Part shown: positions 1-64,000 of the stretch, one piece after another
Numbering within the stretch: position 1 is the first letter of the stretch
Layout: the number at the start of each line of letters is the position of its first letter
Assembly (NCBI GenBank): GCA_902777125.1
Contig: CACYSQ010000011.1
Location: 1-64,000, forward strand
Direction: 5' to 3'
DNA: 64,000 nucleotides
Origin: Ruminococcus flavefaciens
GTDB taxonomy: Bacteria; Bacillota; Clostridia; Oscillospirales; Ruminococcaceae
Made by a program: the position numbers and the translations under genes
The notes under the pieces: generated by a model
Database searches by the model: none
What the model was told of the DNA's origin: nothing
Seen by the model: only the letters and a program-made list of their open reading frames with translations

Positions 1-15
1 CTAAGCCTTACTTTA

Positions 16-107
16 GTTTTTTCCACAATGGTATAAAAATGTCCGGAAGCATTGCTGCTTCCGGATTTGTTTTCCTTGAAAGATGATTATACCATTGTGG
101 AAAAAAC
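16..107. repeat. Short inverted-repeat element (MITE-like), copy 1
   Basis: The ends are a 21-bp inverted repeat: GTTTTTTCCACAATGGTATAA at 16-36 and its exact reverse complement at 87-107 (20 of 21 bases shown would suffice to find it; core CCACAATGGTATAA). Inside sits a smaller hairpin, CCGGAAGC / GCTTCCGG. A second copy with the same ends lies at 30875-30969. There is no coding capacity, so it would need a transposase in trans. Target-site duplication is not clear. Confidence 0.75.
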
Positions 108-210
108 CATAAAAAAGTCTTTGGAAAGGGGTCTGGGGAAGAACCTTTCCTCAGAAAGGTTTTCCCCAGTTAGTTCTCATAATACTTCCATATGAGTATC
201 ACGGTTAAAA
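108..210. repeat. Right-flank dispersed repeat following the inverted-repeat element
   Basis: This stretch is shared with 30970-31070: both contain CTTTGGAAAGGGGTCTGGGG, then AACCTTTCCTCAGAAAGGTT (a hairpin), then CATAATACTTCC. A shorter piece of the same sequence is at 19351-19402. It is therefore part of a larger dispersed non-coding repeat. No gene is seen between 1 and 277. Confidence 0.65.
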
Positions 211-277
211 AGCAGCGCCGTATTTTTTTACCGGGTCCTGTACTGCCGCGAAAACATGATAACGTCTTTACGGACAA

Positions 278-925
278 CTATCTCAGGAATATGTTTACCA
301 GAAGCGAGATGAGGAAATTGCACCATAAGGCGAGGGCGGCGAAGAAATTCCTCTTAGAGCCTTTCGGGTCACGCTCTTTTTCTTTTTTGAAGCCGTCCGT
401 TCGCCTGATGAGGAAGTAAGTGACCGGCAGAGCAACTACGGCAAAGGCTTCCACGCATATTTTGTATATGAGTTCTGCTTTTGCCGACATACGCAGCGTA
501 TCTGGGGTAGTATAAGCCGTCACGCAGACAGCAACCACGCAGAGGATAGCGGAGAGTATCACCAGTACACGCCAGTAGTACACGGCGTGTTCGCGCTTAA
601 AGTCCTTGGGAATGGCTCTTGACGGCTTATCCGGGTCATAGAGGACTGCAACAGCCTGTCCCTCGGAATAGCGCTTGTCCTCGTCCTCGCACTGGAAACC
701 GGTCATGTAGTCTTTGCCGTCGATAGTGTACCTGACCTTGATACTGTAGACCTGTCCCTTTGGCTCGGAGCTTACAGCGATGCTTCCCTTGGTGATTTTA
801 GTGATGACGCCGGTAGTTTCATCGGTCAGCTCGAAAAGCTTCTCCTTATTTTTGTAATGCAGGAACATATACGCGGCAAAAATGATTGTCAGGAGCGTAA
901 AGGAAACATATATAGCAAACAGCAT
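278..925 (-). CDS. DUF3592-like membrane protein
   Basis: A 215-residue protein with a hydrophobic segment at about residues 1-23, a soluble part at about 30-115, and three further hydrophobic segments towards the C terminus. The soluble part has the DUF3592 pattern: a GVITKI start, VRYTIDGKDY, and GQAVAVLYDPDKPSRA. DUF3592 proteins are bacterial membrane proteins of unknown role, so no function is assigned. It follows pckG on the same strand, but a hairpin at 946-972 separates them, so it may be transcribed on its own or by read-through. A shorter relative with a similar layout is at 36381-36821. Confidence 0.75.
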   Translation of the reverse strand: MLFAIYVSFTLLTIIFAAYMFLHYKNKEKLFELTDETTGVITKITKGSIAVSSEPKGQVYSIKVRYTIDGKDYMTGFQCEDEDKRYSEGQAVAVLYDPDKPSRAIPKDFKREHAVYYWRVLVILSAILCVVAVCVTAYTTPDTLRMSAKAELIYKICVEAFAVVALPVTYFLIRRTDGFKKEKERDPKGSKRNFFAALALWCNFLISLLVNIFLR

Positions 926-945
926 AATGATATACCTTATAACAA

Positions 946-972
946 GGGACTGCCGCGGAGAGCGACAGTCCC
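946..972 (-). terminator. Hairpin terminator after pckG
   Basis: On the minus strand GGGACTGTCG pairs with CGGCAGTCCC around a short loop and is followed by TTGTTAT. The T-tract is weak, so termination may be partial. Confidence 0.55.
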
Positions 973-1005
973 ATATTGTTTATGTTCGGTTTTGCGGGGG
1001 AGGAA

Positions 1006-2784
1006 TTACTTGTTGAGGTTAGCCTCGATCATATCGAGCTCATCGTAGAGAGCCTGCGGGATATTGCCGCCCTTAGCCTTGATGTCCTCGTCATAGTATC
1101 TTCTCATCTCAGCGATCTCCTTCTTCCACTCGTCCTTATTGACAGTGAGGAGCATTTCGAGAGCGGAAGGAGTAACCTCGTCCTCGATACCCTTGATGTT
1201 GATATCCTCGGGCTTGGGGAGGTAGCCGATAGGTGTCTCAACAGCGTCAACTTCGCCGTCAACACGCTTGATGATCCAGTCGAGAACACGCATATTCTCG
1301 CCGTAGCCGGGCCAGAGGAAGTTGCCCTCGTCGTCGGTTCTGAACCAGTTTACGTTGAAGATCTTAGGAGCCTTGCTGCCGAGTCTTGCGCCCATTTCGA
1401 GCCAGTGAGCCCAGTAGTCGCCGACATTGTAGCCGATGAAGGGCTTCATAGCAGCAGTTGTCTCAGAAGAAACAGCAGATCCGATGTATGTACCGTGAGT
1501 CCAGTCGAAGGACTGATATACGAGGGGAGCAGTTGTGGCACGGCGACCGCCGAAGATGATAGCGGAAACCGGTACGCCCTCGGGATTGTTGAACTCAGGA
1601 GAGATGCAGGGGCAGTTCTTAGCAGGTGCTGTGAATCTTGAGTTGGGGTGAGCGAGCTTCTTGCCTTCCTTTACCCATTCCTCACCGTTGCACTTGATGC
1701 CGGTCCACTCAGTAGCGTCCTTAGGCGGATTCTCGTTGAGCTTCTCCCACCAGGGGGTATTGTCGGAGTTATCGAGAGCAACGTTTGTGAAGATAGCGCC
1801 TTCCTTAGTGCAGGCGAGAGCGTTGTAGTTGGACTTGGCGTTAGTTCCGGGAGCAACGCCGAAGAAGCCGTTCTCGGGGTTGATAGCGTAGAGTCTGCCG
1901 TCCTTGCCGGGCTTCATCCAAGCGATATCGTCGCCGACTGTGAATACCTCATAGCCGTCCTTCTTGTTGTATCCCTCCGGAGGAATGAGCATAGCGAGGT
2001 TGGTCTTGCCGCAGGCAGACGGGAAAGCAGCGGTGATGTACTTGATCTCGCCGTTGGGCTTCTTGAGACCGAGGATAAGCATATGCTCAGCCATCCAAGC
2101 CTCGTTCTTGCCCTGGAAGGAAGCGATACGGAGAGCGAAGCACTTCTTGCCGAGGAGAACGTTTCCGCCGTAAGCAGAGTTGATAGACCAGATAGTGTTC
2201 TCCTCAGGGAACTGAACGATGTATCTCTTTTCAGGGTCAACGTCAGCCTTTGAGTGGAGACCTCTTACGAAATCGTCGGAGGTATCGCCGAGGTTCTCGA
2301 AAGCCTGCTTGCCCATTCTTGTCATAATGTTCATATTGAGGACAACGTAGATGGAGTCAGTTACCTCAACGCCGACCTTAGCGAGGGGAGAGCCGATCGG
2401 ACCCATGGAATAGGGGATAACATACATTGTCCTGCCCTTCATAACGCCGTCGTACATAGGAGTGAGCTTAGCCTTCATCTCCTCGGGAGCCATCCAGTTG
2501 TTTGTAGGACCAGCGCCCTTCTTTTCCTTTGAGCAGATGAAAGTTCTGTCCTCAACACGGGCAACGTCGTTAGCGCGTGTTCTGTGGTAGAGACAATTCG
2601 GGTACTTCTCCTGATTGAGCTTGTACATTTTGTCCCAGCTGTCGTCCGGAAGGGAAGTTACCTCCTCGATAAGGGAGTCGATCTGCTCCTTGGAGCCGTC
2701 GATCCAAACTACCTTTTCGGGCTTACAGAGGGCGATCATCTCATCGACCCACTTTAATACATTGGGGTTTTTTGTCAGTGACAT
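1006..2784 (-). CDS. pckG: Phosphoenolpyruvate carboxykinase (GTP)
   Basis: 592 residues, the usual length for the GTP-dependent family (EC 4.1.1.32). The enzyme interconverts oxaloacetate and phosphoenolpyruvate in the cytoplasm. The nucleotide-binding P-loop with the family-specific cysteine is visible as FPSACGKTNLAML near residues 250-262. In ruminococci that make succinate it probably runs towards oxaloacetate, fixing CO2 and making GTP; that direction is an inference. The start ATG has AGGAGG upstream, and a consensus promoter lies at 2855-2883. Monocistronic or followed by the DUF3592 gene. Confidence 0.96.
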   Translation of the reverse strand: MSLTKNPNVLKWVDEMIALCKPEKVVWIDGSKEQIDSLIEEVTSLPDDSWDKMYKLNQEKYPNCLYHRTRANDVARVEDRTFICSKEKKGAGPTNNWMAPEEMKAKLTPMYDGVMKGRTMYVIPYSMGPIGSPLAKVGVEVTDSIYVVLNMNIMTRMGKQAFENLGDTSDDFVRGLHSKADVDPEKRYIVQFPEENTIWSINSAYGGNVLLGKKCFALRIASFQGKNEAWMAEHMLILGLKKPNGEIKYITAAFPSACGKTNLAMLIPPEGYNKKDGYEVFTVGDDIAWMKPGKDGRLYAINPENGFFGVAPGTNAKSNYNALACTKEGAIFTNVALDNSDNTPWWEKLNENPPKDATEWTGIKCNGEEWVKEGKKLAHPNSRFTAPAKNCPCISPEFNNPEGVPVSAIIFGGRRATTAPLVYQSFDWTHGTYIGSAVSSETTAAMKPFIGYNVGDYWAHWLEMGARLGSKAPKIFNVNWFRTDDEGNFLWPGYGENMRVLDWIIKRVDGEVDAVETPIGYLPKPEDINIKGIEDEVTPSALEMLLTVNKDEWKKEIAEMRRYYDEDIKAKGGNIPQALYDELDMIEANLNK

Positions 2785-2854
2785 TGTATTTTACCTCCTA
2801 AAAAATTATCATTCAAACGGGAAACGCTCTTAAACCGACCGTCCCCTGTTTACT

Positions 2855-2883
2855 ATTATATTATATTTCTGTCAAACTGTCAA
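2855..2883 (-). promoter_or_regulatory. Consensus housekeeping promoter of pckG
   Basis: Read on the minus strand: TTGACA, 17 bp spacer, TATAAT. Both boxes match the sigma-A consensus perfectly, which suggests strong expression of pckG. Confidence 0.85.
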
Positions 2884-2930
2884 TAGTCCTTTGACAGAAA
2901 ATGTTGGAATAGGACTATGCCGGATGTCGG

Positions 2931-3204
2931 GAGTAGGGCGGGGCGTCCCCGACACCCCACGAGTAGGGGCGGATATTATCCGCCTACGCCTTATGGCACA
3001 ATTGCCCAAAAACAATTGTAGGGGCGCATTCCGTGCGCCCGTCAAATCCGCAGAAGAACCGCCAAAAACAATTGTAGGGGCGCACACTGTGCGCCCGCCA
3101 AATTCACAGAAGAACCGCCGGAAACAATATGTAGGGACGCCCTTTGGGCGTCCGCTGCCAAGTACAGCCCTGTCATGGAACGCCGAGGGCGGCGTTCCCT
3201 ACAG
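2931..3204. repeat. Cluster of five GTAGGGGCG-type hairpin repeats
   Basis: The gap between pckG and gtrA (about 530 bp) holds no gene. It carries GTAGGGGCGGATATTATCCG at about 2972, a 56-bp unit repeated in tandem at 3006-3061 and 3062-3117 (each with TTGTAGGGGCGCA...TGCGCCC), a diverged unit TGTAGGGACGCCCTTTGGGC at 3129, and one in reverse orientation (GGAACGCCGAGGGCGGCGTT from 3178). Related hairpins are at 38776, 39044, 45449 and 54852. Confidence 0.7.
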
Positions 3205-3246
3205 AACGTGTCATGTAATAAAATGCCTGAAATATCAAAAAAAGGC

Positions 3247-3275
3247 TTGCAAATCCGGCTGCGAAGTGTTATTAT
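3247..3275 (+). promoter_or_regulatory. Promoter of gtrA-dusB
   Basis: TTGCAA, 17 bp spacer, TATTAT; the ATG of gtrA follows 38 bp after the -10 box. Confidence 0.65.
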
Positions 3276-3313
3276 ATTAATGTATGTGCAATTATGTCTG
3301 AAAGGAAGATTTT

Positions 3314-3814
3314 ATGCAAAAGCTGATAAGGGCGATAGTTAATATATTCCCAAAGCCTATCCGCGATCTCTACTACAAGTACGAGGAAAAATGGCTGTAT
3401 CTCTTTTTCGGTGTGCTGACAACGGCGGTCAGCTTCATAACCGCCGGTATCGCCAAGAGCCTTCTCGAAAGCGCCGGAATGGGCAAGGGAGCGGTATCTA
3501 TCCTGAGTACGGCAATATCGTGGGTATTCGCCGTGACCTTCGCCTATGTCACCAACAGACTGTGGGTGTTCGAGTCGAAGGCTAAGGGCGCAAAGGAGAT
3601 AACAGCGGAGGCAGCCTCCTTCTACGGCGGCAGAGTGTTCACGTTTTTCACGGAAATGGCAATGATGTGGCTCGGCTATTCCCGTCTCCACATCAACTAC
3701 TGGGTGACTAAGGTCGCCGCGAACGTCATCGTGCTTATCCTCAACTACGTCATCAGCAAGCTGTTCGTATTCAGGAACAAGGGCGAAACTCCGGCGGAGA
3801 GCACAAATGAGTGA
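3314..3814 (+). CDS. GtrA family membrane protein
   Basis: 166 residues with four hydrophobic segments, typical of GtrA. Family marks are the first segment LYLFFGVLTTAVSF, the FAYVTNRLWVF motif between segments, and the final ILNYVISKLFVFR. GtrA proteins are thought to help move polyprenyl-linked sugars across the membrane for cell-surface polysaccharide glycosylation. The start has GAAAGGAAG upstream. The 3' end overlaps dusB by 8 bp, so the two are co-transcribed and probably translationally coupled, although their functions are unrelated. The substrate cannot be told from sequence. Confidence 0.88.
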   Translation: MQKLIRAIVNIFPKPIRDLYYKYEEKWLYLFFGVLTTAVSFITAGIAKSLLESAGMGKGAVSILSTAISWVFAVTFAYVTNRLWVFESKAKGAKEITAEAASFYGGRVFTFFTEMAMMWLGYSRLHINYWVTKVAANVIVLILNYVISKLFVFRNKGETPAESTNE

Positions 3815-4820
3815 TATCGTAAAAATAGGGAATGTCCCGGTGGAACGTGCTGGGCTCCTCGCACCAATGGCAGGAGTTGCCGACCGTGCCTACAGGCTGA
3901 TGTGCAGGAGGTTCGGGGCGGCATACGTTGTGAGCGAAATGGTCTCCGCAAAGGGCATCTGCTACAGCGACCGCAAAACCGCAGAGCTCTGCACTGTGAC
4001 GGACGAGGAACGTCCTATGGGAGTGCAGCTTTTCGGGAACGAGCCGGACTTCATGGCAAAGGCTGTGGAGATAGTGAAGCGGTTCGAGCCGGACATCATC
4101 GACATAAACATGGGCTGTCCCGTACCGAAGGTGGTCGGGACTGGAGCAGGCTCGGCGCTGATGAAGGACATCGACCTTGCGGCAGCGGTCTGCGAGGCTG
4201 CCGTGAAAGCGGCAGGCGATATCCCGGTAACGGTCAAGATACGCGCGGGCTGGTCGAAGGACAGCATCAATGCGGTCGGAATGGCAAAGAAGCTCGAAGC
4301 GGCAGGTGCGGCGGCGATAGCGGTCCACGGGAGGACGCGTGACCAGTTCTACAGCGGCGAGGCTGACCTGAGCGTTATCCGTGCCGTAAAGGAAGCGGTG
4401 AGCGTTCCGGTCATAGGAAACGGCGACGTAACTGACCTTCCTTCTTATTTAAGTATGTACCGTGAGACCGGCTGCGACCTCGTCATGATAGGCAGGGGCA
4501 GCTACGGCAACCCTTTCCTCTTCCGGGAGATAGCGGCGCATGAGAAAGGGGAGACCTACACGCCTCCGACCGTTGAGGAGAAGATGCGGACCATGCTTGA
4601 GCATATCCGGCTGATACTCAGTCTCAGTGAGAAGCCGGAGGAGCTTGCCATGCACGAAGCCCGGAAACACGCCGCATGGTACATGAACGGCTATTACGGA
4701 TCCGCGAAATTCAGGGGAATGTGCTATCAGCTCTCGACCTACGCTGAGGCGGAGGCTCTTGCAGCAAGATTTGAGGAATTGCAGCGTTCCGGACCGCAAA
4801 AAATGACAATTTGGCAGTAA
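3807..4820 (+). CDS. dusB: tRNA-dihydrouridine synthase DusB
   Basis: 337 residues. A flavin enzyme that reduces uridine to dihydrouridine in the tRNA D-loop. The TIM-barrel family marks are present: LAPMAGVADRAYR near the N terminus, DINMGCPVPKVV with the catalytic cysteine, TVKIRAGW, AVHGRTRDQFYSG, VIGNGDV, and the FMN phosphate site MIGRGSYGNPF. Its length and motif set fit the DusB/DUS1 group found across Firmicutes. It overlaps the end of the gtrA gene and is the last gene of that operon. Confidence 0.94.
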   Translation: MSDIVKIGNVPVERAGLLAPMAGVADRAYRLMCRRFGAAYVVSEMVSAKGICYSDRKTAELCTVTDEERPMGVQLFGNEPDFMAKAVEIVKRFEPDIIDINMGCPVPKVVGTGAGSALMKDIDLAAAVCEAAVKAAGDIPVTVKIRAGWSKDSINAVGMAKKLEAAGAAAIAVHGRTRDQFYSGEADLSVIRAVKEAVSVPVIGNGDVTDLPSYLSMYRETGCDLVMIGRGSYGNPFLFREIAAHEKGETYTPPTVEEKMRTMLEHIRLILSLSEKPEELAMHEARKHAAWYMNGYYGSAKFRGMCYQLSTYAEAEALAARFEELQRSGPQKMTIWQ

Positions 4821-4983
4821 TGCACAAAAATAGTCCAAAAACTTTGTAGAAGCGCACAAATGCGTTGCACAGCATAATATATCAACCCGAAAAATGGCTT
4901 AAAACCGTCGTTTGCGGAGTTCGGAGAACGTCCGGGAGCGTAAAACAATCGGTAATTTAGAGATTGATTGATACAATTGGTAA

Positions 4984-5012
4984 TTGAAATCATAAAAAAG
5001 ATGTGTTATAAT
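4984..5012 (+). promoter_or_regulatory. Promoter of the CapA-like gene
   Basis: TTGAAA, 17 bp, TATAAT; 52 bp before the ATG at 5065. The rest of the 4821-5064 gap is AT-rich with no gene. Confidence 0.8.
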
Positions 5013-5064
5013 AATACCGTGGTAAGCTGTCAGTACAGCTCTTCACGGGGAACAGGAGATAATA

Positions 5065-6348
5065 ATGAGAAACATAAGGAAGACACTCGCTTTATTCACA
5101 GTCATGGTTGCCCTCGCGATGCCCTTTACAGGCTGCTCGAAGGTAAGCACGACAAGAAGCGCAAGCAGTACGGCAAACACAAACACTTCCGTTCCGGCTG
5201 AACAGGGCAGTGAGGATATCACTGACGTCCAGACCGAGCCCTCGTCAGAGCTTCCGGCTTCTGCCGACAAGCGCGTTCATGTCGTGGCTGCGGGAGACAA
5301 CCTCATACATTATTCGGTATACAAGAACGCGGAGACTTATGCAGGCGGCTACGGCTACGACTTCAAGCCGATGTATGAGAATGTCCGCTATATAGTCGAA
5401 GGCGCAGACGTTGCGATACTCGAGCAGGAGACCATAATCTCACAGAGCAACGAGGTCCGCGGCGCAAACGGCGGAGCTCTCCTCTTCAATTCGCCTCCCG
5501 AGGTAGCGGACGCTGTCATTGACCTCGGCTTCGACGTTTTCACAATGGCAAACAACCACCTCCTCGACTGCGGTACGGCAGGTCTGGAGGAGTCCATAAA
5601 TTTCTGGAACGCCAAGGCGAGAGAGCACGATATTACGGTTCTCGGCGCTTATCTCAACGAGGAGGACGCGAACAATATCCGTATCCGCGAGGTCAACGGC
5701 GTGAAGATCGCATTCCTTGCCTACTGCGAGAACATCAACGGCTTTGAGGGACTGCTCGTCGGTTCCAACCTCAGAGTTATCCAGAACTACGAGGAGGACG
5801 TCATCGAGCGTCAGATCAAGGAGGCAAGACAGAAAGCGGACGTTGTTATCGTTTCCGCACACTGGGGCAACGAGGACACCTTCGAGGTAAGACCTGACGT
5901 AAAGGTGCTCGCTCAGAAAATGGCTGACTGGGGCGCTGATGTTATCCTCGGCGACCACACCCACGTCGGACAGACTATGGAATGGCTCACAAGACCCGAT
6001 GGTTCAAAGAGCTTCGTGTTCTATTCGATGGGCAACTTCATCTGTGCTCAGACCGATAACTTCAACGTTATCGGAGAGATGCCCGATTTCGACATCGTCA
6101 TTGACGGCACTACCGGTGCGGTAAGGCTCGAGGACGTCGGAGTAGTATCGACGATAGTTCACTACAATTCCCCGGATTTCGCCAATATGAAGATATACAC
6201 CTACAGCCAGTATTCCCCGGAGCTTGCAGCGCAGCACGGTCTGCCCTATGCGATACCGCAGGGAACATACACTACCTTCGGCTGGGACGTTATCAACGAC
6301 ATAATCAATACGGCGGTTCCGAAGGAATTCCAAAAGCTGGACAAATGA
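5065..6348 (+). CDS. CapA-family lipoprotein (PGA-cap metallophosphatase fold)
   Basis: 427 residues. The N terminus is a lipoprotein signal with the lipobox FTGC around residues 23-26, so the mature protein should be anchored to the outside of the membrane. The rest is a CapA/YwtB domain: AAGDNLIHY, EQETIIS, FTMANNHLLDCG, IVSAHWGNE, ILGDHTHVGQ and FVFYSMGNFI, which supply the Asp/His/Asn residues typical of the calcineurin-like metal site. CapA proteins take part in poly-gamma-glutamate or capsule handling; here no capB or capC gene is near, so the role is open. The start has AGGAG upstream. It ends 130 bp before the promoter of the cellulosome cluster. Confidence 0.88.
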   Translation: MRNIRKTLALFTVMVALAMPFTGCSKVSTTRSASSTANTNTSVPAEQGSEDITDVQTEPSSELPASADKRVHVVAAGDNLIHYSVYKNAETYAGGYGYDFKPMYENVRYIVEGADVAILEQETIISQSNEVRGANGGALLFNSPPEVADAVIDLGFDVFTMANNHLLDCGTAGLEESINFWNAKAREHDITVLGAYLNEEDANNIRIREVNGVKIAFLAYCENINGFEGLLVGSNLRVIQNYEEDVIERQIKEARQKADVVIVSAHWGNEDTFEVRPDVKVLAQKMADWGADVILGDHTHVGQTMEWLTRPDGSKSFVFYSMGNFICAQTDNFNVIGEMPDFDIVIDGTTGAVRLEDVGVVSTIVHYNSPDFANMKIYTYSQYSPELAAQHGLPYAIPQGTYTTFGWDVINDIINTAVPKEFQKLDK

Positions 6349-6476
6349 TCTGATTTATTCATAAATTAGTCAAAAACGACAGCCAACATACTTTTTGCAA
6401 AAAAACTGCAATTGTGCAATCCGTGCAAAAAATGGTTTTGCTGTTTATATAAAATACCAAAAAGGGAATAAACCTA

Positions 6477-6505
6477 TTTACTTTTTTTTATGGCTGATAT
6501 ATAAT
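6477..6505 (+). promoter_or_regulatory. Promoter upstream of the cellulosome cluster
   Basis: TTTACT, 17 bp, TATAAT. Transcription should start near 6512, giving a leader of about 315 nt before scaC. Confidence 0.75.
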
Positions 6506-6511
6506 GATTTC

Positions 6512-6813
6512 AAGAATAAATATAGATTGGGGATCAGGAACCTCATCACGGCAGTGTGGTGCGTCTTGCGCTTGCTCACTGCGTGCAGAGCGCTTTTTTT
6601 CGGTATGCCGTCAGTGCATTAAGGCGTGTACATACGCCAGCGGCAGCGCGAAGACTCAGGCTCCTATATGTATCAGCTGAGCTTCCGGAATTATCGCTGT
6701 GCATAAGGTAATATGCCGTTCCGGCAGCTTGCGCGACCGGTCATCCTACCCGGTACAAGACAAGATATAATCAAAGGGGCTGAAGTTCCTTTGTTATATA
6801 ACATTAATGAAGA
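6512..6813 (+). promoter_or_regulatory. Structured leader of scaC with an internal terminator
   Basis: The leader contains an intrinsic terminator at 6568-6600 and, upstream of it, GCAGTG (6551-6556) that can pair with CACTGC in the terminator loop (6578-6583). After the terminator several more small stems can form: GCATA/TATGC, CTCAG/CTGAG and ACCGG/CCGGT. This layout suggests attenuation or a riboswitch, but no known riboswitch class was recognised. Confidence 0.5.
6568..6600 (+). terminator. Intrinsic terminator or attenuator in the scaC leader
   Basis: GCGCTTGC pairs with GCAGAGCGC (one bulged G) around a nine-base loop, followed directly by seven T. It lies about 55 nt after the predicted transcription start and 230 nt before scaC. 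Because the promoter at 6477 is upstream of it and no gene lies between, an attenuator is more likely than a terminator for the CapA gene. Confidence 0.75.
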
Positions 6814-6827
6814 AGGAGGAAAAATCA

Positions 6828-7649
6828 ATGAAGACAAAAAAGATAGTCGTCGGAGCTATCGCCGCCTCGATGCTTTCACTTTCAGTTTGCTCAATTGCAC
6901 CGGCTGTATTTGCCGCAGGCGAAACAGTGCAGATATCCGCCAGCGAGGAAACAGCTAAGGCAGGTGAGGAATTCACAGTGACAGTATCTCTGGCAGACAT
7001 TCCGTCAACAGGCATTGCAGGTGTTGATTTTGCTGTAAAGTATGACAATACCATCTTATCGATCGATTCCGTAAAGGCAGGTATTATTACCGAGACGGGA
7101 GCCGCAGGAAAGGATCCCTCCGCATCGGATTCAGCACCGCTTTTCGATTACACAATCGACAAGGATAACGGTACAGTTGGTCTGATCTGGAACACAATGC
7201 TTGAAGAATCCACATACTGGATAAAGAGTGACGGCGTGTTCTGTACGCTCACAGGAAAGGTTTCCGGAAATGCTGCTGACGGTGCAGTTTCTAAGATAGA
7301 ATTTGTACCCTTTGCGCGCGAAACTCGTCCCGGATCCGGTTCTGACAACGACACTATCAGCATTGGCTATCTTGACGGAGAAGCTCAGAAAGAGTATGCT
7401 TATACTCTCAAGAACGGAAGCGTTACAGTAGGCACTCCCAACACAGGACTTCGCGGAGATGCAAACGAAGACGGTGAAGTTAATATGGCAGATGCTGTTT
7501 TAATCATGCAGAGCGTTACAAACCCTGATAAGTATAAGCTTACAACACAGGGTGCGGCTAATGCTGATGTTGACGGTGTTTCCGGTGTAACCAATAAGGA
7601 CGCCCTCAAGATCCAGCAGTTCAAGCTGAATATCATTACAGAGCTTTGA
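6828..7649 (+). CDS. scaC: Adaptor scaffoldin ScaC (one cohesin, one dockerin)
   Basis: 273 residues from the ATG at 6828, which has AGGAGGA seven bases upstream; the ATG at 6807 is in frame but has no such site. Domains: signal peptide (about 1-30, ending VFAA), one cohesin (about 30-205, VDFAVKYDNTILSIDSV and LKNGSVTVG at its edges), a very short linker, then a type I-like dockerin. The dockerin has two calcium-loop repeats, GDANEDGEVNMADAVLIM and NADVDGVSGVTNKDALKI. In R. flavefaciens ScaC plugs by its dockerin into ScaA and presents a cohesin with different specificity, widening the enzyme set. First gene of the cellulosome cluster; followed by scaA after 101 bp. Confidence 0.92.
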   Translation: MKTKKIVVGAIAASMLSLSVCSIAPAVFAAGETVQISASEETAKAGEEFTVTVSLADIPSTGIAGVDFAVKYDNTILSIDSVKAGIITETGAAGKDPSASDSAPLFDYTIDKDNGTVGLIWNTMLEESTYWIKSDGVFCTLTGKVSGNAADGAVSKIEFVPFARETRPGSGSDNDTISIGYLDGEAQKEYAYTLKNGSVTVGTPNTGLRGDANEDGEVNMADAVLIMQSVTNPDKYKLTTQGAANADVDGVSGVTNKDALKIQQFKLNIITEL

Positions 7650-7750
7650 TTTCCGTGATTATCTGATTTGTCCCCCTTACAAAGGAATACAAACCCATAA
7701 AATTTAGTTCAGTAATAGGCTTAAAAACCTAAAGAAAGGAATTATTACAG

Positions 7751-9355
7751 ATGAAAAAGTTTATCTCTGCAGTCACCGCTGTAGCTATGACTGCAACAAT
7801 GGCTTGCGTTGCTGCACCTGTTTCATTTGCAGCTGATGCAACTAAGACACTTACTATCGCTACTTATGCACAGTCCGGTTCTGAATTTGCTGCTCAGGGC
7901 AGCAATGTGACCATTTCTGCTGATGCTATCGCTGCCGGCGATGTTAAGATCCCCTGCGCTGTATACCTCAACGAGGATACTGCTGATCTTCAGACAATCG
8001 CTATCCCGCTCACAATCAATTCTGCAAATGCAGATGTAAAGAACGTTAAGTTTGACCTCGTTGATCCTACAATGCCTTACTTCAGTGATAATCAGACTGT
8101 AACAACAGCAAGCGGCGATACATTCAAGACAAAGAATGCAGTTGTATTTGCTGCCGGTCTCGATGAGATGGGCGACTATGCTCCTACAGGTATCTTCAAC
8201 CTCACATCTGATACAAAGCAGGATGCTGCCGGCGCTAAGAACTACTACATCGGCTTCGGTCAGACATTCCCGAGAGGATATTCATGGACAGGTTCAAAGT
8301 CCGATGATTACCCGGTATTCGTATTTGACGTAACCTTCCCCAAGGGCACAGCTGCTGGCGATTACAAGATCCAGTTCTGTAACTATGAGAAGGACGCAAA
8401 GAAGAACCCCGCTCTCTTGCTCGAGACTGAGAACGCAAGATATGCAAACCTCAATGACCTCTCAAACCTTTCACTCAAGGAAATGACAATCACAGTAGGC
8501 GGCGGCAGTGAGCACGGCTCATCTACAACAACTACTACAACTACAACAGTTACAACATCTACAACCTCTTCTTCTTCCATCATAGACACAGATGCTGACA
8601 TCATCCTCGATTTCGGCAACTATGAGGGCGATAAGGGCGGCAAGGTTAACGTAAATGTTATCCTCAAGCAGGGTGCTACTAAGGAAGTTGGTTCTTACGA
8701 TGTTAAGTTCAAGCTCGACAGCCCCCTCAAGATCACAGCATTCGGTTCTTCCTCTGTTGCATACGGCGGAGCTTCTGTAGAGTCCAACAAGGAAACTCTC
8801 CAGGCAAGCTTCATCTCTCTCGATCCCAACAGTGATCCTGTAAAGGGAACTGAGGGCGAGGTTGTATTCAAGTTCGCAGTATCTATCCCTGATGATTGTG
8901 CAGACGGCACTTACAAGGTAGGTATTGATTCAGCTGAGATCTTCAAGTCTGGTAAGAACTCCGATAAGTGGACATTCGCTACAGTTAACGGTAATATCAC
9001 TGTTGGCAACCCCAACCCTGATACTTCCACAACAACAACTACAACAACAACTACTACTACAACTACATCTGACACAACAACTTCTACAACATCTACAACT
9101 CAGCCTCCTACGAACCCCGGCGATCCGCTCTACGGTGACGCTAACTGCGATAAAGTTGTAAATATCGCTGACGTTGTTGTTCTCAACAAGTGGATCCACG
9201 ACAACGCTTCCTACAACCTCACAGATCAGGGCAAGCTCAATGCTGACTGCTGCAATCCTAAGGGCGGCGCAGAGATCAATGCTGCTGACTCTACAGCTAT
9301 CATCAGGCACATCGTTCATAAGGATGGTTATGTAACTCTTCCTGTTCAGGCCTGA
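7751..9355 (+). CDS. scaA: Scaffoldin ScaA (N-terminal module, cohesin, dockerin)
   Basis: 534 residues. Signal peptide about 1-27 (ending VSFAA). Residues about 28-250 form a module that is not a standard cohesin by eye, though it ends with a cohesin-like strand pattern (YPVFVFDVTFPKG, MTITVGG). After a Thr-rich linker comes one clear cohesin (about 281-419), nearly identical to cohesins 1 and 2 of ScaB. A second Thr-rich linker leads to a C-terminal dockerin (about 457-534: GDANCDKVVNIADVVVLN and a second loop with an insertion). The ScaA cohesin binds enzyme dockerins and ScaC, and its dockerin binds ScaB. Published R. flavefaciens ScaA proteins carry two or three cohesins, so this copy is short. 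Confidence 0.92.
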   Translation: MKKFISAVTAVAMTATMACVAAPVSFAADATKTLTIATYAQSGSEFAAQGSNVTISADAIAAGDVKIPCAVYLNEDTADLQTIAIPLTINSANADVKNVKFDLVDPTMPYFSDNQTVTTASGDTFKTKNAVVFAAGLDEMGDYAPTGIFNLTSDTKQDAAGAKNYYIGFGQTFPRGYSWTGSKSDDYPVFVFDVTFPKGTAAGDYKIQFCNYEKDAKKNPALLLETENARYANLNDLSNLSLKEMTITVGGGSEHGSSTTTTTTTTVTTSTTSSSSIIDTDADIILDFGNYEGDKGGKVNVNVILKQGATKEVGSYDVKFKLDSPLKITAFGSSSVAYGGASVESNKETLQASFISLDPNSDPVKGTEGEVVFKFAVSIPDDCADGTYKVGIDSAEIFKSGKNSDKWTFATVNGNITVGNPNPDTSTTTTTTTTTTTTTSDTTTSTTSTTQPPTNPGDPLYGDANCDKVVNIADVVVLNKWIHDNASYNLTDQGKLNADCCNPKGGAEINAADSTAIIRHIVHKDGYVTLPVQA

Positions 9356-9387
9356 GCTTAAACAAATTGAATAAGAGCGTTAAGCTC
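9354..9387 (+). other. Stem-loop between scaA and scaB
   Basis: GAGCTTAA and TTAAGCTC form a perfect 8-bp stem that begins at the scaA stop codon and ends just before the scaB ribosome binding site. It has no T-tract, so it is more likely an mRNA processing or stability element than a terminator. Confidence 0.5.
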
Positions 9388-9404
9388 GGAAAGGAAATGC
9401 ACTG

Positions 9405-12400
9405 ATGAAGAAACTGCTTTCTGCGGTAACATCGTTTGTCATGGGCGCTTCGCTCATGACAAGTGCATTTGCTTCGTCGGTTAGTGCTGCCGGCAGTGTA
9501 TCTGCTGTGCAGCCTAACGTTAGTATAGGCGAAGTTAATAATGTTTCCGCAAATAGAAGTGCGGCTGTCTCAAACGGTGATATCGTCCTCGACTTCGGCA
9601 ACTACGAAGCTGATAAGGGCGGAAAGGTCAACGTTAATGTCACTCTTAAAAAGGGTGCAAGCTGTGAGGTCGGTTCCTACGACGTCAAGTTCAAGCTCGA
9701 CAGCCCGCTTACAATTACAGCCTTCGGTTCCTCAAGCGCAGCCTATGGCAGTGCTGCTGTTGAATCGAACAAAGAAACAATGCAGGCAAGCTTCATCTGT
9801 CTCGATACCAACAGTGATCCTGTAAAGGGTACTGAGGATGAAACAGTATTTAAGTTTGCCGTATCTATCCCCGATACTTGCCCGGACGGCATCTACAGCG
9901 TAGGCCTTGCCTCTGCTGAGATCTTCAAGGGCGGTAAGAACTCCGATACATGGAGCTATTCAGTAGAGGGCGGTACTATCAAGGTAGGCAATCCTACTGA
10001 TACTACCACAACTACTACAACTGTAATTACAACGTCCACTACCACCACAGCTCCTGCCGATAAGGACATCGTTCTTGACTTCGGTAAGTACGAGGGCGAA
10101 AAGGGCGGAAAGGTCAATGTAAATGTTGTTCTCCTGAAGGGCGCTGACAAGGAGGTTGGCTCCTACGACGTCAAGTTCAAGCTTGACAGCCCCCTCTCAA
10201 TAACTGCTTTCGGTTCTTCAAGTGCTGCTTACGGCGGCGCTGCTGTTGAGTCCAACAAGGATACTCTCCAGGCAAGCTTCATCTGCCTCGATACAAACAG
10301 CGATCCTGTTAAGGGAACTGAGAACGAAACAGTATTCAAGTTCGCCGTATCTATCCCTGATACTTGTCCGGACGGTGTCTACACTGTAGACCTCGCTTCT
10401 GCCGAGATCTTCAAGGGCGGCAAGAACTCCGATACATGGGCTTACGCAACAGTACCCGGTACTATCACCGTAGGCAAGCCTGTATCAACAACTTCTACAA
10501 CCACTCTTACCACAACAACTTCTTCGACGCTCCCCGATGTAAACGGCGATATCGTATTTGACTTCGGCAACTACGAGGCAAGCGCCGGCGAAAAGGTCAC
10601 TGTAAACGCTGTCCTCAAGGAAGGCGGAGACAAGGCCCTCGCTTCTATGGACGTCAAGTTCAAGCTCGATTCTCCTCTTACCATCAATGCGTTCGGTTCA
10701 TCTGCACCTGCATATAACAACGCTGCTGTAGAGAGCAACAAGTCTACTCTCCAGGCAAGCTTCATGTGCATGGATACAAATGCCGATCCTATCAAGGGTA
10801 CTGAGGGCGAGACTGTATTCAAGTTCAGCGTTGAGATCCCCGCTGGTACTGCTGACGGCATCTACAAGGTCGGCATCGCAAGCGCTGAGATCTTCAAGCA
10901 GGGTGAGAATTCCGATACATGGTCTTACTCTGTTGTGAACGGTAACATCAAGGTCGGCAACGTTACTACTACAAGCACGACCACAACTGTTACTACAACC
11001 TCTACAGTTACAACATCTACAACTGTACCTCCCGTTGAAGGCTCCGTTGAGTGGGTAATTCCTACTGTAAATGCTGAGCCCGGCGATACAGTTACAATGA
11101 ACGTTCTTGTCAAGAATTCCGACCTCGAGGTAGCCGGTGCTCAGTACATCATCAAGGCTGCTTCCCCGATCGTTTACGATTCTGCTTCCGGTTCTGACGC
11201 TTACAAGTCCGATATCGAAGCTAACGACAAGACTCAGGAATTTGCTTTCGGCGAAAAGATCGGTGCAGGCGTCAAGGCTGCAAACGACAGCAAGGTCATG
11301 GTTCTTACATATAAGGTTCCCGCTGACTGCGCTGACGGCACATATCCTGTAAAGTGGTCCGATGCATTCATCAGCGATACAAACGGTACTGACATCACTT
11401 CAAAGGTAAAGCTCACAGACGGTGCTATCGTCGTTGAGAAGCCTGTTGACGGTCAGATCAAGTGGGTTCTCGATAATGCAAAGGCTAAGCCCGGCGAGAC
11501 AGTAACTCTCAAGGCTGTTGTTTCTGACACAAATAATTCCGCAGTTTCTGTTGCAGGTGCTCAGTTCCTCATCAAGGCTGATTCACCCATCGCTTACAGC
11601 TCTATAGCTGGAACAGATGCTTACAAGGCTGCATTTGAGTCTAACAATGCAACTCAGGAATTCGCATTCGCAAACGAGAACGGTGACGGCGTTGCTGCTG
11701 AAAACGGCGCTACAGTTCTTACACTTACCTATAAGGTACCCGCTGACTGTGCTCCCGGAACATACGCTGTAAAGTGGTCCGATGCATTCATCAGCGATAC
11801 AAACGGAAAGTCCATCACTGCTAACGTTAAGCTCGTTGACGGTTCTATCACAGTAATCGACAATGAATACGGCACAGTAGAGTGGATAATCCCCGAGGTG
11901 GACGCTGAGGCTGGCGATACAGTTGCTATGGAAGTAGCTGTAAAGAACGGCACAGATCCTCTCACAGTAGCAGGTGCTCAGTTCATCATCAAGGCTGATG
12001 CTCCTATTGAGTATGCTTCCGCAACCGGTTCTGCCGGCTACAAGGCTGATCTCGAGGCAAACGACAGCACTCAGGAATTCGCATTCGCTGAGGCTAACGG
12101 TGCAAACGTAACAGCTGCTGACGGCAGCACAGTAATTGTACTCAATTACAAGGTGCCTGCTGATTGTCCTGCTGGCATCTACCCTGTAAAGTGGTCCGAT
12201 ATGTTCGTAAGTGCTGAGGACGGCGTTGACGTTACTGCAAACGTTAAGTTTACAGACGGATTTATCCGCGTTAACGTTCCTTCAACTTCTACAATTTCTA
12301 CAACAACTATCGACACCACAACTTCTACTGACACAACAACAACTATCGACACAACTACTTCTACAGACACAACCACAACCATCGACACCACTACATCTAC

Positions 12401-14888
12401 AGACACCACTACATCTACCACTGATACAACTTCTACTACTTCGATAACAACTATCACAGTTACGATCCCTGACGGATCTATCGGCTGGATAATCGACACA
12501 GTAGAGGCTGAGCGCGGTGATACAGTTAGTCTCAATGTAAAGGTTTACGATCCTAACGACACCAAGCTTCCTATAGGCGGTGCTCAGTACAAGATCGACC
12601 AGACTGCTCCCATTGAGTATGTAGGTGCTACTGATACATCTATTGCTTACCTCAGCACAATCGAAGGCAACAACACAACTAAGGAGTTCGCTTTCGCAAG
12701 TGCAGACGGTTCCGCAAAGATCGGTGCTGACGGTGCTGTTATCATGACTCTTACTTATAAGGTACCCGACGATTGTGCAGCAGGTGTTTACACTGTAGAG
12801 TTCGATAAGGGCTTCTACTTCATCTCTTCTGCTGACGGTCTTGACATGACAAGCCAGATCATTCCGATCAACGGTGCTATCATAGTTAAGGATCCTATAA
12901 CATCTACATCTACTACAGTTACAACAACAGATACAACTTCAACCATTGATACAACTACTATCGACACCACAACTTCTACAGACACAACCACAACTATCGA
13001 CACAACAACTTCTACAGATACGACCACAACTATCGACACCACAACTTCTACAGACACAACCACAACAAACACAGACACAACTTCTACAACTTCCACAACT
13101 ACAGTTACAGTTACAGTTCCCGAGGGAGCTATCGGCTGGATCATTGATACAGTAGAGGCTGAGCCTGGTCAGAATGTTTCCCTTAACATCAAGGTTTACG
13201 ATCCTTCCGGAGTAAAGCTTCCTATAGGCGGTGCTCAGTACAGGATCAACCAGTCTGATGCGATCGGCTACACAGGAGCATCTGAGAATTCACTTGCTTA
13301 CCTGAGTGCTATCGAGGGCAACAACACAACCAAGGAATTCGCATTCGCAAGTGCAGACGGCTCTGTAAGAGTCGGCGCTGACGGTGCAGTAGTAATGACT
13401 CTTAACTACACAATACCCGCTGAGTGTCCCGGCGGCACATATCCCGTTAAGTTTGATAAGGATTTCTTCTTCGTATCATCTGCTGACGGTGCTGATATGA
13501 CAAGCCAGATCCTCACATTCGACGGTGCTATCATAGTTAAGGTTCCCACATCTTCAACTACATCTACTACCGTTACAACTTCTACCGACACATCTACAAC
13601 TTCTACTGACACAACAACAACTATCGACACCACAACTTCTACTGACACAACTACTACAACAACCGACACAACTACAACTTCTACAGATACAACTACAACT
13701 TCCACAACAACTACTACATCTACCACATCTACAACTTCAACAACACTTCCTCCTCTTCCCGACGGAGCAGTTATCTGGCTCGGTGAGACAGTAAAGGGTG
13801 TTCCCGGTGAAACAGTTGAACTCAACTTCAACGTTGTTGATCCTAACGGATCCAAGCTTCCTATCTCCGGCGCTCAGTTCCTTGTAAAGGTTCAGAACGG
13901 TGAGGGCTTCGTTATAAGCGGCGTTTCAGGCTCCGATGCTTACGGTGCTGCTATCGAGGACCACAATGAGACAGGCGAGTATGCATTCGCAAACGGCATC
14001 GGCTCAGCTGTTGCTTCTGAGAACGGCAAGTCCGTTGTTAAGCTCTCTATCACAATTCCTGAGGGCGCTGAGGCTGGCGAGTATGTAGTTGATATGTACG
14101 ATCACGTTGTAACAGACGTTAATGGTTCCGTTATAACTGATAAGGTACTCGTTCTTGACGGTAAGATCATCGTTAATGACAACACACCTGAGGTCGTAAG
14201 CTCTTATGCTGTTGTTGAAACATCATACGGCTTCTACTTCAGCCACGATGACGGTACAAACGGACGCGGCTTCTCCAAGGATATGGTCAAGATCACAAAG
14301 ATCGTTGACGTTTACAGCGACGGTTCCGAGAAGGAAAGAGATGCTGTTGATGCTTCACTCATCAACTTCAACGGCAAGACACCTGCAAATGTATACGATG
14401 TAAATCGTACAGACTTCAAGTATGACCACGATGTACAGGTATACTACGGTGATACACCTCTTACCGACAAGGAAGGCAATCCGATCTTCATCACAGCTTA
14501 TATCGGCGTCAAGGGCGATATCAACCTTGATAACAAGATTACAGCTGTTGACGCTTCCGCAGCACTTATCTACAACGCTGACCTCCAGCTCGAGGGCAAT
14601 ACACCTGATACATTACAGCTCTCCTACAGCCCGCTCGTACAGGCTCCCGGAGATGTATACGATCAGTTTGCTGCATTCCTCGGCGATGTTGACGAAGATG
14701 AGTATGCAGAAAGCAACTGGAACAAGTCCAAGTCGGAAAGAAAGATCATTCCGATCGACGCTTCCAAGATCCTTGTATTCTACGCTGAACTCCAGAATCT
14801 TATCGCTGAATACGGCGAGAACGTTCCCACAGCTTCACAGCAGGAGCTCTGGGATAAGATCTGCCCCAGCAGAAATGCAAGCAAATAA
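9405..14888 (+). CDS. scaB: Main scaffoldin ScaB (nine cohesins, X-dockerin)
   Basis: 1827 residues. Signal peptide about 1-30. Nine cohesins by residue: 58-195, 219-357, 381-518, 546-677, 683-817, 823-957, 1024-1161, 1241-1378, 1454-1590. Cohesins 1-3 (LDFGNYE...YDVKFKLDSPL type) match the ScaA cohesin; 4-9 (W-I/L-x-x-T/V start, VAGAQ or PIGGAQ core) are a second type. Cohesins 4-6 follow each other with almost no linker; the others are joined by long Thr-rich linkers. The C terminus (about 1597-1827) is an X module plus a dockerin with a long insertion in the second calcium loop. In R. flavefaciens the first type binds enzymes and the second binds ScaA dockerins, and the X-dockerin docks on ScaE. 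RBS GGAAAGGAAA upstream. Confidence 0.95.
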   Translation: MKKLLSAVTSFVMGASLMTSAFASSVSAAGSVSAVQPNVSIGEVNNVSANRSAAVSNGDIVLDFGNYEADKGGKVNVNVTLKKGASCEVGSYDVKFKLDSPLTITAFGSSSAAYGSAAVESNKETMQASFICLDTNSDPVKGTEDETVFKFAVSIPDTCPDGIYSVGLASAEIFKGGKNSDTWSYSVEGGTIKVGNPTDTTTTTTTVITTSTTTTAPADKDIVLDFGKYEGEKGGKVNVNVVLLKGADKEVGSYDVKFKLDSPLSITAFGSSSAAYGGAAVESNKDTLQASFICLDTNSDPVKGTENETVFKFAVSIPDTCPDGVYTVDLASAEIFKGGKNSDTWAYATVPGTITVGKPVSTTSTTTLTTTTSSTLPDVNGDIVFDFGNYEASAGEKVTVNAVLKEGGDKALASMDVKFKLDSPLTINAFGSSAPAYNNAAVESNKSTLQASFMCMDTNADPIKGTEGETVFKFSVEIPAGTADGIYKVGIASAEIFKQGENSDTWSYSVVNGNIKVGNVTTTSTTTTVTTTSTVTTSTTVPPVEGSVEWVIPTVNAEPGDTVTMNVLVKNSDLEVAGAQYIIKAASPIVYDSASGSDAYKSDIEANDKTQEFAFGEKIGAGVKAANDSKVMVLTYKVPADCADGTYPVKWSDAFISDTNGTDITSKVKLTDGAIVVEKPVDGQIKWVLDNAKAKPGETVTLKAVVSDTNNSAVSVAGAQFLIKADSPIAYSSIAGTDAYKAAFESNNATQEFAFANENGDGVAAENGATVLTLTYKVPADCAPGTYAVKWSDAFISDTNGKSITANVKLVDGSITVIDNEYGTVEWIIPEVDAEAGDTVAMEVAVKNGTDPLTVAGAQFIIKADAPIEYASATGSAGYKADLEANDSTQEFAFAEANGANVTAADGSTVIVLNYKVPADCPAGIYPVKWSDMFVSAEDGVDVTANVKFTDGFIRVNVPSTSTISTTTIDTTTSTDTTTTIDTTTSTDTTTTIDTTTSTDTTTSTTDTTSTTSITTITVTIPDGSIGWIIDTVEAERGDTVSLNVKVYDPNDTKLPIGGAQYKIDQTAPIEYVGATDTSIAYLSTIEGNNTTKEFAFASADGSAKIGADGAVIMTLTYKVPDDCAAGVYTVEFDKGFYFISSADGLDMTSQIIPINGAIIVKDPITSTSTTVTTTDTTSTIDTTTIDTTTSTDTTTTIDTTTSTDTTTTIDTTTSTDTTTTNTDTTSTTSTTTVTVTVPEGAIGWIIDTVEAEPGQNVSLNIKVYDPSGVKLPIGGAQYRINQSDAIGYTGASENSLAYLSAIEGNNTTKEFAFASADGSVRVGADGAVVMTLNYTIPAECPGGTYPVKFDKDFFFVSSADGADMTSQILTFDGAIIVKVPTSSTTSTTVTTSTDTSTTSTDTTTTIDTTTSTDTTTTTTDTTTTSTDTTTTSTTTTTSTTSTTSTTLPPLPDGAVIWLGETVKGVPGETVELNFNVVDPNGSKLPISGAQFLVKVQNGEGFVISGVSGSDAYGAAIEDHNETGEYAFANGIGSAVASENGKSVVKLSITIPEGAEAGEYVVDMYDHVVTDVNGSVITDKVLVLDGKIIVNDNTPEVVSSYAVVETSYGFYFSHDDGTNGRGFSKDMVKITKIVDVYSDGSEKERDAVDASLINFNGKTPANVYDVNRTDFKYDHDVQVYYGDTPLTDKEGNPIFITAYIGVKGDINLDNKITAVDASAALIYNADLQLEGNTPDTLQLSYSPLVQAPGDVYDQFAAFLGDVDEDEYAESNWNKSKSERKIIPIDASKILVFYAELQNLIAEYGENVPTASQQELWDKICPSRNASK
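12309..12416 (+). repeat. 36-bp minisatellite in the ScaB linker, array 1
   Basis: Three tandem 36-bp units, each coding for IDTTTSTDTTTT or a close variant, in the linker between cohesins 6 and 7. The codons differ slightly from unit to unit. Confidence 0.85.
12960..13067 (+). repeat. 36-bp minisatellite in the ScaB linker, array 2
   Basis: Three more units of the same 12-residue repeat (IDTTTSTDTTTT) between cohesins 7 and 8; a single further unit is at 13623-13658 between cohesins 8 and 9. Confidence 0.85.
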
Positions 14889-14900
14889 GCAATACCTATA

Positions 14901-14928
14901 AAAAGCAGACCTTCGGGTCTGCTTTTTC
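14901..14928 (+). terminator. Terminator after scaB
   Basis: AAAAGCAGACC, a TTCG tetraloop and GGTCTGCTTTTT form a strong intrinsic terminator. It splits the cluster into scaCAB and cttA-scaE transcripts. The rest of the 14889-15252 gap holds the cttA promoter and leader. Confidence 0.9.
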
Positions 14929-15103
14929 TTGCTTATGAACTGGAAATATTTTTGCATTGACACCCTCCGGCATATCTGATATAATGTTCCCAAAGCAATA
15001 AACCGCATAAAATGTGCCGTAAAAAGCACTCGGCTTGTGAAATAAGCACAAAAATAGACTTGATTAATCGTCAATTATTTTTGAAAAAAATCCACGCTTA
15101 TGC

Positions 15104-15132
15104 TTGACTTATTATTATGAATGTGCTAAAAT
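15104..15132 (+). promoter_or_regulatory. Promoter of cttA-scaE
   Basis: TTGACT, 17 bp, TAAAAT. Predicted transcription start near 15139. Confidence 0.8.
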
Positions 15133-15138
15133 GAAGTT

Positions 15139-15252
15139 ATGAATTTCCGGGATAACTATATGCTTTAGCAGATGTTTCCCCGAAATTAAGCCCGATGGTA
15201 TTCCTCCGGGAGTGCCGGGAGGCAAAAAAATACGATAGAGAGGTATAGAACA
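15139..15252 (+). promoter_or_regulatory. Structured leader of cttA
   Basis: Two stems are evident: AATTTC-GGG pairs with CCC-GAAATT around an inner TGCT/AGCA hairpin (15142-15187), and CCTCCGG pairs with CCGGGAGG (15197-15224). The second is purine-rich and could mask a ribosome binding site. No known riboswitch class was recognised. Confidence 0.45.
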
Positions 15253-17469
15253 ATGAAGAATTCATTATTCAAGAGAGCTCTGGCTACAGTTGCTGCTGTT
15301 CCGCTCGCTCTCACACAGAGTCTCACTTATTCTTTCGCTGCTGACACCGATACAGCAACTGAGACAGCAAGCGTATCTGAAACTGAGACTGCCGGCAACT
15401 CCAAGAACTACAACCTTGAGAGTCTGCTCTTCATCAAGCCCGCTAAGACAAGCACAGAGTCTGAGTGGAACCTTACACTCGACGGTGTTCTTGACCAGCT
15501 CGTTCAGGACGGCAAGACAAGCGGCACTATCGACACTACCATCATCTTCAATGCTGTAAGCAACTACGTTGGCCAGTACAGCGAGATCGCTAAGGCTGCT
15601 CTCGGTCAGGTTACTGACGCTAAGTACGAGATCAAGAACGGCGATGTTGTTGTATCCGCTAAGGTAGGCGAGGTAGCAAAGGCTCTCGGCGGCGATTTCC
15701 GGAATTCCTTCGGAAGCCTTGCAAAGAATCTTGCAGAGAAGTACAACAACCCCAACTTCAATAATATCGACTTCAGCAAGGTTAAGACAGCTGGTACTAT
15801 CGAGATCGTTATCGGAACATCTCAGCTCTCCGTTGAGACAAAGATTCCCGTATCCTTCTCTTTCACTCCCGCTGAGACAGGTGAGGCTCTCGGACCTGAG
15901 GCTACACTCAATTTCATCGGCGAAAAGCTCGAAGAGGTAAAGAACATTGTCAAGGCTGAGATCGACGCTTCCAGCATCGCTGACAAGGCTGGCGCTAAGA
16001 AGGACGTTGACGAGCAGATCGACAAGTATGTAAGCAACCTCAACAGAGGCAAGAACGCTCTCGCTAAGGCTATGACCTTCAAGAGAAGCGGCAACTTCAC
16101 AGCATTTGCAGGATTCCTTGCAGAAGTTAACGCATGGACAAAGCAGAAGTTCAACAGAACTGTTCCTGCTACAGGTGCTGATATAGCTGCTAACTCCACA
16201 TTCGCTAAGGTTTACGACAACGTAAAGACTCAGCTCAACGCTGCTGCTGAGCCCGTTGTATTCGATATCAGCGCTGCTGACCTCGGAAAGTTCGCTGACG
16301 AGCAGCTCTCTCAGATCGTTCTTACAGCTGACGGCGCAGGCACTACAGTATTCGAGGCAAGATTCCCCGATGCTGAGGCTGAGCAGGTAAAGGCTCTCTT
16401 CGCTGAGGACGCTGCAACTGATTACGCTGATTCCTACAAGACCATCAAGGTTACAATTGACACAACAAAGCTTGACAATACAGGCATCGCTGTAGATGTA
16501 AAGATCAAGAGAATTGTTGAGACCAAGGCTAAGGAAACAACAACTTCATCTTCTACAACTACAACAACAACTACTACAACTACTACAACAACTACAACTT
16601 CTTCAACAACTTCTTCCACAACTTCTTCTACAACTTCTTCCACAACTTCTTCCACAACAACTTCAACTTCTTCCACAACAACATCTACTACAACAACATA
16701 CGCTTACACAACTGAGCTCCAGAGTGTATATGCAGAAATCGATGCTACATACGGTTTCTACACAAACCTCGATGATGCTTTCTCCACAAAGCAGGTAAAC
16801 GGTCTTGAGATCCACACTGTTTACAACGATATCCAGATCGATGAGGCTGGCAACCGCGTAACAGCTGGTCAGCACGCTGGCACTGTAATTGATGCTAAGA
16901 TGGCATTCGATTTCGGCGGCAAGACTCCTGTAAACACATTCGATGCTACAGTTTCCAACTTCAAGTATGAGATCCCCGTTATCTACACAGGTGACGATAT
17001 CCTCGCTGAGGACGGCACAACTGTTATCATCAAGAAGGGTGACACACTCAAGAAGGCTGACGGCTCTGACGTTACTGTAACAGCTTACATCGGCGTTAAG
17101 GGTGACGCAAACCTCGACGGCAAGCTCAGCCCTGTTGATGCTTCCTGCGTTCTTGTCTTCGCTGCTGACCTCCAGGAAATGGATGACGGTGGCAACGTAA
17201 GAGAGCCTCAGACAGTTGTTCTCTCTAAGCAGAGCGAGCTCGTAGCAAACGATCCTGCTGGTATCTACGATAACTTCGCAGCATTCCTCGCAGACGTAAA
17301 GAACGAGATTAATCCTCTCCACGCTTGGAAGACAGGCAAGGGCAGCATCGCTGACGGTACAAGCCGTGCATTCAACGCTGTTGACGCAAGCTGGATCCTC
17401 GTTGCTAACGCAAATATCCAGGAAGGCAATACTCCTGCAGAGGCTTGGAGCAGACTCCTTGGCAACTGA
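15253..17469 (+). CDS. cttA: Cell-surface substrate-binding protein CttA (X-dockerin)
   Basis: 738 residues. Signal peptide about 1-30 (ending YSFAA). Residues about 45-428 form the substrate-binding part expected for CttA, which in R. flavefaciens holds two cellulose-binding modules; here no known carbohydrate-binding family can be named by eye. A Ser/Thr linker of about 50 residues (429-483) follows, with almost only Thr and Ser. The C-terminal X module (about 484-613, EIDATYGFY start) and dockerin (614-738) closely match those of ScaB, including VTAYIGVKGDANLDGKLSP and an insertion in the second calcium loop. The X-dockerin should bind ScaE, so CttA fixes the cell to plant fibre. RBS GAGAGG. 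Confidence 0.9.
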   Translation: MKNSLFKRALATVAAVPLALTQSLTYSFAADTDTATETASVSETETAGNSKNYNLESLLFIKPAKTSTESEWNLTLDGVLDQLVQDGKTSGTIDTTIIFNAVSNYVGQYSEIAKAALGQVTDAKYEIKNGDVVVSAKVGEVAKALGGDFRNSFGSLAKNLAEKYNNPNFNNIDFSKVKTAGTIEIVIGTSQLSVETKIPVSFSFTPAETGEALGPEATLNFIGEKLEEVKNIVKAEIDASSIADKAGAKKDVDEQIDKYVSNLNRGKNALAKAMTFKRSGNFTAFAGFLAEVNAWTKQKFNRTVPATGADIAANSTFAKVYDNVKTQLNAAAEPVVFDISAADLGKFADEQLSQIVLTADGAGTTVFEARFPDAEAEQVKALFAEDAATDYADSYKTIKVTIDTTKLDNTGIAVDVKIKRIVETKAKETTTSSSTTTTTTTTTTTTTTTSSTTSSTTSSTTSSTTSSTTTSTSSTTTSTTTTYAYTTELQSVYAEIDATYGFYTNLDDAFSTKQVNGLEIHTVYNDIQIDEAGNRVTAGQHAGTVIDAKMAFDFGGKTPVNTFDATVSNFKYEIPVIYTGDDILAEDGTTVIIKKGDTLKKADGSDVTVTAYIGVKGDANLDGKLSPVDASCVLVFAADLQEMDDGGNVREPQTVVLSKQSELVANDPAGIYDNFAAFLADVKNEINPLHAWKTGKGSIADGTSRAFNAVDASWILVANANIQEGNTPAEAWSRLLGN

Positions 17470-17486
17470 TCAAAATCAAGTTTACT

Positions 17487-17510
17487 ACCTGCCGTCTATG
17501 GGCGGCAGGT
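17487..17510 (+). other. Stem-loop between cttA and scaE
   Basis: ACCTGCCG and CGGCAGGT form a perfect 8-bp stem; an A-rich rather than T-rich tail follows, so it is not a normal terminator. It may set the ratio of cttA to scaE mRNA. Confidence 0.5.
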
Positions 17511-17547
17511 AACAATAAAAAACACTATCTGAAAGGAAAGAATTACA

Positions 17548-18450
17548 ATGAAGAAGAATAACCTCAAGAGTGTATTCGCTGCACTCGCTGTTTCTGCAAT
17601 TGCTGTTTCTGCAACAGCTGTAACAGCTTCAGCATCAAATTATTCAGACTCAATCAAAAAAGGCGACAACAAGGAGGTCGCTTACGACGGAAGCGCTTAT
17701 GTAACAACTCTCAATCCCGATGACGCAGCTACAAAGGCTGAGATCATTATCGACAAGGTTGTTGTTAAGTACGACGCAGCTAAGACTCCCGGCTCTGAGC
17801 AGGTTGTTAACGTTGCTGTTAAGAACGCTGACAAGAAGTATGCTTCTGTTGGTCTTCACTTCATCTATGATACTCGTCTCAATGTTGTAAACGATGAGGA
17901 CGGTTATCCTGTAACTTATAGCGGAAAACTCGGTTACGAGCCCAGAGACCTTAAAAATGGCGAGCTCTTCGTTTCTCACGATGGTTCTTCTGATAAGGGT
18001 ACAGACGGCGATGCTGTTTGGTCCATGAAGTTTAAGCTCCCTGCTGATGCTAAGGCTGGCGATCTCTACCCGATCGGTATCGAGTTCAGAACAAGCGCTG
18101 TATCTGAGGACTGCTTCACAAACGCTTACGATGATAACGATGGTAAGCTCATGCAGGCTTATGTATTCACACGTGGTATCACAAACGGCTACATCAAGCT
18201 CGAGGAAGAATCAACTACAACAACAACAACAACAACTACTACTACTACTACAACTACTACAACAACATCTACATCTACATCTACTGATACAGATACATCA
18301 ACAACAACAACATCTTCTACAAGCGCTGCTGTTTCTACAACAAACAACAACGATGCTCCTAAGACAGGTGTTGCTGGCGTAGGCGTAGCTGCTGCTGGTC
18401 TTGCTGTAGCACTCGGTACTGCATTCGTTCTCAGAAAGAAGGAAGACTAA
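17548..18450 (+). CDS. scaE: Anchoring scaffoldin ScaE (cohesin, sortase signal)
   Basis: 300 residues. Signal peptide about 1-30 (ending TASA). One cohesin at about 45-217 (IIIDKVVVKYDAAKTPGSEQ at its start, ITNGYIKLEE at its end). A Thr-rich linker (about 218-262) spans the wall. The C terminus is a sortase sorting signal: APKTG at 270-274, a hydrophobic stretch of 21 residues, and the charged tail RKKED. In R. flavefaciens ScaE is covalently attached to the wall and binds the X-dockerins of ScaB and CttA. The first residue of the sorting motif is Ala instead of Leu. RBS GAAAGGAAAG. Last gene of the cluster. Confidence 0.94.
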   Translation: MKKNNLKSVFAALAVSAIAVSATAVTASASNYSDSIKKGDNKEVAYDGSAYVTTLNPDDAATKAEIIIDKVVVKYDAAKTPGSEQVVNVAVKNADKKYASVGLHFIYDTRLNVVNDEDGYPVTYSGKLGYEPRDLKNGELFVSHDGSSDKGTDGDAVWSMKFKLPADAKAGDLYPIGIEFRTSAVSEDCFTNAYDDNDGKLMQAYVFTRGITNGYIKLEEESTTTTTTTTTTTTTTTTTTSTSTSTDTDTSTTTTSSTSAAVSTTNNNDAPKTGVAGVGVAAAGLAVALGTAFVLRKKED

Positions 18451-18480
18451 TTAAATAGTCTTTGACTGTCTGAATAATTA

Positions 18481-18509
18481 AAGGCTCTCCATCAGGAGAG
18501 CCTTTTTTT
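18481..18509. terminator. Bidirectional terminator between scaE and the TtcA-like gene
   Basis: AAGGCTCTCC, loop ATCA, GGAGAGCCTT, then a run of T on the plus strand. It ends the cellulosome cluster and touches the 3' end of the convergent gene. Confidence 0.88.
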
Positions 18510-19260
18510 AGTATACATCCTTGCGAACCGGCGGAACGTAGTTCACGCCGCCCATTCCGTCAATATCTCCGCGCCGCATCGCACCGAATATACGCTCGCG
18601 GAATCCGTGGTCCCTGTGCTCCATTTCGCGGACGAATTCCTTCATACGCTCACGGTTCGTGTTGCCGTTTGCGGGACAGGCTGAGGTCACAACAGGCAGG
18701 GAAGTACGGTTCGCAGCCCGCCGTATCTCTTTTTCCTCCGCGAATATCAGCGGACGAATCATGTAGAGGTCCTTTTTTTCGAGGTGGGTGACGGGGGAGA
18801 AGCAGCCGATCCTGCCCTCATTGAAAAGGTTCATGAAGAAGGTCTCGACCGCGTCATCGAGACTGTGACCGAGCGCAATCTTGGTGCAGCCGAGATCGAC
18901 AGCGGTATCGTGGAGAGCGCCGCGCCGGAGGTGAGCACAAAGACTGCAAGGGTGCTTTTCCCTGCGGACGTCGAAAACGATGCTTCCTATCTCTGTGGGA
19001 ACGACCGTATAGCGTATCCCAAGCTCGTCGCAGAGCTTCTGCACACCGGAATAGTCGCCGGGAACACCGCCGAAAGCAGGGTCAATGGTAACGGCTTCGA
19101 TGTCGTAGCTAATACCAATGAACCGGCGAAGCTGACTGAGACCGTAGAGCAGAACGAGACTGTCCTTGCCGCCTGAAACGCCGACACAGATGCGGTCGCC
19201 CTCGTGGAGCATGTCGTATTCAGTAACAGCCCGCCTCATATGACCGAGAATTCTTTGCAT
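18508..19260 (-). CDS. TtcA-like tRNA 2-thiocytidine biosynthesis protein
   Basis: 250 residues from the ATG at 19260, chosen because AAAGGTG lies six bases upstream; upstream in-frame starts lack a site. It has the PP-loop ATP-pyrophosphatase motif SGGKDSL near residue 25, then CSLC and a third cysteine in SACPANG, which in TtcA hold a [4Fe-4S] cluster. TtcA-type enzymes thiolate cytidine 32 of some tRNAs. Firmicute members of this family are less studied, so the exact target is not certain; TilS is excluded because the C-terminal TilS domains are absent. Convergent with scaE. Confidence 0.82.
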   Translation of the reverse strand: MQRILGHMRRAVTEYDMLHEGDRICVGVSGGKDSLVLLYGLSQLRRFIGISYDIEAVTIDPAFGGVPGDYSGVQKLCDELGIRYTVVPTEIGSIVFDVRREKHPCSLCAHLRRGALHDTAVDLGCTKIALGHSLDDAVETFFMNLFNEGRIGCFSPVTHLEKKDLYMIRPLIFAEEKEIRRAANRTSLPVVTSACPANGNTNRERMKEFVREMEHRDHGFRERIFGAMRRGDIDGMGGVNYVPPVRKDVY

Positions 19261-19350
19261 AAACATCACCTTTATAGTTGGATTTATCAAATTATACCAC
19301 ATATCCACGCGAAAAGCAAGCCTCCAGCAGTTACAGCTCCTGTGCGGCAG

Positions 19351-19402
19351 TTTTCACCAGTAAATCCTCATAATACTTCCTTATTAGCATAACACTAATA
19401 CC
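19351..19402. repeat. Fragment of the right-flank dispersed repeat
   Basis: CTCATAATACTTCC followed by a TAT-A-GCAT-like end matches 174-205 and 31036-31065. Here the inverted-repeat element is absent, so this sequence exists independently of it. Confidence 0.5.
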
Positions 19403-19452
19403 GTGAGTTTTAGGTTTCCGGACAAAAAATACGCAGATTTTTAATGTAAATG

Positions 19453-19481
19453 TTGCAATTTTTGTTGATATATGTTATAAT
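19453..19481 (+). promoter_or_regulatory. Promoter of the DUF2500 gene
   Basis: TTGCAA, 17 bp, TATAAT, about 68 bp before the ATG at 19549. Confidence 0.75.
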
Positions 19482-19548
19482 GATTATGTACAGACCCGGT
19501 TCATCTCCGGAATACTTAGCAGAACTTTTCTGCGGAAAGGAGCGGAAT

Positions 19549-20013
19549 ATGACGCCTCAGCTCAAAAACCTGCTGATAATCCTCGGTGCTATCGCCGTTA
19601 TACTCATATTTATAATAATGTTTTTCGGCAGCAACAGCTCGCTCAGGCTTGCGATAAAACGTCTTCTTGAAGGCGGATCGGCAGAACCGCTCCAGAGCGG
19701 TCCGGTACAGCGCAGGGCTGCCCCTCAGAGGGAGGAGGACGAGCAGAAAAGCACCTCCGAGCCTATCGTGGTAATGGCTACCCTCGTCCGCAAGTGCGAT
19801 GACCGCCGAAGGGTCATTGAAAGCTCCGGTCAGGAGCACATCGAGGACGAATTCTACGAGCTCCACTTCGTGACGCGCAAGGGAAAAAAGCTCCGCATCG
19901 AATGCTCGCCGGAGGCTTACACAAAGGTGCCGTTCAACCAGCAGGGCTCGCTGACCTACAAGCGGAACACTCTTGTTAAATTCAAATACTATGAGGACAC
20001 TGTATTCAACTGA
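19549..20013 (+). CDS. DUF2500-like membrane-anchored protein
   Basis: 154 residues from the ATG at 19549, which has AAAGGAG seven bases upstream. One membrane segment at about residues 6-25, a disordered stretch, then a beta-rich domain with the DUF2500 pattern: VMATLVRKCDDRR, YELHFVTRKGKKLRIECSP and GSLTYKRNTLVKFKYY. DUF2500 proteins have no known function. The soluble part is probably outside or inside depending on orientation, which cannot be set from the sequence. A small GC-rich hairpin follows, then ung. Confidence 0.75.
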   Translation: MTPQLKNLLIILGAIAVILIFIIMFFGSNSSLRLAIKRLLEGGSAEPLQSGPVQRRAAPQREEDEQKSTSEPIVVMATLVRKCDDRRRVIESSGQEHIEDEFYELHFVTRKGKKLRIECSPEAYTKVPFNQQGSLTYKRNTLVKFKYYEDTVFN

Positions 20014-20045
20014 GGGCGGTTTCTGACCGCCCATTGCATTTTTGG
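20014..20045 (+). terminator. Hairpin after the DUF2500 gene
   Basis: GGGCGGT and ACCGCCC form a 7-bp stem followed by ATTGCATTTTT. A weak terminator that probably lets some transcripts run into ung-metF, for which no separate promoter is obvious. Confidence 0.5.
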
Positions 20046-20052
20046 AGGAATT

Positions 20053-20724
20053 ATGGTCAATTTCAATAACGATTGGGACGAGCTCCTTGCAGGCGAATTC
20101 ACTAAGGATTACTATTTGCAGCTCCGGCAGACTTTGATAAAGGAGTACCGCACACAGCGCATTTACCCCGGAATGTACGACATTTTCAACGCGATGAAGC
20201 TCACCTCCTATGAGGACGTAAAGTGCGTCATCATCGGTCAGGACCCATACCACGGCGCAGGACAGGCTCATGGTCTGAGCTTTTCGGTACGCAAGGGCAT
20301 ACAGCCGCCGCCCTCGCTTGTGAACATTTTCAAGGAGATAAGAGACGACGTCGGCATCGACAACCTCGGAAAGCACGGCGAGCTCACGAAGTGGGCTGAG
20401 AGCGGAGTGCTCCTGCTGAATTCCGTGCTGACGGTCAGGGCTGACCAGGCGAGAAGCCACCACGGTATCGGCTGGGAGACATTCACAACTGACGTAATAA
20501 AGCTGCTCAACCAGCGTGAAAAGCCAATGGTATTCATGCTGTGGGGCGGCGATGCAAAACAGAAGCAGCAGTTCATAACCTCGCCGCAGCATCTTGTGCT
20601 GAAGGCAGCCCACCCGAGTCCGCTTTCGGCTTACAACGGCTTTTTCGGGTGCAGGCATTTCTCAAAGGCAAACGAATTCCTCCGCAGCCACGGCATGACG
20701 GAGATAGACTGGTCGATCGACTGA
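20053..20724 (+). CDS. ung: Uracil-DNA glycosylase, family 1
   Basis: 223 residues, full length. Removes uracil from DNA as the first step of base excision repair. The water-activating loop GQDPYHG with the catalytic Asp and the intercalation loop HPSPLSA (His for uracil recognition) are both present, as are the GVLLLNSVLTV and HGIGWETFT motifs. RBS TTTGGAGGAA. metF follows after 13 bp, so they are likely co-transcribed though functionally unrelated. Confidence 0.96.
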   Translation: MVNFNNDWDELLAGEFTKDYYLQLRQTLIKEYRTQRIYPGMYDIFNAMKLTSYEDVKCVIIGQDPYHGAGQAHGLSFSVRKGIQPPPSLVNIFKEIRDDVGIDNLGKHGELTKWAESGVLLLNSVLTVRADQARSHHGIGWETFTTDVIKLLNQREKPMVFMLWGGDAKQKQQFITSPQHLVLKAAHPSPLSAYNGFFGCRHFSKANEFLRSHGMTEIDWSID

Positions 20725-20737
20725 TAAGGAGAGCGCT

Positions 20738-21613
20738 ATGCGTATAAAGGATATTTTCAGCAATAAAACCGTTTTTTCATTCGAGGTTTTCCCGCCAAAA
20801 AAGACCAGCTCGGTCGATACTATCTACGAAACTCTCGATGAGCTCCGCGACCTGAAGCCGGACTTCATCAGCGTGACGTTCAGTGCCGGCGGAAGCAGCA
20901 ACAATGCGCTTGCGTGTGATATCGCCTCGCGCATCAAGGAAAGCGGAGTTGTTCCCATGATACATCTTCCCTGCATAAACTATACAAGGGAGGAGATATC
21001 GGCAACTCTCAGCGAGATAAACAGCCGCGGCATCGAGAATATCCTCGCCCTCAGAGGTGACATAAATCCCGATATACCGCCGAAAAAGGACTTCCTCCAT
21101 GCGAGCGACCTCATCAGCTTCATCAGGGAGCAGGGCGATTACGATATCGCAGGCGCCTGCTATCCGGAATGCCACCCCGACTGCTCCACTCTTGAGGAGG
21201 ATATCGCTAACCTCAAGCTCAAGGTCGAGGCAGGTGCGGACCACCTCATAAGCCAGCTTTTCTTCGATAATTCGTCGTTCTACGAGTTCCTGTGGAAGGC
21301 GAGGGCGGCAGGCATAAGCGTCCCGATAGAGGCAGGCATCATGCCGGTAGTCAACAAGAAGCAGATCGAGCGCATGGTAACGACCTGCGGTGCGAGTCTT
21401 CCCAAAAAATTCGTAAAGATAATGCAGCGTTTCGAGCACAGTCCGGAGGCTCTCCGCGATGCCGGCATAGCCTATGCGGTCAACCAGATAGTTGACCTTG
21501 TGGCAAGCGGCGTTGACGGTATCCACCTCTACACGATGAACAACGCCTATGTCGCAAGGAAGATAAGCGAGGCTGTTTCGGGCATCATCGGAGAAAAAGA
21601 GACTAAGTTTTAA
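20738..21613 (+). CDS. metF: Methylenetetrahydrofolate reductase
   Basis: 291 residues. Reduces 5,10-methylene-THF to 5-methyl-THF, the methyl donor for methionine synthesis. The N-terminal FEVFPPK motif with the key Glu, DFISVTFSAGG, ILALRGD and DHLISQLFF are present as in the FAD-containing MetF barrel. Length fits the bacterial enzyme without regulatory domain. RBS AAGGAG. No other methionine genes are near. Confidence 0.93.
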   Translation: MRIKDIFSNKTVFSFEVFPPKKTSSVDTIYETLDELRDLKPDFISVTFSAGGSSNNALACDIASRIKESGVVPMIHLPCINYTREEISATLSEINSRGIENILALRGDINPDIPPKKDFLHASDLISFIREQGDYDIAGACYPECHPDCSTLEEDIANLKLKVEAGADHLISQLFFDNSSFYEFLWKARAAGISVPIEAGIMPVVNKKQIERMVTTCGASLPKKFVKIMQRFEHSPEALRDAGIAYAVNQIVDLVASGVDGIHLYTMNNAYVARKISEAVSGIIGEKETKF

Positions 21614-21715
21614 TTTGTAAGATTTTGGTGTACAATTTACATTTTCTCAATCATACTTTGACGGTGATTTGGTAATTTGCCCATAAAATCTACATATTTC
21701 TATGAAAAATGAATA

Positions 21716-21745
21716 TTGACAGGACCAATAAAAAAATGGTATAAT
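21716..21745 (+). promoter_or_regulatory. Promoter of the solute-binding lipoprotein gene
   Basis: TTGACA, 18 bp, TATAAT, 60 bp before the ATG at 21806. Confidence 0.8.
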
Positions 21746-21805
21746 ATATAAAAGTGTGTAACAAATTCGTTTTTTTAACCGTGCTTTAACAAAGGAGTTA
21801 GGCAT

Positions 21806-23194
21806 ATGAATAAACTAAAAGCATTCTCTTCGGCAATGCTTATGCTGGCCGTTATGTTGGCAGCAGCCGGCTGCGGTTCAGGGGACAGCTCTTCCTATGA
21901 TAACCCTATTGATGATGAAAAAAAAGCTAAGCTCGTCGATGCAGCAAAGGATTCCGGTCTGCTTACGGGCGAGCTCGAAAACAAGACTATCAAGTGGCTC
22001 TCGACATGGGACATAAACGCCGATGCTTCTGGCAAAAAGACCCCTGCTGACCTCGCGCTCTTCCAGGAGCTCTACGGCGGCAATGTCAAGTTCTACCAGT
22101 GTACAGATTCCGACCGCTACAGCAAGCTCGATGAGTATGTCGTGAGCGGTGAGGGCATCGACTTCTTCTACGCCGGAGATATGGACGTCTTCCCGAAGTT
22201 CGTATTGAAGGATTCAAACTATTTCACACCTATCGACAGCTATATCGACTTCGATTCAGAGCTGTGGAAGGACGTTAAGGACAGCAACGATCAGCTCATA
22301 TGGGGCGGTAAGCACTATATCGCCGTTATCCAGCCGACCGGTGACGCTGTCGCCTGCATATACAACCGCAAGACACTCCAGGAGGCGGGGCTCGAAGACC
22401 CTGCCGATCTCTACGCCGACGGCGAATGGGACTGGAATGCCTTTGAGGGTATGCTCGAAAAATTCGTTGATACCTCGAATAACCGCTACGGTATAGATAG
22501 CTGGTTCTTCGAGTTCGGTCTTATGAATACCATCGGAGTCCCGCCCGTTGGTATCAAGGACGGTAAGCTCAAAAGCTATATCGGAACAGAACAGATGGAG
22601 AGAGTCCAGAACTGGATGTACGATATGTATCAGAAGGACTATATCGCTATCGGCGTGGGAAGCTACGGCTGGGAGTCAAAGCCGCAGTATATCGCCGAGG
22701 GCAAGCTCCTCTTCTATCCGGCAGGCCTTTATGAGCTGTATATGACCAAGGATAAATGGGTGCAGAAATTCGGAGAAGATGTCTTCTTCGTGCCTATGCC
22801 CAAGGATCCCAAGGCAGATAAGCACTATATCCCCGTGGGTATGGAGTCCTACGCCTTTGTGAGCGGCGGACAGAACCCCGAGGGTGTTGCTAAGTACCTT
22901 GACTGCAAACGCTTCTGCTGTATCAATGACGATGCAAGAAGTGTTGCAGACTCCATTTTCGTGGACGACTACGGCTGGACTCAGGAAATGGTAGATATGA
23001 GGGAGGAGATGAACCGTCTCGGCAATGCTGCGCCTATTTTCGATGTTTCAAAGGGCGTTTCGGCTGACTGCGGCGAGCTTCTCAACAATGCCCTCAGAAA
23101 TGCTGCAAGAGGCAAGCCGTGGAATGAGACATTCGCAGAGATAGACGGCACAGTTTCCGGCTATATCGATGACGTAAACAAAAGCGCTTCGTGA
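21806..23194 (+). CDS. Extracellular solute-binding lipoprotein (ABC type)
   Basis: 462 residues. Lipoprotein signal with lipobox AAGC near residues 21-24. The mature part has the layout of family 1 (sugar) solute-binding proteins: a variable N-terminal lobe, a GGKHYIAVIQPTGDAVACIYN hinge region (first 20 residues of it conserved in type), ADGEWDWNAFE, and a C-terminal SGGQNPEGVAKYLD. Many Trp and Tyr fit a carbohydrate ligand, but the ligand is not known. No permease or ATPase gene is next to it, so it either serves a transporter elsewhere or acts as a surface binder. Strong own promoter and RBS AAAGGAG. Confidence 0.85.
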   Translation: MNKLKAFSSAMLMLAVMLAAAGCGSGDSSSYDNPIDDEKKAKLVDAAKDSGLLTGELENKTIKWLSTWDINADASGKKTPADLALFQELYGGNVKFYQCTDSDRYSKLDEYVVSGEGIDFFYAGDMDVFPKFVLKDSNYFTPIDSYIDFDSELWKDVKDSNDQLIWGGKHYIAVIQPTGDAVACIYNRKTLQEAGLEDPADLYADGEWDWNAFEGMLEKFVDTSNNRYGIDSWFFEFGLMNTIGVPPVGIKDGKLKSYIGTEQMERVQNWMYDMYQKDYIAIGVGSYGWESKPQYIAEGKLLFYPAGLYELYMTKDKWVQKFGEDVFFVPMPKDPKADKHYIPVGMESYAFVSGGQNPEGVAKYLDCKRFCCINDDARSVADSIFVDDYGWTQEMVDMREEMNRLGNAAPIFDVSKGVSADCGELLNNALRNAARGKPWNETFAEIDGTVSGYIDDVNKSAS

Positions 23195-23285
23195 CCCCGC
23201 CATGAAGCGGATATATCAATACAGCTCTCAATCCAGCTAATAAGCAGCAAGACCTTTGCATTTTCTCATAAAGGAGGTAACAACT

Positions 23286-24260
23286 ATGGAGACTGTTCTT
23301 GTAACAGGCGGCTGCGGTCTTATCGCCCAGCATATCTGCTCCGGACTCCTTAAAAAAGGCTATTCAGTAATTGCAGTAGATAAAGAACCAGGGATCTACA
23401 ACGAAGGCAAGCTGAATTACAGCTTCATTCAGGCGGCTCCGGACGATAAGAACGCCTACGCAGATATATTTGAAAACAATAAGATAAATATAGTGATACA
23501 CGCGGCTTGTACAGTGGATAATGATTTCGGTCCTATTGTCACTGATGCGGAGATCGAGACCTCAAAGCGCTGCGATAAATTCATCTACCGCTACGCTATG
23601 ATGTGCGAAAGCCTCAAGAAATTCATTCTTCTCAGCACAGATCAGGTCTACGAATTCCCCAAGACCCGCGAGCCTATCCGTGAGGACGGCGAGCTCAAGC
23701 CCCGCACGAACTACGCCGCTCTCAAATTCGCTTCCGAAAAAGCATTCTTCTCCGAGATGTCCCACCATAAGGACGAGGAGGGCGAATACAAGGTAATGTG
23801 CTGTATAGCCCGCTTTTCGCCGGTCTACACCAAGACCTTCACCGATAACCTCATCGCTAAGATCACCGATCCCAAGGACGGCGCTAAGTTCGTCTACGGA
23901 AAGGGACAGTACGGCTTCCAGCTCTGCTGTGTGCATAATCTGGTCGATTTTATTCTCTGCTTCGTCAAGAATGCGGACAATATGACCTACGCGGGCGTTT
24001 ACAACGTCAGCGACAAGCTCCTGACAACTGCGGCGGATATCATAACCTTTATGCGTGAGAATTACACGCTCGGCGCTGTCGTTCAGCGTTCACCGGGCGG
24101 TGCGATGTCGAAGCTGAAAGGACTTTTCTCCGCAAATAAGGACGAAAAGACCAATTACCGCTACCTTGACCTCACAAAGCTCGAGAACAACAATATGCTC
24201 GATAACACAAAGGCGGCAAAGCTCACGACCTTCCGCTGGGACATACACAATACAAAATAA
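23286..24260 (+). CDS. NAD-dependent epimerase/dehydratase (extended SDR)
   Basis: 324 residues from the ATG at 23286, which has AAAGGAGG eight bases upstream; an in-frame ATG at 23256 has no such site. Rossmann start VLVTGGCGLIAQ is the NAD(P)-binding glycine motif; the active site YxxxK is seen in NYAALKFASEK. Such enzymes change nucleotide sugars (4-epimerase or dehydratase) but the substrate is unknown. It follows the solute-binding lipoprotein gene by 91 bp and may share its promoter. A strong bidirectional terminator follows. Confidence 0.85.
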   Translation: METVLVTGGCGLIAQHICSGLLKKGYSVIAVDKEPGIYNEGKLNYSFIQAAPDDKNAYADIFENNKINIVIHAACTVDNDFGPIVTDAEIETSKRCDKFIYRYAMMCESLKKFILLSTDQVYEFPKTREPIREDGELKPRTNYAALKFASEKAFFSEMSHHKDEEGEYKVMCCIARFSPVYTKTFTDNLIAKITDPKDGAKFVYGKGQYGFQLCCVHNLVDFILCFVKNADNMTYAGVYNVSDKLLTTAADIITFMRENYTLGAVVQRSPGGAMSKLKGLFSANKDEKTNYRYLDLTKLENNNMLDNTKAAKLTTFRWDIHNTK

Positions 24261-24288
24261 AAGGAACGGCATCTGCCGTTCCTTTTTT
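24261..24288. terminator. Bidirectional terminator between epimerase gene and rqcP
   Basis: AAGGAACGGC, loop ATCT, GCCGTTCCTT, then TTTT on the plus strand and A/T-rich sequence on the other. Confidence 0.88.
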
Positions 24289-24529
24289 ATTCCACGACCG
24301 TGTAATTGTCTGCCGCATTTTCTTTGGTGGCGTGTTCGGAAACGCTCAACACCTTTACTTTAAGCGGCCTTGTTCCCATGTTTATCTCGATTATGTCACC
24401 GACCTTTACCTCGTAGCTCGCACGGGCGACCTTGCCGTTGACGGAGATCTTCTCAGCATCGCAGGCTTCATTCGCGATAGTCCTGCGCTTTATGAGTCTT
24501 GTGACTTTCAGGTATTTGTCAAGCCTCAT
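24287..24529 (-). CDS. rqcP: S4-domain RNA-binding protein, RqcP (YabO) family
   Basis: 80 residues, almost all one S4 domain: MRLDKYLKVTRLIKRRTIAN, ISVNGKVARASYEVKVGDII. RqcP works with RqcH in ribosome-associated quality control, adding alanine tails to stalled peptides on the 50S subunit. In many Firmicutes it is encoded next to mazG and HU, as here. RBS AAAGGAG. The genes yabP, yabQ and divIC that often follow are absent; the next gene is on the other strand. Confidence 0.88.
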   Translation of the reverse strand: MRLDKYLKVTRLIKRRTIANEACDAEKISVNGKVARASYEVKVGDIIEINMGTRPLKVKVLSVSEHATKENAADNYTVVE

Positions 24530-24601
24530 GGCGTACTCCTTTCAATATTTTTGTTGTCGGACATTCTGCCGGACGGCAGCGTATTGTCATGCAGAAAAAC
24601 A

Positions 24602-24623
24602 AAAGGGCGGATATCCGCCCTTT
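24602..24623 (-). terminator. Hairpin after the HU gene
   Basis: AAAGGGCGG, loop ATAT, CCGCCCTTT, followed on the minus strand by TTGTTTTTC. Likely lowers expression of rqcP relative to HU. Confidence 0.75.
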
Positions 24624-24631
24624 CATCGTAA

Positions 24632-24907
24632 TTACTTGTTAACAGCTTCCTTGAGGGCTCTGCCAGCCTTGAAAGCGGGAGCCTTGCTGGGGGGGCAAAC
24701 CATCTTCTTCTTGGTTCTGGGGTTGATGCAGGTCTTCTCGCCTCTCTCACGGATCTCGAAAGTACCGAAACCAGTGATAGAAACCTTCTCGCCCTTTTCG
24801 AGGGACTCATTGATAACGGCTACTGTAGCCTCGAGAGCTGCTGCTGCGTCCTTCTTAGTGCAGCCTGCCTTTTCAGCGATTGAGTTGATGAGTTCTGTTT
24901 TAGTCAT
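24632..24907 (-). CDS. hup: HU-family DNA-binding protein
   Basis: 91 residues from the ATG at 24907, which has GGAGG upstream; the frame is open further upstream but that part lies inside mazG. Classic HU: MTKTELINSIAEKAG, GFGTFEIRERGEKTCINPRT in the beta arm, and FKAGRALKEAVN at the end. It bends DNA and helps compact the chromosome. The start overlaps the end of mazG by 8 bp, so the two are transcribed together. A hairpin terminator follows. Confidence 0.95.
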   Translation of the reverse strand: MTKTELINSIAEKAGCTKKDAAAALEATVAVINESLEKGEKVSITGFGTFEIRERGEKTCINPRTKKKMVCPPSKAPAFKAGRALKEAVNK

Positions 24908-25721
24908 TTTGATTTTCCTCCGAATCAATAATATTTTTGGCTTTTGCCCAATAAACGTCAAGTTCTTCGATCGGGAGCTTTTTCATATCGAGCTCTTCCG
25001 CGGAGACGAGCTCCTCTGTAACGGCAAAGCGTTTAATGAATTTTTCGGTTGAAGCTTTAAGTGCGAGCTCAGCGTCAACGCCGAGGTGTCTTGCAGCATT
25101 CACGCAGGAGAAGAGCAGATCGCCGATCTCCTCCTCGATATTTTTGGTATCGCCGGCAGCGATAGCCCTGTCGAGCTCGGATTTTTCAGCGCTTATGCAG
25201 GCGACAGCGTCCTCTGCACAGCGGAAGTCCATACCTGCCCGCATCGCGCGTTTGCCAATCTTCTGTGCTCTCATGAGAGCCGGGAGGGATTTTGCGACAC
25301 TTCTGAGTGTATCGGCATAGGTCTCCTGACCCTTAGTCTGCATTTTTATCGCGTCCCAGTTTTTGAGCACCTGATCGGTGGTATCGGCCTTGACCTCGCC
25401 GAAAACGTGGGGGTGGCGGACAATGAGCTTCTTGCAAACTTCATCGCAGACGTCATCGAAATTGAAGGTATTCTCCTCCTCCTCGATGCGGCTGTGGAAA
25501 ACGACCTGTAGGAGAACATCGCCGAGTTCCTCACGGAGAAGCGCCTTGTCGTCGAGGTCGATAGCCTCGATGACCTCACAGGTCTCCTCGATGAGGTCGC
25601 TCTTTATCGACAGGTGGGTCTGTTCTCTGTCCCAAGGACAGCCGCCCTCACTGCGAAGGAGCCTAACGATATCCACGAGGTCGCCTATAGCATAGCGATC
25701 CTTCTGCTGATATTCAACCAT
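24900..25721 (-). CDS. mazG: Nucleoside triphosphate pyrophosphohydrolase MazG
   Basis: 273 residues with two MazG helical domains. The first has GGCPWDREQTH, EETCEVIEAID and REELGDVLLQVVFH, whose Glu and Asp residues bind magnesium; the second has EEEIGDLLFSCVNAARH. The enzyme hydrolyses non-canonical or excess NTPs to NMP and pyrophosphate. Promoter at 25781-25809; RBS AGGGAG. Leads the mazG-HU-rqcP operon. Confidence 0.94.
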   Translation of the reverse strand: MVEYQQKDRYAIGDLVDIVRLLRSEGGCPWDREQTHLSIKSDLIEETCEVIEAIDLDDKALLREELGDVLLQVVFHSRIEEEENTFNFDDVCDEVCKKLIVRHPHVFGEVKADTTDQVLKNWDAIKMQTKGQETYADTLRSVAKSLPALMRAQKIGKRAMRAGMDFRCAEDAVACISAEKSELDRAIAAGDTKNIEEEIGDLLFSCVNAARHLGVDAELALKASTEKFIKRFAVTEELVSAEELDMKKLPIEELDVYWAKAKNIIDSEENQND

Positions 25722-25780
25722 AGAAAAAACTCTCCCTTATACGGGCTGAACTCCGGTAAAAAACCGAAGAGTACCTAATA

Positions 25781-25809
25781 ATAATACCCTATTTTTCGGC
25801 AAATTGCAA
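25781..25809 (-). promoter_or_regulatory. Promoter of mazG-HU-rqcP
   Basis: Minus strand TTGCAA, 17 bp, TATTAT, about 60 bp before the mazG ATG. Confidence 0.7.
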
Positions 25810-25897
25810 CCCATATTTGAATTTTTTGTCAATTTGGCAAAATAATTTGCTGGAATATGTCCCTGTTTGTATAAATATACGGCAAAAATGCCGGATA

Positions 25898-26896
25898 TTA
25901 CTTTAGATCAACAAATCCTACCTTGTGGTAGACCTTTGCAACGGTGCGGGTTGATATACGCATAGCGCGTTCAGCACCCTCGGTGTAACACTTTTTGAGG
26001 TAAGCCTTGTCTGCGATGAGCCTTGCGAACTCAGTTCTCACGGGCTCGAGGTGGTCTGCGACAGCCTCACCGACGGCAAGCTTGAAGTCGCCGTAGCCCT
26101 TTCCGGCGAATTCAGCCTCGATAGAAGCGAAATCCTTGCCGGTAACGACGGAATAAATCGTCATGAGGTTGTTGATGCCGTCCTTGCCCTCGCGGAAGCA
26201 GACCTCCGCCTCACTGTCGGTGACAGCCCTCTTGAACTTGCGGACAATGGTGTCCTTGCCATCGAGGATAAGAATGCAGGCGTTGGGATTTTCGTCCGAT
26301 TTGGACATTTTCTTAGTGGGGTCCTGAAGCGACATTACCTTTGCGCCGACGTCGATGATGTAGGGCTCCGGGAGCGTGAAGAAGTCGCCGTAGCGCTGAT
26401 TGAAACGCTGAGCGATGTTTCTCGAAAGCTCGAGATGCTGCTTCTGGTCAACTCCAACCGGAACGAGATCAGCGTTATAGGCGAGGATATCAGCAGCCAT
26501 GAGCGAGGGGTAGGTAAAGAGACCTGCGTTGATATCATCGGGGTGCTTCTGGCTCTTGTCCTTGAACTGGGTCATGCGCGAGAGCTCGCCGTACTGGGTG
26601 TTGCAGCAGAGTATCCAGTTGAGCTCCGCATGAGTGGGAGCGTGGCTCTGAATAAAGAGAATGGACTTTTCCGGGTCTATGCCGCAAGCCATGAGGAGGG
26701 CATAGGAATTGAGTATATTCTGACGCAGTTTTGCAGGCTCCTGCTTAACAGTGATAGCGTGCATATCAGCCACGCAGTATATGCAGTTGTAATCGTTCTG
26801 GAGGGGCGCCCAGTTGCGGACGGCTCCGATGTAGTTGCCGAGAGTAAAGGTGCCGGTTGGCTGGATAGCGCTGAAAATGAGCTTCTTGTCTTCCAT
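25898..26896 (-). CDS. trpS: Tryptophanyl-tRNA synthetase
   Basis: 332 residues, the normal length of bacterial TrpRS. Charges tRNA-Trp. Class I marks: SAIQPTGTFTLGNYIGAV (the TLGN form of the HIGH motif) at the N terminus and KKMSKSDEN near residue 195. RBS AAGGAG 8 bases upstream. It starts 12 bp after the upstream unknown gene, so both are in one operon. No T-box leader is seen in front of either gene. Confidence 0.97.
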   Translation of the reverse strand: MEDKKLIFSAIQPTGTFTLGNYIGAVRNWAPLQNDYNCIYCVADMHAITVKQEPAKLRQNILNSYALLMACGIDPEKSILFIQSHAPTHAELNWILCCNTQYGELSRMTQFKDKSQKHPDDINAGLFTYPSLMAADILAYNADLVPVGVDQKQHLELSRNIAQRFNQRYGDFFTLPEPYIIDVGAKVMSLQDPTKKMSKSDENPNACILILDGKDTIVRKFKRAVTDSEAEVCFREGKDGINNLMTIYSVVTGKDFASIEAEFAGKGYGDFKLAVGEAVADHLEPVRTEFARLIADKAYLKKCYTEGAERAMRISTRTVAKVYHKVGFVDLK

Positions 26897-26908
26897 TCCT
26901 GCCGCTCC

Positions 26909-27430
26909 TTACTTTGCAGCCTTGCGCTTTTCGGCATCGTCCCTGAGCTGGCAGTTTCTCAGCTCATTGAGAACGCGCTGGTAGAGAACGTAGATAGTGC
27001 GCTTCTCGGGCTCAGTTTCGGGGATAAGACCTGCCTGTATCTCAGCCTTGTAAACGCCGCCCCTTGTGAGGAGGAAGATGTAGTTCGTCCTGCCTGTGGG
27101 GATATCGTACTTAGTGGTCTTAACAGCCTTGGGAACGAGCTGACCAGCGTTTGCAACGAGGTTGTGGGCAGCCTGAACGAGGTTGCGGTACTTCTGAGAA
27201 GCGCCGGAGTATTCGCCGCCGTTGTTGAAGTAGAGGTTAGCGGCACCGTTGATGAAGCAAACCATAGTTGTGAGGACGTCGGCTGCCATAGGGATATCAA
27301 TTACAACACCGTAGACCTCATCGCGCTTGAAATTGGTATTGAAGTACTGTGCCGGGAAGTTGATAGCCTGACCTCTTGTCATAAGGTATTTCTGAGTGAC
27401 AGAATATCTGCCGGTAGATTTATTTGGCAT
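26909..27430 (-). CDS. Conserved-looking protein of unknown function upstream of trpS
   Basis: 173 residues from the ATG at 27430 (AAAGGAA upstream); an in-frame start at 27469 has no site. No signal peptide or membrane segment. The sequence mixes short beta-like stretches (VYGVVIDIPM, TNYIFLLTRGGVYKA) with a Lys/Arg-rich N terminus and C terminus. Codon use is like the neighbouring housekeeping genes, so it is a real gene. I do not recognise the family. Tight linkage to trpS (12 bp) and proximity to an aminotransferase gene do not by themselves give a function. Confidence 0.75.
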   Translation of the reverse strand: MPNKSTGRYSVTQKYLMTRGQAINFPAQYFNTNFKRDEVYGVVIDIPMAADVLTTMVCFINGAANLYFNNGGEYSGASQKYRNLVQAAHNLVANAGQLVPKAVKTTKYDIPTGRTNYIFLLTRGGVYKAEIQAGLIPETEPEKRTIYVLYQRVLNELRNCQLRDDAEKRKAAK

Positions 27431-27501
27431 AATGATTAATTCCTTTCGGTTGATTTCTTTATAAGTCACCCGTTAGCCGGGAGAAAAAGCGGTATTTCGG
27501 C

Positions 27502-28695
27502 TCAGCCGAGCATCTCGCGCGTCATGCGGGAGAGTATCTCCATGCCCTTTTCGATCTGAGCGTTGGTAGGCGTGGAGTAGTTGAGGCGGAAGGAGTGGCT
27601 GACCTCATCGGAGCGGATACTGAACGAATTTCCGGGAACGACTGCTACCTTGTAGTCGCGGACAGCCCTTGTGCAGAACGCGTTCATGTCGCAGCTCTCG
27701 GGGAGGGTACACCATATGAACAGACCGCCCTGCGGACGAACGTAGCTTATCTCCTTTGAGAAGCCGCTTTCGATGAAGCCGCACATGAGATCGCACTTTT
27801 CACGGTATATTGCGCGGAGCTTGTTGAAGTGAGCCTCGCGGTCGATAGTGGTCATGAACCTGTGAGCAACGACCTGAGCCCATATGTTGGAGTGAACGTC
27901 TGATACCTGCTTGCATACCACCATTTTCTGTATAACGGGAGCAGGTGCGGAAACATAGCCTGTTCTGAAACCGGGAGAGATGAGCTTCGAGAATGTGCTG
28001 GAGTAGATGACTCTGCCCTCGGTGTCGAGGCTCTTTATCGATGGAACGTTCTCGCCGGCAAATCTCAGCTCGCCGTAGGGGTCGTCCTCGAGAATGATGA
28101 AGTCGTACTTGCAGGCGAGCTCGTAAACAGCCTTTCTCTTTGCGAGGGACATCGTCCTGCCGGTAGGGTTCTGGAAATTGGGTATGAGATAGAGTATCTT
28201 GACGTTTTTCTCGGTTTTAAGGGCATTTTCGAGCTTTGCGAGGTCGATGCCGTCCTCCTCCATGTCAACGCCGACGAGGTTGACATTGTAGGAACGGAAA
28301 GCGTTGAGCGAACCGATGAAGCTCGGTGATTCGCAGAGAAGCGTGTCGCCCTCGTTGAGGAGCACCTTGCAGGAGAGCTCGTTAGCCTGCTGACCGCCTG
28401 ATGTAACGATGATATCGTCGAATTCCTTGTGGAAGCAGCCCTTCTCGGTCATCCAGCCCTTGAGGAATTCGCGGAGGGGAGTATAACCCTCGGTGATGCT
28501 GTACTGGAGAGCGAGGATAGGGTCATCGCGGAGAAGCTCTGCAGAGATCTGAGCGATTCTCTCAGTGGGGAAAGCCTCGGGCGCGGGATTTCCGGCGGCG
28601 AAGGAAATTACCTCCGGGTCGGCTGTGAATTTCAGTATCTCACGGATAGCCGAAGCCTGGAGCCCGGACACCTTATCGGAAAATTTATATTCCAT
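27502..28695 (-). CDS. PLP-dependent aminotransferase (2-aminoadipate/MocR-type fold I)
   Basis: 397 residues. Fold type I aminotransferase: ISFAAGNPAPEAFP near the N terminus, LQYSITEGYTPLREFL, SGGQQANEL, PNFQNPTGRTMS with the substrate-binding Asn-Pro, EDDPYGELRF with the PLP-ring Asp, and SSTFSKLISPGFRTGYV with the Schiff-base lysine. This motif set is that of the LysN/2-aminoadipate and aromatic aminotransferase group; no GntR-type DNA-binding domain is present. The amino acid substrate is not known; branched-chain or aromatic acids are likely. Own promoter at 28741-28769. Confidence 0.9.
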   Translation of the reverse strand: MEYKFSDKVSGLQASAIREILKFTADPEVISFAAGNPAPEAFPTERIAQISAELLRDDPILALQYSITEGYTPLREFLKGWMTEKGCFHKEFDDIIVTSGGQQANELSCKVLLNEGDTLLCESPSFIGSLNAFRSYNVNLVGVDMEEDGIDLAKLENALKTEKNVKILYLIPNFQNPTGRTMSLAKRKAVYELACKYDFIILEDDPYGELRFAGENVPSIKSLDTEGRVIYSSTFSKLISPGFRTGYVSAPAPVIQKMVVCKQVSDVHSNIWAQVVAHRFMTTIDREAHFNKLRAIYREKCDLMCGFIESGFSKEISYVRPQGGLFIWCTLPESCDMNAFCTRAVRDYKVAVVPGNSFSIRSDEVSHSFRLNYSTPTNAQIEKGMEILSRMTREMLG

Positions 28696-28740
28696 ATTTA
28701 TACCAGCCTTTCGTAATATAAGACAAATAGTCTACCTTGT

Positions 28741-28769
28741 ATTATACCACATAAGTGCTGATAAAGCAA
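28741..28769 (-). promoter_or_regulatory. Promoter of the aminotransferase gene
   Basis: Minus strand TTGCTT, 17 bp, TATAAT. Confidence 0.75.
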
Positions 28770-28931
28770 CAGTACCGGCAAAATTTTAGCGTATTTTGAG
28801 AAATCTCACGTTAAAACTTGTACTATTCGCATAAAATTCCGACGTTCGCCATATATTTCCATGAAGAATGATACGGTCAGATGTTCAGTCCGGACTTAGT
28901 CCGGAGGGTTTGTTATTACGAGCGGCAAGAA

Positions 28932-29114
28932 GTGGGCGCCTTCACTTGCAAGGCGTCCCCTCTGCGAAAACAGTCCACCGGACTGTTTTCTGCATTCCCC
29001 CCTTGCGAGGCGCTTTGTTTAGTTTCGCTTTCCCTTAAAAGCTGAAAGGAACGCGACCAGAGGCGCTGTCTCTGGACTCTGCTAAAGGGTCGTGGACCCT
29101 TTAGAATCCCATTA
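28932..29114 (+). repeat. Structured dispersed repeat, copy A
   Basis: The gap 28696-29190 holds no gene but carries this repeat: hairpin H1 (CGCCTT...AAGGCG, loop CACTTGC), H2 (AAAACAGTCC...GGACTGTTTT), a variable middle, H4 (CCAGAGGC...GTCTCTGG, 29058-29076), H5 (CTAAAGGGTC...GACCCTTTAG, 29082-29104) and the tail GAATCCCATT. The same order is at 41316-41491, with paired base changes that keep the stems. Confidence 0.75.
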
Positions 29115-29190
29115 TCGCAGGGAGTTTTTAGCCGGCGACCCTCCTGTCCCGACCGTAGTGGATAGCTCAGATTATAATTCGGAGGACACA

Positions 29191-30777
29191 ATGAAAAAGC
29201 AGACTTATTTAAAAGGCTCGCTGATACTCATGGCATCAGCGGTCGCCGCAAAGGCTCTCGGAGCGGCTTTTCGCATACCCCTGACAAATATGCTCGGCGG
29301 CGTAGGCATGGGCTATTTCGGCTGTGCCTACAGCATTTTCATGCCGGTCTACGCCCTGATAGTCACGGGTATCTCCTCGGCGGTCGCAAGACTGACGGCT
29401 TCCCGGGCGGCTCTCGGACTTTACAGGAGCGTCCGGCGTATCCGGAGCACTGCCCTGCTCATTTTCACGGCGGCAGGCGTTCCCGCGAGCATTCTCATGG
29501 CTGTTCTCGCAAGACCCTACAGCATCTACTCGTCAGGCGGTCCGGAGGCTGCGGCAGGCATCGTGATGATAGCTCCGGCGGTTGTTTTCGGCTGCATAAC
29601 GGCAGTAGAACGCGGATATTTCGAGGGTCTGAGCAATATGTACCCGACTGCTCTCTCTCAGGTCGCGGAGGGCATCGTGAAGGTCGCGGCAGGTCTTTGG
29701 CTCTGCGGCTATGTCACGGCTCACGGTGAACAGATGCGGAGGCTTTTTCCGTGGGTGACGGATATCCGAGCTCTTGCAGCGGCGGCAGGCATACTCGGCG
29801 TGACCCTCTCAACGGCTGCTGCGGCTCTGTATTTCGGCATAATGAGGCTGTTTTCGGCACCACTTCCGGCAGGGGAGGAACGTCCGGAGAGCCGCCGCTT
29901 TATAGCAAAGGAGCTTGTCCGTGCGGCACTCCCGATAGGTGTTGCGGCACTCATCACCGACCTTTCGGCGCTGATAGATATGTGGAGCATAATCGGCTGT
30001 CTTTCTAGAAACGGAGCGTATGAGGGACTGTTTTCGGGAGCGGCTGCCGGAGAGAGCGCACAGTTCGTTTACGGCTCATTTTCGGGGATAGCACTGACCG
30101 TTTTCAACCTCGTTCCGTCCGTTACGAATATGCTCGGCAAGGGCGCACTGACGAATACGGCTGCCGCAAGAGAGCTTGGCAGTCCGGAAGCCTTGAAACG
30201 CAGCAGTATACAGGCACTTCTCACCGCTGAGGTCATTGCTGTTCCGGCAGCGGCCGGGCTCGGGATATTTGCCCCGGAGGTGCTTGGACTGCTCTTTCCG
30301 AGACAGCCGGAGGAGGTCGCGCTGTGCGTTTTCCCGATGAGGCTGCTCATGCCGGGAATGCTCTGCCTTTGCCTGTCTTTCCCGGTTTTCAGTATGCTTC
30401 AGGGCTTGGGCAGAGCGTCCGCACCTCTGAAAATAATGCTCGCTGGAACAGCGGCGAAGCTTGCCGGGAACCTCGTTCTGCTGCCGGTCGTCGGCGTGGA
30501 GGGGGCTGCCGTTTCGACATCGCTGAGCTATGCGCTGATACTTGCACTTGCACTGCGGACTTACCTCCGGGAAGCCGGTATAAAGCCGGAAGTAAAGCCG
30601 TTTGCGGCGGTTCTGTACGCAGGGGCGATGTGCGCGGGAACGTCCCTGCTTGCCGGCGGAATGGCAGAACGCTTCGGCAGCCTCGCAGTGCTCGCCTGCG
30701 CCGGAACGACCGGCTGTGCAGCGTATATCGCCACCCTTAGACTGACCCTCGGAAAAAAGCTAAAATCCCCGGCATAA
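29191..30777 (+). CDS. SpoVB-like polysaccharide flippase (MOP superfamily)
   Basis: 528 residues from the ATG at 29191 (GGAGG six bases upstream). About 14 hydrophobic segments. The N terminus KKQTYLKGSLILMASA and RIPLTNMLGGVGMGYFG is typical of the SpoVB/YabM group of the MurJ-like MOP superfamily, which flips lipid-linked sugars or peptidoglycan precursors. In spore formers SpoVB is needed for the spore cortex; related proteins act in growing cells. In several Firmicutes it is near mazG and rqcP, and here it is 3.5 kb away on the other strand. Its own promoter is not obvious. Confidence 0.87.
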   Translation: MKKQTYLKGSLILMASAVAAKALGAAFRIPLTNMLGGVGMGYFGCAYSIFMPVYALIVTGISSAVARLTASRAALGLYRSVRRIRSTALLIFTAAGVPASILMAVLARPYSIYSSGGPEAAAGIVMIAPAVVFGCITAVERGYFEGLSNMYPTALSQVAEGIVKVAAGLWLCGYVTAHGEQMRRLFPWVTDIRALAAAAGILGVTLSTAAAALYFGIMRLFSAPLPAGEERPESRRFIAKELVRAALPIGVAALITDLSALIDMWSIIGCLSRNGAYEGLFSGAAAGESAQFVYGSFSGIALTVFNLVPSVTNMLGKGALTNTAAARELGSPEALKRSSIQALLTAEVIAVPAAAGLGIFAPEVLGLLFPRQPEEVALCVFPMRLLMPGMLCLCLSFPVFSMLQGLGRASAPLKIMLAGTAAKLAGNLVLLPVVGVEGAAVSTSLSYALILALALRTYLREAGIKPEVKPFAAVLYAGAMCAGTSLLAGGMAERFGSLAVLACAGTTGCAAYIATLRLTLGKKLKSPA

Positions 30778-30814
30778 GCGCGATACCCATTCAAAATAAT
30801 TATGGGAATTTATT

Positions 30815-30847
30815 GAGGGAAACCCTTTTGAAAAAGGGTTCTCCCTC
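30815..30847 (+). terminator. Hairpin after the SpoVB-like gene
   Basis: GAGGGA-ACCCTTTT pairs with AAAAGGGT-TCCCTC (nested stems). No long T-run; it may be part of a repeat as well as a terminator. Confidence 0.5.
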
Positions 30848-30874
30848 AAACTCCCTTCCTAAAACTTTTATCTG

Positions 30875-30969
30875 GTTTTTTCCACAATGGTATAATAATC
30901 CCCGGAAGCTCAATAAACTTCCGGGTTTTTCTTTTCTACATAAGATGATTATACCATTGTGGAAAAAAC
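30875..30969. repeat. Short inverted-repeat element (MITE-like), copy 2
   Basis: Same inverted ends as 16-107: GTTTTTTCCACAATGGTATA from 30875 and its complement ending at 30969, with an inner CCCGGAAG / CTTCCGGG hairpin. Ends are identical to copy 1 while the inner part differs, which suggests selection or recent spread of the ends. Confidence 0.75.
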
Positions 30970-31078
30970 AAAAATAAAGCCTTTGGAAAGGGGTCTGGGG
31001 AAGAACCTTTCCTCAGAAAGGTTTGCCCCAGTAGGTTCACATAATACTTCCGTATAGGCATCGCGCTTATGCCGGGGA
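30970..31078. repeat. Right-flank dispersed repeat, second copy
   Basis: Matches 108-210 over about 90 bp: CTTTGGAAAGGGGTCTGGGG, then the AACCTTTCCTCAGAAAGGTT hairpin, then CATAATACTTCC. No gene lies between 30778 and 31080. Confidence 0.65.
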
Positions 31079-31080
31079 TT

Positions 31081-31674
31081 TTACTTTTTCAGATCGTCGG
31101 TTATGGGGACGATATCGCTGGCGGTAACGGGGACTAATATGACGTTCTTTTTATCCTCGGTATTTTCGCGGGTAGGGAAGAATCCGACGGTGAAATCGGT
31201 CTTGTCGGGGGTGAGGACAAATCCTGAGACGACGCCGGTGAAGGTGCCATTTGCAGGGATAGTGAACGGGCTTTTGCGGTACTTGTCCGAGAAGTTATTG
31301 ATAGCGTAGAGCTCGGCTCTTACGGCGCTGGAGAGCTCTGTACCGTCGCTGAAAAGCAGGTAGAAGTTATTGAGACGGGTGAGCTCATAGGCTGTATCGG
31401 TATTGTTTCTGATTGTGATGTCGAGGTAGTAGTAATGCTCGCCGTTTTCAGTCTGAGCGCCTGCGTCGATGACCTTGTTGAGGGTGAAAAAGGTCTCGTT
31501 AGCCTCAGCCTCCTGGTTGACATTTGCAGTGACCTTTATCTCACCGATCTCGGGGTGATCTGCGTATTTTGCGGCATTGCTGCTGCTGCTCTTTATATTG
31601 TGCTTGCAGCCGACAGCGGGGGTGAGTGCGAGAACAGCCGCCATAGCGAGGGCTGTGAATCTAAATATCTTCAT
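31081..31674 (-). CDS. Lipoprotein with DUF4352-like domain
   Basis: 197 residues. Lipoprotein signal with lipobox AVGC at about residues 20-23, so surface-anchored. The rest resembles the DUF4352/telokin-like immunoglobulin fold: YYLDITIRNNTDTAYEL, SDGTELSSAVRAEL and TFTGVVSGFVL. Such domains occur in secreted bacterial proteins of unknown role. RBS GGAGG. It stands alone between the repeat region and the rny leader. Confidence 0.75.
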   Translation of the reverse strand: MKIFRFTALAMAAVLALTPAVGCKHNIKSSSSNAAKYADHPEIGEIKVTANVNQEAEANETFFTLNKVIDAGAQTENGEHYYYLDITIRNNTDTAYELTRLNNFYLLFSDGTELSSAVRAELYAINNFSDKYRKSPFTIPANGTFTGVVSGFVLTPDKTDFTVGFFPTRENTEDKKNVILVPVTASDIVPITDDLKK

Positions 31675-31955
31675 ATCCGAAGCCTCCGGTAAAAAATCTT
31701 TATCATTGCCTATTGCGGCACTTCAAACATTATATCATATAAGCGTTAGCGTTATGATATAATCGCCCGATTGCAGGGAGCAAATCTTTGATTTGCGTAT
31801 CTGCAAGGGCATTTAGATAAAACATAATGAATGCCCAACATTCATTATATCACAAACGGACCGCAAATGTCAACTGCCGGGAGCTTCAAAACGCCGCGGA
31901 ATAACAGTTAAATCATAAAAATAATTATCTTTACCGTTTATGCGTCCCGTTGCCC

Positions 31956-31984
31956 TTGACATTTCATTAAAAATAGTATATAAT
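31956..31984 (+). promoter_or_regulatory. Consensus promoter of rny
   Basis: TTGACA, 17 bp, TATAAT. Transcription should start near 31991, leaving a 5' leader of about 275 nt before rny. The part 31675-31955 shows no gene. Confidence 0.85.
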
Positions 31985-32049
31985 AATTATGTTGTATTTA
32001 TTTGCATAATATTACTATGGCAGTATATGCAGCTTTGTTTTACATCATT

Positions 32050-32164
32050 ACGGAGAAACCTCCGTTCATAAATATGATAGCTCGCCGCTTTGGCGGAGGG
32101 TGGAATGAAACAAAAATTGGACGCATTGCGTCCGCAATGTTTTATGAGCCGTTATATCCGGCTC
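32050..32164 (+). promoter_or_regulatory. Four-hairpin leader of rny
   Basis: Four perfect stems in a row: ACGGAG-AAAC-CTCCGT (32050-32065), CCGC-TTTG-GCGG (32085-32096), GGACGC-ATT-GCGTCC (32119-32133) and GAGCCG-TTATATC-CGGCTC (32146-32164). They could be RNase Y targets for feedback control. Confidence 0.6.
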
Positions 32165-32182
32165 TTGATATATTTAAAATGA
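32105..32182 (+). CDS. Possible leader peptide in the rny 5' region
   Basis: A 25-codon frame, MKQKLDALRPQCFMSRYIRL and five more residues, with GGAGGG five bases before the ATG. It covers the third and fourth hairpins of the rny leader, so its translation would disturb them. It could be a regulatory upstream frame, or chance; there is no homology evidence. Confidence 0.3.
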   Translation: MKQKLDALRPQCFMSRYIRLLIYLK

Positions 32183-32265
32183 ATAAAATAATGCGGCATT
32201 TACCGCCTGTAGTAGTAAGGTTTTATGATACAAACTAATATTACGAAAAGGAGGTAATGCACTGT

Positions 32266-33843
32266 ATGGATCTTGTAATCGCTATTATTCTCATCATTGT
32301 GGCTCTCGTGGCTGGTATCGCTATCGGTTATGTCCTGTTTTACAAGAAGGGCGTTGCTGCCGGCGTTGAACAGCGCAAGCGCGATGCGGAAACTATCGTC
32401 GGCTCGGCTGAACAGCAGGCCGCCCGTATCGTCGAGGACGCCGAAAAGGACGCTGACAACAAGAAAAAAAGCGCTCTCATAGAAGCCAAGGATGAGATCC
32501 ATAAGCTCCGCACTGAGGCGGATAAGGAGATCAAGGACCGCAGAGCAGAGCTGTCACGTCAGGAAAGACGTATGCAGCAAAAGGAAGAAAATCTCGATAA
32601 GAAAAATGATAACCTCGAGAAAAAAGAAGACGTTCTCAACCAGAAGATCAAATCGGCGGACGAAAAGCTGAAAGAGGCTGAAACTATAAAGAAAAGCCAG
32701 CTCGACGTTCTCGAAAGGATATCTGAGTTCACTAAGGACCAGGCTAAGGAATACATAATCTCCAAGCTTGAGGACGATCTCGTTCACGAAAAAGCCGTCA
32801 AGATCGCTGCTTATGAGCAGCAGGTCAAGGACGAATGTCAGGAAAAGGCAAGGAGCTATATCTCGCTCGCTATCGCTAAGGTAGCCGCGGATCAGGTCTC
32901 CGAAGCCGCAGTTTCAGTCGTTCCTCTCCCCAATGACGAGATGAAGGGACGCATAATCGGCCGTGAGGGACGTAATATCCGTACCCTCGAGACTCTCACC
33001 GGAGTTGACCTCATCATCGACGATACCCCGGAGGCTATCACCCTCTCTTGCTTCGACCAGATACGCCGTGAGGTAGCAAGGATCGCCCTCGAAAAGCTCA
33101 TCGCTGACGGACGTATCCACCCCACACGCATCGAGGAAATGGTCGATAAGGCTCGCCGTGAGGTTGAGTACCGCATCAAGCAGGAGGGCGAACGTGCCGT
33201 TATCGAGACCAATGTACACGGTCTCAACCATGAGCTCATAAAGCTCATCGGACGCCTTAAATTCCGTACAAGCTACCGTCAGAACGTTCTCGACCACTCA
33301 ATTGAGGTCGCTAAGCTCTGCGGAGTTCTCGCCTCTGAGCTCGGCGTTGACGCGAATGTCGCAAGACGCGCCGGTCTCCTCCACGATATCGGTAAGGCTC
33401 TCACCTCCGAGATCGAGGGCTCTCACGTTCAGATAGGCGTTGACGTATGTAAAAAGTATAACGAAAGCCCTGTTATTATCCACGCGGTCGAGGCTCACCA
33501 CAATGACGTCGAGCCGAGAACTGTGATCGCCTGCATCGTTCAGGCAGCCGACGCTATCTCCGCTGCAAGACCTGCCGCAAGAAGCGAAAACTACGAAAGC
33601 TATATCAAGCGTCTCCAGAAGCTTGAGGAAATATGCAATTCCTATGAGGGAGTTGAGAAGTGCTTTGCAGTTCAGGCGGGCCGTGAGGTCAGGATCATGG
33701 TCGTTCCGGAGATCATCAACGATGAGAAAATGGTTCTCGTTGCAAGACAGATCGCCCAGCAGATCGAAACTGAAATGGATTATCCCGGTCAGATCAAGGT
33801 CAACCTTATCCGCGAGAGCAGAGTTTCTGATTACGCTAAATAA
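32266..33843 (+). CDS. rny: Ribonuclease Y
   Basis: 525 residues if started at the ATG at 32266; the in-frame ATG at 32257 lies only two bases from AGGAGG, so the later one is preferred. RNase Y is a membrane-bound endonuclease that starts mRNA decay. Layout: membrane segment about 2-24, long coiled coil about 28-190 rich in Lys/Glu, KH domain around 215-280 ([16 protein letters not shown]), and HD domain around 335-430 with the metal residues in HSIEVA and LLHDIGKAL. Length and order match the family. Preceded by a long structured leader and followed by a strong terminator. Confidence 0.96.
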
Positions 33844-33854
33844 TGCGTTGCTCA

Positions 33855-33883
33855 GGCTGCCGAGAGCTTCTCGGCAGCCTTTT
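33855..33883 (+). terminator. Terminator after rny
   Basis: GGCTGCCGAG and CTCGGCAGCC with a short loop, then TTTT. Confidence 0.88.
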
Positions 33884-33921
33884 CTGTACTGAATCAGCAA
33901 TAATCTGTACAGTTTTTTCGT

Positions 33922-33958
33922 CCGGACTCAAGGGAGGACCTCCCTTGAGAATCCCATT
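33922..33958 (+). repeat. Structured dispersed repeat, copy C (3' part only)
   Basis: GGACTCAAGGGAGG...CCTCCCTTGAG followed by AATCCCATT equals hairpin H5 and tail of the repeat at 28932 and 41316. The front part is missing. Confidence 0.65.
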
Positions 33959-34003
33959 CAGAATGCAGTCTTTCTGCACAGCACAATAAGGAAGGTAATC
34001 ATT

Positions 34004-35662
34004 ATGGCAAAAACTCTTTTAGGTTCTTCGGATAAATCCAATTTCATCGTTAATATGACTGAGGAGCAGTATGCGAAATTCGCCTCGTTCGGCCTCATTG
34101 CCGCCTGCTTCACGACCTCCCTTGCGACGATAATCCCGGAGGTCAGCGACGACAATACCTATTCCGTCTGTGCAACAGGACTTGCGGTCTCAGGCGTTCT
34201 GTGCCTTGTCCTCGCACTCATCGCCCTCATCAAGAAGTTCGTGAACGGCTCCGTTATCGTACCCGCTGCCGCATTTGCGGCAATGCTCGGCTGGGGAGGC
34301 CTTTCCCTCGCAAAATCATACGATATTAACGTCGGCTTCTACGGCTTCCCGCAGCGCGGAGAGGGACTGCTCGCGCTCATTTTCTACTTCGGCATATTCG
34401 TTACAGCCGCCTCCCTGCGAAGGAAAAGGGCAGTCAATGCGCTGCTTGCCGGTATAGTCGGCTCAGGTCTGCTGAATGCCGTGTGGGCGCTGATACAGAT
34501 ATTTACCGGAAAGCTCCTGTTTTACGCCTACACTGATATATCCGTCGGAGTTCTTACGGTTTCACCCTCGGGACTTTCGCAGTCACCGGTATTCCTCGCA
34601 ATGGTACTGACCCTCTCGCTCACAGCGGCACTCATTGTAAGCACGACAGGTGAGACCGAGAAGTACCGTGCTCTTGCAACGCTCTGTGCATTCATTTTCG
34701 CATTCGTTATGGTGTTCACAAGAACGTTTATGGGCATTGCAGGTCTGGCAGTCGCAGCGGCAGCAGGCATCGCGGCTGTATTCATCGCAAAAAAGCCCAA
34801 GGAAAGGCTCATGACGGTAGTTGTTGTGATAGTTTCCGCAGCTATAGGCATTGCTGTTGCCGGAACAGTCAAATCCGGCGATGAAAAGGGCTATCACCTC
34901 TATGACGGCTATATCCTCTGGAGCGATGACGCATATCAGAGAGTTTCAGCCAGCGGTAACTACAACTCTGCAAACGAGGGCGGAAAGCATACCGATATCG
35001 ACATCGAGGATACCTATGATGTATACAGGCATCTCAACAAGGAAACGATAAAGCTCATCAAGCGCTATCCGCTTGAAGGAACGGGTCCCGAGCAGCTTGT
35101 CTATCCGCAGATATACACATACGGCGGACTCAAAAGCAGCGCACCCATAACCGATATCACGATGAAAAACCCCGGTACCTTTGACAAGGTCTACAATGAA
35201 TATTTATACACTGCCGCAACGAGAGGCATACCCTCGCTGCTGTTCATGCTGACCGTTCTTGTATCAGTCGTTGTGATAAGCGCAAAGAAGCTCCGCAGGG
35301 ACGCCTGCGGCGTTAATACCGGCGCATTCCTGCTGACGGTGAGCGGCTGTCTGGTATTCCTGATAGGCTGTAGTAATATCACATTTTCACCGATATTCTG
35401 GGCTTGTGCAGGTGCAGCCTGTGCAGCTCTCCCGGAGAAGGAGCCTGCTGTTTCGGCAAAGAAGAAGTCCTCCGCAAAAAAGAAGAAGGAGAGCGCGGAA
35501 GTACCTGCTGAGGCGGCTGAGCCTGAAAAGCCCTCCGAGGCAGCGGAGGAGACAGATAAGCAACAGCCTTTAAAGCAGAAGAACGCCAAAGCGTCCGATA
35601 CAGCGGCAAAGAAGAAAAATGCTCCTCCGGCAAAAAAGAGCGGAAAGAGCAAGAATAAGTAA
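34004..35662 (+). CDS. O-antigen-ligase-like membrane protein with Lys/Ala-rich tail
   Basis: 552 residues. About 12 hydrophobic segments over residues 20-455, with the central part (SPSGLSQSPVFLAMVLTLSL, VMVFTRTFMGIAGLA) typical of the Wzy_C/O-antigen ligase group that joins surface polysaccharides. A loop near 290-400 with GTGPEQLVYPQ fits the large external loop of these enzymes. The last 90 residues (about 460-552) are a Lys/Ala/Glu/Pro-rich tail of low complexity, probably cytoplasmic and disordered. No glycosyltransferase genes are adjacent. RBS GGAAGGT. Confidence 0.75.
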   Translation: MAKTLLGSSDKSNFIVNMTEEQYAKFASFGLIAACFTTSLATIIPEVSDDNTYSVCATGLAVSGVLCLVLALIALIKKFVNGSVIVPAAAFAAMLGWGGLSLAKSYDINVGFYGFPQRGEGLLALIFYFGIFVTAASLRRKRAVNALLAGIVGSGLLNAVWALIQIFTGKLLFYAYTDISVGVLTVSPSGLSQSPVFLAMVLTLSLTAALIVSTTGETEKYRALATLCAFIFAFVMVFTRTFMGIAGLAVAAAAGIAAVFIAKKPKERLMTVVVVIVSAAIGIAVAGTVKSGDEKGYHLYDGYILWSDDAYQRVSASGNYNSANEGGKHTDIDIEDTYDVYRHLNKETIKLIKRYPLEGTGPEQLVYPQIYTYGGLKSSAPITDITMKNPGTFDKVYNEYLYTAATRGIPSLLFMLTVLVSVVVISAKKLRRDACGVNTGAFLLTVSGCLVFLIGCSNITFSPIFWACAGAACAALPEKEPAVSAKKKSSAKKKKESAEVPAEAAEPEKPSEAAEETDKQQPLKQKNAKASDTAAKKKNAPPAKKSGKSKNK

Positions 35663-35688
35663 TGTAAGTACAGGCTAACGAAAAGCCC

Positions 35689-35716
35689 TTGATTTTATCG
35701 CGGAATATGTTATAAT
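35689..35716 (+). promoter_or_regulatory. Promoter of the ferredoxin gene
   Basis: TTGATT, 16 bp, TATAAT. Confidence 0.7.
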
Positions 35717-35768
35717 GAACTTAATGAGGATAGCCTATATCCTTAAATTATACGGAGGTGCATATATT

Positions 35769-35939
35769 ATGGCATACATTATTTCTGACGATTGCATTAG
35801 CTGCGGCGCTTGTGCTGCTGAGTGCCCTGTAAGCGCTATTTCTGAAGGCGATGGAAAATACGTTATCGACGCTGATACTTGCGTAGAGTGCGGCGCTTGC
35901 GCTGGCGTATGTCCTGTTTCAGCTCCTTCTGCTGAATAA
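35769..35939 (+). CDS. 2[4Fe-4S] ferredoxin, clostridial type
   Basis: 56 residues from the ATG at 35769 (CGGAGGTG upstream). Two cluster motifs are complete: CISCGACAAECP and CVECGACAGVCP. It carries low-potential electrons for enzymes such as pyruvate or indolepyruvate:ferredoxin oxidoreductase and hydrogenase; the iorAB genes of this window are possible partners. Single gene between its promoter and a strong terminator. Confidence 0.96.
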   Translation: MAYIISDDCISCGACAAECPVSAISEGDGKYVIDADTCVECGACAGVCPVSAPSAE

Positions 35940-35964
35940 TTACAGAGATATCGAAGATGCAGAT

Positions 35965-35993
35965 ACAGCCCTCAAAAAGAGGGCTGTTTTTTT
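35965..35993 (+). terminator. Terminator after the ferredoxin gene
   Basis: ACAGCCCTC, AAAAA loop, GAGGGCTGT, then seven T. Confidence 0.92.
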
Positions 35994-36017
35994 GTGATGA
36001 AGGATCGCGCAGAAGCG

Positions 36018-36368
36018 TTACTCCATAACGTGCTCCATAGCGTAGTAGAATATGGTGCGGACGTGCTCGTCGCAGAGGGAGTAGTATATGGTCTTGCCGT
36101 CACGCCGGGTGCTCACAAGACGCGCCTGCTTGAGCACACGGAGCTGGTGGGATATCGCTGACTGCGTCATTCCGAGAGCACCGGCGATGTCACATACGCA
36201 TTTCTCGCCCTGACAGAGCACGAAGATTATCCTTATCCTCGTCGGGTCACCGAAAACCTTCAGAAGCTCGGCGGCTTCGTAGAGAACTTCCTCGTCGGGC
36301 ATTACCTTCGATACCTTTTCTATGAACTCGCTGTGGACGCCGGAAGCGCCGCAGATATGTTCCTCCAT
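36018..36368 (-). CDS. ArsR/SmtB family metal-sensing repressor
   Basis: 116 residues with a winged helix-turn-helix (LLKVFGDPTRIRIIFVL, MTQSAISHQLRVLKQARLV, GKTIYYSL). Two possible metal sites are visible: CVCD in the third helix together with a Cys near the N terminus (as in CadC-type sensors of Cd/Pb), and DEHVRTIFYYAMEHVME in the last helix (Asp, His, His, Glu, as in SmtB-type Zn sensors). Metal binding would release it from DNA. No metal transporter is adjacent; the gene upstream on the same strand codes for a small membrane protein. RBS GAAGGAG. Confidence 0.88.
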   Translation of the reverse strand: MEEHICGASGVHSEFIEKVSKVMPDEEVLYEAAELLKVFGDPTRIRIIFVLCQGEKCVCDIAGALGMTQSAISHQLRVLKQARLVSTRRDGKTIYYSLCDEHVRTIFYYAMEHVME

Positions 36369-36380
36369 AATATCACTCCT

Positions 36381-36821
36381 TCACTTTATATTGAGTATGA
36401 AAAGCACTGTCACCGCAGAAAAGGCTGTCGAGAAGAAAAAGCCGATAGTGCTGGTGGCAATGGCAAAGCGGTCGTAGACGAATTTCTTCCTCCTGTCGAG
36501 CAGGACACGGTATTTCTTTCCGGTCTTGTAGAGCTTGCTTTCGAGGAAGCCCTCCTCCGGGAAAACGCAGGGGTATTCGACGCCGTCAACGGTGTAGTAG
36601 GCGACCTTGAAAGGACTGCGCGGGGACTTGTCTATCCGTGAGAACTCCGCCTGTTTTCTTTTGGCGAAGAGCATTCTGATGAAGAAATAGACGAAAAGCA
36701 GTGTGACGAGCAGAAAGATCAGACCGAGCACCGCGAGACCGATGAACGCGAGGGTCGAAGCCTTGAACCCGAGCAGCAGAAGAACGGCTGCGATAACAGC
36801 AACAGCGGCTATAGCTTCCAT
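36381..36821 (-). CDS. Small membrane protein (DUF3592-like layout)
   Basis: 146 residues from the ATG at 36821 (GGAGGG upstream). Two hydrophobic segments near the N terminus, a soluble part with VAYYTVDGVEYPCVFP and YRVLLDRRKKFVYD, and a last hydrophobic segment. The GVEYP-to-YRVLLD pattern recalls DUF3592 proteins such as the one at 278-925, but the match is weak. It is 12 bp upstream of the ArsR gene, so the two are co-transcribed; a link to metal stress is possible but unproven. Confidence 0.6.
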   Translation of the reverse strand: MEAIAAVAVIAAVLLLLGFKASTLAFIGLAVLGLIFLLVTLLFVYFFIRMLFAKRKQAEFSRIDKSPRSPFKVAYYTVDGVEYPCVFPEEGFLESKLYKTGKKYRVLLDRRKKFVYDRFAIATSTIGFFFSTAFSAVTVLFILNIK

Positions 36822-37086
36822 AACGATGCCCTCCCACTTCTTTTTCCTTATTATAGCACAGATTTTCCGGAATAGCAATATTAAACGCGGAAATAACTTT
36901 TCATGCGAGATCAAAGGGCACGGACGTTCCGGTGAAGCGCGCAAAGCTGTGCTGCGACCTCAAATCAAAACATATAACATATTTACAAATAATTTAGAAA
37001 ATGCTTCTAAAATAATAACATCGAAAGCTCCGGAATGTGATAATATTATACTGATAAAGTGCATATTGCGGAGAGGAGGCAGTCAG

Positions 37087-38280
37087 ATGAAAAAAACAAA
37101 AACAAGAAAAAAACCGGTCGAAAACGGTCAGCGCGAGCTTGTCAATGTTGTTGAGGACTTTGACTGCTCCACTCAGAGCGATGCCTACAATAAAAAGTTC
37201 AGGGAGTGGCGTGAGCGCAAGGACAACCCTTACGCCTTCCGCTTTAAGGCTAACCTCCGCGAAAAGGTCTTCAACGACAGCCGCGGCTTTGAGGTGCGCT
37301 CTCAGGAGAACGAGGAAAAGCGCATTATCGGACGCATCATGTACGTTCTCGGTATCGCCGTCCTCATGTATATCGTCATAAATACTATTATAGGAAAGCT
37401 TTTCGCAGCGGCTCTCGGACTGCTCGGCTTCAACGTTCACCTTAGCATATTCAGCTCGGCACTCTACGGCGATGTCGGCTCTGTTGTGGGGACCCTCCTG
37501 CTTATTTCGACCTTCGAGCTTCTCGTGCCGGCGGTCTATATCCTGCTGAAGCTGAAAACTCCGGCGCGTGTCGGCTTTATGAGCAAGCTCAACAGCTCTG
37601 CGGAAATACTCAACGCCATCGGACTGACATTCATCACCTGTACCCTCGTCTGCCTGCCGACCGCTTATTCAAGCGATACAAAGGAGATATTCTCCTACTT
37701 CCGGATAGCCGATACCGATGTCTACAAGTGGGGACAGAGCGAGTTTGTCTTCTATACCGTTTTCACGATAGTCATACTCCCGATACTCAGCGAGCTTTTA
37801 GTTCACGGTCCGATATTCGCGGCACTGAGACAGTTCGGCGATATCTTCGCGCTTACGGTAACAACGTTCGTCTCATGCCTGATAACCCGCGATATCGCGG
37901 AAATCCCGGCAGCTATACTCATTTCGCTGCTCGCCGGCATAACCATGCTCAGAAGCGGTACTATCATGTCCGCCTTCATAGTCAGGGTCATCTATAAGAT
38001 GTACGTTTTCGCCCTTATCATGTTCGAGGGCAGCAATACGGCAAATATGCTCCTCAGAAGAAATATTTTCATGCTCATTGCACTTGCGGCAGGCGTCTTC
38101 ATATCGGGCAGCATATACATCGCAAGGAAGATAAGAAAGCGCAACAGACGGTATATCGCACAGTATCACTCGGACGTATCACCTGCGAGAAGACTTGTCA
38201 CAGCCGCAAAGAGCTTCCCCTTCACGGCAGTTGCAATAATATGTATCGTCGAGCTGATCGTAAGGGCAGCGTTCTGGTGA
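37087..38280 (+). CDS. CPBP-family-like intramembrane protein, catalytic residues changed
   Basis: 397 residues from the ATG at 37087 (GAGGAGG upstream). A basic soluble N-terminal part of about 85 residues, then about eight hydrophobic segments. The region PILSELLVHGPIFAALRQFG sits where CPBP (Abi/CAAX-protease-like) proteins have EExxxR, but here the first Glu is Ser and the Arg is His; the second-motif His is also not found. It is therefore probably an inactive member or a distant relative. CPBP proteins act on prenylated proteins, bacteriocin self-immunity or regulation. It is followed by tadA after 5 bp. Confidence 0.6.
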   Translation: MKKTKTRKKPVENGQRELVNVVEDFDCSTQSDAYNKKFREWRERKDNPYAFRFKANLREKVFNDSRGFEVRSQENEEKRIIGRIMYVLGIAVLMYIVINTIIGKLFAAALGLLGFNVHLSIFSSALYGDVGSVVGTLLLISTFELLVPAVYILLKLKTPARVGFMSKLNSSAEILNAIGLTFITCTLVCLPTAYSSDTKEIFSYFRIADTDVYKWGQSEFVFYTVFTIVILPILSELLVHGPIFAALRQFGDIFALTVTTFVSCLITRDIAEIPAAILISLLAGITMLRSGTIMSAFIVRVIYKMYVFALIMFEGSNTANMLLRRNIFMLIALAAGVFISGSIYIARKIRKRNRRYIAQYHSDVSPARRLVTAAKSFPFTAVAIICIVELIVRAAFW

Positions 38281-38285
38281 TAAGT

Positions 38286-38759
38286 ATGGATATGAGGTTT
38301 ATGGAAAGGGCGATCGCTCTCGCGAAAGAGGCTTACGCCGAGGGCGAGGTGCCGGTCGGTGCGGTAGTCGTAAGACGCAGTACCGGCGAGATAGTAGGCG
38401 AGGGACGCAACCGGCGTGAGGAAGCGAAAAACGCTCTTGCCCACGCCGAACTCATCGCTATAGATATGGCTTGCAGACGGCTCGGCGGCTGGAGACTGCC
38501 CGACTGTGAGCTGTACGTCACGCTCGAGCCGTGTCCGATGTGCTGCGGAGCTATCATAAATTCGCGGATAGACAGCGTTGTTTTCGGCGCATACGACTAC
38601 AAAAGCGGCTCGGCAGTTTCGGTGCAGAGAATGTTCGACCTGCCCTATAATTACCGTCCGGAGCTTATGGGCGGCGTTATGGAGGAGGAGTGCAAGGAGC
38701 TGCTATCGCGGTTTTTCCGCGAATTACGCAGCAGAAAAGCTTCTCCGGAAATGCCGTAG
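38286..38759 (+). CDS. tadA: tRNA-specific adenosine deaminase
   Basis: 157 residues from the ATG at 38286; other in-frame ATGs follow at 38292 and 38301, so the exact start is open. Converts adenosine 34 to inosine in tRNA-Arg(ACG). The zinc site is complete: HAE with the catalytic Glu, and PCPMCCG. VPVGAVVVRR and SVVFGAYDYKSGS are further family marks. Co-transcribed with the CPBP-like gene. Confidence 0.94.
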   Translation: MDMRFMERAIALAKEAYAEGEVPVGAVVVRRSTGEIVGEGRNRREEAKNALAHAELIAIDMACRRLGGWRLPDCELYVTLEPCPMCCGAIINSRIDSVVFGAYDYKSGSAVSVQRMFDLPYNYRPELMGGVMEEECKELLSRFFRELRSRKASPEMP

Positions 38760-38775
38760 TTGTTTCCGGAGACTC

Positions 38776-38801
38776 GTAGGGACGGAATTATCCGTCTGCG
38801 T
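38776..38801. repeat. GTAGGG-type hairpin repeat after tadA
   Basis: CGTAGGGACGGAATTATCCG followed by TCTGCG; GACGGA pairs with TCCGTC. Same family as 2931-3204. Confidence 0.55.
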
Positions 38802-38869
38802 TTTTTCGGCAGTGTAACGTTGCTTTCGGACGCGCTCTGAAAATTTTTCAAGAAATTTCAAAAAAGGTA

Positions 38870-38898
38870 TTGACAAATCCTTTGCTTTCTGATATAAT
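38870..38898 (+). promoter_or_regulatory. Perfect consensus promoter of tRNA-Leu
   Basis: TTGACA, 17 bp, TATAAT, 28 bp before the mature tRNA end. Confidence 0.92.
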
Positions 38899-38925
38899 AT
38901 TAAAGCAGTCAATTGATGCTGCAAT

Positions 38926-39010
38926 GCGAGTGTGCTGGAATTGGCAGACAGGCACGTTTGAGGGGCGTGTGTCGACAGACGTATGGGTTCAAGTCCCATT
39001 ACTCGCACCA
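38926..39010 (+). tRNA. tRNA-Leu, anticodon GAG
   Basis: Acceptor stem GCGAGTG with TACTCGC (last pair G-U), D-stem CTG/CAG, anticodon stem CACGT/GCGTG with loop TTGAGGG (anticodon GAG), a long variable arm as in class II tRNAs, T-arm ATGGG-TTCAAGT-CCCAT, discriminator A and an encoded CCA at 39008-39010. Reads CUC and CUU leucine codons. Own consensus promoter and terminator. Confidence 0.96.
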
Positions 39011-39043
39011 AAGACCTATCGTGAAAACGGTAGGTCTTTTTTT
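39010..39043 (+). terminator. Terminator of tRNA-Leu
   Basis: AAAGACCTATCGT, GAAA loop, ACGGTAGGTCTTT, then T-run. Confidence 0.92.
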
Positions 39044-39120
39044 GTAGGGGCGCATTCCGTGCGCCTGTGCCTATGTTGCGGCAAACATGAAACGTTTGTA
39101 GGGGCTGCCTTTGGCAGTCC
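39044..39120. repeat. Two GTAGGGG-type hairpin repeats
   Basis: TGTAGGGGCGCATTCCGTGC at 39044 and TGTAGGGGCTGCCTTTGGCA at 39099, the first almost identical to the copies at 3018. Confidence 0.65.
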
Positions 39121-39127
39121 TTTCCCG

Positions 39128-39355
39128 TTATATTCGGAAAATATCGTCGTAGCTGACTTTGAGTATGCTTTTCAGCAGTATCACCTCGTCCGGGTAGAGG
39201 TGGCGCTGCCCGACCTCTATCTTTGCGACCGCACTGCGTGTGATGTCGCAGCCGTTGACTTGCAGTCTCGCCGAGAGCTGTTCCTGCGTAATACCGGCTT
39301 TTTCTCTGAGCAGTCTGATGTTGTTGCCAACTGCTTTTTCAATCTCTTTGTTCAT
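39128..39355 (-). CDS. Small XRE-family repressor
   Basis: 75 residues from the ATG at 39355 (the AT-rich upstream frame is not likely to be translated; GGCGGAGG lies before this ATG). Nearly the whole protein is one helix-turn-helix: NNIRLLREKAGITQEQLSAR, ITRSAVAKIEVGQRHLYPDE. It is divergent from the gene at 39490, and the space between carries two palindromes that are the likely operators. Similar short repressors control small accessory or toxin-antitoxin-like loci, but no toxin is recognised. Confidence 0.87.
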   Translation of the reverse strand: MNKEIEKAVGNNIRLLREKAGITQEQLSARLQVNGCDITRSAVAKIEVGQRHLYPDEVILLKSILKVSYDDIFRI

Positions 39356-39379
39356 AATATACAAAACCTCCGCCAAAAG

Positions 39380-39403
39380 TTTTGCACTTAAATAAGTGCA
39401 AAA
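39380..39403. promoter_or_regulatory. Operator 1 (palindrome) of the XRE switch
   Basis: TTTTGCACTTA and TAAGTGCAAAA, perfect 11-bp arms separated by AA, placed four bases before the -35 box of the rightward promoter and just upstream of the repressor gene. Confidence 0.8.
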
Positions 39404-39407
39404 TCTA

Positions 39408-39436
39408 TTGACTTTATTATAGACGTATGTTATAAT
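39408..39436 (+). promoter_or_regulatory. Rightward promoter of the XRE switch
   Basis: TTGACT, 17 bp, TATAAT, flanked on both sides by the palindromes. Confidence 0.82.
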
Positions 39437-39440
39437 AAAA

Positions 39441-39460
39441 TTGCACCTAAATAGGTGCAA
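39441..39460. promoter_or_regulatory. Operator 2 (palindrome) of the XRE switch
   Basis: TTGCACCTA and TAGGTGCAA, 9-bp arms separated by AA, covering the predicted transcription start. It differs from operator 1 by symmetrical T-to-C changes. Confidence 0.8.
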
Positions 39461-39489
39461 AAAACTCGCATAATAAGGAGGAATCAATT

Positions 39490-39744
39490 ATGGCTGACAG
39501 AATAAGAAGAGTTTCAACACAAAAGGAGTTTGAACAGGTAATAGATGATTTTGTTACAACAGGTTATAAGCTTGAATCGAGAGGCGAGAATAATGCCCTG
39601 CTGAAAAAATATGCTCCTAAGAAGCACGGTATGGTCGCATTGCTGACAGTTTGGTGGACCTGCGGGCTTGGTAATCTTATCTATGCCCTGATACCTGCTA
39701 AGGTAGAGGACGAGGTTCTTGTTAAATTCGAGCAGAATGCTTGA
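39490..39744 (+). CDS. Small protein with one membrane hairpin, controlled by the XRE switch
   Basis: 84 residues. A charged N-terminal half (STQKEFEQVIDDFVTTGYKL) is followed by a hydrophobic part GMVALLTVWWTCGLGNLIYA and a short charged end. The WWTxGxGNxxYA string may be a conserved motif of an unnamed family. I do not recognise the family. RBS AAGGAGG. Expression should be blocked by the divergent repressor and released under an unknown signal. A strong terminator follows. Confidence 0.75.
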   Translation: MADRIRRVSTQKEFEQVIDDFVTTGYKLESRGENNALLKKYAPKKHGMVALLTVWWTCGLGNLIYALIPAKVEDEVLVKFEQNA

Positions 39745-39771
39745 TTACCAAAAAATTTTCTTCACAATGGT

Positions 39772-39809
39772 GAAGGCTCACATCTATGTATGTGAGCCTT
39801 CGCTTTTTT
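39772..39809. terminator. Terminator shared with the convergent spoIVA gene
   Basis: GAAGGCTCACAT and ATGTGAGCCTTC, then GCTTTTTT on the plus strand. Confidence 0.9.
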
Positions 39810-41283
39810 ACAGTATAAAGCAAATAAGCCCGGAGCATCCGTCATTGATGACACGCTCCAGTGTCTCCTGCAATTTCAGACGTGCCTCAACCGGCATCTT
39901 GTACAGCTTGTTGTGCAGCCCCTCGTTGACCAGCTCGTGCAGCGATTTTCCGAAGATATTGGACTCCCATATTTTCTTCGGGTCGTCGTCGAAGCCGTCG
40001 AGCAGGTACATCACAAGCTCCTCGGACTGCCTTTCCGTGCCGACGATCGGGCTGACCGTGGTATTGATATTCGCCTTCATCATGTGTATCGACGGCGCTG
40101 AGGCACGGAGCTTCACGCCGTATTTTCCGCCCTGACGGATAATTTTCGGCTCCTCGAGGGAAAGCTCCTCGAGCTCCGGCATGACGATACCGTAGCCGGT
40201 CGCCTCGACCTCGGCAAGTGCAGGCGCGATACGCTGATACTTCCGGCGGATATCGTTGAGCTCCATGAGAAGCGGCATGAGGTCGCTCTCGCTGCCTATC
40301 TCGATGCCGGTAGTCTCACCGAGTATCTTGTAGAACAGGTCGCCGTCGAGGTCGGCGGTTATCGTAACAGAGCCTTTTCCGAGGTCAATGGAGCTCACCG
40401 CGGCGCTTACTATGTGCGGACACTGGGCGATAGCCTCCGCAGCACCGGCAGCTTCGCGGACGATAGTGATATCCTTTGCCGCCTCACGAATGCAGCCGAG
40501 TATCTCAGTGCGGAGCCAGTGACCCTTTTCGAGGGTATTTATCCAGCGGGCAGTTCGGATATTTATCTCCTTTATCGGGAATGCGAACAGTATTTCCCGC
40601 ATGATACCGCGGATATCCTCCTCTGTGAGGTCGAGACAGCTCACCGGCATGACCTTTGTGTCGTACCGCTCTGTCAGCTCGGCGGCGAGGGCTTTTGCCT
40701 CGGACGAATTGGGGTCAACGGTGTTCATAATGACGACGAAGGGCTTGCCGAGCTCTTTGAGCTCACGGATAACGCGCTCCTCGCACTCCTCATACTCGGC
40801 ACGCGGAATGTCCGAAATAGAGCCGTCCGTGGTTATAACAAGACCGATAGTGGAGTGGTCGGTTATGACCTTCTGAGTGCCGATCTCAGCCGCCATATTG
40901 AAGGGTATCTCCTCGTCAAACCACGAGGTCATGACCATACGGGGCTGTTCGTTTTCGATGTAGCCGAGTGAGCTGGGGACGATATAGCCCACGCAGTCGA
41001 TGAGCCGGACGCGGAATGCAGCGCCGTCCCCGAGATCGACCTCGACAGCCTCCTCCGGGATAAACTTGGGCTCGGTAGTCATGATAGTCTTGCCGGCGGC
41101 GGACTGCGGAAGCTCATCGAGGGCACGTTCGCGCTTGAATTCGCTCGGGATATTGGGGATAACGAGCGTTTCCATGAAGCGCTTGATGAAGGTGGATTTG
41201 CCGGTGCGGACGGGGCCGACAACGCCTATGTAGATATCGCCGCCGGTACGTTCGGCGATATTGCTGTAAATATCTTTAACCAT
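39808..41283 (-). CDS. spoIVA: Stage IV sporulation protein A
   Basis: 491 residues from the ATG at 41283 (AAGGAG upstream), almost the same length as in Bacillus. SpoIVA is an ATPase that polymerises on the forespore surface as the base of the spore coat. The N-terminal Walker A GPVRTGKSTFIKRF, the following PNIPSEFKRERALDELPQSA, LIDCVGYIVP and SWFDEEIPFNMAAEIGTQKV regions are conserved family blocks, and the C-terminal end CSGLICFIL is as in clostridia. Next to sipL, its partner. No sigma-E promoter could be recognised with confidence. Confidence 0.96.
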   Translation of the reverse strand: MVKDIYSNIAERTGGDIYIGVVGPVRTGKSTFIKRFMETLVIPNIPSEFKRERALDELPQSAAGKTIMTTEPKFIPEEAVEVDLGDGAAFRVRLIDCVGYIVPSSLGYIENEQPRMVMTSWFDEEIPFNMAAEIGTQKVITDHSTIGLVITTDGSISDIPRAEYEECEERVIRELKELGKPFVVIMNTVDPNSSEAKALAAELTERYDTKVMPVSCLDLTEEDIRGIMREILFAFPIKEINIRTARWINTLEKGHWLRTEILGCIREAAKDITIVREAAGAAEAIAQCPHIVSAAVSSIDLGKGSVTITADLDGDLFYKILGETTGIEIGSESDLMPLLMELNDIRRKYQRIAPALAEVEATGYGIVMPELEELSLEEPKIIRQGGKYGVKLRASAPSIHMMKANINTTVSPIVGTERQSEELVMYLLDGFDDDPKKIWESNIFGKSLHELVNEGLHNKLYKMPVEARLKLQETLERVINDGCSGLICFIL

Positions 41284-41315
41284 GTTTTTCTCCTTAATAC
41301 AGTGATATCCTTTCA

Positions 41316-41491
41316 GGGGACGCTCTCTCTTGCAGAGCGTCCCCTCTGCGAAAACAGTCCACTGGACTGTTTTCTGCATTCACCCCTTGCAGAGCGCCTT
41401 GCGGAATGCAGGGCTTTGCCCCGCACCCCACCAGAGGCGCTGCCTCTGGACTCCGCTCAAGGGATGACCTCCCTTGAGAATCCCATTATAT
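41316..41491 (+). repeat. Structured dispersed repeat, copy B
   Basis: H1: GGGGACGCTCT with AGAGCGTCCCC (perfect 11 bp, loop CTCTTGC). H2: GAAAACAGTCCA with TGGACTGTTTTC. A second AGAGCG at 41391-41396 could compete for the same partner. H4: CCAGAGGC with GCCTCTGG. H5: CTCAAGGG with CCCTTGAG. Tail GAATCCCATT. It lies between spoIVA and sipL but in opposite orientation to them. Confidence 0.8.
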
Positions 41492-41496
41492 TAGTT

Positions 41497-43050
41497 TTAT
41501 GTTACTATGGGTATAAGCAGCATTCCTCCGCTGCGGAGACGTTCGCCGTCAAGCTCGTTCTCCTCCATTATCGCGGAAACGCTCGTGCTGTACCTCTTGG
41601 CGATGTCCCATACGTCCTCCTCCGGAACACCGAAATAAAGCTTTATCGCGTAATCTCCGTCGCGTTCCTTCTTGACCGAGCTGTCAACTGTAATGTCCGT
41701 GATAGCTCTGATGGTGTCCGAACCTGTTACCGATATCCTCGCGGAAAGCTCTGCCTTTGCGGTGAAAACGCCCTCCGCTGAGATGTTGTAGGAAACGTCA
41801 CGCGCCGATATCTCGGCAGAAACAGCAGATGCGGAGATATCGTCCCCGAGGACTATCGTCTCCTCGAAGGTCTCGTCCCTGTCCGGCATCGCTATCATGC
41901 CGGAGCTGTCGCGGACTGCCGCAGAATAGGTCAGCATACCGCTTATCACGACCGAGCGTCCGTCCTCGCCGGGACGGGTGTTGATGTTCTTGGGAGTACA
42001 CCACACCGAATATACCGTTTCGGGAATGCTTTCGCCCTCGGCAAGCTTCGCGGTATGCCGGAAGCTCTCCTCATAGACCGTTGGAAGCTGCTCAGCCCTT
42101 ATCTCCGTGAACTCCGCATTGCAAGGATATACCGTGGAATAGGCGTCCGTGCCGACCGTTACGGAGGCTGTCTTAACGGCACGGCAGAGCAGTCTGACTT
42201 CGGCTTCACAGCGGAGAATGCGGTTGTCGCCGTTCCGTCCGGCGGCAGGCGTAACCTCGCAGGAGACTATCTCCGGAGTTACCGTGCATTCGTAGCTCTC
42301 GTCAAGACCGTCAATGTCGATGACCTGACTGTAGGGGAGCTCGAACCGCAGCGGCTCGACTGCGCCCTTGCCCTCGCTTTCGCAAGAATAGAGGATATCG
42401 ACCGCGATACTGCCCTTTGCGAGGAGCTTTCCCGATATCATCTTTTTTTCGCATTCCTGAGCAGTGCAGCGGCAGCTTATAATGCTTGCGGCGGCAGGCT
42501 GTGCAGGCTGGAGCTCTGTTTCCTCGCTGATGCGGAGCTGCTTATCCGCGGAGAGCTTCTTTGCGGCGAACCTCACGGGGAGCTTCCTGAGCTGCATATT
42601 CATGCCGGAAACGCCCGAAACTACCTCCTGCGTCACCTCGCAGCTCACCGAAGCCTTGACCGATACCGCACCGCGCAGGTCAAGGCGGCGCTTGTTCACA
42701 GCCCTGCAATTTACATTGTCAGCCTTCGGCACCAGCTTGACTGCCGGACTGGTGCATTCGCGGTCGAGGTCGATAGAGCGCTGGAAGGTCTGTGTCTGCG
42801 TAACGGAACGTATAACGCTGTCGCCCTCGCCGCAGTAGAGAATGCGGATATCGCAGCGCAGACCGTAGCTGAGACGGTTCCCGCTGACTGTCCAGTCCGT
42901 TATTACGGGAATGGTCTCGCAGCGGACGAGCCTGAAAATGTCGGGGTAATAGTCGGGGAGTATGTAGTCTAATTCGATATTCTGCTCCTGTATGCCGCTG
43001 TAAACGCTCACAGAAGCGGGAACGGTTTCTTTGCTGATCTTCAGATCCAT
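41497..43050 (-). CDS. sipL: SipL-like protein (SPOCS repeats and LysM)
   Basis: 517 residues from the ATG at 43050 (AAGGAGG upstream). Residues about 1-440 form SPOCS (DUF3794) repeats, marked by ELDYILPDYYPDI, SYGLRCDIRILYCGEG and FELPYSQVIDIDGLDES. The C terminus (about 468-517) is a LysM domain: LYFGVPEEDVWDIAKRYSTS and GMLLIPIV. In Clostridioides difficile SipL binds SpoIVA through LysM and drives coat encasement. Gene order spoIVA next to sipL supports this. The two are separated here by a dispersed repeat. Confidence 0.92.
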   Translation of the reverse strand: MDLKISKETVPASVSVYSGIQEQNIELDYILPDYYPDIFRLVRCETIPVITDWTVSGNRLSYGLRCDIRILYCGEGDSVIRSVTQTQTFQRSIDLDRECTSPAVKLVPKADNVNCRAVNKRRLDLRGAVSVKASVSCEVTQEVVSGVSGMNMQLRKLPVRFAAKKLSADKQLRISEETELQPAQPAAASIISCRCTAQECEKKMISGKLLAKGSIAVDILYSCESEGKGAVEPLRFELPYSQVIDIDGLDESYECTVTPEIVSCEVTPAAGRNGDNRILRCEAEVRLLCRAVKTASVTVGTDAYSTVYPCNAEFTEIRAEQLPTVYEESFRHTAKLAEGESIPETVYSVWCTPKNINTRPGEDGRSVVISGMLTYSAAVRDSSGMIAMPDRDETFEETIVLGDDISASAVSAEISARDVSYNISAEGVFTAKAELSARISVTGSDTIRAITDITVDSSVKKERDGDYAIKLYFGVPEEDVWDIAKRYSTSVSAIMEENELDGERLRSGGMLLIPIVT

Positions 43051-43170
43051 AGGTGAACCTCCTTGAAATTGCTTTGTACTATGATATTCACCTCGCGGTA
43101 CAAGTATGCAAGAGCCGGAACGTATTAAAATAAAACCTCGATTTCTGCTCACTAATCTGATGCAAGGTAC

Positions 43171-43199
43171 TTGAAATTCCCGGAAAGATGTGGTATAAT
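43171..43199 (+). promoter_or_regulatory. Promoter of the GH5 lipoprotein gene
   Basis: TTGAAA, 17 bp, TATAAT, 36 bp before the ATG at 43236. Confidence 0.8.
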
Positions 43200-43235
43200 G
43201 TATCTGTATTTGTTCTATCGACGAAAGGAGCCAAT

Positions 43236-45308
43236 ATGAAGCTTGAAAAAATCATGGCTGTGCTGACCGCCTCGCTGCTCGCTTTTTCGGCATCAGGCTG
43301 CGGCGGAAAGTCAAAGGGCAGCAGCTCTGTCAAATCTTCCGTTACCACTGCTTCGTCTGAAGAAAATCCCTCGGAAACCGATCCGTTGCTCATAACAGAG
43401 GCTTTCTCCGAGGAGGAGACTACCGAGCCCGTGACCAAGCACATAAGTCCGGTAGAGACCGTTTCGGCTCAGTGTGCGGTGCAGTACGATGCCGACAAGA
43501 CCATTCTGCGTGATGACGGCAGCAATACAATAAAGATACCGCTTTCGGAATTCATCGAAGCGGGCGATAAGATATCCTCCTTTACCTTCATAGTCGAAGC
43601 CGGCAGCAACATCGGACAGTATAAGGGCGGCTGCGGCATTTCGGTAACAGAGGACTGTCCCGCCGGAAAGAAGGGCTGGTATCAGTGCCCGGACTTCACA
43701 GCTCCCACTCAGGGAACCTACGGCGAGATAAAATGGGAGGTCCCGGCTGAGATAAAGGACTACATAGATCCCGAGGGCGAGATAATGTTCGGCTACTGGT
43801 GGGGAAATCCTACGAGCCTCACTGTAAAGCAGGGCATATGCGCGTTTGAACGCACAAGACAGCTCCCGGTTGACGGCACTGTCGATATCAAGGTCGGCAA
43901 GAGCGCTGCAAAAGGCGGCGATGACAACATTATAAAGGTGAAAACAGCGGGCCTGCTTCCGGAGAATGCCATACTCGAAGCTGTTGAGTATAAGGTGAGC
44001 GGAGGTCCGTTCGGAAAATTCACAGGCGCTTTCGGCTATTCTTCTTCTGCCGGAAGCTATCAGTCGCCTAATACGGCGGTATTCACAGGTGATGCTTCCC
44101 TCTCGCTCACATGGTTCGTTCCGTACGAGGCGAAGGCGCTCACAGCAGAGGACGGTGAGATAATGCTTGGTTATTGGTACGGCGATCAGCCCTCGGCTTC
44201 GCTTGACTCCATAACAGTGAAATACAGTCAGGGCGACGGCAGTATCCCGGCATATATCCCGCCGAAGGAGCTTTCGACCGATCCTGAAGGATATCAGAGC
44301 GATTACGGTTTCAGAAGCTCCGCAAAGCTCATCTCCGAGATCAAGGTCGGATGGAACCTCGGAAATTCCCTTGAATGCTACGGCTATAAGAGTTGGTCTA
44401 CTGCGGCTGAGACCGCTTGGGGCAACCCTGTTACAACAAAGGCTATGATAGACAAGGTCAGGGAAGCCGGCTTCAATGCTATCCGTATCCCTATAACGTG
44501 GGGCGAGCATATGAACGGCGATACCATAGATGCGGAATGGCTCGCAAGAGTGCATGAGATCGTGGATTATGCCTATAATGAGGGAATGTTCGTCATTATC
44601 AATATGCACCACGATGACTATATATGGTTCAAGCCCTCCGATGCGGAATATGAGAAGTGCCGCGATAAGCTCATGAGTATATGGAAACAGATCTCCGTAT
44701 CCTTTGAAAAATACGGCGACAGGCTGATATTCGAGGGCATGAACGAGCCGAGAACGGTAGACAGTGCTATGGAATGGCAGGGCGGTACTCCCGAGGAACG
44801 TGCCGTTGTCAATAAGTACGCACAGGATTTCGTGGACGCTGTACGTTCAACAGGCGGACAGAATTCCGAGAGGACCCTCATCGTGACCTCGTATGCGGCT
44901 TCTGCCGAGACCGCTGCAATGGACGATGTGGTGATACCAAACAGCGGAAACATCGTACTTTCGCTGCATTACTACGCACCGTGGGAGTTCGCGGACGGCA
45001 GATCGAAGGTCTTTGACGATGCCGGAAAGAACGACCTCAAGACCAAGTTCAGCGAGATAAAATCGAAGTTCATCGACAAGGGAGTTCCGGTCATTATCAC
45101 GGAATTCGGCTGTGTAGCGGGAGCTGATACCTCAGTTCGTGCGGAGTTCTACGATTACTACGTCCGCAATGCAAGAGCAGCGGGTATCAAGTGCTTTGTA
45201 TGGGACAACAACGTCTTCTCGAAGGACAGCAGCTACGGTATCTTCCACCGCGGCACCCTTACATGGGACGATGACCTGAAAGACGCGATAATCAACGCTT
45301 CAAGGTAA
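43236..45308 (+). CDS. Lipoprotein GH5 endoglucanase with two N-terminal binding-type modules
   Basis: 690 residues from the ATG at 43236 (AAAGGAG upstream). Lipobox SGC at about residues 21-23, then a Ser/Glu-rich spacer. Two related beta modules at about 75-205 and 210-330 both end in a GEIMxGYWxG string and resemble carbohydrate-binding or DUF5620-type modules. The catalytic domain (about 365-690) is GH5, subfamily 4-like: GWNLGNSLE, RIPITWGEH, the acid/base in FEGMNEPR, HYYAPWEF and the nucleophile in IITEFG. It should cut beta-1,4-glucans at the cell surface. No dockerin is present, so it works apart from the cellulosome. Confidence 0.92.
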   Translation: MKLEKIMAVLTASLLAFSASGCGGKSKGSSSVKSSVTTASSEENPSETDPLLITEAFSEEETTEPVTKHISPVETVSAQCAVQYDADKTILRDDGSNTIKIPLSEFIEAGDKISSFTFIVEAGSNIGQYKGGCGISVTEDCPAGKKGWYQCPDFTAPTQGTYGEIKWEVPAEIKDYIDPEGEIMFGYWWGNPTSLTVKQGICAFERTRQLPVDGTVDIKVGKSAAKGGDDNIIKVKTAGLLPENAILEAVEYKVSGGPFGKFTGAFGYSSSAGSYQSPNTAVFTGDASLSLTWFVPYEAKALTAEDGEIMLGYWYGDQPSASLDSITVKYSQGDGSIPAYIPPKELSTDPEGYQSDYGFRSSAKLISEIKVGWNLGNSLECYGYKSWSTAAETAWGNPVTTKAMIDKVREAGFNAIRIPITWGEHMNGDTIDAEWLARVHEIVDYAYNEGMFVIINMHHDDYIWFKPSDAEYEKCRDKLMSIWKQISVSFEKYGDRLIFEGMNEPRTVDSAMEWQGGTPEERAVVNKYAQDFVDAVRSTGGQNSERTLIVTSYAASAETAAMDDVVIPNSGNIVLSLHYYAPWEFADGRSKVFDDAGKNDLKTKFSEIKSKFIDKGVPVIITEFGCVAGADTSVRAEFYDYYVRNARAAGIKCFVWDNNVFSKDSSYGIFHRGTLTWDDDLKDAIINASR

Positions 45309-45336
45309 GCGGTACCAAGAAAATTGAGAACTAAGA

Positions 45337-45365
45337 AAGGGCGTCCGAATGGACGCCCTTGTTTT
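45337..45365 (+). terminator. Terminator after the GH5 gene
   Basis: AAGGGCGTCC, loop GAAT, GGACGCCCTT, then GTTTTG. Confidence 0.82.
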
Positions 45366-45448
45366 GTACAGAATGGTTTTGACGGTTTATTCTTTGACCC
45401 CCGGGCGGCGAAATGCCGCCCCTACTATGCACTTTGAACTAAAAACTA

Positions 45449-45471
45449 AGGGGCGATTTTACATCGCCCCT
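45449..45471. repeat. GGGGCGA hairpin at the end of the GIY-YIG gene
   Basis: AGGGGCGAT pairs with ATCGCCCCT. It belongs to the GTAGGGG hairpin family and may also end transcription of the minus-strand operon; a related CGGCGAAATGCCGCCCCTAC lies at about 45406. Confidence 0.55.
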
Positions 45472-45778
45472 AAATCTTTTCCCTGTGGTATATTTCGGAA
45501 GCCTCCTCGCCGAAAAAGGCGGCAAAGCAGGAATTATCCGCTATAAGCCGCAGCTTTTTCTCCTTCGGGAGCTGCTTTATCCGGTATTCGAGCTTTGATG
45601 CAAGGCTCCGGTCAGCAGCAGTCCAAAGGGCTTCGAGAGCCTCCGCCCTGTGCGAGCGGGTGTACTTCGCGCACTTCTCAGTGCGTCCGAAATGCTCGTC
45701 CAGCCGGCGCGTGATATCGGTCGTAATGCCGGTATAGAGCAGTCCGCCCTCGCAGCGTATGATGTAGATATAGTACAT
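45470..45778 (-). CDS. GIY-YIG nuclease family protein (UPF0213 type)
   Basis: 102 residues. The GIY-YIG core is complete: YYIYIIRC, LLYTGITTDITRRLDEH with the catalytic Arg, and the KLEYRIKQLPKEKK part with the catalytic Glu. Small single-domain members (YhbQ/YazA type) are thought to act on DNA, but their role is poorly known. The start codon overlaps the stop of the DUF2225 gene (TAATG), so the two are translationally coupled. Confidence 0.92.
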   Translation of the reverse strand: MYYIYIIRCEGGLLYTGITTDITRRLDEHFGRTEKCAKYTRSHRAEALEALWTAADRSLASKLEYRIKQLPKEKKLRLIADNSCFAAFFGEEASEIYHREKI

Positions 45779-46434
45779 TATTTCGCCGAAACACCGGGGA
45801 TCTCGTCCGCACGGTGAGCAGCGCTGTCGCCTTTTGCAGCGAGATTGACCTCGAAGAAAGCGATAGCGGTCATGAGCTGCGAGCGGTAAGCCTTGCCCTC
45901 GTAATCGCGGACGACTCTCGAAAATTCGCCCGAACGTCTGAGGATATCAGCCATGAGGATATGGAAATTCGGATCGTTCTTGAAAGCGGCAGGGTGTCCG
46001 TCGAAAATCTTCACAGCGGCAGTACGGCAGGCTTTTGCCTGTTTTTCGGCATTTTCGTCGTCGAGCAGCCATGCGGCGTAGAGGTAGGACTGCACAGCCT
46101 CCTTGTAGCTGTGACCCTTGACGCAAATCAGCGCCTTTTTCACCATTTCGGCAGCCTTTCCGGAAATGTCCTTGATACCGCCGTTTGAGAGGTACTCTTT
46201 GCTTGAAAGGTACTCGCGGTCGATATCAGCCGGCATATCGAGCATGGCGTTGCAGTATCCGCATTCGGGACACTCCATTACCCAGTAGCTTACATAGCCG
46301 CGGTGGGGTTCAGCGGGACGCAGATCGATATCCGGAACTCCCTGCGGAGGGTCGGTCTCAGTGATTATCGTGTGCTCAGAGGAAGCTCCGCATACACTGC
46401 AAACGAAGTCCCTTGTTTCAGTAATAAAAGGCAT
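45778..46434 (-). CDS. DUF2225 zinc-ribbon protein
   Basis: 218 residues. Two Cys pairs at the N terminus, CSVCG (about 12-16) and CPECGYC (about 55-61), form a probable zinc site; the rest is helical, with TPR-like stretches (AAEMVKKALICVKGHSYKEA). This layout is that of DUF2225, a Firmicute family without known function. RBS AAGGAG. Upstream gene codes for a GH25 enzyme 12 bp away. Confidence 0.82.
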   Translation of the reverse strand: MPFITETRDFVCSVCGASSEHTIITETDPPQGVPDIDLRPAEPHRGYVSYWVMECPECGYCNAMLDMPADIDREYLSSKEYLSNGGIKDISGKAAEMVKKALICVKGHSYKEAVQSYLYAAWLLDDENAEKQAKACRTAAVKIFDGHPAAFKNDPNFHILMADILRRSGEFSRVVRDYEGKAYRSQLMTAIAFFEVNLAAKGDSAAHRADEIPGVSAK

Positions 46435-46446
46435 TGTAAATTCTCC

Positions 46447-47574
46447 TTAGTCAGCTTTTTTTGTGGTGGTCGCGGAGGTAGTTGACTCCGCCGAAGTAGT
46501 GACAGAAGTGGTCGTGACAGCGGTCGTTGTGGTCACCGCAGGCTTTTCAGCAGGCTTGTCCCCGATTACGGAGGGCGCACCGGGCTTGCTGTAATCGCGG
46601 AACGAGATGTTCATATCGACATTGCCGCTTATTCCCGGAACATAGCCGTCCGAGGCGTACTGCCACATCTGGAAATCGTAGTAATATGTAGGCTTGGTAT
46701 TGTATTCCGCGAGCCAGAACGGATAATCCTTGAGGCGCTGAACGTCCAGCTTCATCATGGAGGTGTACTTGTTCTGATATATCATCGGGGTATAGCCGGC
46801 GGACTTCACCCTTTCGCAGAAAGCAACGCAGCAGTCCGCGAGGGTATCAACGGAAACGGTATCAGTCCTTGCGGTGTCACCGCTGATTATCTCCCAGTCG
46901 AAAATAAGCGGGTAGGTGATATCATAAGGCTCAACAGCGTCAATGAGAGCATCGGCCTCCTCGATAGCCTCGTCCGTAGTGGTCGCCTGCGAGAAGAAGT
47001 AGGCTCCGACGTGGAGACCGGCATCTGCGGCTCCGGAAATATTCTCCTTGAACTTCTTGTCCATAACGATATCGCCGCCGCCGTAGGTCCTTACGCCCAC
47101 GCGGACGATAACGAAGTCGATACCGGCAGCCTTAACCTTCTGCCAGTCGATATCGCCCTGGAATTCGGATATGTCGATACCGGTAATTGACGTAGTTTCG
47201 CCGTTTTCACGGTAGAAGGAGTAGCCGTTCCTCGTAGTGACAGCCGCCCTGTCGATAGAGCAGGCAGGAACGTCCTCATAGACCGGGAGGAATACCTCGC
47301 CGAGTGAGCTGTCCTTGTAGAGTATTTTTTTGCCGCTGAGCTGGTAGAAGGTCTCGTCCTTTTCGATGACAGCTCTTGTGCGGACCTCCGGCTCGGTATC
47401 CTCCTGGGAGGAAGCCTTAGCGCCGGCATTTACGGGGACGGTCTTTTCGTCCTTGCCGTCGTCCCTGAGAAAGAGGCTCCATGAGAGCGCACCGCCGAGT
47501 GCGAGCATGGCTGCGAACTCAACAGCGGCGAGCTTTTTCCAGCCCGAGCCTTTTTTATCCTTATTTTTAGACAT
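46447..47574 (-). CDS. GH25 muramidase-like membrane-anchored enzyme
   Basis: 375 residues from the ATG at 47574 (GGAGG upstream). Short basic N terminus, one membrane segment at about 14-33, an extracellular spacer, the GH25 domain at about 120-330, and a Thr/Ser-rich tail ending in TTKKAD. GH25 marks: TGIDISEFQGDIDW with the catalytic Asp, FVIVRVGVRTYGGG, VGAYFFSQA and PLIFDWEI with the catalytic Asp/Glu pair. It should cut the glycan chains of peptidoglycan, for wall turnover. The Thr-rich tail resembles the linkers of the scaffoldins. Confidence 0.9.
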   Translation of the reverse strand: MSKNKDKKGSGWKKLAAVEFAAMLALGGALSWSLFLRDDGKDEKTVPVNAGAKASSQEDTEPEVRTRAVIEKDETFYQLSGKKILYKDSSLGEVFLPVYEDVPACSIDRAAVTTRNGYSFYRENGETTSITGIDISEFQGDIDWQKVKAAGIDFVIVRVGVRTYGGGDIVMDKKFKENISGAADAGLHVGAYFFSQATTTDEAIEEADALIDAVEPYDITYPLIFDWEIISGDTARTDTVSVDTLADCCVAFCERVKSAGYTPMIYQNKYTSMMKLDVQRLKDYPFWLAEYNTKPTYYYDFQMWQYASDGYVPGISGNVDMNISFRDYSKPGAPSVIGDKPAEKPAVTTTTAVTTTSVTTSAESTTSATTTKKAD

Positions 47575-47668
47575 ATGTGCCTCCGTATCATCTTTATGAG
47601 CGGGCATTCAGCCCATAATGATATGATATCACATTTTTCGCGTGATGTCAAATTTAATGCAGATAATT

Positions 47669-47703
47669 GAGAATGGAGAATGGAGAATTGAGAATTGAGA
47701 ATT
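47669..47703. repeat. Heptamer array GAGAATK x5
   Basis: Five perfect 7-bp units in a row: GAGAATG twice, GAGAATT three times. Followed by TGTCCGCTTTCGCGGACGGG, a hairpin whose TGTCCGCTTT is also next to the array at 63952. Confidence 0.75.
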
Positions 47704-47806
47704 ATTGTGTCCGCTTTCGCGGACGGGTCTGAATATGTATAAATTACCGGTAAAATGCGCAGCAGACAGCGATTGTAGAGGACGTTCCCGGCAGATCATT
47801 CGCCGC

Positions 47807-47836
47807 AAAAAAAGACTGCCCGTTTTCAGGGCAGCC
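47807..47836 (-). terminator. Terminator of the RING-finger gene
   Basis: Minus strand CTGCCC, loop, GGGCAG, then seven T. Confidence 0.82.
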
Positions 47837-47842
47837 TTAGCT

Positions 47843-48805
47843 TTATTTGTAGAGTATCTGCAAGCTTGTCCATATCGCAGCAAGACCGATACCGCACATG
47901 ATGAGCGTGATGAAGACGATGTTAACCGGCTTTACGCCGCCGATCGTCATTATCGTCTCAGCCGATGGCTTTTTCTCGGGCGACTGAGCCTTGATGCGTT
48001 TGAGAGACTTCATCGTATAGCGGTAATACAGCCAGTTTCCGAACAGGCAGAATGCTATGCTCGTTACCCAGCCGAACATTCCGAAATAGGAAGCGAGCGA
48101 CTCGATAGAGGACTTATTGTCCAATATCGCGGAAACAAACTTCTCTGCGCCGGAGCTGGAGTTGAAAAGGTCAGCGTATTTGAGCAGGAGAGTCGGGATA
48201 TTGAGTATCACCGATATCAGCGCCGAGAATACTGCCCAGCCCCACATCTTGCGGTTAGCGAAGTAGAAATACGGGAATATCAGGCATGAAAGGTTGAAGG
48301 AAATGCGTGTGCCGACGTCCTTCATATGCTTGAATATCGGGATATAGTAGAGGGTATTGGTACCGACGAACTGCGATACCTCCTTGAGGGTAGCGCCGCC
48401 CATATCCTCCTCGGGGTCGAAGCCGAGGTAGTCCCTCATAGCGGCGAATTCGCTGTCTATATAAGCGGCCGGAGGGTCGCCGGAAGCCTCGCGTTCATGC
48501 TCCGCAGCGCTTCCCGGTTCAAGAACAGCGCCGCACTTGGCGCAGGTCGTAACTCCGGCAGCGTTCGGGAATTTGCAGGAGGGGCAAATATTCGAGCTGA
48601 CCGCCGGACGCGGACGTTCGATGTTGACAGTGCCCTTTGGACGCCATTTTTCGCCGGAAGAATGGAGAGCGATATTCGCGCATCTGCCCAATTTCATGTA
48701 GCAATCCCTGTGGTGAGGGGAGCCGCAGTCAGGGCATACCACAACGTCATCGTCAGCGGTAAAAGCTTCGCCGCAAGCGGTGCAGTTTTCGCCTTTGTAT
48801 TTCAT
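47843..48805 (-). CDS. Prokaryotic RING-finger membrane protein with DUF2628-like part
   Basis: 320 residues. N-terminal treble-clef zinc domain: CTACGEAFTADDDVVVCPDC followed by GSPHHRDCYMKLGRC, matching the prokaryotic RING finger family 1 (Prok-RING_1). A second zinc ribbon follows (CPSCKFPN, CAKCGAVL at about 75-95). The C-terminal half has four to five hydrophobic segments with a DUF2628-like pattern. Role unknown. RBS GGAGGG; promoter at 48838-48867. Related proteins in Firmicutes are near stress or signalling genes; here it stands alone. Confidence 0.83.
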   Translation of the reverse strand: MKYKGENCTACGEAFTADDDVVVCPDCGSPHHRDCYMKLGRCANIALHSSGEKWRPKGTVNIERPRPAVSSNICPSCKFPNAAGVTTCAKCGAVLEPGSAAEHEREASGDPPAAYIDSEFAAMRDYLGFDPEEDMGGATLKEVSQFVGTNTLYYIPIFKHMKDVGTRISFNLSCLIFPYFYFANRKMWGWAVFSALISVILNIPTLLLKYADLFNSSSGAEKFVSAILDNKSSIESLASYFGMFGWVTSIAFCLFGNWLYYRYTMKSLKRIKAQSPEKKPSAETIMTIGGVKPVNIVFITLIMCGIGLAAIWTSLQILYK

Positions 48806-48837
48806 ATCATCCCTCCGTTTACAATTAATACAATTAT

Positions 48838-48867
48838 ATTATAGCACTAATCGCATGATAAAATCAA
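48838..48867 (-). promoter_or_regulatory. Promoter of the RING-finger gene
   Basis: Minus strand TTGATT, 18 bp, TATAAT. Confidence 0.7.
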
Positions 48868-49019
48868 GTATTTTTTGAAAAAAGCCATTGAAAACAATGC
48901 AGGACGCATTCCGTGCGGTCGTGTCTTTCGGTGAAAATATCAAAAACGAAGCGCAGGGAGCGTCACTCTCGCCGTTCCGCTATCGAACTCAAAACGCCGC
49001 CTGCAATACGATCACCGGC

Positions 49020-51302
49020 TCACTTCTGCTTTATGCGGAAGGCGCTGTTGTGCATTCTGCTTGCGTCAAAGCCCTTGGGCTTGCGGTCCTCACGCTTCTT
49101 CTGCGGACGAGGACGCTGCTGCTTCTCCTGTTTTTTCTCCTCCTCGTCGTTGAGGCGCATGGTCAGGGAGATGCGGTTGCGCTTGAGGTCAACATCGAGG
49201 ACTCTCACCTTTACTACCTGATTTACCTTTACGGCTTCAAGCGGGTGCTTGATGAACTTGTTGCATATCTGCGAGATGTGAACGAGACCGTCCTCGTGAA
49301 CGCCGATGTCCACGAAAACGCCGAAGTCGATGATATTGCGGACCGTTCCGACAAGCTCCATGCCGGGCTTGAGGTCCTTGATGTCCATGACGTCGCCGCT
49401 TCTCAGGAGGGGAGGCGGAAGCTCGTCACGGAGGTCGCGTCCGGGCTTTTTGAGCTCACCGATTATGTCGGTGAGGGTGGGAACGCCTATGCCGAGGGAC
49501 TTGCTGATGTTCTCGATGCCGAGGCTCTCAGCCTTCTCGGAGATGCCGGAAGCACCGCCGCCCGAAATATCGGCAAGTGTGAAGCCGCATTCACTGAGCA
49601 GCGAGGAAGCAGCCTCGTAGCTTTCGGGGTGAACGGCAGTATTGTCGAGGGGATTTTTTCCGTCGCGGACTCTCAGGAAGCCTGCACACTGCTCGAAAGC
49701 CTTTTTGCCGAGCTTTGCGACCTTGAGAAGCTCCTTGCGGTCAGTGAACCTGCCGTTCTCCTCACGGTAGGCGACAATGTTCTTCGCAACGGAGGCGTTT
49801 ATGCCTGAAATGTACGAAAGGAGTGAGTGGGAGGCTGTATTGAGGTCAACTCCGACAGAGTTTACGCAGTCCTCGACAACGCCGGAAAGCGCCTCGCTCA
49901 TACGTGCCTGCGGCATATCGTGCTGGTACTGACCTACGCCGATAGCCTTGGGGTCGATCTTTACGAGCTCTGCGAGGGGGTCCTGCAAACGCCTTGCGAT
50001 AGAGATAGCACCTCTTATGGAAACGTCGTACTCCGGAAATTCCTCCGCGGCAAGCTTCGATGCCGAGTAAACGGAAGCGCCTGCCTCACTTACGACCATG
50101 TAGCTGACGTCCTCGGGTATCTCTTTGAGTATCTCTGAGACAAAGCTCTCCGTTTCACGGGAAGCAGTACCGTTTCCGATAGAGATGACATTGACATGGT
50201 GCTTGGCGATGAGCTGCTTGACCTTGCGCTTAGCCTCCTCGACCCTTGCGGCAGAGGAAGTCTCCCTGACGGGATAGATTATGGCGTGGTCGAGCACCTT
50301 GCCCGTACCGTCAATAACAGCGGTCTTGCAGCCGTGAGCGTAGCCGGGGTCGAGACCGAGGATAACGCTGTTTTTGAGCGGCGGCTGGAGGAGGAGCTGG
50401 CGGAGGTTCGATGCAAACACCTTGATAGCCGATTCTGCGGCGTTTGCGGACATCTCCGAGCGTATCTCACGCTCAATGGAGGGAAATATTAGCCTCTTGT
50501 AGCTGTCCGCAGCGGCAGCTCTCACAAGCTCGCCGCAGGCATTGTTCGCCTTGACGTACTTGCCGAAGATAACGTCCGTTGCGAGGTTCTCGTCGAGGGT
50601 GAGGGCGACCTTCAGGAAGCCCTCCTTTTCGCCTCTGTCGAGGGCGAGAACTCTGTGGTCCGCCACCTTCGGTACGGGCTCGGAGTATTCGTAGTAGTTC
50701 ATGTAAACGCTCTCGGCCTCGGGGTCGGACGCCTTCGAGACGAGCTCGCCCTTTTCACCGGCAAGCGCACGGAGCTTCTTCCTGATATCGGCATCGTCGG
50801 AGATATCCTCCGCGATGATATCCATTGCGCCCTGCAAAGCGGTCTGGACGTCGGGAACGTTCTTTTCCGCGTCCACAAAAGCTTCCGCCTCCTTTTCGGG
50901 ATCGGCACCGGACTGCTCCATGAGAATGACCGCAAGCGGTTCGAGACCGTTCTCGCGGGCGATGCTTGCGCGTGTACGGCGCTTGGGCTTGAACGGACGG
51001 TATATGTCCTCGACCTCGACAAGAGTCATGGCAGCGCTGATCGCAGCCTCTATCTCGGGGGTCATTTTTTCCTGCTCGGTAATGGAATTGGTTATCTCCT
51101 CCTTGCGTTTCTGGAGATTTCTGAGGTACATGAGCCTGTCGTAGAGCTCACGGAGCACCTGATCGTCGAGGGAGCCGGTCAGCTCCTTGCGGTAACGTGC
51201 GATGAAGGGTATGGTCTTGTCGTCGTCGATGAGGGCGACGGTATTATCGACCTGTTCCTGTCTGAGACCGAATTCCTTTGCGAGTATGCTGTTGATTTCC
51301 AT
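49020..51302 (-). CDS. tex: Transcription accessory protein Tex
   Basis: 760 residues, full length. Tex is a cytoplasmic nucleic-acid-binding protein that acts with RNA polymerase. Domain order: helical N-terminal part (TIPFIARYRKELTGSLDD, VEDIYRPFKPKRRTRA), YqgF-like domain (ILGLDPGYAHGCKTAVID), helix-hairpin-helix repeats (NTASHSLLSYISGI), and an S1 RNA-binding domain near 640-715 (VGTVRNIIDFGVFVDIGVHE). The last 35 residues are a basic tail rich in Lys, Arg and Gln. RBS GAAAGGA. Confidence 0.95.
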   Translation of the reverse strand: MEINSILAKEFGLRQEQVDNTVALIDDDKTIPFIARYRKELTGSLDDQVLRELYDRLMYLRNLQKRKEEITNSITEQEKMTPEIEAAISAAMTLVEVEDIYRPFKPKRRTRASIARENGLEPLAVILMEQSGADPEKEAEAFVDAEKNVPDVQTALQGAMDIIAEDISDDADIRKKLRALAGEKGELVSKASDPEAESVYMNYYEYSEPVPKVADHRVLALDRGEKEGFLKVALTLDENLATDVIFGKYVKANNACGELVRAAAADSYKRLIFPSIEREIRSEMSANAAESAIKVFASNLRQLLLQPPLKNSVILGLDPGYAHGCKTAVIDGTGKVLDHAIIYPVRETSSAARVEEAKRKVKQLIAKHHVNVISIGNGTASRETESFVSEILKEIPEDVSYMVVSEAGASVYSASKLAAEEFPEYDVSIRGAISIARRLQDPLAELVKIDPKAIGVGQYQHDMPQARMSEALSGVVEDCVNSVGVDLNTASHSLLSYISGINASVAKNIVAYREENGRFTDRKELLKVAKLGKKAFEQCAGFLRVRDGKNPLDNTAVHPESYEAASSLLSECGFTLADISGGGASGISEKAESLGIENISKSLGIGVPTLTDIIGELKKPGRDLRDELPPPLLRSGDVMDIKDLKPGMELVGTVRNIIDFGVFVDIGVHEDGLVHISQICNKFIKHPLEAVKVNQVVKVRVLDVDLKRNRISLTMRLNDEEEKKQEKQQRPRPQKKREDRKPKGFDASRMHNSAFRIKQK

Positions 51303-51451
51303 TGTATTTATCCTTTCGTTATTCCGGATATGTAACTTTTAAGGCGCCCGGATTTTGATTGCTGCTTTAGCCTGACGTTCGCAATTGCATATTGTACCAC
51401 AAATGTTCGGCAGCTCCCGACCGTCCTGATCGTTACATATTCGTATGCTGA

Positions 51452-52456
51452 TTATTCCTCGTTTTCCGCAGTTTCCGGCGTTTCCGGCTCGGGTGCGGCA
51501 CTGCTGAGGGCTTTGTCCTCGTTGAACCTGTCTATCCATGAGAACAGGGTCTTTGCGATATCCTTCCATACCGCTGTGTTGTTCTTCTCATTCAGCACCT
51601 CATGGCGCATACCCTCGAAAAGGCGGTGGGAGGTGCTTTCGTAGCCTAACTTTTCGAGGAGAGATACCGCCTTGAAGAACTTCTTCTCCGAGAACATACA
51701 TGGGTCGTCCGCACCGGAGATGAAGCGTATCGGGAGGTGGGGATTGCTGACCTGCCAGCCGCGCTTTGAGTAGGTCTCATGCAGGAGGTAGAGCAGTCCT
51801 TCGTAGCCGTTGAGGGTGTACTTGAAATTGCATAGCGGGTCGGCATTGAAAGCCTCGACGACGTCCCTGTCGCTGCATATCCACGAATTCGGGAGGTCGT
51901 GCTCGAAGCCCTTGTTGAGGAAGGCCTCCGCAGCGGCGTAGACCTTCTCGCTCCTGTAGCGGCTCCCGAGATTTTTCACAAGCTCGGAGTTTATGGTGCG
52001 GAAAATGCCGGAAAACCTGCTGTAGCACGGACAGCCGAGCACTATGAGACCGTTTATCAGGTGGTCGTTATGCTTGATGAAGCACCTTGCCCCGAGTGAG
52101 CCCATGCTGTGTCCGATGAGGAACAGCGGGAGCTGCGGATAGGTCTCGCGGACTATCCTGTTCATCTGAGCGATATCGCTGACGAAGCCCTGTCCGCCGT
52201 CGCGGAACATGAAGCCGAGGTCATCGGGTGAGCATATGCTTTTACCGTGGCCGCGGTTGTCGTGGATAACGGAGATGAAGCCTTCGCCTGCGAGGTAGTC
52301 CATGAAGGGGTAATAGCGTTCCTTGTGCTCGTTCATGCCGTGGACGAGCTGCACAACGCCGTTCGGCTCGCCGGAGGGCAGAGCTATCACGGCTGATATC
52401 ACAAGTCCGTCGTGTTCGGACGTAAATTCAAATTCTTTCAGATCAGCGTTTAGCAT
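51452..52456 (-). CDS. Alpha/beta hydrolase, monoacylglycerol-lipase-like
   Basis: 334 residues. Hydrolase_4 (serine aminopeptidase S33-like) fold: LVHGMNEHKERYYPF with the oxyanion region, VIHDNRGHGKS, the nucleophile in FLIGHSMGS, the acid in FISGADDPCM and the base in MRHEVLNE. Such enzymes cut monoacylglycerols, lysophospholipids or other esters. No signal peptide. The last 30 residues are acidic and Pro-rich. It lies 12 bp after glgP on the same strand, so it is probably in the malQ-glgP transcript, without clear functional link. Confidence 0.86.
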   Translation of the reverse strand: MLNADLKEFEFTSEHDGLVISAVIALPSGEPNGVVQLVHGMNEHKERYYPFMDYLAGEGFISVIHDNRGHGKSICSPDDLGFMFRDGGQGFVSDIAQMNRIVRETYPQLPLFLIGHSMGSLGARCFIKHNDHLINGLIVLGCPCYSRFSGIFRTINSELVKNLGSRYRSEKVYAAAEAFLNKGFEHDLPNSWICSDRDVVEAFNADPLCNFKYTLNGYEGLLYLLHETYSKRGWQVSNPHLPIRFISGADDPCMFSEKKFFKAVSLLEKLGYESTSHRLFEGMRHEVLNEKNNTAVWKDIAKTLFSWIDRFNEDKALSSAAPEPETPETAENEE

Positions 52457-52468
52457 AAATCCCTCCGG

Positions 52469-54814
52469 TCACTTGATATTCCAGATATTCTCGGCGTAGT
52501 CGGCAATGGTGCGGTCAGAGCTGAACTTGCCGGCATTGCACATATTGAGCCACTGCTTCCTTGCGAATGCGAGACGGTCCTGTGCATAGTCGCGGCAGCA
52601 GCGGAGCTTTGTCTCAACGTAGCTCCCGATGTCGCCGAGGAGGTAGTAGTTGTCGGGCTTATGCCAGCTCGCACCGTCGAGCAGCGAGGTGTAGAGCTCG
52701 CGGAAATCACCGCTTCCGCCGTCCGAGACAGTGCCGTCGATGAGGGACGAAACGACCTTCTTGATGCGCTTGTTTTCAGCGAATACTTTGCGGCTGTCGT
52801 AGCCGGGGACTATCTTTTCGAGGTCCTCGACCCTTGCACCGAAGATGTAGTTGTTCTCCTCGCCGGCTTCCTGAACGATCTCGATGTTAGCGCCGTCGTA
52901 GGTACCGAGGGTGACCGCACCGTTGAGCATGAGCTTCATGTTTCCGGTACCGGAAGCCTCTGTTCCTGCGGTTGATATCTGCTCGGAAACATCAGCCGCA
53001 GCGACGAGTTTTTCCGCATAGGAAACGTTGTAATTCTGGACGAAAACGACCTTGATGAGGTCCTTTGTGTCGGGGTCGGAGGAAACTATCCTGCCTATTT
53101 CGTTGATATATTTGATTATAGCCTTTGCACGGCGATATCCGGGAGCGGACTTTGCACCGAAAATAAAGGTAGTGGGCGTAAAATCCTTGATGCTGCCGTC
53201 CTTGATGCCGTAGTATATCCACAGTATCGAGAAGGCGTTGAGGAGCTGTCTCTTGTACTCGTGGAGACGCTTTATCTGGATATCGAAAACGGAGGAGGCG
53301 TCGATGTCAACGCCCTCGCGCTCCCTGATAAAGGCGGCGAGCTGTTCCTTCTTGGTCTGCTTGATGCCGATGAAACGGCGCATTACAGCCTCATCGCCGG
53401 CGTACTTGGCAAGCTGTCTGAGCTGGTCGAGGTCGTTTATCCAGTCATCGCTGCCGAGGAGCTCGGTGATAAGACCGGAGAGCTCCATATTGCAGAGGGC
53501 GATCCAGCGGCGCTGGGTGATGCCGTTGGTCTCGTTGCGGAAGCGTTCCGGGCACACGCTGTACCAGTCTGCGAGGACGGTGTCCTTGAGTATCTGGGTG
53601 TGTATCTCCGCAACGCCGTTGATGTGGCTGGAGGCGTAGCAAGCCATGTCCGCCATGTGAATGAGCTCGCCCTTGATTATCTTCATGCGGTTGATCTTGT
53701 CACGCTGTTCGCCGGCGGCGTACAGTTCCGCGATAAGCTCCTCGTTTATCTGAATGATTATCTCGTAAATTCGGGGGAGGACTTCCTCCACAAGACCTAC
53801 CCACCACTTTTCAAGAGCCTCCTGCATAACGGTGTGGTTCGTGTAGTTGAATACCTTTTTGGCTGTGGCAAGGGCTTTCTCGAAGGTCCAGCCCTCGTTG
53901 TCAACGAGCTGACGGATAAGCTCAGGAACGGAGATCACGGGGTGGGTATCGTTGAGCTGAATGGAGATATAGTCCGCGAGGTTGTCGAGAGTACCGAAGC
54001 GAGCCTTGTGCTTGCGGAGAATGTCCGTGAGTGATGCACAGCTAAAGAAATACTGCTGCTTCAGACGGAGCTTCTTACCCTCGTTGGTGTCATCGTTGGG
54101 GTAGAGGACGCGGGAGATGTCCTCCGCGAAGATCTTCTCCTTTGAGGCTTCGAGGTAGTCCTGCCTGTTGAAGGTATCGAAGTCGAATTCCTTTACGGGT
54201 TCAGCCTGCCAGAGACGGAGAGTTCCGACATTTTCGGTGCGGAATGCGAAAATAGGCATATCGTAGGGGACTGCCCTCACGGTCTGACCGCTGTACTCGA
54301 TGAGAACGGTGTCCTCGTCGCAGCGCTTTGACCACGGGTCGCCGTACCTTGTCCAGTCGTCGATGTCCTCCTTCTGGAAGCCGTCCACGATAGACTGCTT
54401 GAAAAGACCGTATTTGTAGCGAATGCCGTAGCCGTCGAGGGGAAGCCCGAGGGTAGCGGCACTTTCGAGGAAGCAGGCGGCAAGCCGTCCGAGACCGCCG
54501 TTTCCGAGGGCAGCGTCCTCTATCTCCTCAAGGTCGGCAAGGTCAAGACCCAGTTCCGAGAAAACGTCCTGAACGTCCTTGTAAATACCGAGGACGAGGA
54601 GGTTGTTGAAGACAGCGCGTCCCACAAGGAACTCCATAGAGAGGTAGGCGGCACGGCGCTTTGCAAGGTGCTCCTGACGGGCATTTTCCCAGCGTCCGGC
54701 GAACATCTCCATGACGGTATCGCCGAGGGCGCTGTGGAGCTGCTGCGGTGTTGCGGACTTGATATCCTTGGGGAGTCTGCCTGTGAATTTTTCCATAAAT
54801 ACTTTCTTGTCCAT
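52469..54814 (-). CDS. glgP: Glycogen/maltodextrin phosphorylase
   Basis: 781 residues from the ATG at 54814 (GGAG nine bases upstream; the ATG at 54847 has none). Releases glucose 1-phosphate from alpha-1,4-glucans. Family blocks: AALGNGGLGRLAACFLESAA, YGIRYKYGLF, and the PLP site EASGTGNMKLMLNGA with the cofactor lysine. Slightly short of 800-840 residues, which is normal for clostridial forms. Followed by a hydrolase gene, preceded by malQ; together they turn over glycogen or maltodextrin. A multi-hairpin repeat lies between malQ and glgP. Confidence 0.95.
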   Translation of the reverse strand: MDKKVFMEKFTGRLPKDIKSATPQQLHSALGDTVMEMFAGRWENARQEHLAKRRAAYLSMEFLVGRAVFNNLLVLGIYKDVQDVFSELGLDLADLEEIEDAALGNGGLGRLAACFLESAATLGLPLDGYGIRYKYGLFKQSIVDGFQKEDIDDWTRYGDPWSKRCDEDTVLIEYSGQTVRAVPYDMPIFAFRTENVGTLRLWQAEPVKEFDFDTFNRQDYLEASKEKIFAEDISRVLYPNDDTNEGKKLRLKQQYFFSCASLTDILRKHKARFGTLDNLADYISIQLNDTHPVISVPELIRQLVDNEGWTFEKALATAKKVFNYTNHTVMQEALEKWWVGLVEEVLPRIYEIIIQINEELIAELYAAGEQRDKINRMKIIKGELIHMADMACYASSHINGVAEIHTQILKDTVLADWYSVCPERFRNETNGITQRRWIALCNMELSGLITELLGSDDWINDLDQLRQLAKYAGDEAVMRRFIGIKQTKKEQLAAFIREREGVDIDASSVFDIQIKRLHEYKRQLLNAFSILWIYYGIKDGSIKDFTPTTFIFGAKSAPGYRRAKAIIKYINEIGRIVSSDPDTKDLIKVVFVQNYNVSYAEKLVAAADVSEQISTAGTEASGTGNMKLMLNGAVTLGTYDGANIEIVQEAGEENNYIFGARVEDLEKIVPGYDSRKVFAENKRIKKVVSSLIDGTVSDGGSGDFRELYTSLLDGASWHKPDNYYLLGDIGSYVETKLRCCRDYAQDRLAFARKQWLNMCNAGKFSSDRTIADYAENIWNIK

Positions 54815-54851
54815 GTGAATTCTCCATTCGGTTAAGTTCTCTGACATAATT

Positions 54852-55009
54852 AGTAGGGGCTGGCGTCCCCGACAGCCCGGCTGCCGGAAGGCAGCAAATA
54901 TATGAACGGTGGGACGTCGGGTGACTCCCTGTTGTACAGGGAGATGTCAGCATAGCTGACAGAGGGTGCGGGCAGCCGTTAGCTGCGCTGTCCTCTACAG
55001 CCGTTCACC
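54852..55009. repeat. Multi-hairpin repeat between malQ and glgP
   Basis: An outer stem GAACGG (54904) with CCGTTC (55001) encloses CTCCCTGT-TGT-ACAGGGAG, TGTCAGC-ATA-GCTGACA and GCAGC-CGTTA-GCTGC; before it are GCTGCC-GGAA-GGCAGC and a GTAGGGGCTG...CAGCCC hairpin. The last bases overlap the malQ stop codon. Confidence 0.7.
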
Positions 55010-56477
55010 TGTTATAAAGCTTGTTCAGCTTGTGTATCTTTTTGGCGAGCTCGGGGGTGAAATCGCTCTCGCTCGTGCGGAACTGCCAGTTCGTGCCGAG
55101 GGTCGAGGGAGTGTTCATTCTGTCCTCGGCGGGACTTTCGAGGAAGTCCTGCATCTGGGCACAGGCGACCTCCGCAACGCTGCCCCATGCCGCCCTCACG
55201 ACAGCCATAGGGATATCGCTCCTCTTTGTGACATGGAGGTACTTTTTGGCGAATTTCAGCGATTTTTTATCAAGTGAAGCAGCCCAGCCGCGCAGGGTCT
55301 CATTGTCGTGAGTACCGGTGTAGGCGAAGCAGTTCGTAGTCGTGAAATTGTGGGGGAGGTACTCGTTTTCGCCGTCCGAGAAGCCGAACTGGAGCACCTT
55401 CATGCCGGGATAGCCGCATTCCGCGAGCATTTTGTGTACCTCAGGCGTAAGGAAGCCGAGGTCCTCCGCGATGATATTGAGCCTGCCGAGCTTTTCCTCC
55501 GCGAGCCGGAAAAGTTCGCTGTCCGGACCCTTTTTCCACTCGCCGACGGTAGCGTCCACGCTGCCGAACGGGATAGTGTAGTAGCTCTCGAAGCCGCGGA
55601 AGTGGTCGATGCGAACGATATCGTAGAGCTCTGAGGCGGCTCTGATGCGTTCGATCCACCATTTATAGCCGGTTTTTTTGTGGTATTCCCAGTCGTAGAG
55701 GGGATTGCCCCAGAGCTGACCTGTCGGGGAGAAATCGTCCGGCGGACAGCCTGCCACGCACACGGGACGGCGCTTTCTGTTGAACCAGAAAAGCCTGTGG
55801 TCAGCCCATGCCTCAACGCTGTCGAGGGCACAGTATATCGGTATATCGCCGATTATCTCGATACCGCAGTCGTTGGCGTACTTTTTCAGCTCGCCCCACT
55901 GTCTTGCGAATTCAAACTGTATGAACTTATAGAACGAGATGTCCTTTTTGAGAACTTTTTTAGCTTCCGCGACCGCTTTCGGCTTGTGGAGGGATATCTC
56001 GCCCTCCCACTCGAACCACGGCTTGCCGCCGTTTTTAGCTTTCAGAGCCATGAAAAGCGCGTACTCCTCGAGCCATTCCTTGTTATCATCGCAGAATGTC
56101 TTGTACTCCGGGAATTTCGCCGGCTTGAACCTCGAATGTGCAAGTCTCAGCACCTCGAAGCAGTTTTTGTAGATAAGGCTGTAATCGACCTTTCCTGGAG
56201 TTGTTTCCCATGTATATGAGGCGAACTCATGGCGTTCGAGGAGACCTTCCGCTTCAAGTATCTCGAAGTCGATGAAGTAGGGGTTGCCCGCCCTCACGGA
56301 GAATGACTGATAGGGCGAATCACCGTAGCTTGTAGGGGAAAGCGGAAGTATCTGCCAGCACTTCACGCCGGCGCTTTTCAGGAAATCAACGAAGGCAAAG
56401 GCGTGCCTTCCCATTTTGCCTATGCCGTATTCGGACGGAAGGCTTGAGATATGGATAAGTATACAGCTTTTACGCAT
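55005..56477 (-). CDS. malQ: 4-alpha-glucanotransferase
   Basis: 490 residues, GH77. Moves alpha-1,4-glucan segments between maltodextrins in the cytoplasm. Family blocks: SSLPSEYGIGKMG, WQILPLSPTSYGDSPYQS, GDIPIYCALDSVEAWA, the nucleophile region VRIDHFRGFESY, NIIAEDLGFLTPEV and YTGTHDNETLRGW. RBS AAGGAG. With glgP downstream it completes the maltodextrin pathway. Confidence 0.96.
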   Translation of the reverse strand: MRKSCILIHISSLPSEYGIGKMGRHAFAFVDFLKSAGVKCWQILPLSPTSYGDSPYQSFSVRAGNPYFIDFEILEAEGLLERHEFASYTWETTPGKVDYSLIYKNCFEVLRLAHSRFKPAKFPEYKTFCDDNKEWLEEYALFMALKAKNGGKPWFEWEGEISLHKPKAVAEAKKVLKKDISFYKFIQFEFARQWGELKKYANDCGIEIIGDIPIYCALDSVEAWADHRLFWFNRKRRPVCVAGCPPDDFSPTGQLWGNPLYDWEYHKKTGYKWWIERIRAASELYDIVRIDHFRGFESYYTIPFGSVDATVGEWKKGPDSELFRLAEEKLGRLNIIAEDLGFLTPEVHKMLAECGYPGMKVLQFGFSDGENEYLPHNFTTTNCFAYTGTHDNETLRGWAASLDKKSLKFAKKYLHVTKRSDIPMAVVRAAWGSVAEVACAQMQDFLESPAEDRMNTPSTLGTNWQFRTSESDFTPELAKKIHKLNKLYNR

Positions 56478-56525
56478 AAAAAAACTCCTTAGAATAATAT
56501 CCGTGTTCAGTGAAAGAATAGTATC

Positions 56526-56963
56526 ATGAAAGCTTCACAGTATTTATTTGCGTTCCTTATGGGATTTTTTCTCTACAGCCTTGTCGAGATAGTCGGGAGG
56601 GGCTATACCCACTGGACTATGGCTCTAACCGGCGGAATGATACTCGCGATGCTCTACGCGGTTAACAGCCGCAGCTCTGTCACCTTGCTGCGGAGCTGTT
56701 TTCTCGGGGCGGTGATGACTACCGCCGTTGAGCTTGCTGTAGGGATATATGATAATATTATTATGCACTGGAGAGTATGGGATTACTCAGATATGCCGCT
56801 TAATCTTTTCGGACAGATATGTCTGCCGTTTTCGTGCTTCTGGTTCATTCTCTGCATACCTGCGCGGTACATCTGCGGCGTGATGAGGCGGCAGTTTTTA
56901 CCCTGTCCTAAAAAACAAGCTGTTCCGAAAAAATCAGAACAGCCCGTAGATGTTGATCAATAA
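56526..56963 (+). CDS. Putative membrane protein, ABC_trans_CmpB (PF06541) type
   Basis: 145 residues with four hydrophobic segments (about 5-22, 32-48, 55-75, 98-122). The motif WRVWDYSDMPLNLFGQICLP is the hallmark of this small Firmicute membrane family, which is annotated as putative ABC-transporter-type though its role is unproven. The tail is basic and Pro-rich. Its 3' end overlaps the convergent zinc-ribbon gene by 7 bp. No strong ribosome binding site. Confidence 0.8.
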   Translation: MKASQYLFAFLMGFFLYSLVEIVGRGYTHWTMALTGGMILAMLYAVNSRSSVTLLRSCFLGAVMTTAVELAVGIYDNIIMHWRVWDYSDMPLNLFGQICLPFSCFWFILCIPARYICGVMRRQFLPCPKKQAVPKKSEQPVDVDQ

Positions 56964-57391
56964 TTCTGGTTGGAATCCGCGTTAAAGAAGTTGTTGCTGC
57001 TTTCTGTGTAATAATCGTTAGGCTCGAGGGATAAGAAGTCCTCGTCCTCGATATCGGGGAGCCTTGCGCCGCAGCGGCCGCAGAACTGGAAACGCTCGTT
57101 TACCTCTGCATCGCACTTCGGGCAGATCTTATAGCCTCTGATACCGTTGAGCTCATATCTCATCTTCTTGATCCTTCTGCGTCTCTGGTCGATATCATCG
57201 CAGAGAGTTTTGAGCTCTGAAGTATCACTGTCGGGGTTCTTATAGTATTTCTTACCGATATCGGTAAAGATCTCTACTATTCGCTCCTCCTCGTACAGTA
57301 TCTTTCTTTTGAGATTATTAGCCTCTGAAATATTCTTTGCCTTATCAGATGCGCCCTTGCCTACGCTTCCGATAGCTTCAAAAAATCCCAT
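56957..57391 (-). CDS. Coiled-coil protein with C-terminal zinc ribbon
   Basis: 144 residues from the ATG at 57391 (AGGGGTGAT upstream). N-terminal helical part with a coiled coil at about 25-85 (LKRKILYEEERIVEIFTDIG, IDQRRRRIKKMRYELNGI), then a zinc ribbon CPKCDAEV...FCGRCGARLP at about 92-115, then an acidic Asn-rich tail. This layout is common in small Firmicute proteins of unknown function. Own promoter TTGACA-18-TATAAT. Confidence 0.78.
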   Translation of the reverse strand: MGFFEAIGSVGKGASDKAKNISEANNLKRKILYEEERIVEIFTDIGKKYYKNPDSDTSELKTLCDDIDQRRRRIKKMRYELNGIRGYKICPKCDAEVNERFQFCGRCGARLPDIEDEDFLSLEPNDYYTESSNNFFNADSNQNY

Positions 57392-57438
57392 TTTTATCAC
57401 CCCTGTCGAAAATTCATCTCGTTAAAGACTGTAAATAT

Positions 57439-57468
57439 ATTATACCTCATTAACGGCAAATCTGTCAA
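57439..57468 (-). promoter_or_regulatory. Promoter of the zinc-ribbon gene
   Basis: Minus strand TTGACA, 18 bp, TATAAT. Confidence 0.8.
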
Positions 57469-57516
57469 GCGTTTTCCAAAACAAATTTGCAAATGCCTGC
57501 CGTTTTTGTGTATTAT

Positions 57517-57951
57517 TTACATTTCAGCAATGTCATTTTCGGTAAGCTGTATAATGCCGGCACGGGTGAGTACCTCCGCCGCATGGGCGTTGTCGTCAAC
57601 GCGGATAACAAAGGAAACTGCGTTATCTGACGTTCCGAGGAAGGAGTACATATACTCCACGTTTACTCCGTCCTGACCGAGAGCATCGAGCACACGGCTG
57701 AGCTGTCCGGGGGAATCGGGGATAGAAATAGCCACTACCTCAGCCACGTTTACGGCGTAGGAGGCTGCTCTGAGGATATCGACTGTCTTTTCCGTGTCGT
57801 TTGCGATGAGTCTGATTATGCCGAAATCAGCGGTATCAGCGAGCGAGAGAGCACGGAGGTTTATCCCGCTCTCCTTGATGATACGCATGACGCCTGCCGA
57901 CTGATTGGGCTTGTTGTCTACGAATACTGAAATCTGCTTTACATTTGACAT
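57517..57951 (-). CDS. Tandem ACT-domain protein
   Basis: 144 residues made of two ACT domains: KQISVFVDNKPNQSAGVMRI at the start and VAISIPDSPGQLSRVLDALG in the middle. ACT domains bind amino acids. Proteins of this size are often encoded next to paaK and iorAB in anaerobes, as here (paaK starts 1.5 kb upstream), so it may sense an aromatic amino acid and adjust the pathway. RBS AGGAGG. Confidence 0.9.
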   Translation of the reverse strand: MSNVKQISVFVDNKPNQSAGVMRIIKESGINLRALSLADTADFGIIRLIANDTEKTVDILRAASYAVNVAEVVAISIPDSPGQLSRVLDALGQDGVNVEYMYSFLGTSDNAVSFVIRVDDNAHAAEVLTRAGIIQLTENDIAEM

Positions 57952-57967
57952 AAGTTTTCCTCCTGTA

Positions 57968-59092
57968 TCAGTTCATTTTTACAAAGCCGGGGTACCATAT
58001 TGTTCCGTCATCAGCGATGTAGAATAAAAGCGGACAGCATTTCTTATATTGCTCAAAACTCCTTTGGTTGACCTTGCTGGTGCTTTGTGCCTGCTTTGAA
58101 TTTTTGTCAATAAACATTCCGATAAGTCCGCTGTATTGCCTGCTTTCAAGGTAAGTTCCGTTATTGATTATATCGCCCTCGGAATTAGTCCATGTCCACT
58201 TTCCGTTTGAGAACTCTATTTGGGTGTCCTTCAAGTCACCAAAAAAATGTTCAATCTGATCTCTATAATCCCGACCATTAAGATTATATACTGAGTACGG
58301 GTCGTCAAGATAGCTGCTGAGCATATTGTAGTCGATAGTGAAGTCACTTCCGCGGCTGTAGCTGCCATTCAGCCAGAAGCCGTAGGTTGGGGCACATATG
58401 AAATCGCCTACAACACTGAGGATAAAGTTTTCGCCCTCACGTTTAATTGTACCTCCTGAATATTCGGCAAAATAGGGAAGAGTAATGTATGAAATATTTT
58501 TGTCAAATGTGTATATTCTTGGAGTTACCTTAGTGAAGTATGAACCGGTTTCATTTAATTCACGCATATAATCCTGCACATTGTTGCGTTTTGGCAGTTC
58601 ATCGTTTACATTGATATCATAGTTAGATGTGTCGCTATGAAAGTTTTCATAGCTGAGAAGAATTTTTCCATTCTCAACTGTGAAAGTGCCGCTATAGGTA
58701 CAAGATGGCTCGTTTGGGGAATTACTAAAGGTATTTATCTCATCGAACCATGTTTGGGCTTTTATTTCAAATCTTTCTCCAGTAAACGTCAGCGGTTTTG
58801 CTTCGAGACTTCTGTAGCTTTCTATTGCTTGTTTTATTCCGGCATCAATACTGCTCTCATAGTCTGTATAGTTGTAGTTTCCTATAGGTTCTATCTTAGC
58901 ATAGCTGCCCTCGGGATAACCAATGCCTGCACCGCCTTTGTCAAAGCTGTTGAAAGGGTCTGTGTTCGTATAGCTGTCCTTGGGACTATCGGAGCCTGAG
59001 CCTTTTTCATCATCACTGTCGCCGCATGAAACGGAGCAGACTGTGAGCATAGCCGCCGCAGCAATTATGCCGATACATCTTTTTAATGTCAT
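57968..59092 (-). CDS. Lipoprotein of unknown function
   Basis: 374 residues from the ATG at 59092 (AGGAG upstream; the frame also opens at a TTG at 59101). Lipobox SVSC at about residues 19-22, then a Ser/Asp-rich spacer. The rest is rich in Tyr, Asn and aromatic residues with beta-type pattern (CTYSGTFTVENGKILLSYEN, GTIKREGENFILSVVGDF). No family recognised. Base composition is clearly more AT-rich than the neighbouring genes, and it interrupts the paaK-ACT pair, so it may be a later insertion. Confidence 0.7.
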   Translation of the reverse strand: MTLKRCIGIIAAAAMLTVCSVSCGDSDDEKGSGSDSPKDSYTNTDPFNSFDKGGAGIGYPEGSYAKIEPIGNYNYTDYESSIDAGIKQAIESYRSLEAKPLTFTGERFEIKAQTWFDEINTFSNSPNEPSCTYSGTFTVENGKILLSYENFHSDTSNYDINVNDELPKRNNVQDYMRELNETGSYFTKVTPRIYTFDKNISYITLPYFAEYSGGTIKREGENFILSVVGDFICAPTYGFWLNGSYSRGSDFTIDYNMLSSYLDDPYSVYNLNGRDYRDQIEHFFGDLKDTQIEFSNGKWTWTNSEGDIINNGTYLESRQYSGLIGMFIDKNSKQAQSTSKVNQRSFEQYKKCCPLLFYIADDGTIWYPGFVKMN

Positions 59093-59144
59093 TTCTATCA
59101 ACTCCTATACAAAGCGGCGCTCACAAGAGCGCCGCTCCGGAAGA

Positions 59145-59372
59145 TCACTTATTACCGCCTTTTTCCTCATACATAACGAGAGCGGAGAAATCCTCTGTAT
59201 ACTCGTTGACATGGGTCTGAGCGTCATGGCACATAGCAGCAGCAGTGCTGTACTTGATGTCGATGACCTTTACAGTCTCGATGAACTGGTTGAGCTCGTT
59301 CTCAAATGTAACGAATCTCTCGTATTTTTCCTGCTCGGGCATAAAGTTTGTTGAAAAGACTTTTACTTTCAT
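59145..59372 (-). CDS. Small protein, Cse60-like
   Basis: 75 residues. The start MKVKVFST, the central FENELNQFIETVKVIDIKYS and the ending SALVMYEE match the pattern of the sporulation protein Cse60 family (short proteins with a beta-alpha-beta-beta layout, ending FSALIIY). Function unknown. RBS AGGAGG. It sits between paaK and the lipoprotein gene. Confidence 0.6.
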   Translation of the reverse strand: MKVKVFSTNFMPEQEKYERFVTFENELNQFIETVKVIDIKYSTAAAMCHDAQTHVNEYTEDFSALVMYEEKGGNK

Positions 59373-59438
59373 AATGATTTCCTCCTGTATTATGAATATT
59401 AAAAATTTATTGATAGTCCGTTGGGGGACTATATAGGC

Positions 59439-60746
59439 TTAATCGTGGAGCTTTCGTCTGTCGATAACGCGGACTGCCTTGCCCTCGCTTCTTGTTATGG
59501 ACTTGGGCGAAACGAGGTGTACCTTCGGGTTGATGCCTATCATGAGCTTCATGGCATCTGCGAGGGCTCTTTCCTGCTTCTGCATATCCTTGACCTTATC
59601 GGAGAACTGCTCCGGGTTCATCTCGACGCTTATGTCGAGGGTATCGTTGTTGTTTACGCGGTCGACCTCGATGAGGTAATTGGGAGCATAGCCCTGTGCG
59701 ATGAGAACGGTCTCGATCTGCGAGGGGAAGACGTTCACGCCGCGTATTATCATCATATCGTCGCTTCTGCCCTTGGGCTTGGTCATCTTCACGAGAGTTC
59801 TTCCGCACTTGCACTTGCCGTGTGAGAGAACGCAGAGATCGCGTGTACGGTAGCGGAGAAGCGGGAAAGCCTCCTTGGTGATGCTTGTGAAAACAAGCTC
59901 ACCGACCTCACCGTCGGGGAGATTTTCGCCTGTTTCCGGGTCGATTATCTCAGCGATGAAGTTGTCCTCATTTATGTGCATACCGGTCTGCTCGCAGCAC
60001 TCGAACGCTACGCCGGGACCGCTGGTCTCCGTGAGACCGTAGATATCGAACGCTTTGATGCCGAGGGACTTCTCGATAGAAAGGCGCATTTCCTCAGTCC
60101 AAGGCTCAGCACCGAAGATACCTGCCTTGAGGTCGATATCATCGGGAGTGAGACCCATTTCGTGCAGTGTCTCACCTATGTAAGCGGCATAGGAGGGAGT
60201 ACAGCAGAGGATAGTGGAATGGAGGTCCTGCATGAACTGTATCTGCCTTTCGGTATTGCCCGAGGACATCGGCAGAGTGAGACAGCCGACCTTGTGCGAG
60301 CCGCCGTTCAGACCTGCACCGCCTGTGAACAGTCCGAAGCCGTAGGCTATCTGGCAGACGTCGTCCTTGGTGCCGCCGGCAGCGGTTATGGCTCTTGCAA
60401 CACAGTTGTCCCACATATCGACGTCATTCTGAGTATAGAAGGCGACAACTCTCTTGCCGGTAGTGCCGCTTGTGGAATGTATCCTGACGCATTCGCTGAG
60501 CGGTACAGCAAGCAGACCGTAGGGGTAAGCGTCCCTGAGATCGGCTTTGCTGAGGAACGGCAGCTTGTGCAGGTCTTCAACGCCCTTGATATCGTCGGGC
60601 TTCACGCCTTTTTTGTCCATAAGGTCGCGGTAATACTTAACATTGTCGTAAACATGATGTACCTGTTTTACAAGTCGTTCGTCCTGCAATTTTTTCATAT
60701 CTTCGCGGGACATAGTCTCGATCTCTTCATTCCAATATCTTTCCAT
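59439..60746 (-). CDS. paaK: Phenylacetate-CoA ligase
   Basis: 435 residues from the ATG at 60746 (AAGGAG upstream), the usual length. Makes aryl-CoA from phenylacetate or a related acid with ATP. Adenylate-forming marks: HSTSGTTGKRVV (P-loop), YGLTETSGPG, and the C-terminal PKGRSDDMMIIRGVNVFPSQ. In anaerobes that carry it beside iorAB it is thought to work with the oxidoreductase on aryl acids. The gap to iorB (172 bp) contains a small CCGCCTGTGTCGGCGG hairpin but no gene. Confidence 0.93.
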   Translation of the reverse strand: MERYWNEEIETMSREDMKKLQDERLVKQVHHVYDNVKYYRDLMDKKGVKPDDIKGVEDLHKLPFLSKADLRDAYPYGLLAVPLSECVRIHSTSGTTGKRVVAFYTQNDVDMWDNCVARAITAAGGTKDDVCQIAYGFGLFTGGAGLNGGSHKVGCLTLPMSSGNTERQIQFMQDLHSTILCCTPSYAAYIGETLHEMGLTPDDIDLKAGIFGAEPWTEEMRLSIEKSLGIKAFDIYGLTETSGPGVAFECCEQTGMHINEDNFIAEIIDPETGENLPDGEVGELVFTSITKEAFPLLRYRTRDLCVLSHGKCKCGRTLVKMTKPKGRSDDMMIIRGVNVFPSQIETVLIAQGYAPNYLIEVDRVNNNDTLDISVEMNPEQFSDKVKDMQKQERALADAMKLMIGINPKVHLVSPKSITRSEGKAVRVIDRRKLHD

Positions 60747-60918
60747 TGGATTTCGACTCCTTGATTCTGGATTTAAAATAAAGCTTATGTGAATGGAGTT
60801 GAACCGCCTGTGTCGGCGGACACATTCATTATCCATTCCCGATTCGCATTTGTGCATAAGGCGTGTCCGGAACGCCGGGACGATCTTCCGTAAGGCACGG
60901 ACGCCCGAAGGGACGTTT

Positions 60919-61494
60919 CTACTTAGCTGCTTTTCCGAGCTCAAACGCCTTCTTGTTGAGGTCGAGGAACTTAGCGGGAACGCACTGTTCGAGCGCTTTC
61001 TGCCAGAGCTCCTCGGGGTAGTCGGTTATAGCCGAGAATACGCCCATGAGCACAACGTTTGAAGCCTTGGCGGTACCTGCCTGTTCAGCGAGGCTGAGGG
61101 CATCGACTGCGATGAGCTCAACTCCGGCAGCCTTTATTTTTTCGGCAAGTCCCTCCGGGTACTGTGCAGCGCCGGTTATAACGGGCATCGGGTCTATCTG
61201 CTGGGTGGAGGTTATGAGCTTTCCGCCTTTTTTGAGGTAGGGAAGGCATCTTGCGGCTTCGAGCATCTCGAAGGAGATGACAGCGTCAGCCTCACCCTTT
61301 TCGATAACAGGCGAATAGACCTTATCGCCGTACTTTACATATGTCACAACGGAACCGCCGCGCTGGCTCATTCCGTGTACCTCGCTCACCTTTACGTCAT
61401 AGCCCTGAGCGAGCAGGACATTTCCGAGAAGTCTTGACGCAAGCAGCGAACCCTGTCCGCCTACGCCGACTATCATTACAGATTTTGTTTCCAT
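60919..61494 (-). CDS. iorB: Indolepyruvate:ferredoxin oxidoreductase, beta subunit
   Basis: 191 residues. Gamma-domain fold of 2-oxoacid:ferredoxin oxidoreductases: MIVGVGGQGSLLASRLLG, KVSEVHGMSQRGGSVVTYVK and ADAVISFEMLEAARCLPYL. With IorA it interconverts aryl pyruvates (indolepyruvate, phenylpyruvate) and aryl-acetyl-CoA using ferredoxin. The ribosome binding site AGGGAG lies in the end of the preceding small gene. The alpha subunit is 670 bp upstream, separated by two small genes. Confidence 0.94.
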   Translation of the reverse strand: METKSVMIVGVGGQGSLLASRLLGNVLLAQGYDVKVSEVHGMSQRGGSVVTYVKYGDKVYSPVIEKGEADAVISFEMLEAARCLPYLKKGGKLITSTQQIDPMPVITGAAQYPEGLAEKIKAAGVELIAVDALSLAEQAGTAKASNVVLMGVFSAITDYPEELWQKALEQCVPAKFLDLNKKAFELGKAAK

Positions 61495-61501
61495 TGTATA
61501 A

Positions 61502-61906
61502 TTACTCCCTTGATGATTTGTATATTATCTCCAGCTCGCCGTCAACGAAGCCGAGTCCGACAGCCTCCGAACCTTTGAGGATATGGCTGTATGTGCCGGA
61601 GGAGAGGTATTCCTCCGCCATTTCGGTGATGAGCTCCTGCGCGTGTTTCCAGCCGGTATCGTTCTCGTCGGAGGTATCGACAGTGAAGATGTCCTCCTCG
61701 CTGCTCCAGACCTCATCGCAGGCCCAGTCGGGATCGTTCTCGTCGAAGCGTTCAGCGGCTATGAGCTGGACGGCATAGATGTGATCCTCGTCCGATTCCT
61801 CATAGAGGTTGAAGCAGAAAGCCCTTGTTTCCGGCGGCATATCGGTGCTTTCGAGCAGACCGTCGAGCCAGCGGGCGAATTCCTCATATATCAATAACTG
61901 TATCAT
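61502..61906 (-). CDS. Acidic protein of unknown function inside the ior operon
   Basis: 134 residues, strongly acidic (many Asp and Glu), no signal or membrane segment. Stretches such as EEFARWLDGLLESTDMPPET and FDENDPDWACDEVWSSEEDI suggest a compact alpha/beta domain, but I do not recognise the family. It overlaps the small zinc-ribbon gene by 23 bp and ends 7 bp before iorB, so it is part of the operon. Confidence 0.65.
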   Translation of the reverse strand: MIQLLIYEEFARWLDGLLESTDMPPETRAFCFNLYEESDEDHIYAVQLIAAERFDENDPDWACDEVWSSEEDIFTVDTSDENDTGWKHAQELITEMAEEYLSSGTYSHILKGSEAVGLGFVDGELEIIYKSSRE

Positions 61907-62117
61907 TTTTAATATTTTCCCTCTTGTTCATGTCACTGCGGAAGAATTCGTACTTTCCGCAGCCCGGACATTCGTAAATGCTTACCGGAAGCGCTCCGGA
62001 GAGCCAGTGGTCGAGGTGCTCGAAGATGATACCGCTTTTTCCGAGCTGTATACGCTTGTTGCCGAGGTACCGCATAGGTATCTTGCAGTACGGACAGTCT
62101 ATTTTCCTGATCTTCAT
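61884..62117 (-). CDS. Small zinc-ribbon protein
   Basis: 77 residues. CPYC near the N terminus and CPGC about 40 residues later form a likely zinc ribbon (DCPYCKIPMRYLG and YECPGCGKYEFF). This MxCPxCxxxM layout is known from small nucleic-acid-binding-type proteins without assigned role. RBS GGAGG. It overlaps the next gene by 23 bp. Confidence 0.75.
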   Translation of the reverse strand: MKIRKIDCPYCKIPMRYLGNKRIQLGKSGIIFEHLDHWLSGALPVSIYECPGCGKYEFFRSDMNKRENIKNDTVIDI

Positions 62118-62164
62118 AACAGCCTCCTTTTTTAAATTCCGAATTACGAATTTATAATTCCTGA

Positions 62165-63895
62165 TTATTCAATAGCGCCAACCTTGCACTGCTCCTGACA
62201 GATGCCGCAGCCGACGCACTGTGTATGGTCGATGACAGCCTTGCCGTCGCGCATCGAGATAGCGGGACATCCGAGCTTCATGCACATCTTGCAGCCCACG
62301 CACTTGTCGGTATTGACCTTGAGCGGAGGATTGTGCTTGACGTACTTGAGCAGAGCACACGGACGGCGTGAGATGATAACGGAAGCCTCGTCCGCAGCGA
62401 GCTCCTCCTTGATAGCAGCCTCGGTCTCGGCGAGCTTGTACGGGTCAACCACGCGGACACGCTTGATACCGATAGCCTTGCAGAGCTCCTCGAGGTTGAC
62501 AGCAGCAGCCGGGTCGCCCTTGAGGTTCTTGCCGGTGGTGGGGTTCTGCTGGTGACCTGTCATGCCTGTGATGGAGTTATCGAGGATAATGACAGTAGAA
62601 TTTGAGTTGTTGTAGGCGATGTTGACAAGACCTGTCATACCGCTGTGCATGAATGTGGAATCGCCGATAACGGCAACGGTCTTGTGCTCGGACTCGGTAC
62701 CGCGAGCCTTGTTGAAGCCGTGGAGACCCGATATCGAAGCGCCCATACATATAGTTGTATCAACGGCGAAAAGCGGAGCAACTGCACCGAGAGTGTAGCA
62801 GCCGATATCGCCGGAAACGGTTATCTTGTTCTTGCTGAGGCAGTAGAAAAGTCCTCTGTGGGGACATCCCGGACACATAACAGGCGGTCTCATGGGGATA
62901 TTCTCGCCGAGCTCGGTGAATTCCTTCTTCTCGCCGAGAAGCTTCTCAGCGATATTGGACTGGTGTATCTCGCCGATACAGCCGAAGATCTCCTTGCCCT
63001 GAACGTTGTTCACGCCGATATTGCGGCAGTGCTGTTCGATTATGCCGTCGAGCTCCTCGATGACGTATACCTTTTCGTACTTAGCGGCGAAGTCCTGAAT
63101 GAGCTTCACGGGAAGCGGATTTACCATGCCGAGCTTCAGCACGGAAGCCTTCTCGCCGAGAGCCTCCTTGACGTACTGGTAAGCGGCACCGTTCGTGATA
63201 ACGCCGAATTCAGCCTTGTCCGACATCTCAACGCGGTTGAGGGGAGTGGTCTCAGCGTACTCGATGAGCTTTTTTGTGCGTTCCTCGACGAAAACGTGTC
63301 TGGTCTTGGCGTAGGCAGGCATCATGACGTATTTCTGAGCGTTCTTCTCGTAGGGGAGAAGCTCACGCTCCTGTCTTTCCTCAGTGTCAACGATGCTCTG
63401 AGAGTGAGCGACTCTTGTGGACATTCTCACGATGAACGGTGCATCGAACTTCTCCGAGAGCTCGAAAGCGAGCTTGACGAACTCCTTGCATTCGCCGGAA
63501 TCCGAGGGTTCGAGCATGGGGACCTTAGCCGCGATAGCATGGTGACGGCTGTCCTGCTCATTCTGTGAGGAGTGCATACCCTGATCGTCCGCAACAGCGA
63601 TGACCATACCTGCATTAACGCCGGTATAAGCGGCTGTATAGAGCGGATCGGCGGCAACGTTGAGACCAACGTGCTTCATTCCGCAGAAGCTTCTTGCGCC
63701 TGCGATAGAGGCACCGAGAGCGGTCTCCATAGCGACCTTCTCATTGGGAGCCCATTCAGCGTAGACCTCATCGTACTTTGCGACCTCCTCGGTTATCTCA
63801 GTGGAGGGAGTACCGGGATAGCTTGAAACTACCCGGCAGCCGGCTTCGTAGAGACCTCTTGCGAAAGCCTCGTTGCCTAACATCAATTTTTTCAT
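62165..63895 (-). CDS. iorA: Indolepyruvate:ferredoxin oxidoreductase, alpha subunit
   Basis: 576 residues. Pyrimidine-binding domain at the N terminus (VVSSYPGTPSTEITEE, EWAPNEKVAMETALGAS), thiamine diphosphate domain in the middle (CPGCPHRGLFYCL, VSGDIGCYTLG, VIGDSTFMHSGMTGL with the Mg-TPP motif), and at the C terminus two [4Fe-4S] motifs, CVGCKMCMKLGCP and CVGCGICQEQC. Shorter than archaeal IorA but complete. RBS AAAGGAA. First gene of the minus-strand operon seen here. Confidence 0.96.
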   Translation of the reverse strand: MKKLMLGNEAFARGLYEAGCRVVSSYPGTPSTEITEEVAKYDEVYAEWAPNEKVAMETALGASIAGARSFCGMKHVGLNVAADPLYTAAYTGVNAGMVIAVADDQGMHSSQNEQDSRHHAIAAKVPMLEPSDSGECKEFVKLAFELSEKFDAPFIVRMSTRVAHSQSIVDTEERQERELLPYEKNAQKYVMMPAYAKTRHVFVEERTKKLIEYAETTPLNRVEMSDKAEFGVITNGAAYQYVKEALGEKASVLKLGMVNPLPVKLIQDFAAKYEKVYVIEELDGIIEQHCRNIGVNNVQGKEIFGCIGEIHQSNIAEKLLGEKKEFTELGENIPMRPPVMCPGCPHRGLFYCLSKNKITVSGDIGCYTLGAVAPLFAVDTTICMGASISGLHGFNKARGTESEHKTVAVIGDSTFMHSGMTGLVNIAYNNSNSTVIILDNSITGMTGHQQNPTTGKNLKGDPAAAVNLEELCKAIGIKRVRVVDPYKLAETEAAIKEELAADEASVIISRRPCALLKYVKHNPPLKVNTDKCVGCKMCMKLGCPAISMRDGKAVIDHTQCVGCGICQEQCKVGAIE

Positions 63896-63951
63896 TTCAT
63901 CTGATTCCTTTCAATATGTATAATAGAAACTGAGTGTCCGCTTTATGGGAA

Positions 63952-63979
63952 GTTGAGAGTTGAAAGTTGAGAGTTGAGA
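63952..63979. repeat. Heptamer array GTTGARA x4
   Basis: Four 7-bp units (GTTGAGA, GTTGAAA, GTTGAGA, GTTGAGA) near the window end, preceded by TGTCCGCTTT at 63936 as in the array at 47669, and followed by a GCC-TCC-GGC hairpin at the window edge. Confidence 0.7.
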
Positions 63980-64000
63980 GTTTTGGTATCGCCTCCGGCG

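What the first reader, a model, noticed from the sequence alone, without database searches (positions are those of the whole stretch)
28932..29114. Dispersed repeat whose hairpins are kept by paired base changes
Seen: copies at 28932-29114 and 41316-41491 (and a 3' piece at 33922-33958) share order H1-H2-variable-H4-H5-tail. In H1, CGCCTT/AAGGCG becomes CGCTCT/AGAGCG; in H5, CTA/TAG becomes CTC/GAG. These double changes keep pairing. The AGAGCG or GAGGCG motif also recurs after H2, so H1 could switch partner. Copies ignore gene orientation. Inference: a mobile or selected structured element, not described to my knowledge.
Basis: partly seen in the sequence, partly recalled or inferred. Interest (0 to 1): 0.75.

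Follow-up and report, generated by a model that had tools for sequence, protein, structure and literature searches.

The report
Scattered repeat with three-stranded hairpin code
A short non-coding repeat scattered through Ruminococcus genomes keeps not only its paired hairpin arms but also a third stretch of bases that changes in step with them as a three-stranded (triplex) DNA fold would require, which would make a long-suspected DNA structure testable.

Summary
The repeat is real. It is one copy of a hairpin-rich, non-coding family of about 172-240 nt scattered through Ruminococcus: 11 near-complete copies plus fragments in this genome, more than 40 matches in each of several relatives, and not found in the same gene gaps of the relatives I inspected. 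Window copy 1, like most own full copies, starts further left than reported (hairpin H0). The paired base changes hold across 220 copies, but G-T intermediates in H1, H2, H4 and H5 are more than tenfold rarer than G-U in RNase P RNA of the genus and no commoner than A-C, so the pairing looks like DNA pairing, not ordinary RNA pairing.

The main new result: the 'recurring motif' after H2 behaves not as another partner of H1 but as a third strand. Four of its columns covary three ways with H1 pairs at one constant offset, parallel to the 5' arm (C*G-C/T*A-T, then G*G-C/A*A-T). These are triple-helix rules; 82 held-out copies obey them 75-81 times per column. Polymerase copying cannot create this mirror-order relation. 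A second, nested 48-nt repeat (one copy in the window) follows the same plan. Closest known: intrastrand triplex (PIT/TM) motifs. The physical triplex and its function remain unproven.

The parts
28888..28907 (+). H0 hairpin (TCCGGA/TCCGGA + GG), 5' end of copy 1
   Evidence: 13 of 18 own-genome copies tabulated start with a GTCCGGAC-like motif; homologous GTGCGGAGATAACTCCGCAGG in other species (by eye)
28932..28960 (+). H1 of copy 1 (two non-Watson-Crick pairs, decayed)
28963..28994 (+). H2 of copy 1 (A-tract, ACAGTCC/GGACTGT, T-tract)
28999..29009 (+). third-strand segment of copy 1
29023..29113 (+). H3 (type B), H4, H5 and AATCCCATT tail of copy 1
33920..33958 (+). internally deleted copy: first bases of H0 fused to H5 + tail
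41316..41344 (+). H1 of copy 2: GGGGACGCTCT / AGAGCGTCCCC, intact
41347..41378 (+). H2 of copy 2
41383..41393 (+). third-strand segment of copy 2 (CCCCTTGCAGA); at the two variable upper columns: T-A*A and C-G*G
41407..41487 (+). H3 (type A), H4, H5 and AATCCCATT tail of copy 2
54921..54967 (+). module B: a separate 48-nt repeat with the same plan (hairpin, hairpin, third strand GAGGGT)

Best explanation
A dispersed, non-coding mobile-type DNA repeat whose single strand folds into an intrastrand triple helix. H1 forms an 11-bp hairpin, H2 forms next to it, and the strand then returns along the major groove of H1 from its foot upward. Over the GGGGA part of the 5' arm the third strand is CCCCT (pyrimidine motif, parallel to the purine strand). 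Further up, where the purines lie on the 3' arm, it is G/A (purine motif, antiparallel to that strand). Shown: dispersal, gaps without it in relatives, covariation that is nearly always Watson-Crick, and three-way covariation at one constant parallel offset. Inferred: that the covariation reflects a physical triplex, that it forms in DNA, and that it is selected through spread of the repeat (a fold recognised, or causing fork stalling, during copying) rather than through a host function at each site. The repeat occurs alone or inside carriers with different ends (for example the TAAATCATAATTTA inverted-repeat element of other species); the moving enzyme is unknown.
For: Three-way covariation: the strongest non-stem signals in all 171 columns are columns 20-76, 26-70, 10-76, 4-70, 9-75 and 21-75. 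The parallel offset +66 scores 2.43 against 0.18 for the next parallel offset and at most 0.84 for any antiparallel register. Held-out copies (82 unique, 38 of them under 95% identical to any earlier copy): 81, 79, 75 and 76 of 82 follow the rule for triples 4-26-70, 10-20-76, 9-21-75 and 3-27-69. Representatives under 90% identical (57): p = 1.9e-12, 6.6e-13, 1.3e-12 and 7e-4. Linkage control: normalised information 0.80-0.87 for the third-strand column against at most 0.32 for any other variable column outside H1 (columns 4, 9, 10). On a tree of the other columns, 23 of 28, 31 of 35, 20 of 31 and 6 of 17 changes are coordinated in all three positions. A second repeat family mostly obeys the same rules: C-G*G 23 / T-A*A 3 of 26, and C-G*G 15 / T-A*T 7 of 26. 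DNA rather than RNA: H1+H2+H4+H5 hold 8750 Watson-Crick, 59 G-T, 109 A-C and 97 other cells; RNase P of the genus holds 2367, 231, 40 and 141. Gaps without the repeat.
Against: No physical measurement. Columns 7 and 8 fit neither triplex motif, 72 fits only as a tolerated T*C-G (recalled rule), and 77 follows its pair only in part. C+*G-C steps need protonation and are poor at neutral pH (recalled). The published E. coli triplex motif formed in vitro but was not seen in vivo by DMS footprinting (PMC4666352, discussion read). Recombination between copies can inflate the number of apparent coordinated events. H3 has more G-T (48 of 1595 cells, 3.0%; A-C 57) than the other stems, though its alignment mixes two hairpin types. 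Further module B sequences hold exceptions: 2 of 19 distinct ones at each triple. At one orthologous site in three species the stems gain one-sided changes and no double ones, so there is no sign of selection in place there; at two other old sites (L034/L036, L050/L041) the element is nearly identical despite 71-82% flanks, which points the other way or to homogenisation.
Confidence: 0.6

Rival explanations
1. It is a structured RNA (transcribed element) whose tertiary base triples, like the major-groove triple helix of SAM-V-type pseudoknots, explain the third-strand covariation.
For: Three-way covariation is as expected for RNA base triples; [quoted passage not shown] U*A-U and C+*G-C are common in RNA (recalled).
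Against: G-U cells 0.65% in H1, H2, H4, H5 (1.0% with H3) against 8.3% in RNase P of the same genus, and not above A-C. Nearly equal numbers in both orientations to tandem genes. No Rfam match near a gathering score. Antiparallel purine triples are better known in DNA (recalled).
Confidence: 0.2
2. The paired changes are mutational: polymerase template switching in palindromes makes the arms match (quasipalindrome correction), with no selection on structure.
For: Nearly perfect Watson-Crick arms, few intermediates, some double changes even among close copies (L083 by eye); the process is established in E. coli (PMC7202029, abstract and opening part of the introduction read).
Against: It copies only in direct or reverse-complement order, so it cannot make columns 69, 70, 75 and 76 track H1. 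No inverted H1 loop is seen in 56 representatives, although spacer inversion is expected from arm switching (expectation from the abstract of PMC8604942 in the listing). It may still contribute to H2, H4 and H5.
Confidence: 0.1
3. A protein (for example a transposase) reads H1 and the later segment together; the covariation is recognition, not a triple helix.
For: Hairpin-plus-single-strand recognition is known for IS200/IS605-type transposases (recalled). Some copy-rich genomes do carry Y1 transposase (G062 17 matches, G032 3, G065 2, G035 1).
Against: Y1 transposase (PF01797) has no match in G018, G015, G063, G077, G048 or G087, which carry many copies, and only one match below the cut-off in the own genome. 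A mirror-order site is not a repeat of a B-DNA binding site.
Confidence: 0.15

Closest known systems
Intrastrand triplex motifs (PIT / TM_ECO; Holder et al. 2015, PMC4666352)
   Same: Hairpin plus a third strand on the same DNA strand obeying triplex rules; many intergenic copies in bacteria, no strand bias.
   Different: Third-strand covariation was not reported ('covar' does not occur in the main text); the authors found no link of TM_ECO with mobile elements.
Archaeal recurrent G-quadruplex/triplex repeats (PMC8044849)
   Same: Dispersed intergenic repeat able to form hairpin and antiparallel triplex in solution (passages read).
   Different: G-run based, archaeal, third strand 5' of the hairpin; the word covariation does not occur (listing).
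MITEs and similar bacterial repeats (BOX, RUP, SPRITE; review PMC10969869)
   Same: Short, non-coding, dispersed, hairpin-rich; in G048/G087 the element lies inside an inverted-repeat carrier.
   Different: No terminal inverted repeat seen and no target duplication in this genome; the word triplex does not occur in that review.
REP/BIME with RAYT transposase
   Same: Dispersed palindromes in intergenic DNA.
   Different: Y1 transposase has no match in several copy-rich genomes; longer, ordered multi-hairpin unit.

Membership tests
Intrastrand triplex motif (PIT/TM) | Third strand obeys triplex base and direction rules on a Watson-Crick hairpin | tested here: met
   by sequence covariation only; columns 7-8 do not fit and 77 fits in part
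Intrastrand triplex motif (PIT/TM) | Homopurine stretch with loops of 1-6 nt (ITxF definition) | tested here: not met
   purines switch strand at columns 6-9; second loop is 37 nt and contains H2
Intrastrand triplex motif (PIT/TM) | Triplex seen by CD/NMR | not testable with these tools
   no wet-lab data
MITE | Terminal inverted repeats | tested here: inconclusive
   own genome: TAAATCATAATTTA-type TIR 0 matches, none seen by eye; present around core copies in G048 and in some of G035 and G087
MITE | Target-site duplication | tested here: not met
   own genome: 1 of 18 copies with a repeat of 5 nt or more, 1.8 expected from shuffles; not tested in other genomes
MITE | Short, non-coding, multi-copy, absent at orthologous sites | tested here: met
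REP/BIME (RAYT-dependent) | Y1_Tnp (PF01797) transposase in copy-rich genomes | tested here: not met
   none in G018, G015, G063, G077, G048, G087 (present in G062, G032, G065, G035)
Structured non-coding RNA family | Covariation with G-U intermediates | tested here: not met
Structured non-coding RNA family | Match to an Rfam family | tested here: not met
   whole window, gathering; 28850-29200, E up to 5: two hits far below gathering
Structured non-coding RNA family | Transcript | not testable with these tools
   no RNA-seq available

The most novel reading that the evidence does not exclude
Bacterial mobile repeats are under selection to form an intrastrand, alternate-strand DNA triple helix in vivo. 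Third-strand bases have repeatedly changed together with the Watson-Crick pair they contact, in two different repeat families. That would be evolutionary evidence that triplex DNA is a working, recognised structure rather than an in vitro curiosity.
Probability: 0.5. Interest if true: 0.88.

Novelty: new variant of a known kind. Interest (0 to 1): 0.74.

Why it matters
Whether DNA triplexes are used by cells is an old question: a well-studied bacterial motif folds in vitro but was not seen in vivo (PMC4666352). Here the sequence record itself supplies a test. Each third-strand base makes a prediction about the pair it contacts, hundreds of natural variants exist, and a 77-nt oligonucleotide with single or triple changes can be probed directly. 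It also shows how to search for triplexes: look for three-way covariation at a constant parallel offset, allowing hairpins in the loops.

Tried and rejected
Direct-repeat homogenisation with the 3' arm: best direct offset 0.85, and offset 56 explains only column 20-76. REP/RAYT or IS200/IS605 mobilisation: judged unlikely because several copy-rich genomes show no Y1 transposase. Target duplication in the own genome: not found. RNAalifold on the core gave a poor structure although the hand-drawn one scores far better; I did not rely on it. The RNase P control was redone with the Rfam structure because the RNAalifold structure biases against A-C; it uses 29 of the 30 loci fetched. The first A-C counts were inflated by a key clash and corrected. 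In one search one row (L135) was cut at the wrong anchor; one search uses the right copy. Alignment A1 holds 40 of the 56 representatives, and its row L249 is a fragment aligned badly and left in. Gene context used a crude longest-ORF rule on copies with 500 nt on both sides (135 hits, 104 distinct contexts, 103 classed). Orthologous-site comparison gave mixed results. Viral contigs: one pattern scan, 10 stretches, not examined as viruses. The search scored at most 5 candidates per genome, so its copy numbers are lower bounds. Paper searches showed no description of this repeat family in the rows listed; several list only the top rows of many papers, and the library holds open-licence papers only. 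No paper search was made for module B.

Full report
WHAT WAS CHECKED. Searching the genome the window belongs to (2.62 Mb, 46 contigs) with copy 2 gave 11 near-full copies and a series of fragments. The near-full own copies share the order H1-H2-H3-H4-H5-tail. In 9 of these 11 an earlier hairpin, H0 (GTCCGGACTTAGTCCGGA or a variant), stands about 25 nt before H1. In the table of 18 own copies, fragments included, 13 start with this GTCCGGAC-like motif. The call's rule put L015 in the other class, although a shortened H0 can be seen in its flank. The piece at 33920-33958 begins with the first nine bases of H0 and continues directly into H5, so it is a shrunken element, as is L019. A nested 48-nt repeat, called module B here, sits in or near H4 of several own copies (by eye).

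DISTRIBUTION AND MOBILITY. A search of 149 related genomes found the repeat in 55: the own genome, 51 of the same genus and 3 of the same order; at most 5 candidates per genome were scored. Eight genomes searched more fully gave 18 to 55 matches each. The genus is Ruminococcus by inference: record titles are mostly Ruminococcus and R. flavefaciens, and contig lengths of G032 and G062 equal those of R. flavefaciens XPD3002 and MA2007. For copy 2, the 19 relatives' loci that I printed show the flanking genes close together without the repeat, and the profile finds no match in these 19 loci. For copy 1, none of the 19 loci printed holds a profile match, although one (L235) has a fragment resembling H5 in the other direction; synteny across that gap was recognisable in only part of them. 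In G048, 15 loci were printed, one of them truncated; the 14 others are nearly identical and lie inside an element with inverted ends TAAATCATAATTTA. That end motif has 31 forward and 33 reverse matches in G048, 27 and 35 in G087, and none in the own genome. At one shared site, G048 has the carrier with the core and G087 has the same ends with different contents (by eye). Other species show other flanks around the same core. The own copies have no target duplication. Y1 transposase has no match in six copy-rich genomes but is present in others, such as G062 with 17 matches. So the core is a conserved unit that moves with, or is exchanged between, different carriers. The enzyme is unknown.

PAIRED CHANGES. 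On 40 of 56 representative copies aligned by sequence alone, 97.3% of cells in H1, H2, H4 and H5 pair, 25 of 43 pairs have double changes, 173 cells show them, and none of 500 shuffles reaches that. The intermediates are unusual for RNA: over 220 unique copies, H1+H2+H4+H5 have 8750 Watson-Crick, 59 G-T, 109 A-C and 97 other cells; H3, whose alignment mixes two hairpin types, has 1344, 48, 57 and 146. At the four outer pairs of H2, which vary freely, there are 835 Watson-Crick, 5 G-T, 17 A-C and 18 other cells. RNase P RNA from 29 loci of the same genus, counted on the Rfam structure, has 2367 Watson-Crick, 231 G-U, 40 A-C and 141 other cells. Pairing is therefore kept as Watson-Crick pairing, with little of the wobble tolerance that marks RNA. 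In 55 independent nearest pairs, one-sided changes in stems are few compared with loops, and double changes grow with divergence: in the closest class (under 3%), 19 loop differences of 804 sites, 5 one-sided and 1 double stem change.

THE THIRD STRAND. Mutual information over 163 copies showed, besides the stems, that columns 69, 70, 75 and 76 follow the H1 pairs 3-27, 4-26, 9-21 and 10-20. Over all 171 columns the six strongest non-stem signals belong to this set. The order is parallel to the 5' arm at a constant offset of 66, the mirror image of the 3' arm. At 3 and 4 the states are G-C with C and A-T with T. At 9 and 10 they are C-G with G and T-A with A. These are the pyrimidine and purine triplex rules, each with the correct strand direction as stated in PMC4666352 (passages read). 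In a test on 82 unique copies fetched afterwards (38 of them under 95% identical to any earlier one), 81 of 82 (4-26-70), 79 of 82 (10-20-76), 75 of 82 (9-21-75) and 76 of 82 (3-27-69, five of six misses being gaps) follow the rule; for the earlier 167 copies the numbers are 158, 165, 155 and 159. Among 57 representatives under 90% identity the association gives p of 1.9e-12, 6.6e-13, 1.3e-12 and 7e-4. Nearby unrelated columns do not show it. Columns 7, 8 and 77 do not follow the rules, or only in part. On a tree from the other columns, 23 of 28, 31 of 35, 20 of 31 and 6 of 17 changes are coordinated; recombination among copies may raise these numbers. Because a polymerase copies only in direct or reverse-complement order, a mirror-order match cannot be a copying product.

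A SECOND CASE. Module B (GTGACTCCCC-loop-GGGGAG-[hairpin]-GAGGGG) has the same plan. Among 26 unique copies, triple 5-23-42 is C-G*G in 23 and T-A*A in 3. Triple 10-18-47 is C-G*G in 15 and T-A*T in 7, the rest being gaps (3) and one exception. Both changes fit the purine motif. In 19 distinct sequences taken from the 30 rows of a later pattern search (5 of 297 genomes of the family matched), 17 of 19 follow the rule at each triple, with one T-A*A, one T-A*T and two exceptions each. One copy lies in the window at 54921-54967 with third strand GAGGGT, as the rule predicts for its T-A pair. The numbers are small: the effective number of sequences is about 13.

FUNCTION. The most likely reading is that the folded single strand is what matters for the spread of the repeat, for example by recognition or fork stalling during replication; this is inference. 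At one site shared by three species, stems have collected one-sided changes and no double ones, as expected if selection acts on spreading copies and not in place; two other sites point the other way. One near-identical locus pair differs by a 53-nt deletion running from H4 through H5 to just past the tail. H2 has flanking A- and T-runs of mostly 4-6 in the 190 of 252 hits that the pattern matched, so it could also work as a two-way terminator; that is untested. Contexts are 57 tandem (28 and 29 by orientation), 31 convergent and 15 divergent by a crude ORF rule.

LITERATURE. Read: PMC4666352 (abstract, passages, part 1 of 2 of the discussion), PMC8044849 (passages), PMC7202029 (abstract and opening of the introduction), PMC2267715 and PMC10969869 (word finds with passages). 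None of what I saw describes this family. Ruminococcus does not occur in the main text of PMC4666352, PMC2267715 or PMC10969869. A PIT paper by Hoyne and Maher was seen only as a citation.

Noticed in passing
window 54921-54967: Module B, a 48-nt hairpin-hairpin-third-strand repeat, nested inside a further hairpin; also found in three other genera of the family.
   Followed up: partly
window 3006-3117 and 39042-39068: Another dispersed hairpin, TTGTAGGGGCGCATTCCGTGCGCCC, tandem in one place; variants occur in the carriers of other species.
   Followed up: no
window 66-207, 30755-31089: A 142-146 nt repeat with inverted copies 43 nt apart (76-86% alike), not part of this family.
   Followed up: no
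window 8500-18400: Thr/Ser-rich coding repeats with 300-nt internal repeats; they look like cellulosome genes by eye, no family search was made.
   Followed up: no
L046, L051, L259 (other species): The element is flanked on both sides by near copies of a local terminator hairpin, as if the terminator had been duplicated on insertion (by eye).
   Followed up: no
L136, L186, L214: The repeat on a 1.49-Mb contig titled Alistipes (L136, L186), in L186 partly as a tandem duplicate 247 nt apart (the same spacing in L214); the title may be wrong or the repeat may have crossed phyla.
   Followed up: no
L008 versus L032: Same locus, 99.5-100% flanks, 53-nt deletion through H4-H5; G036 may contain DNA of the window's species.
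   Followed up: partly
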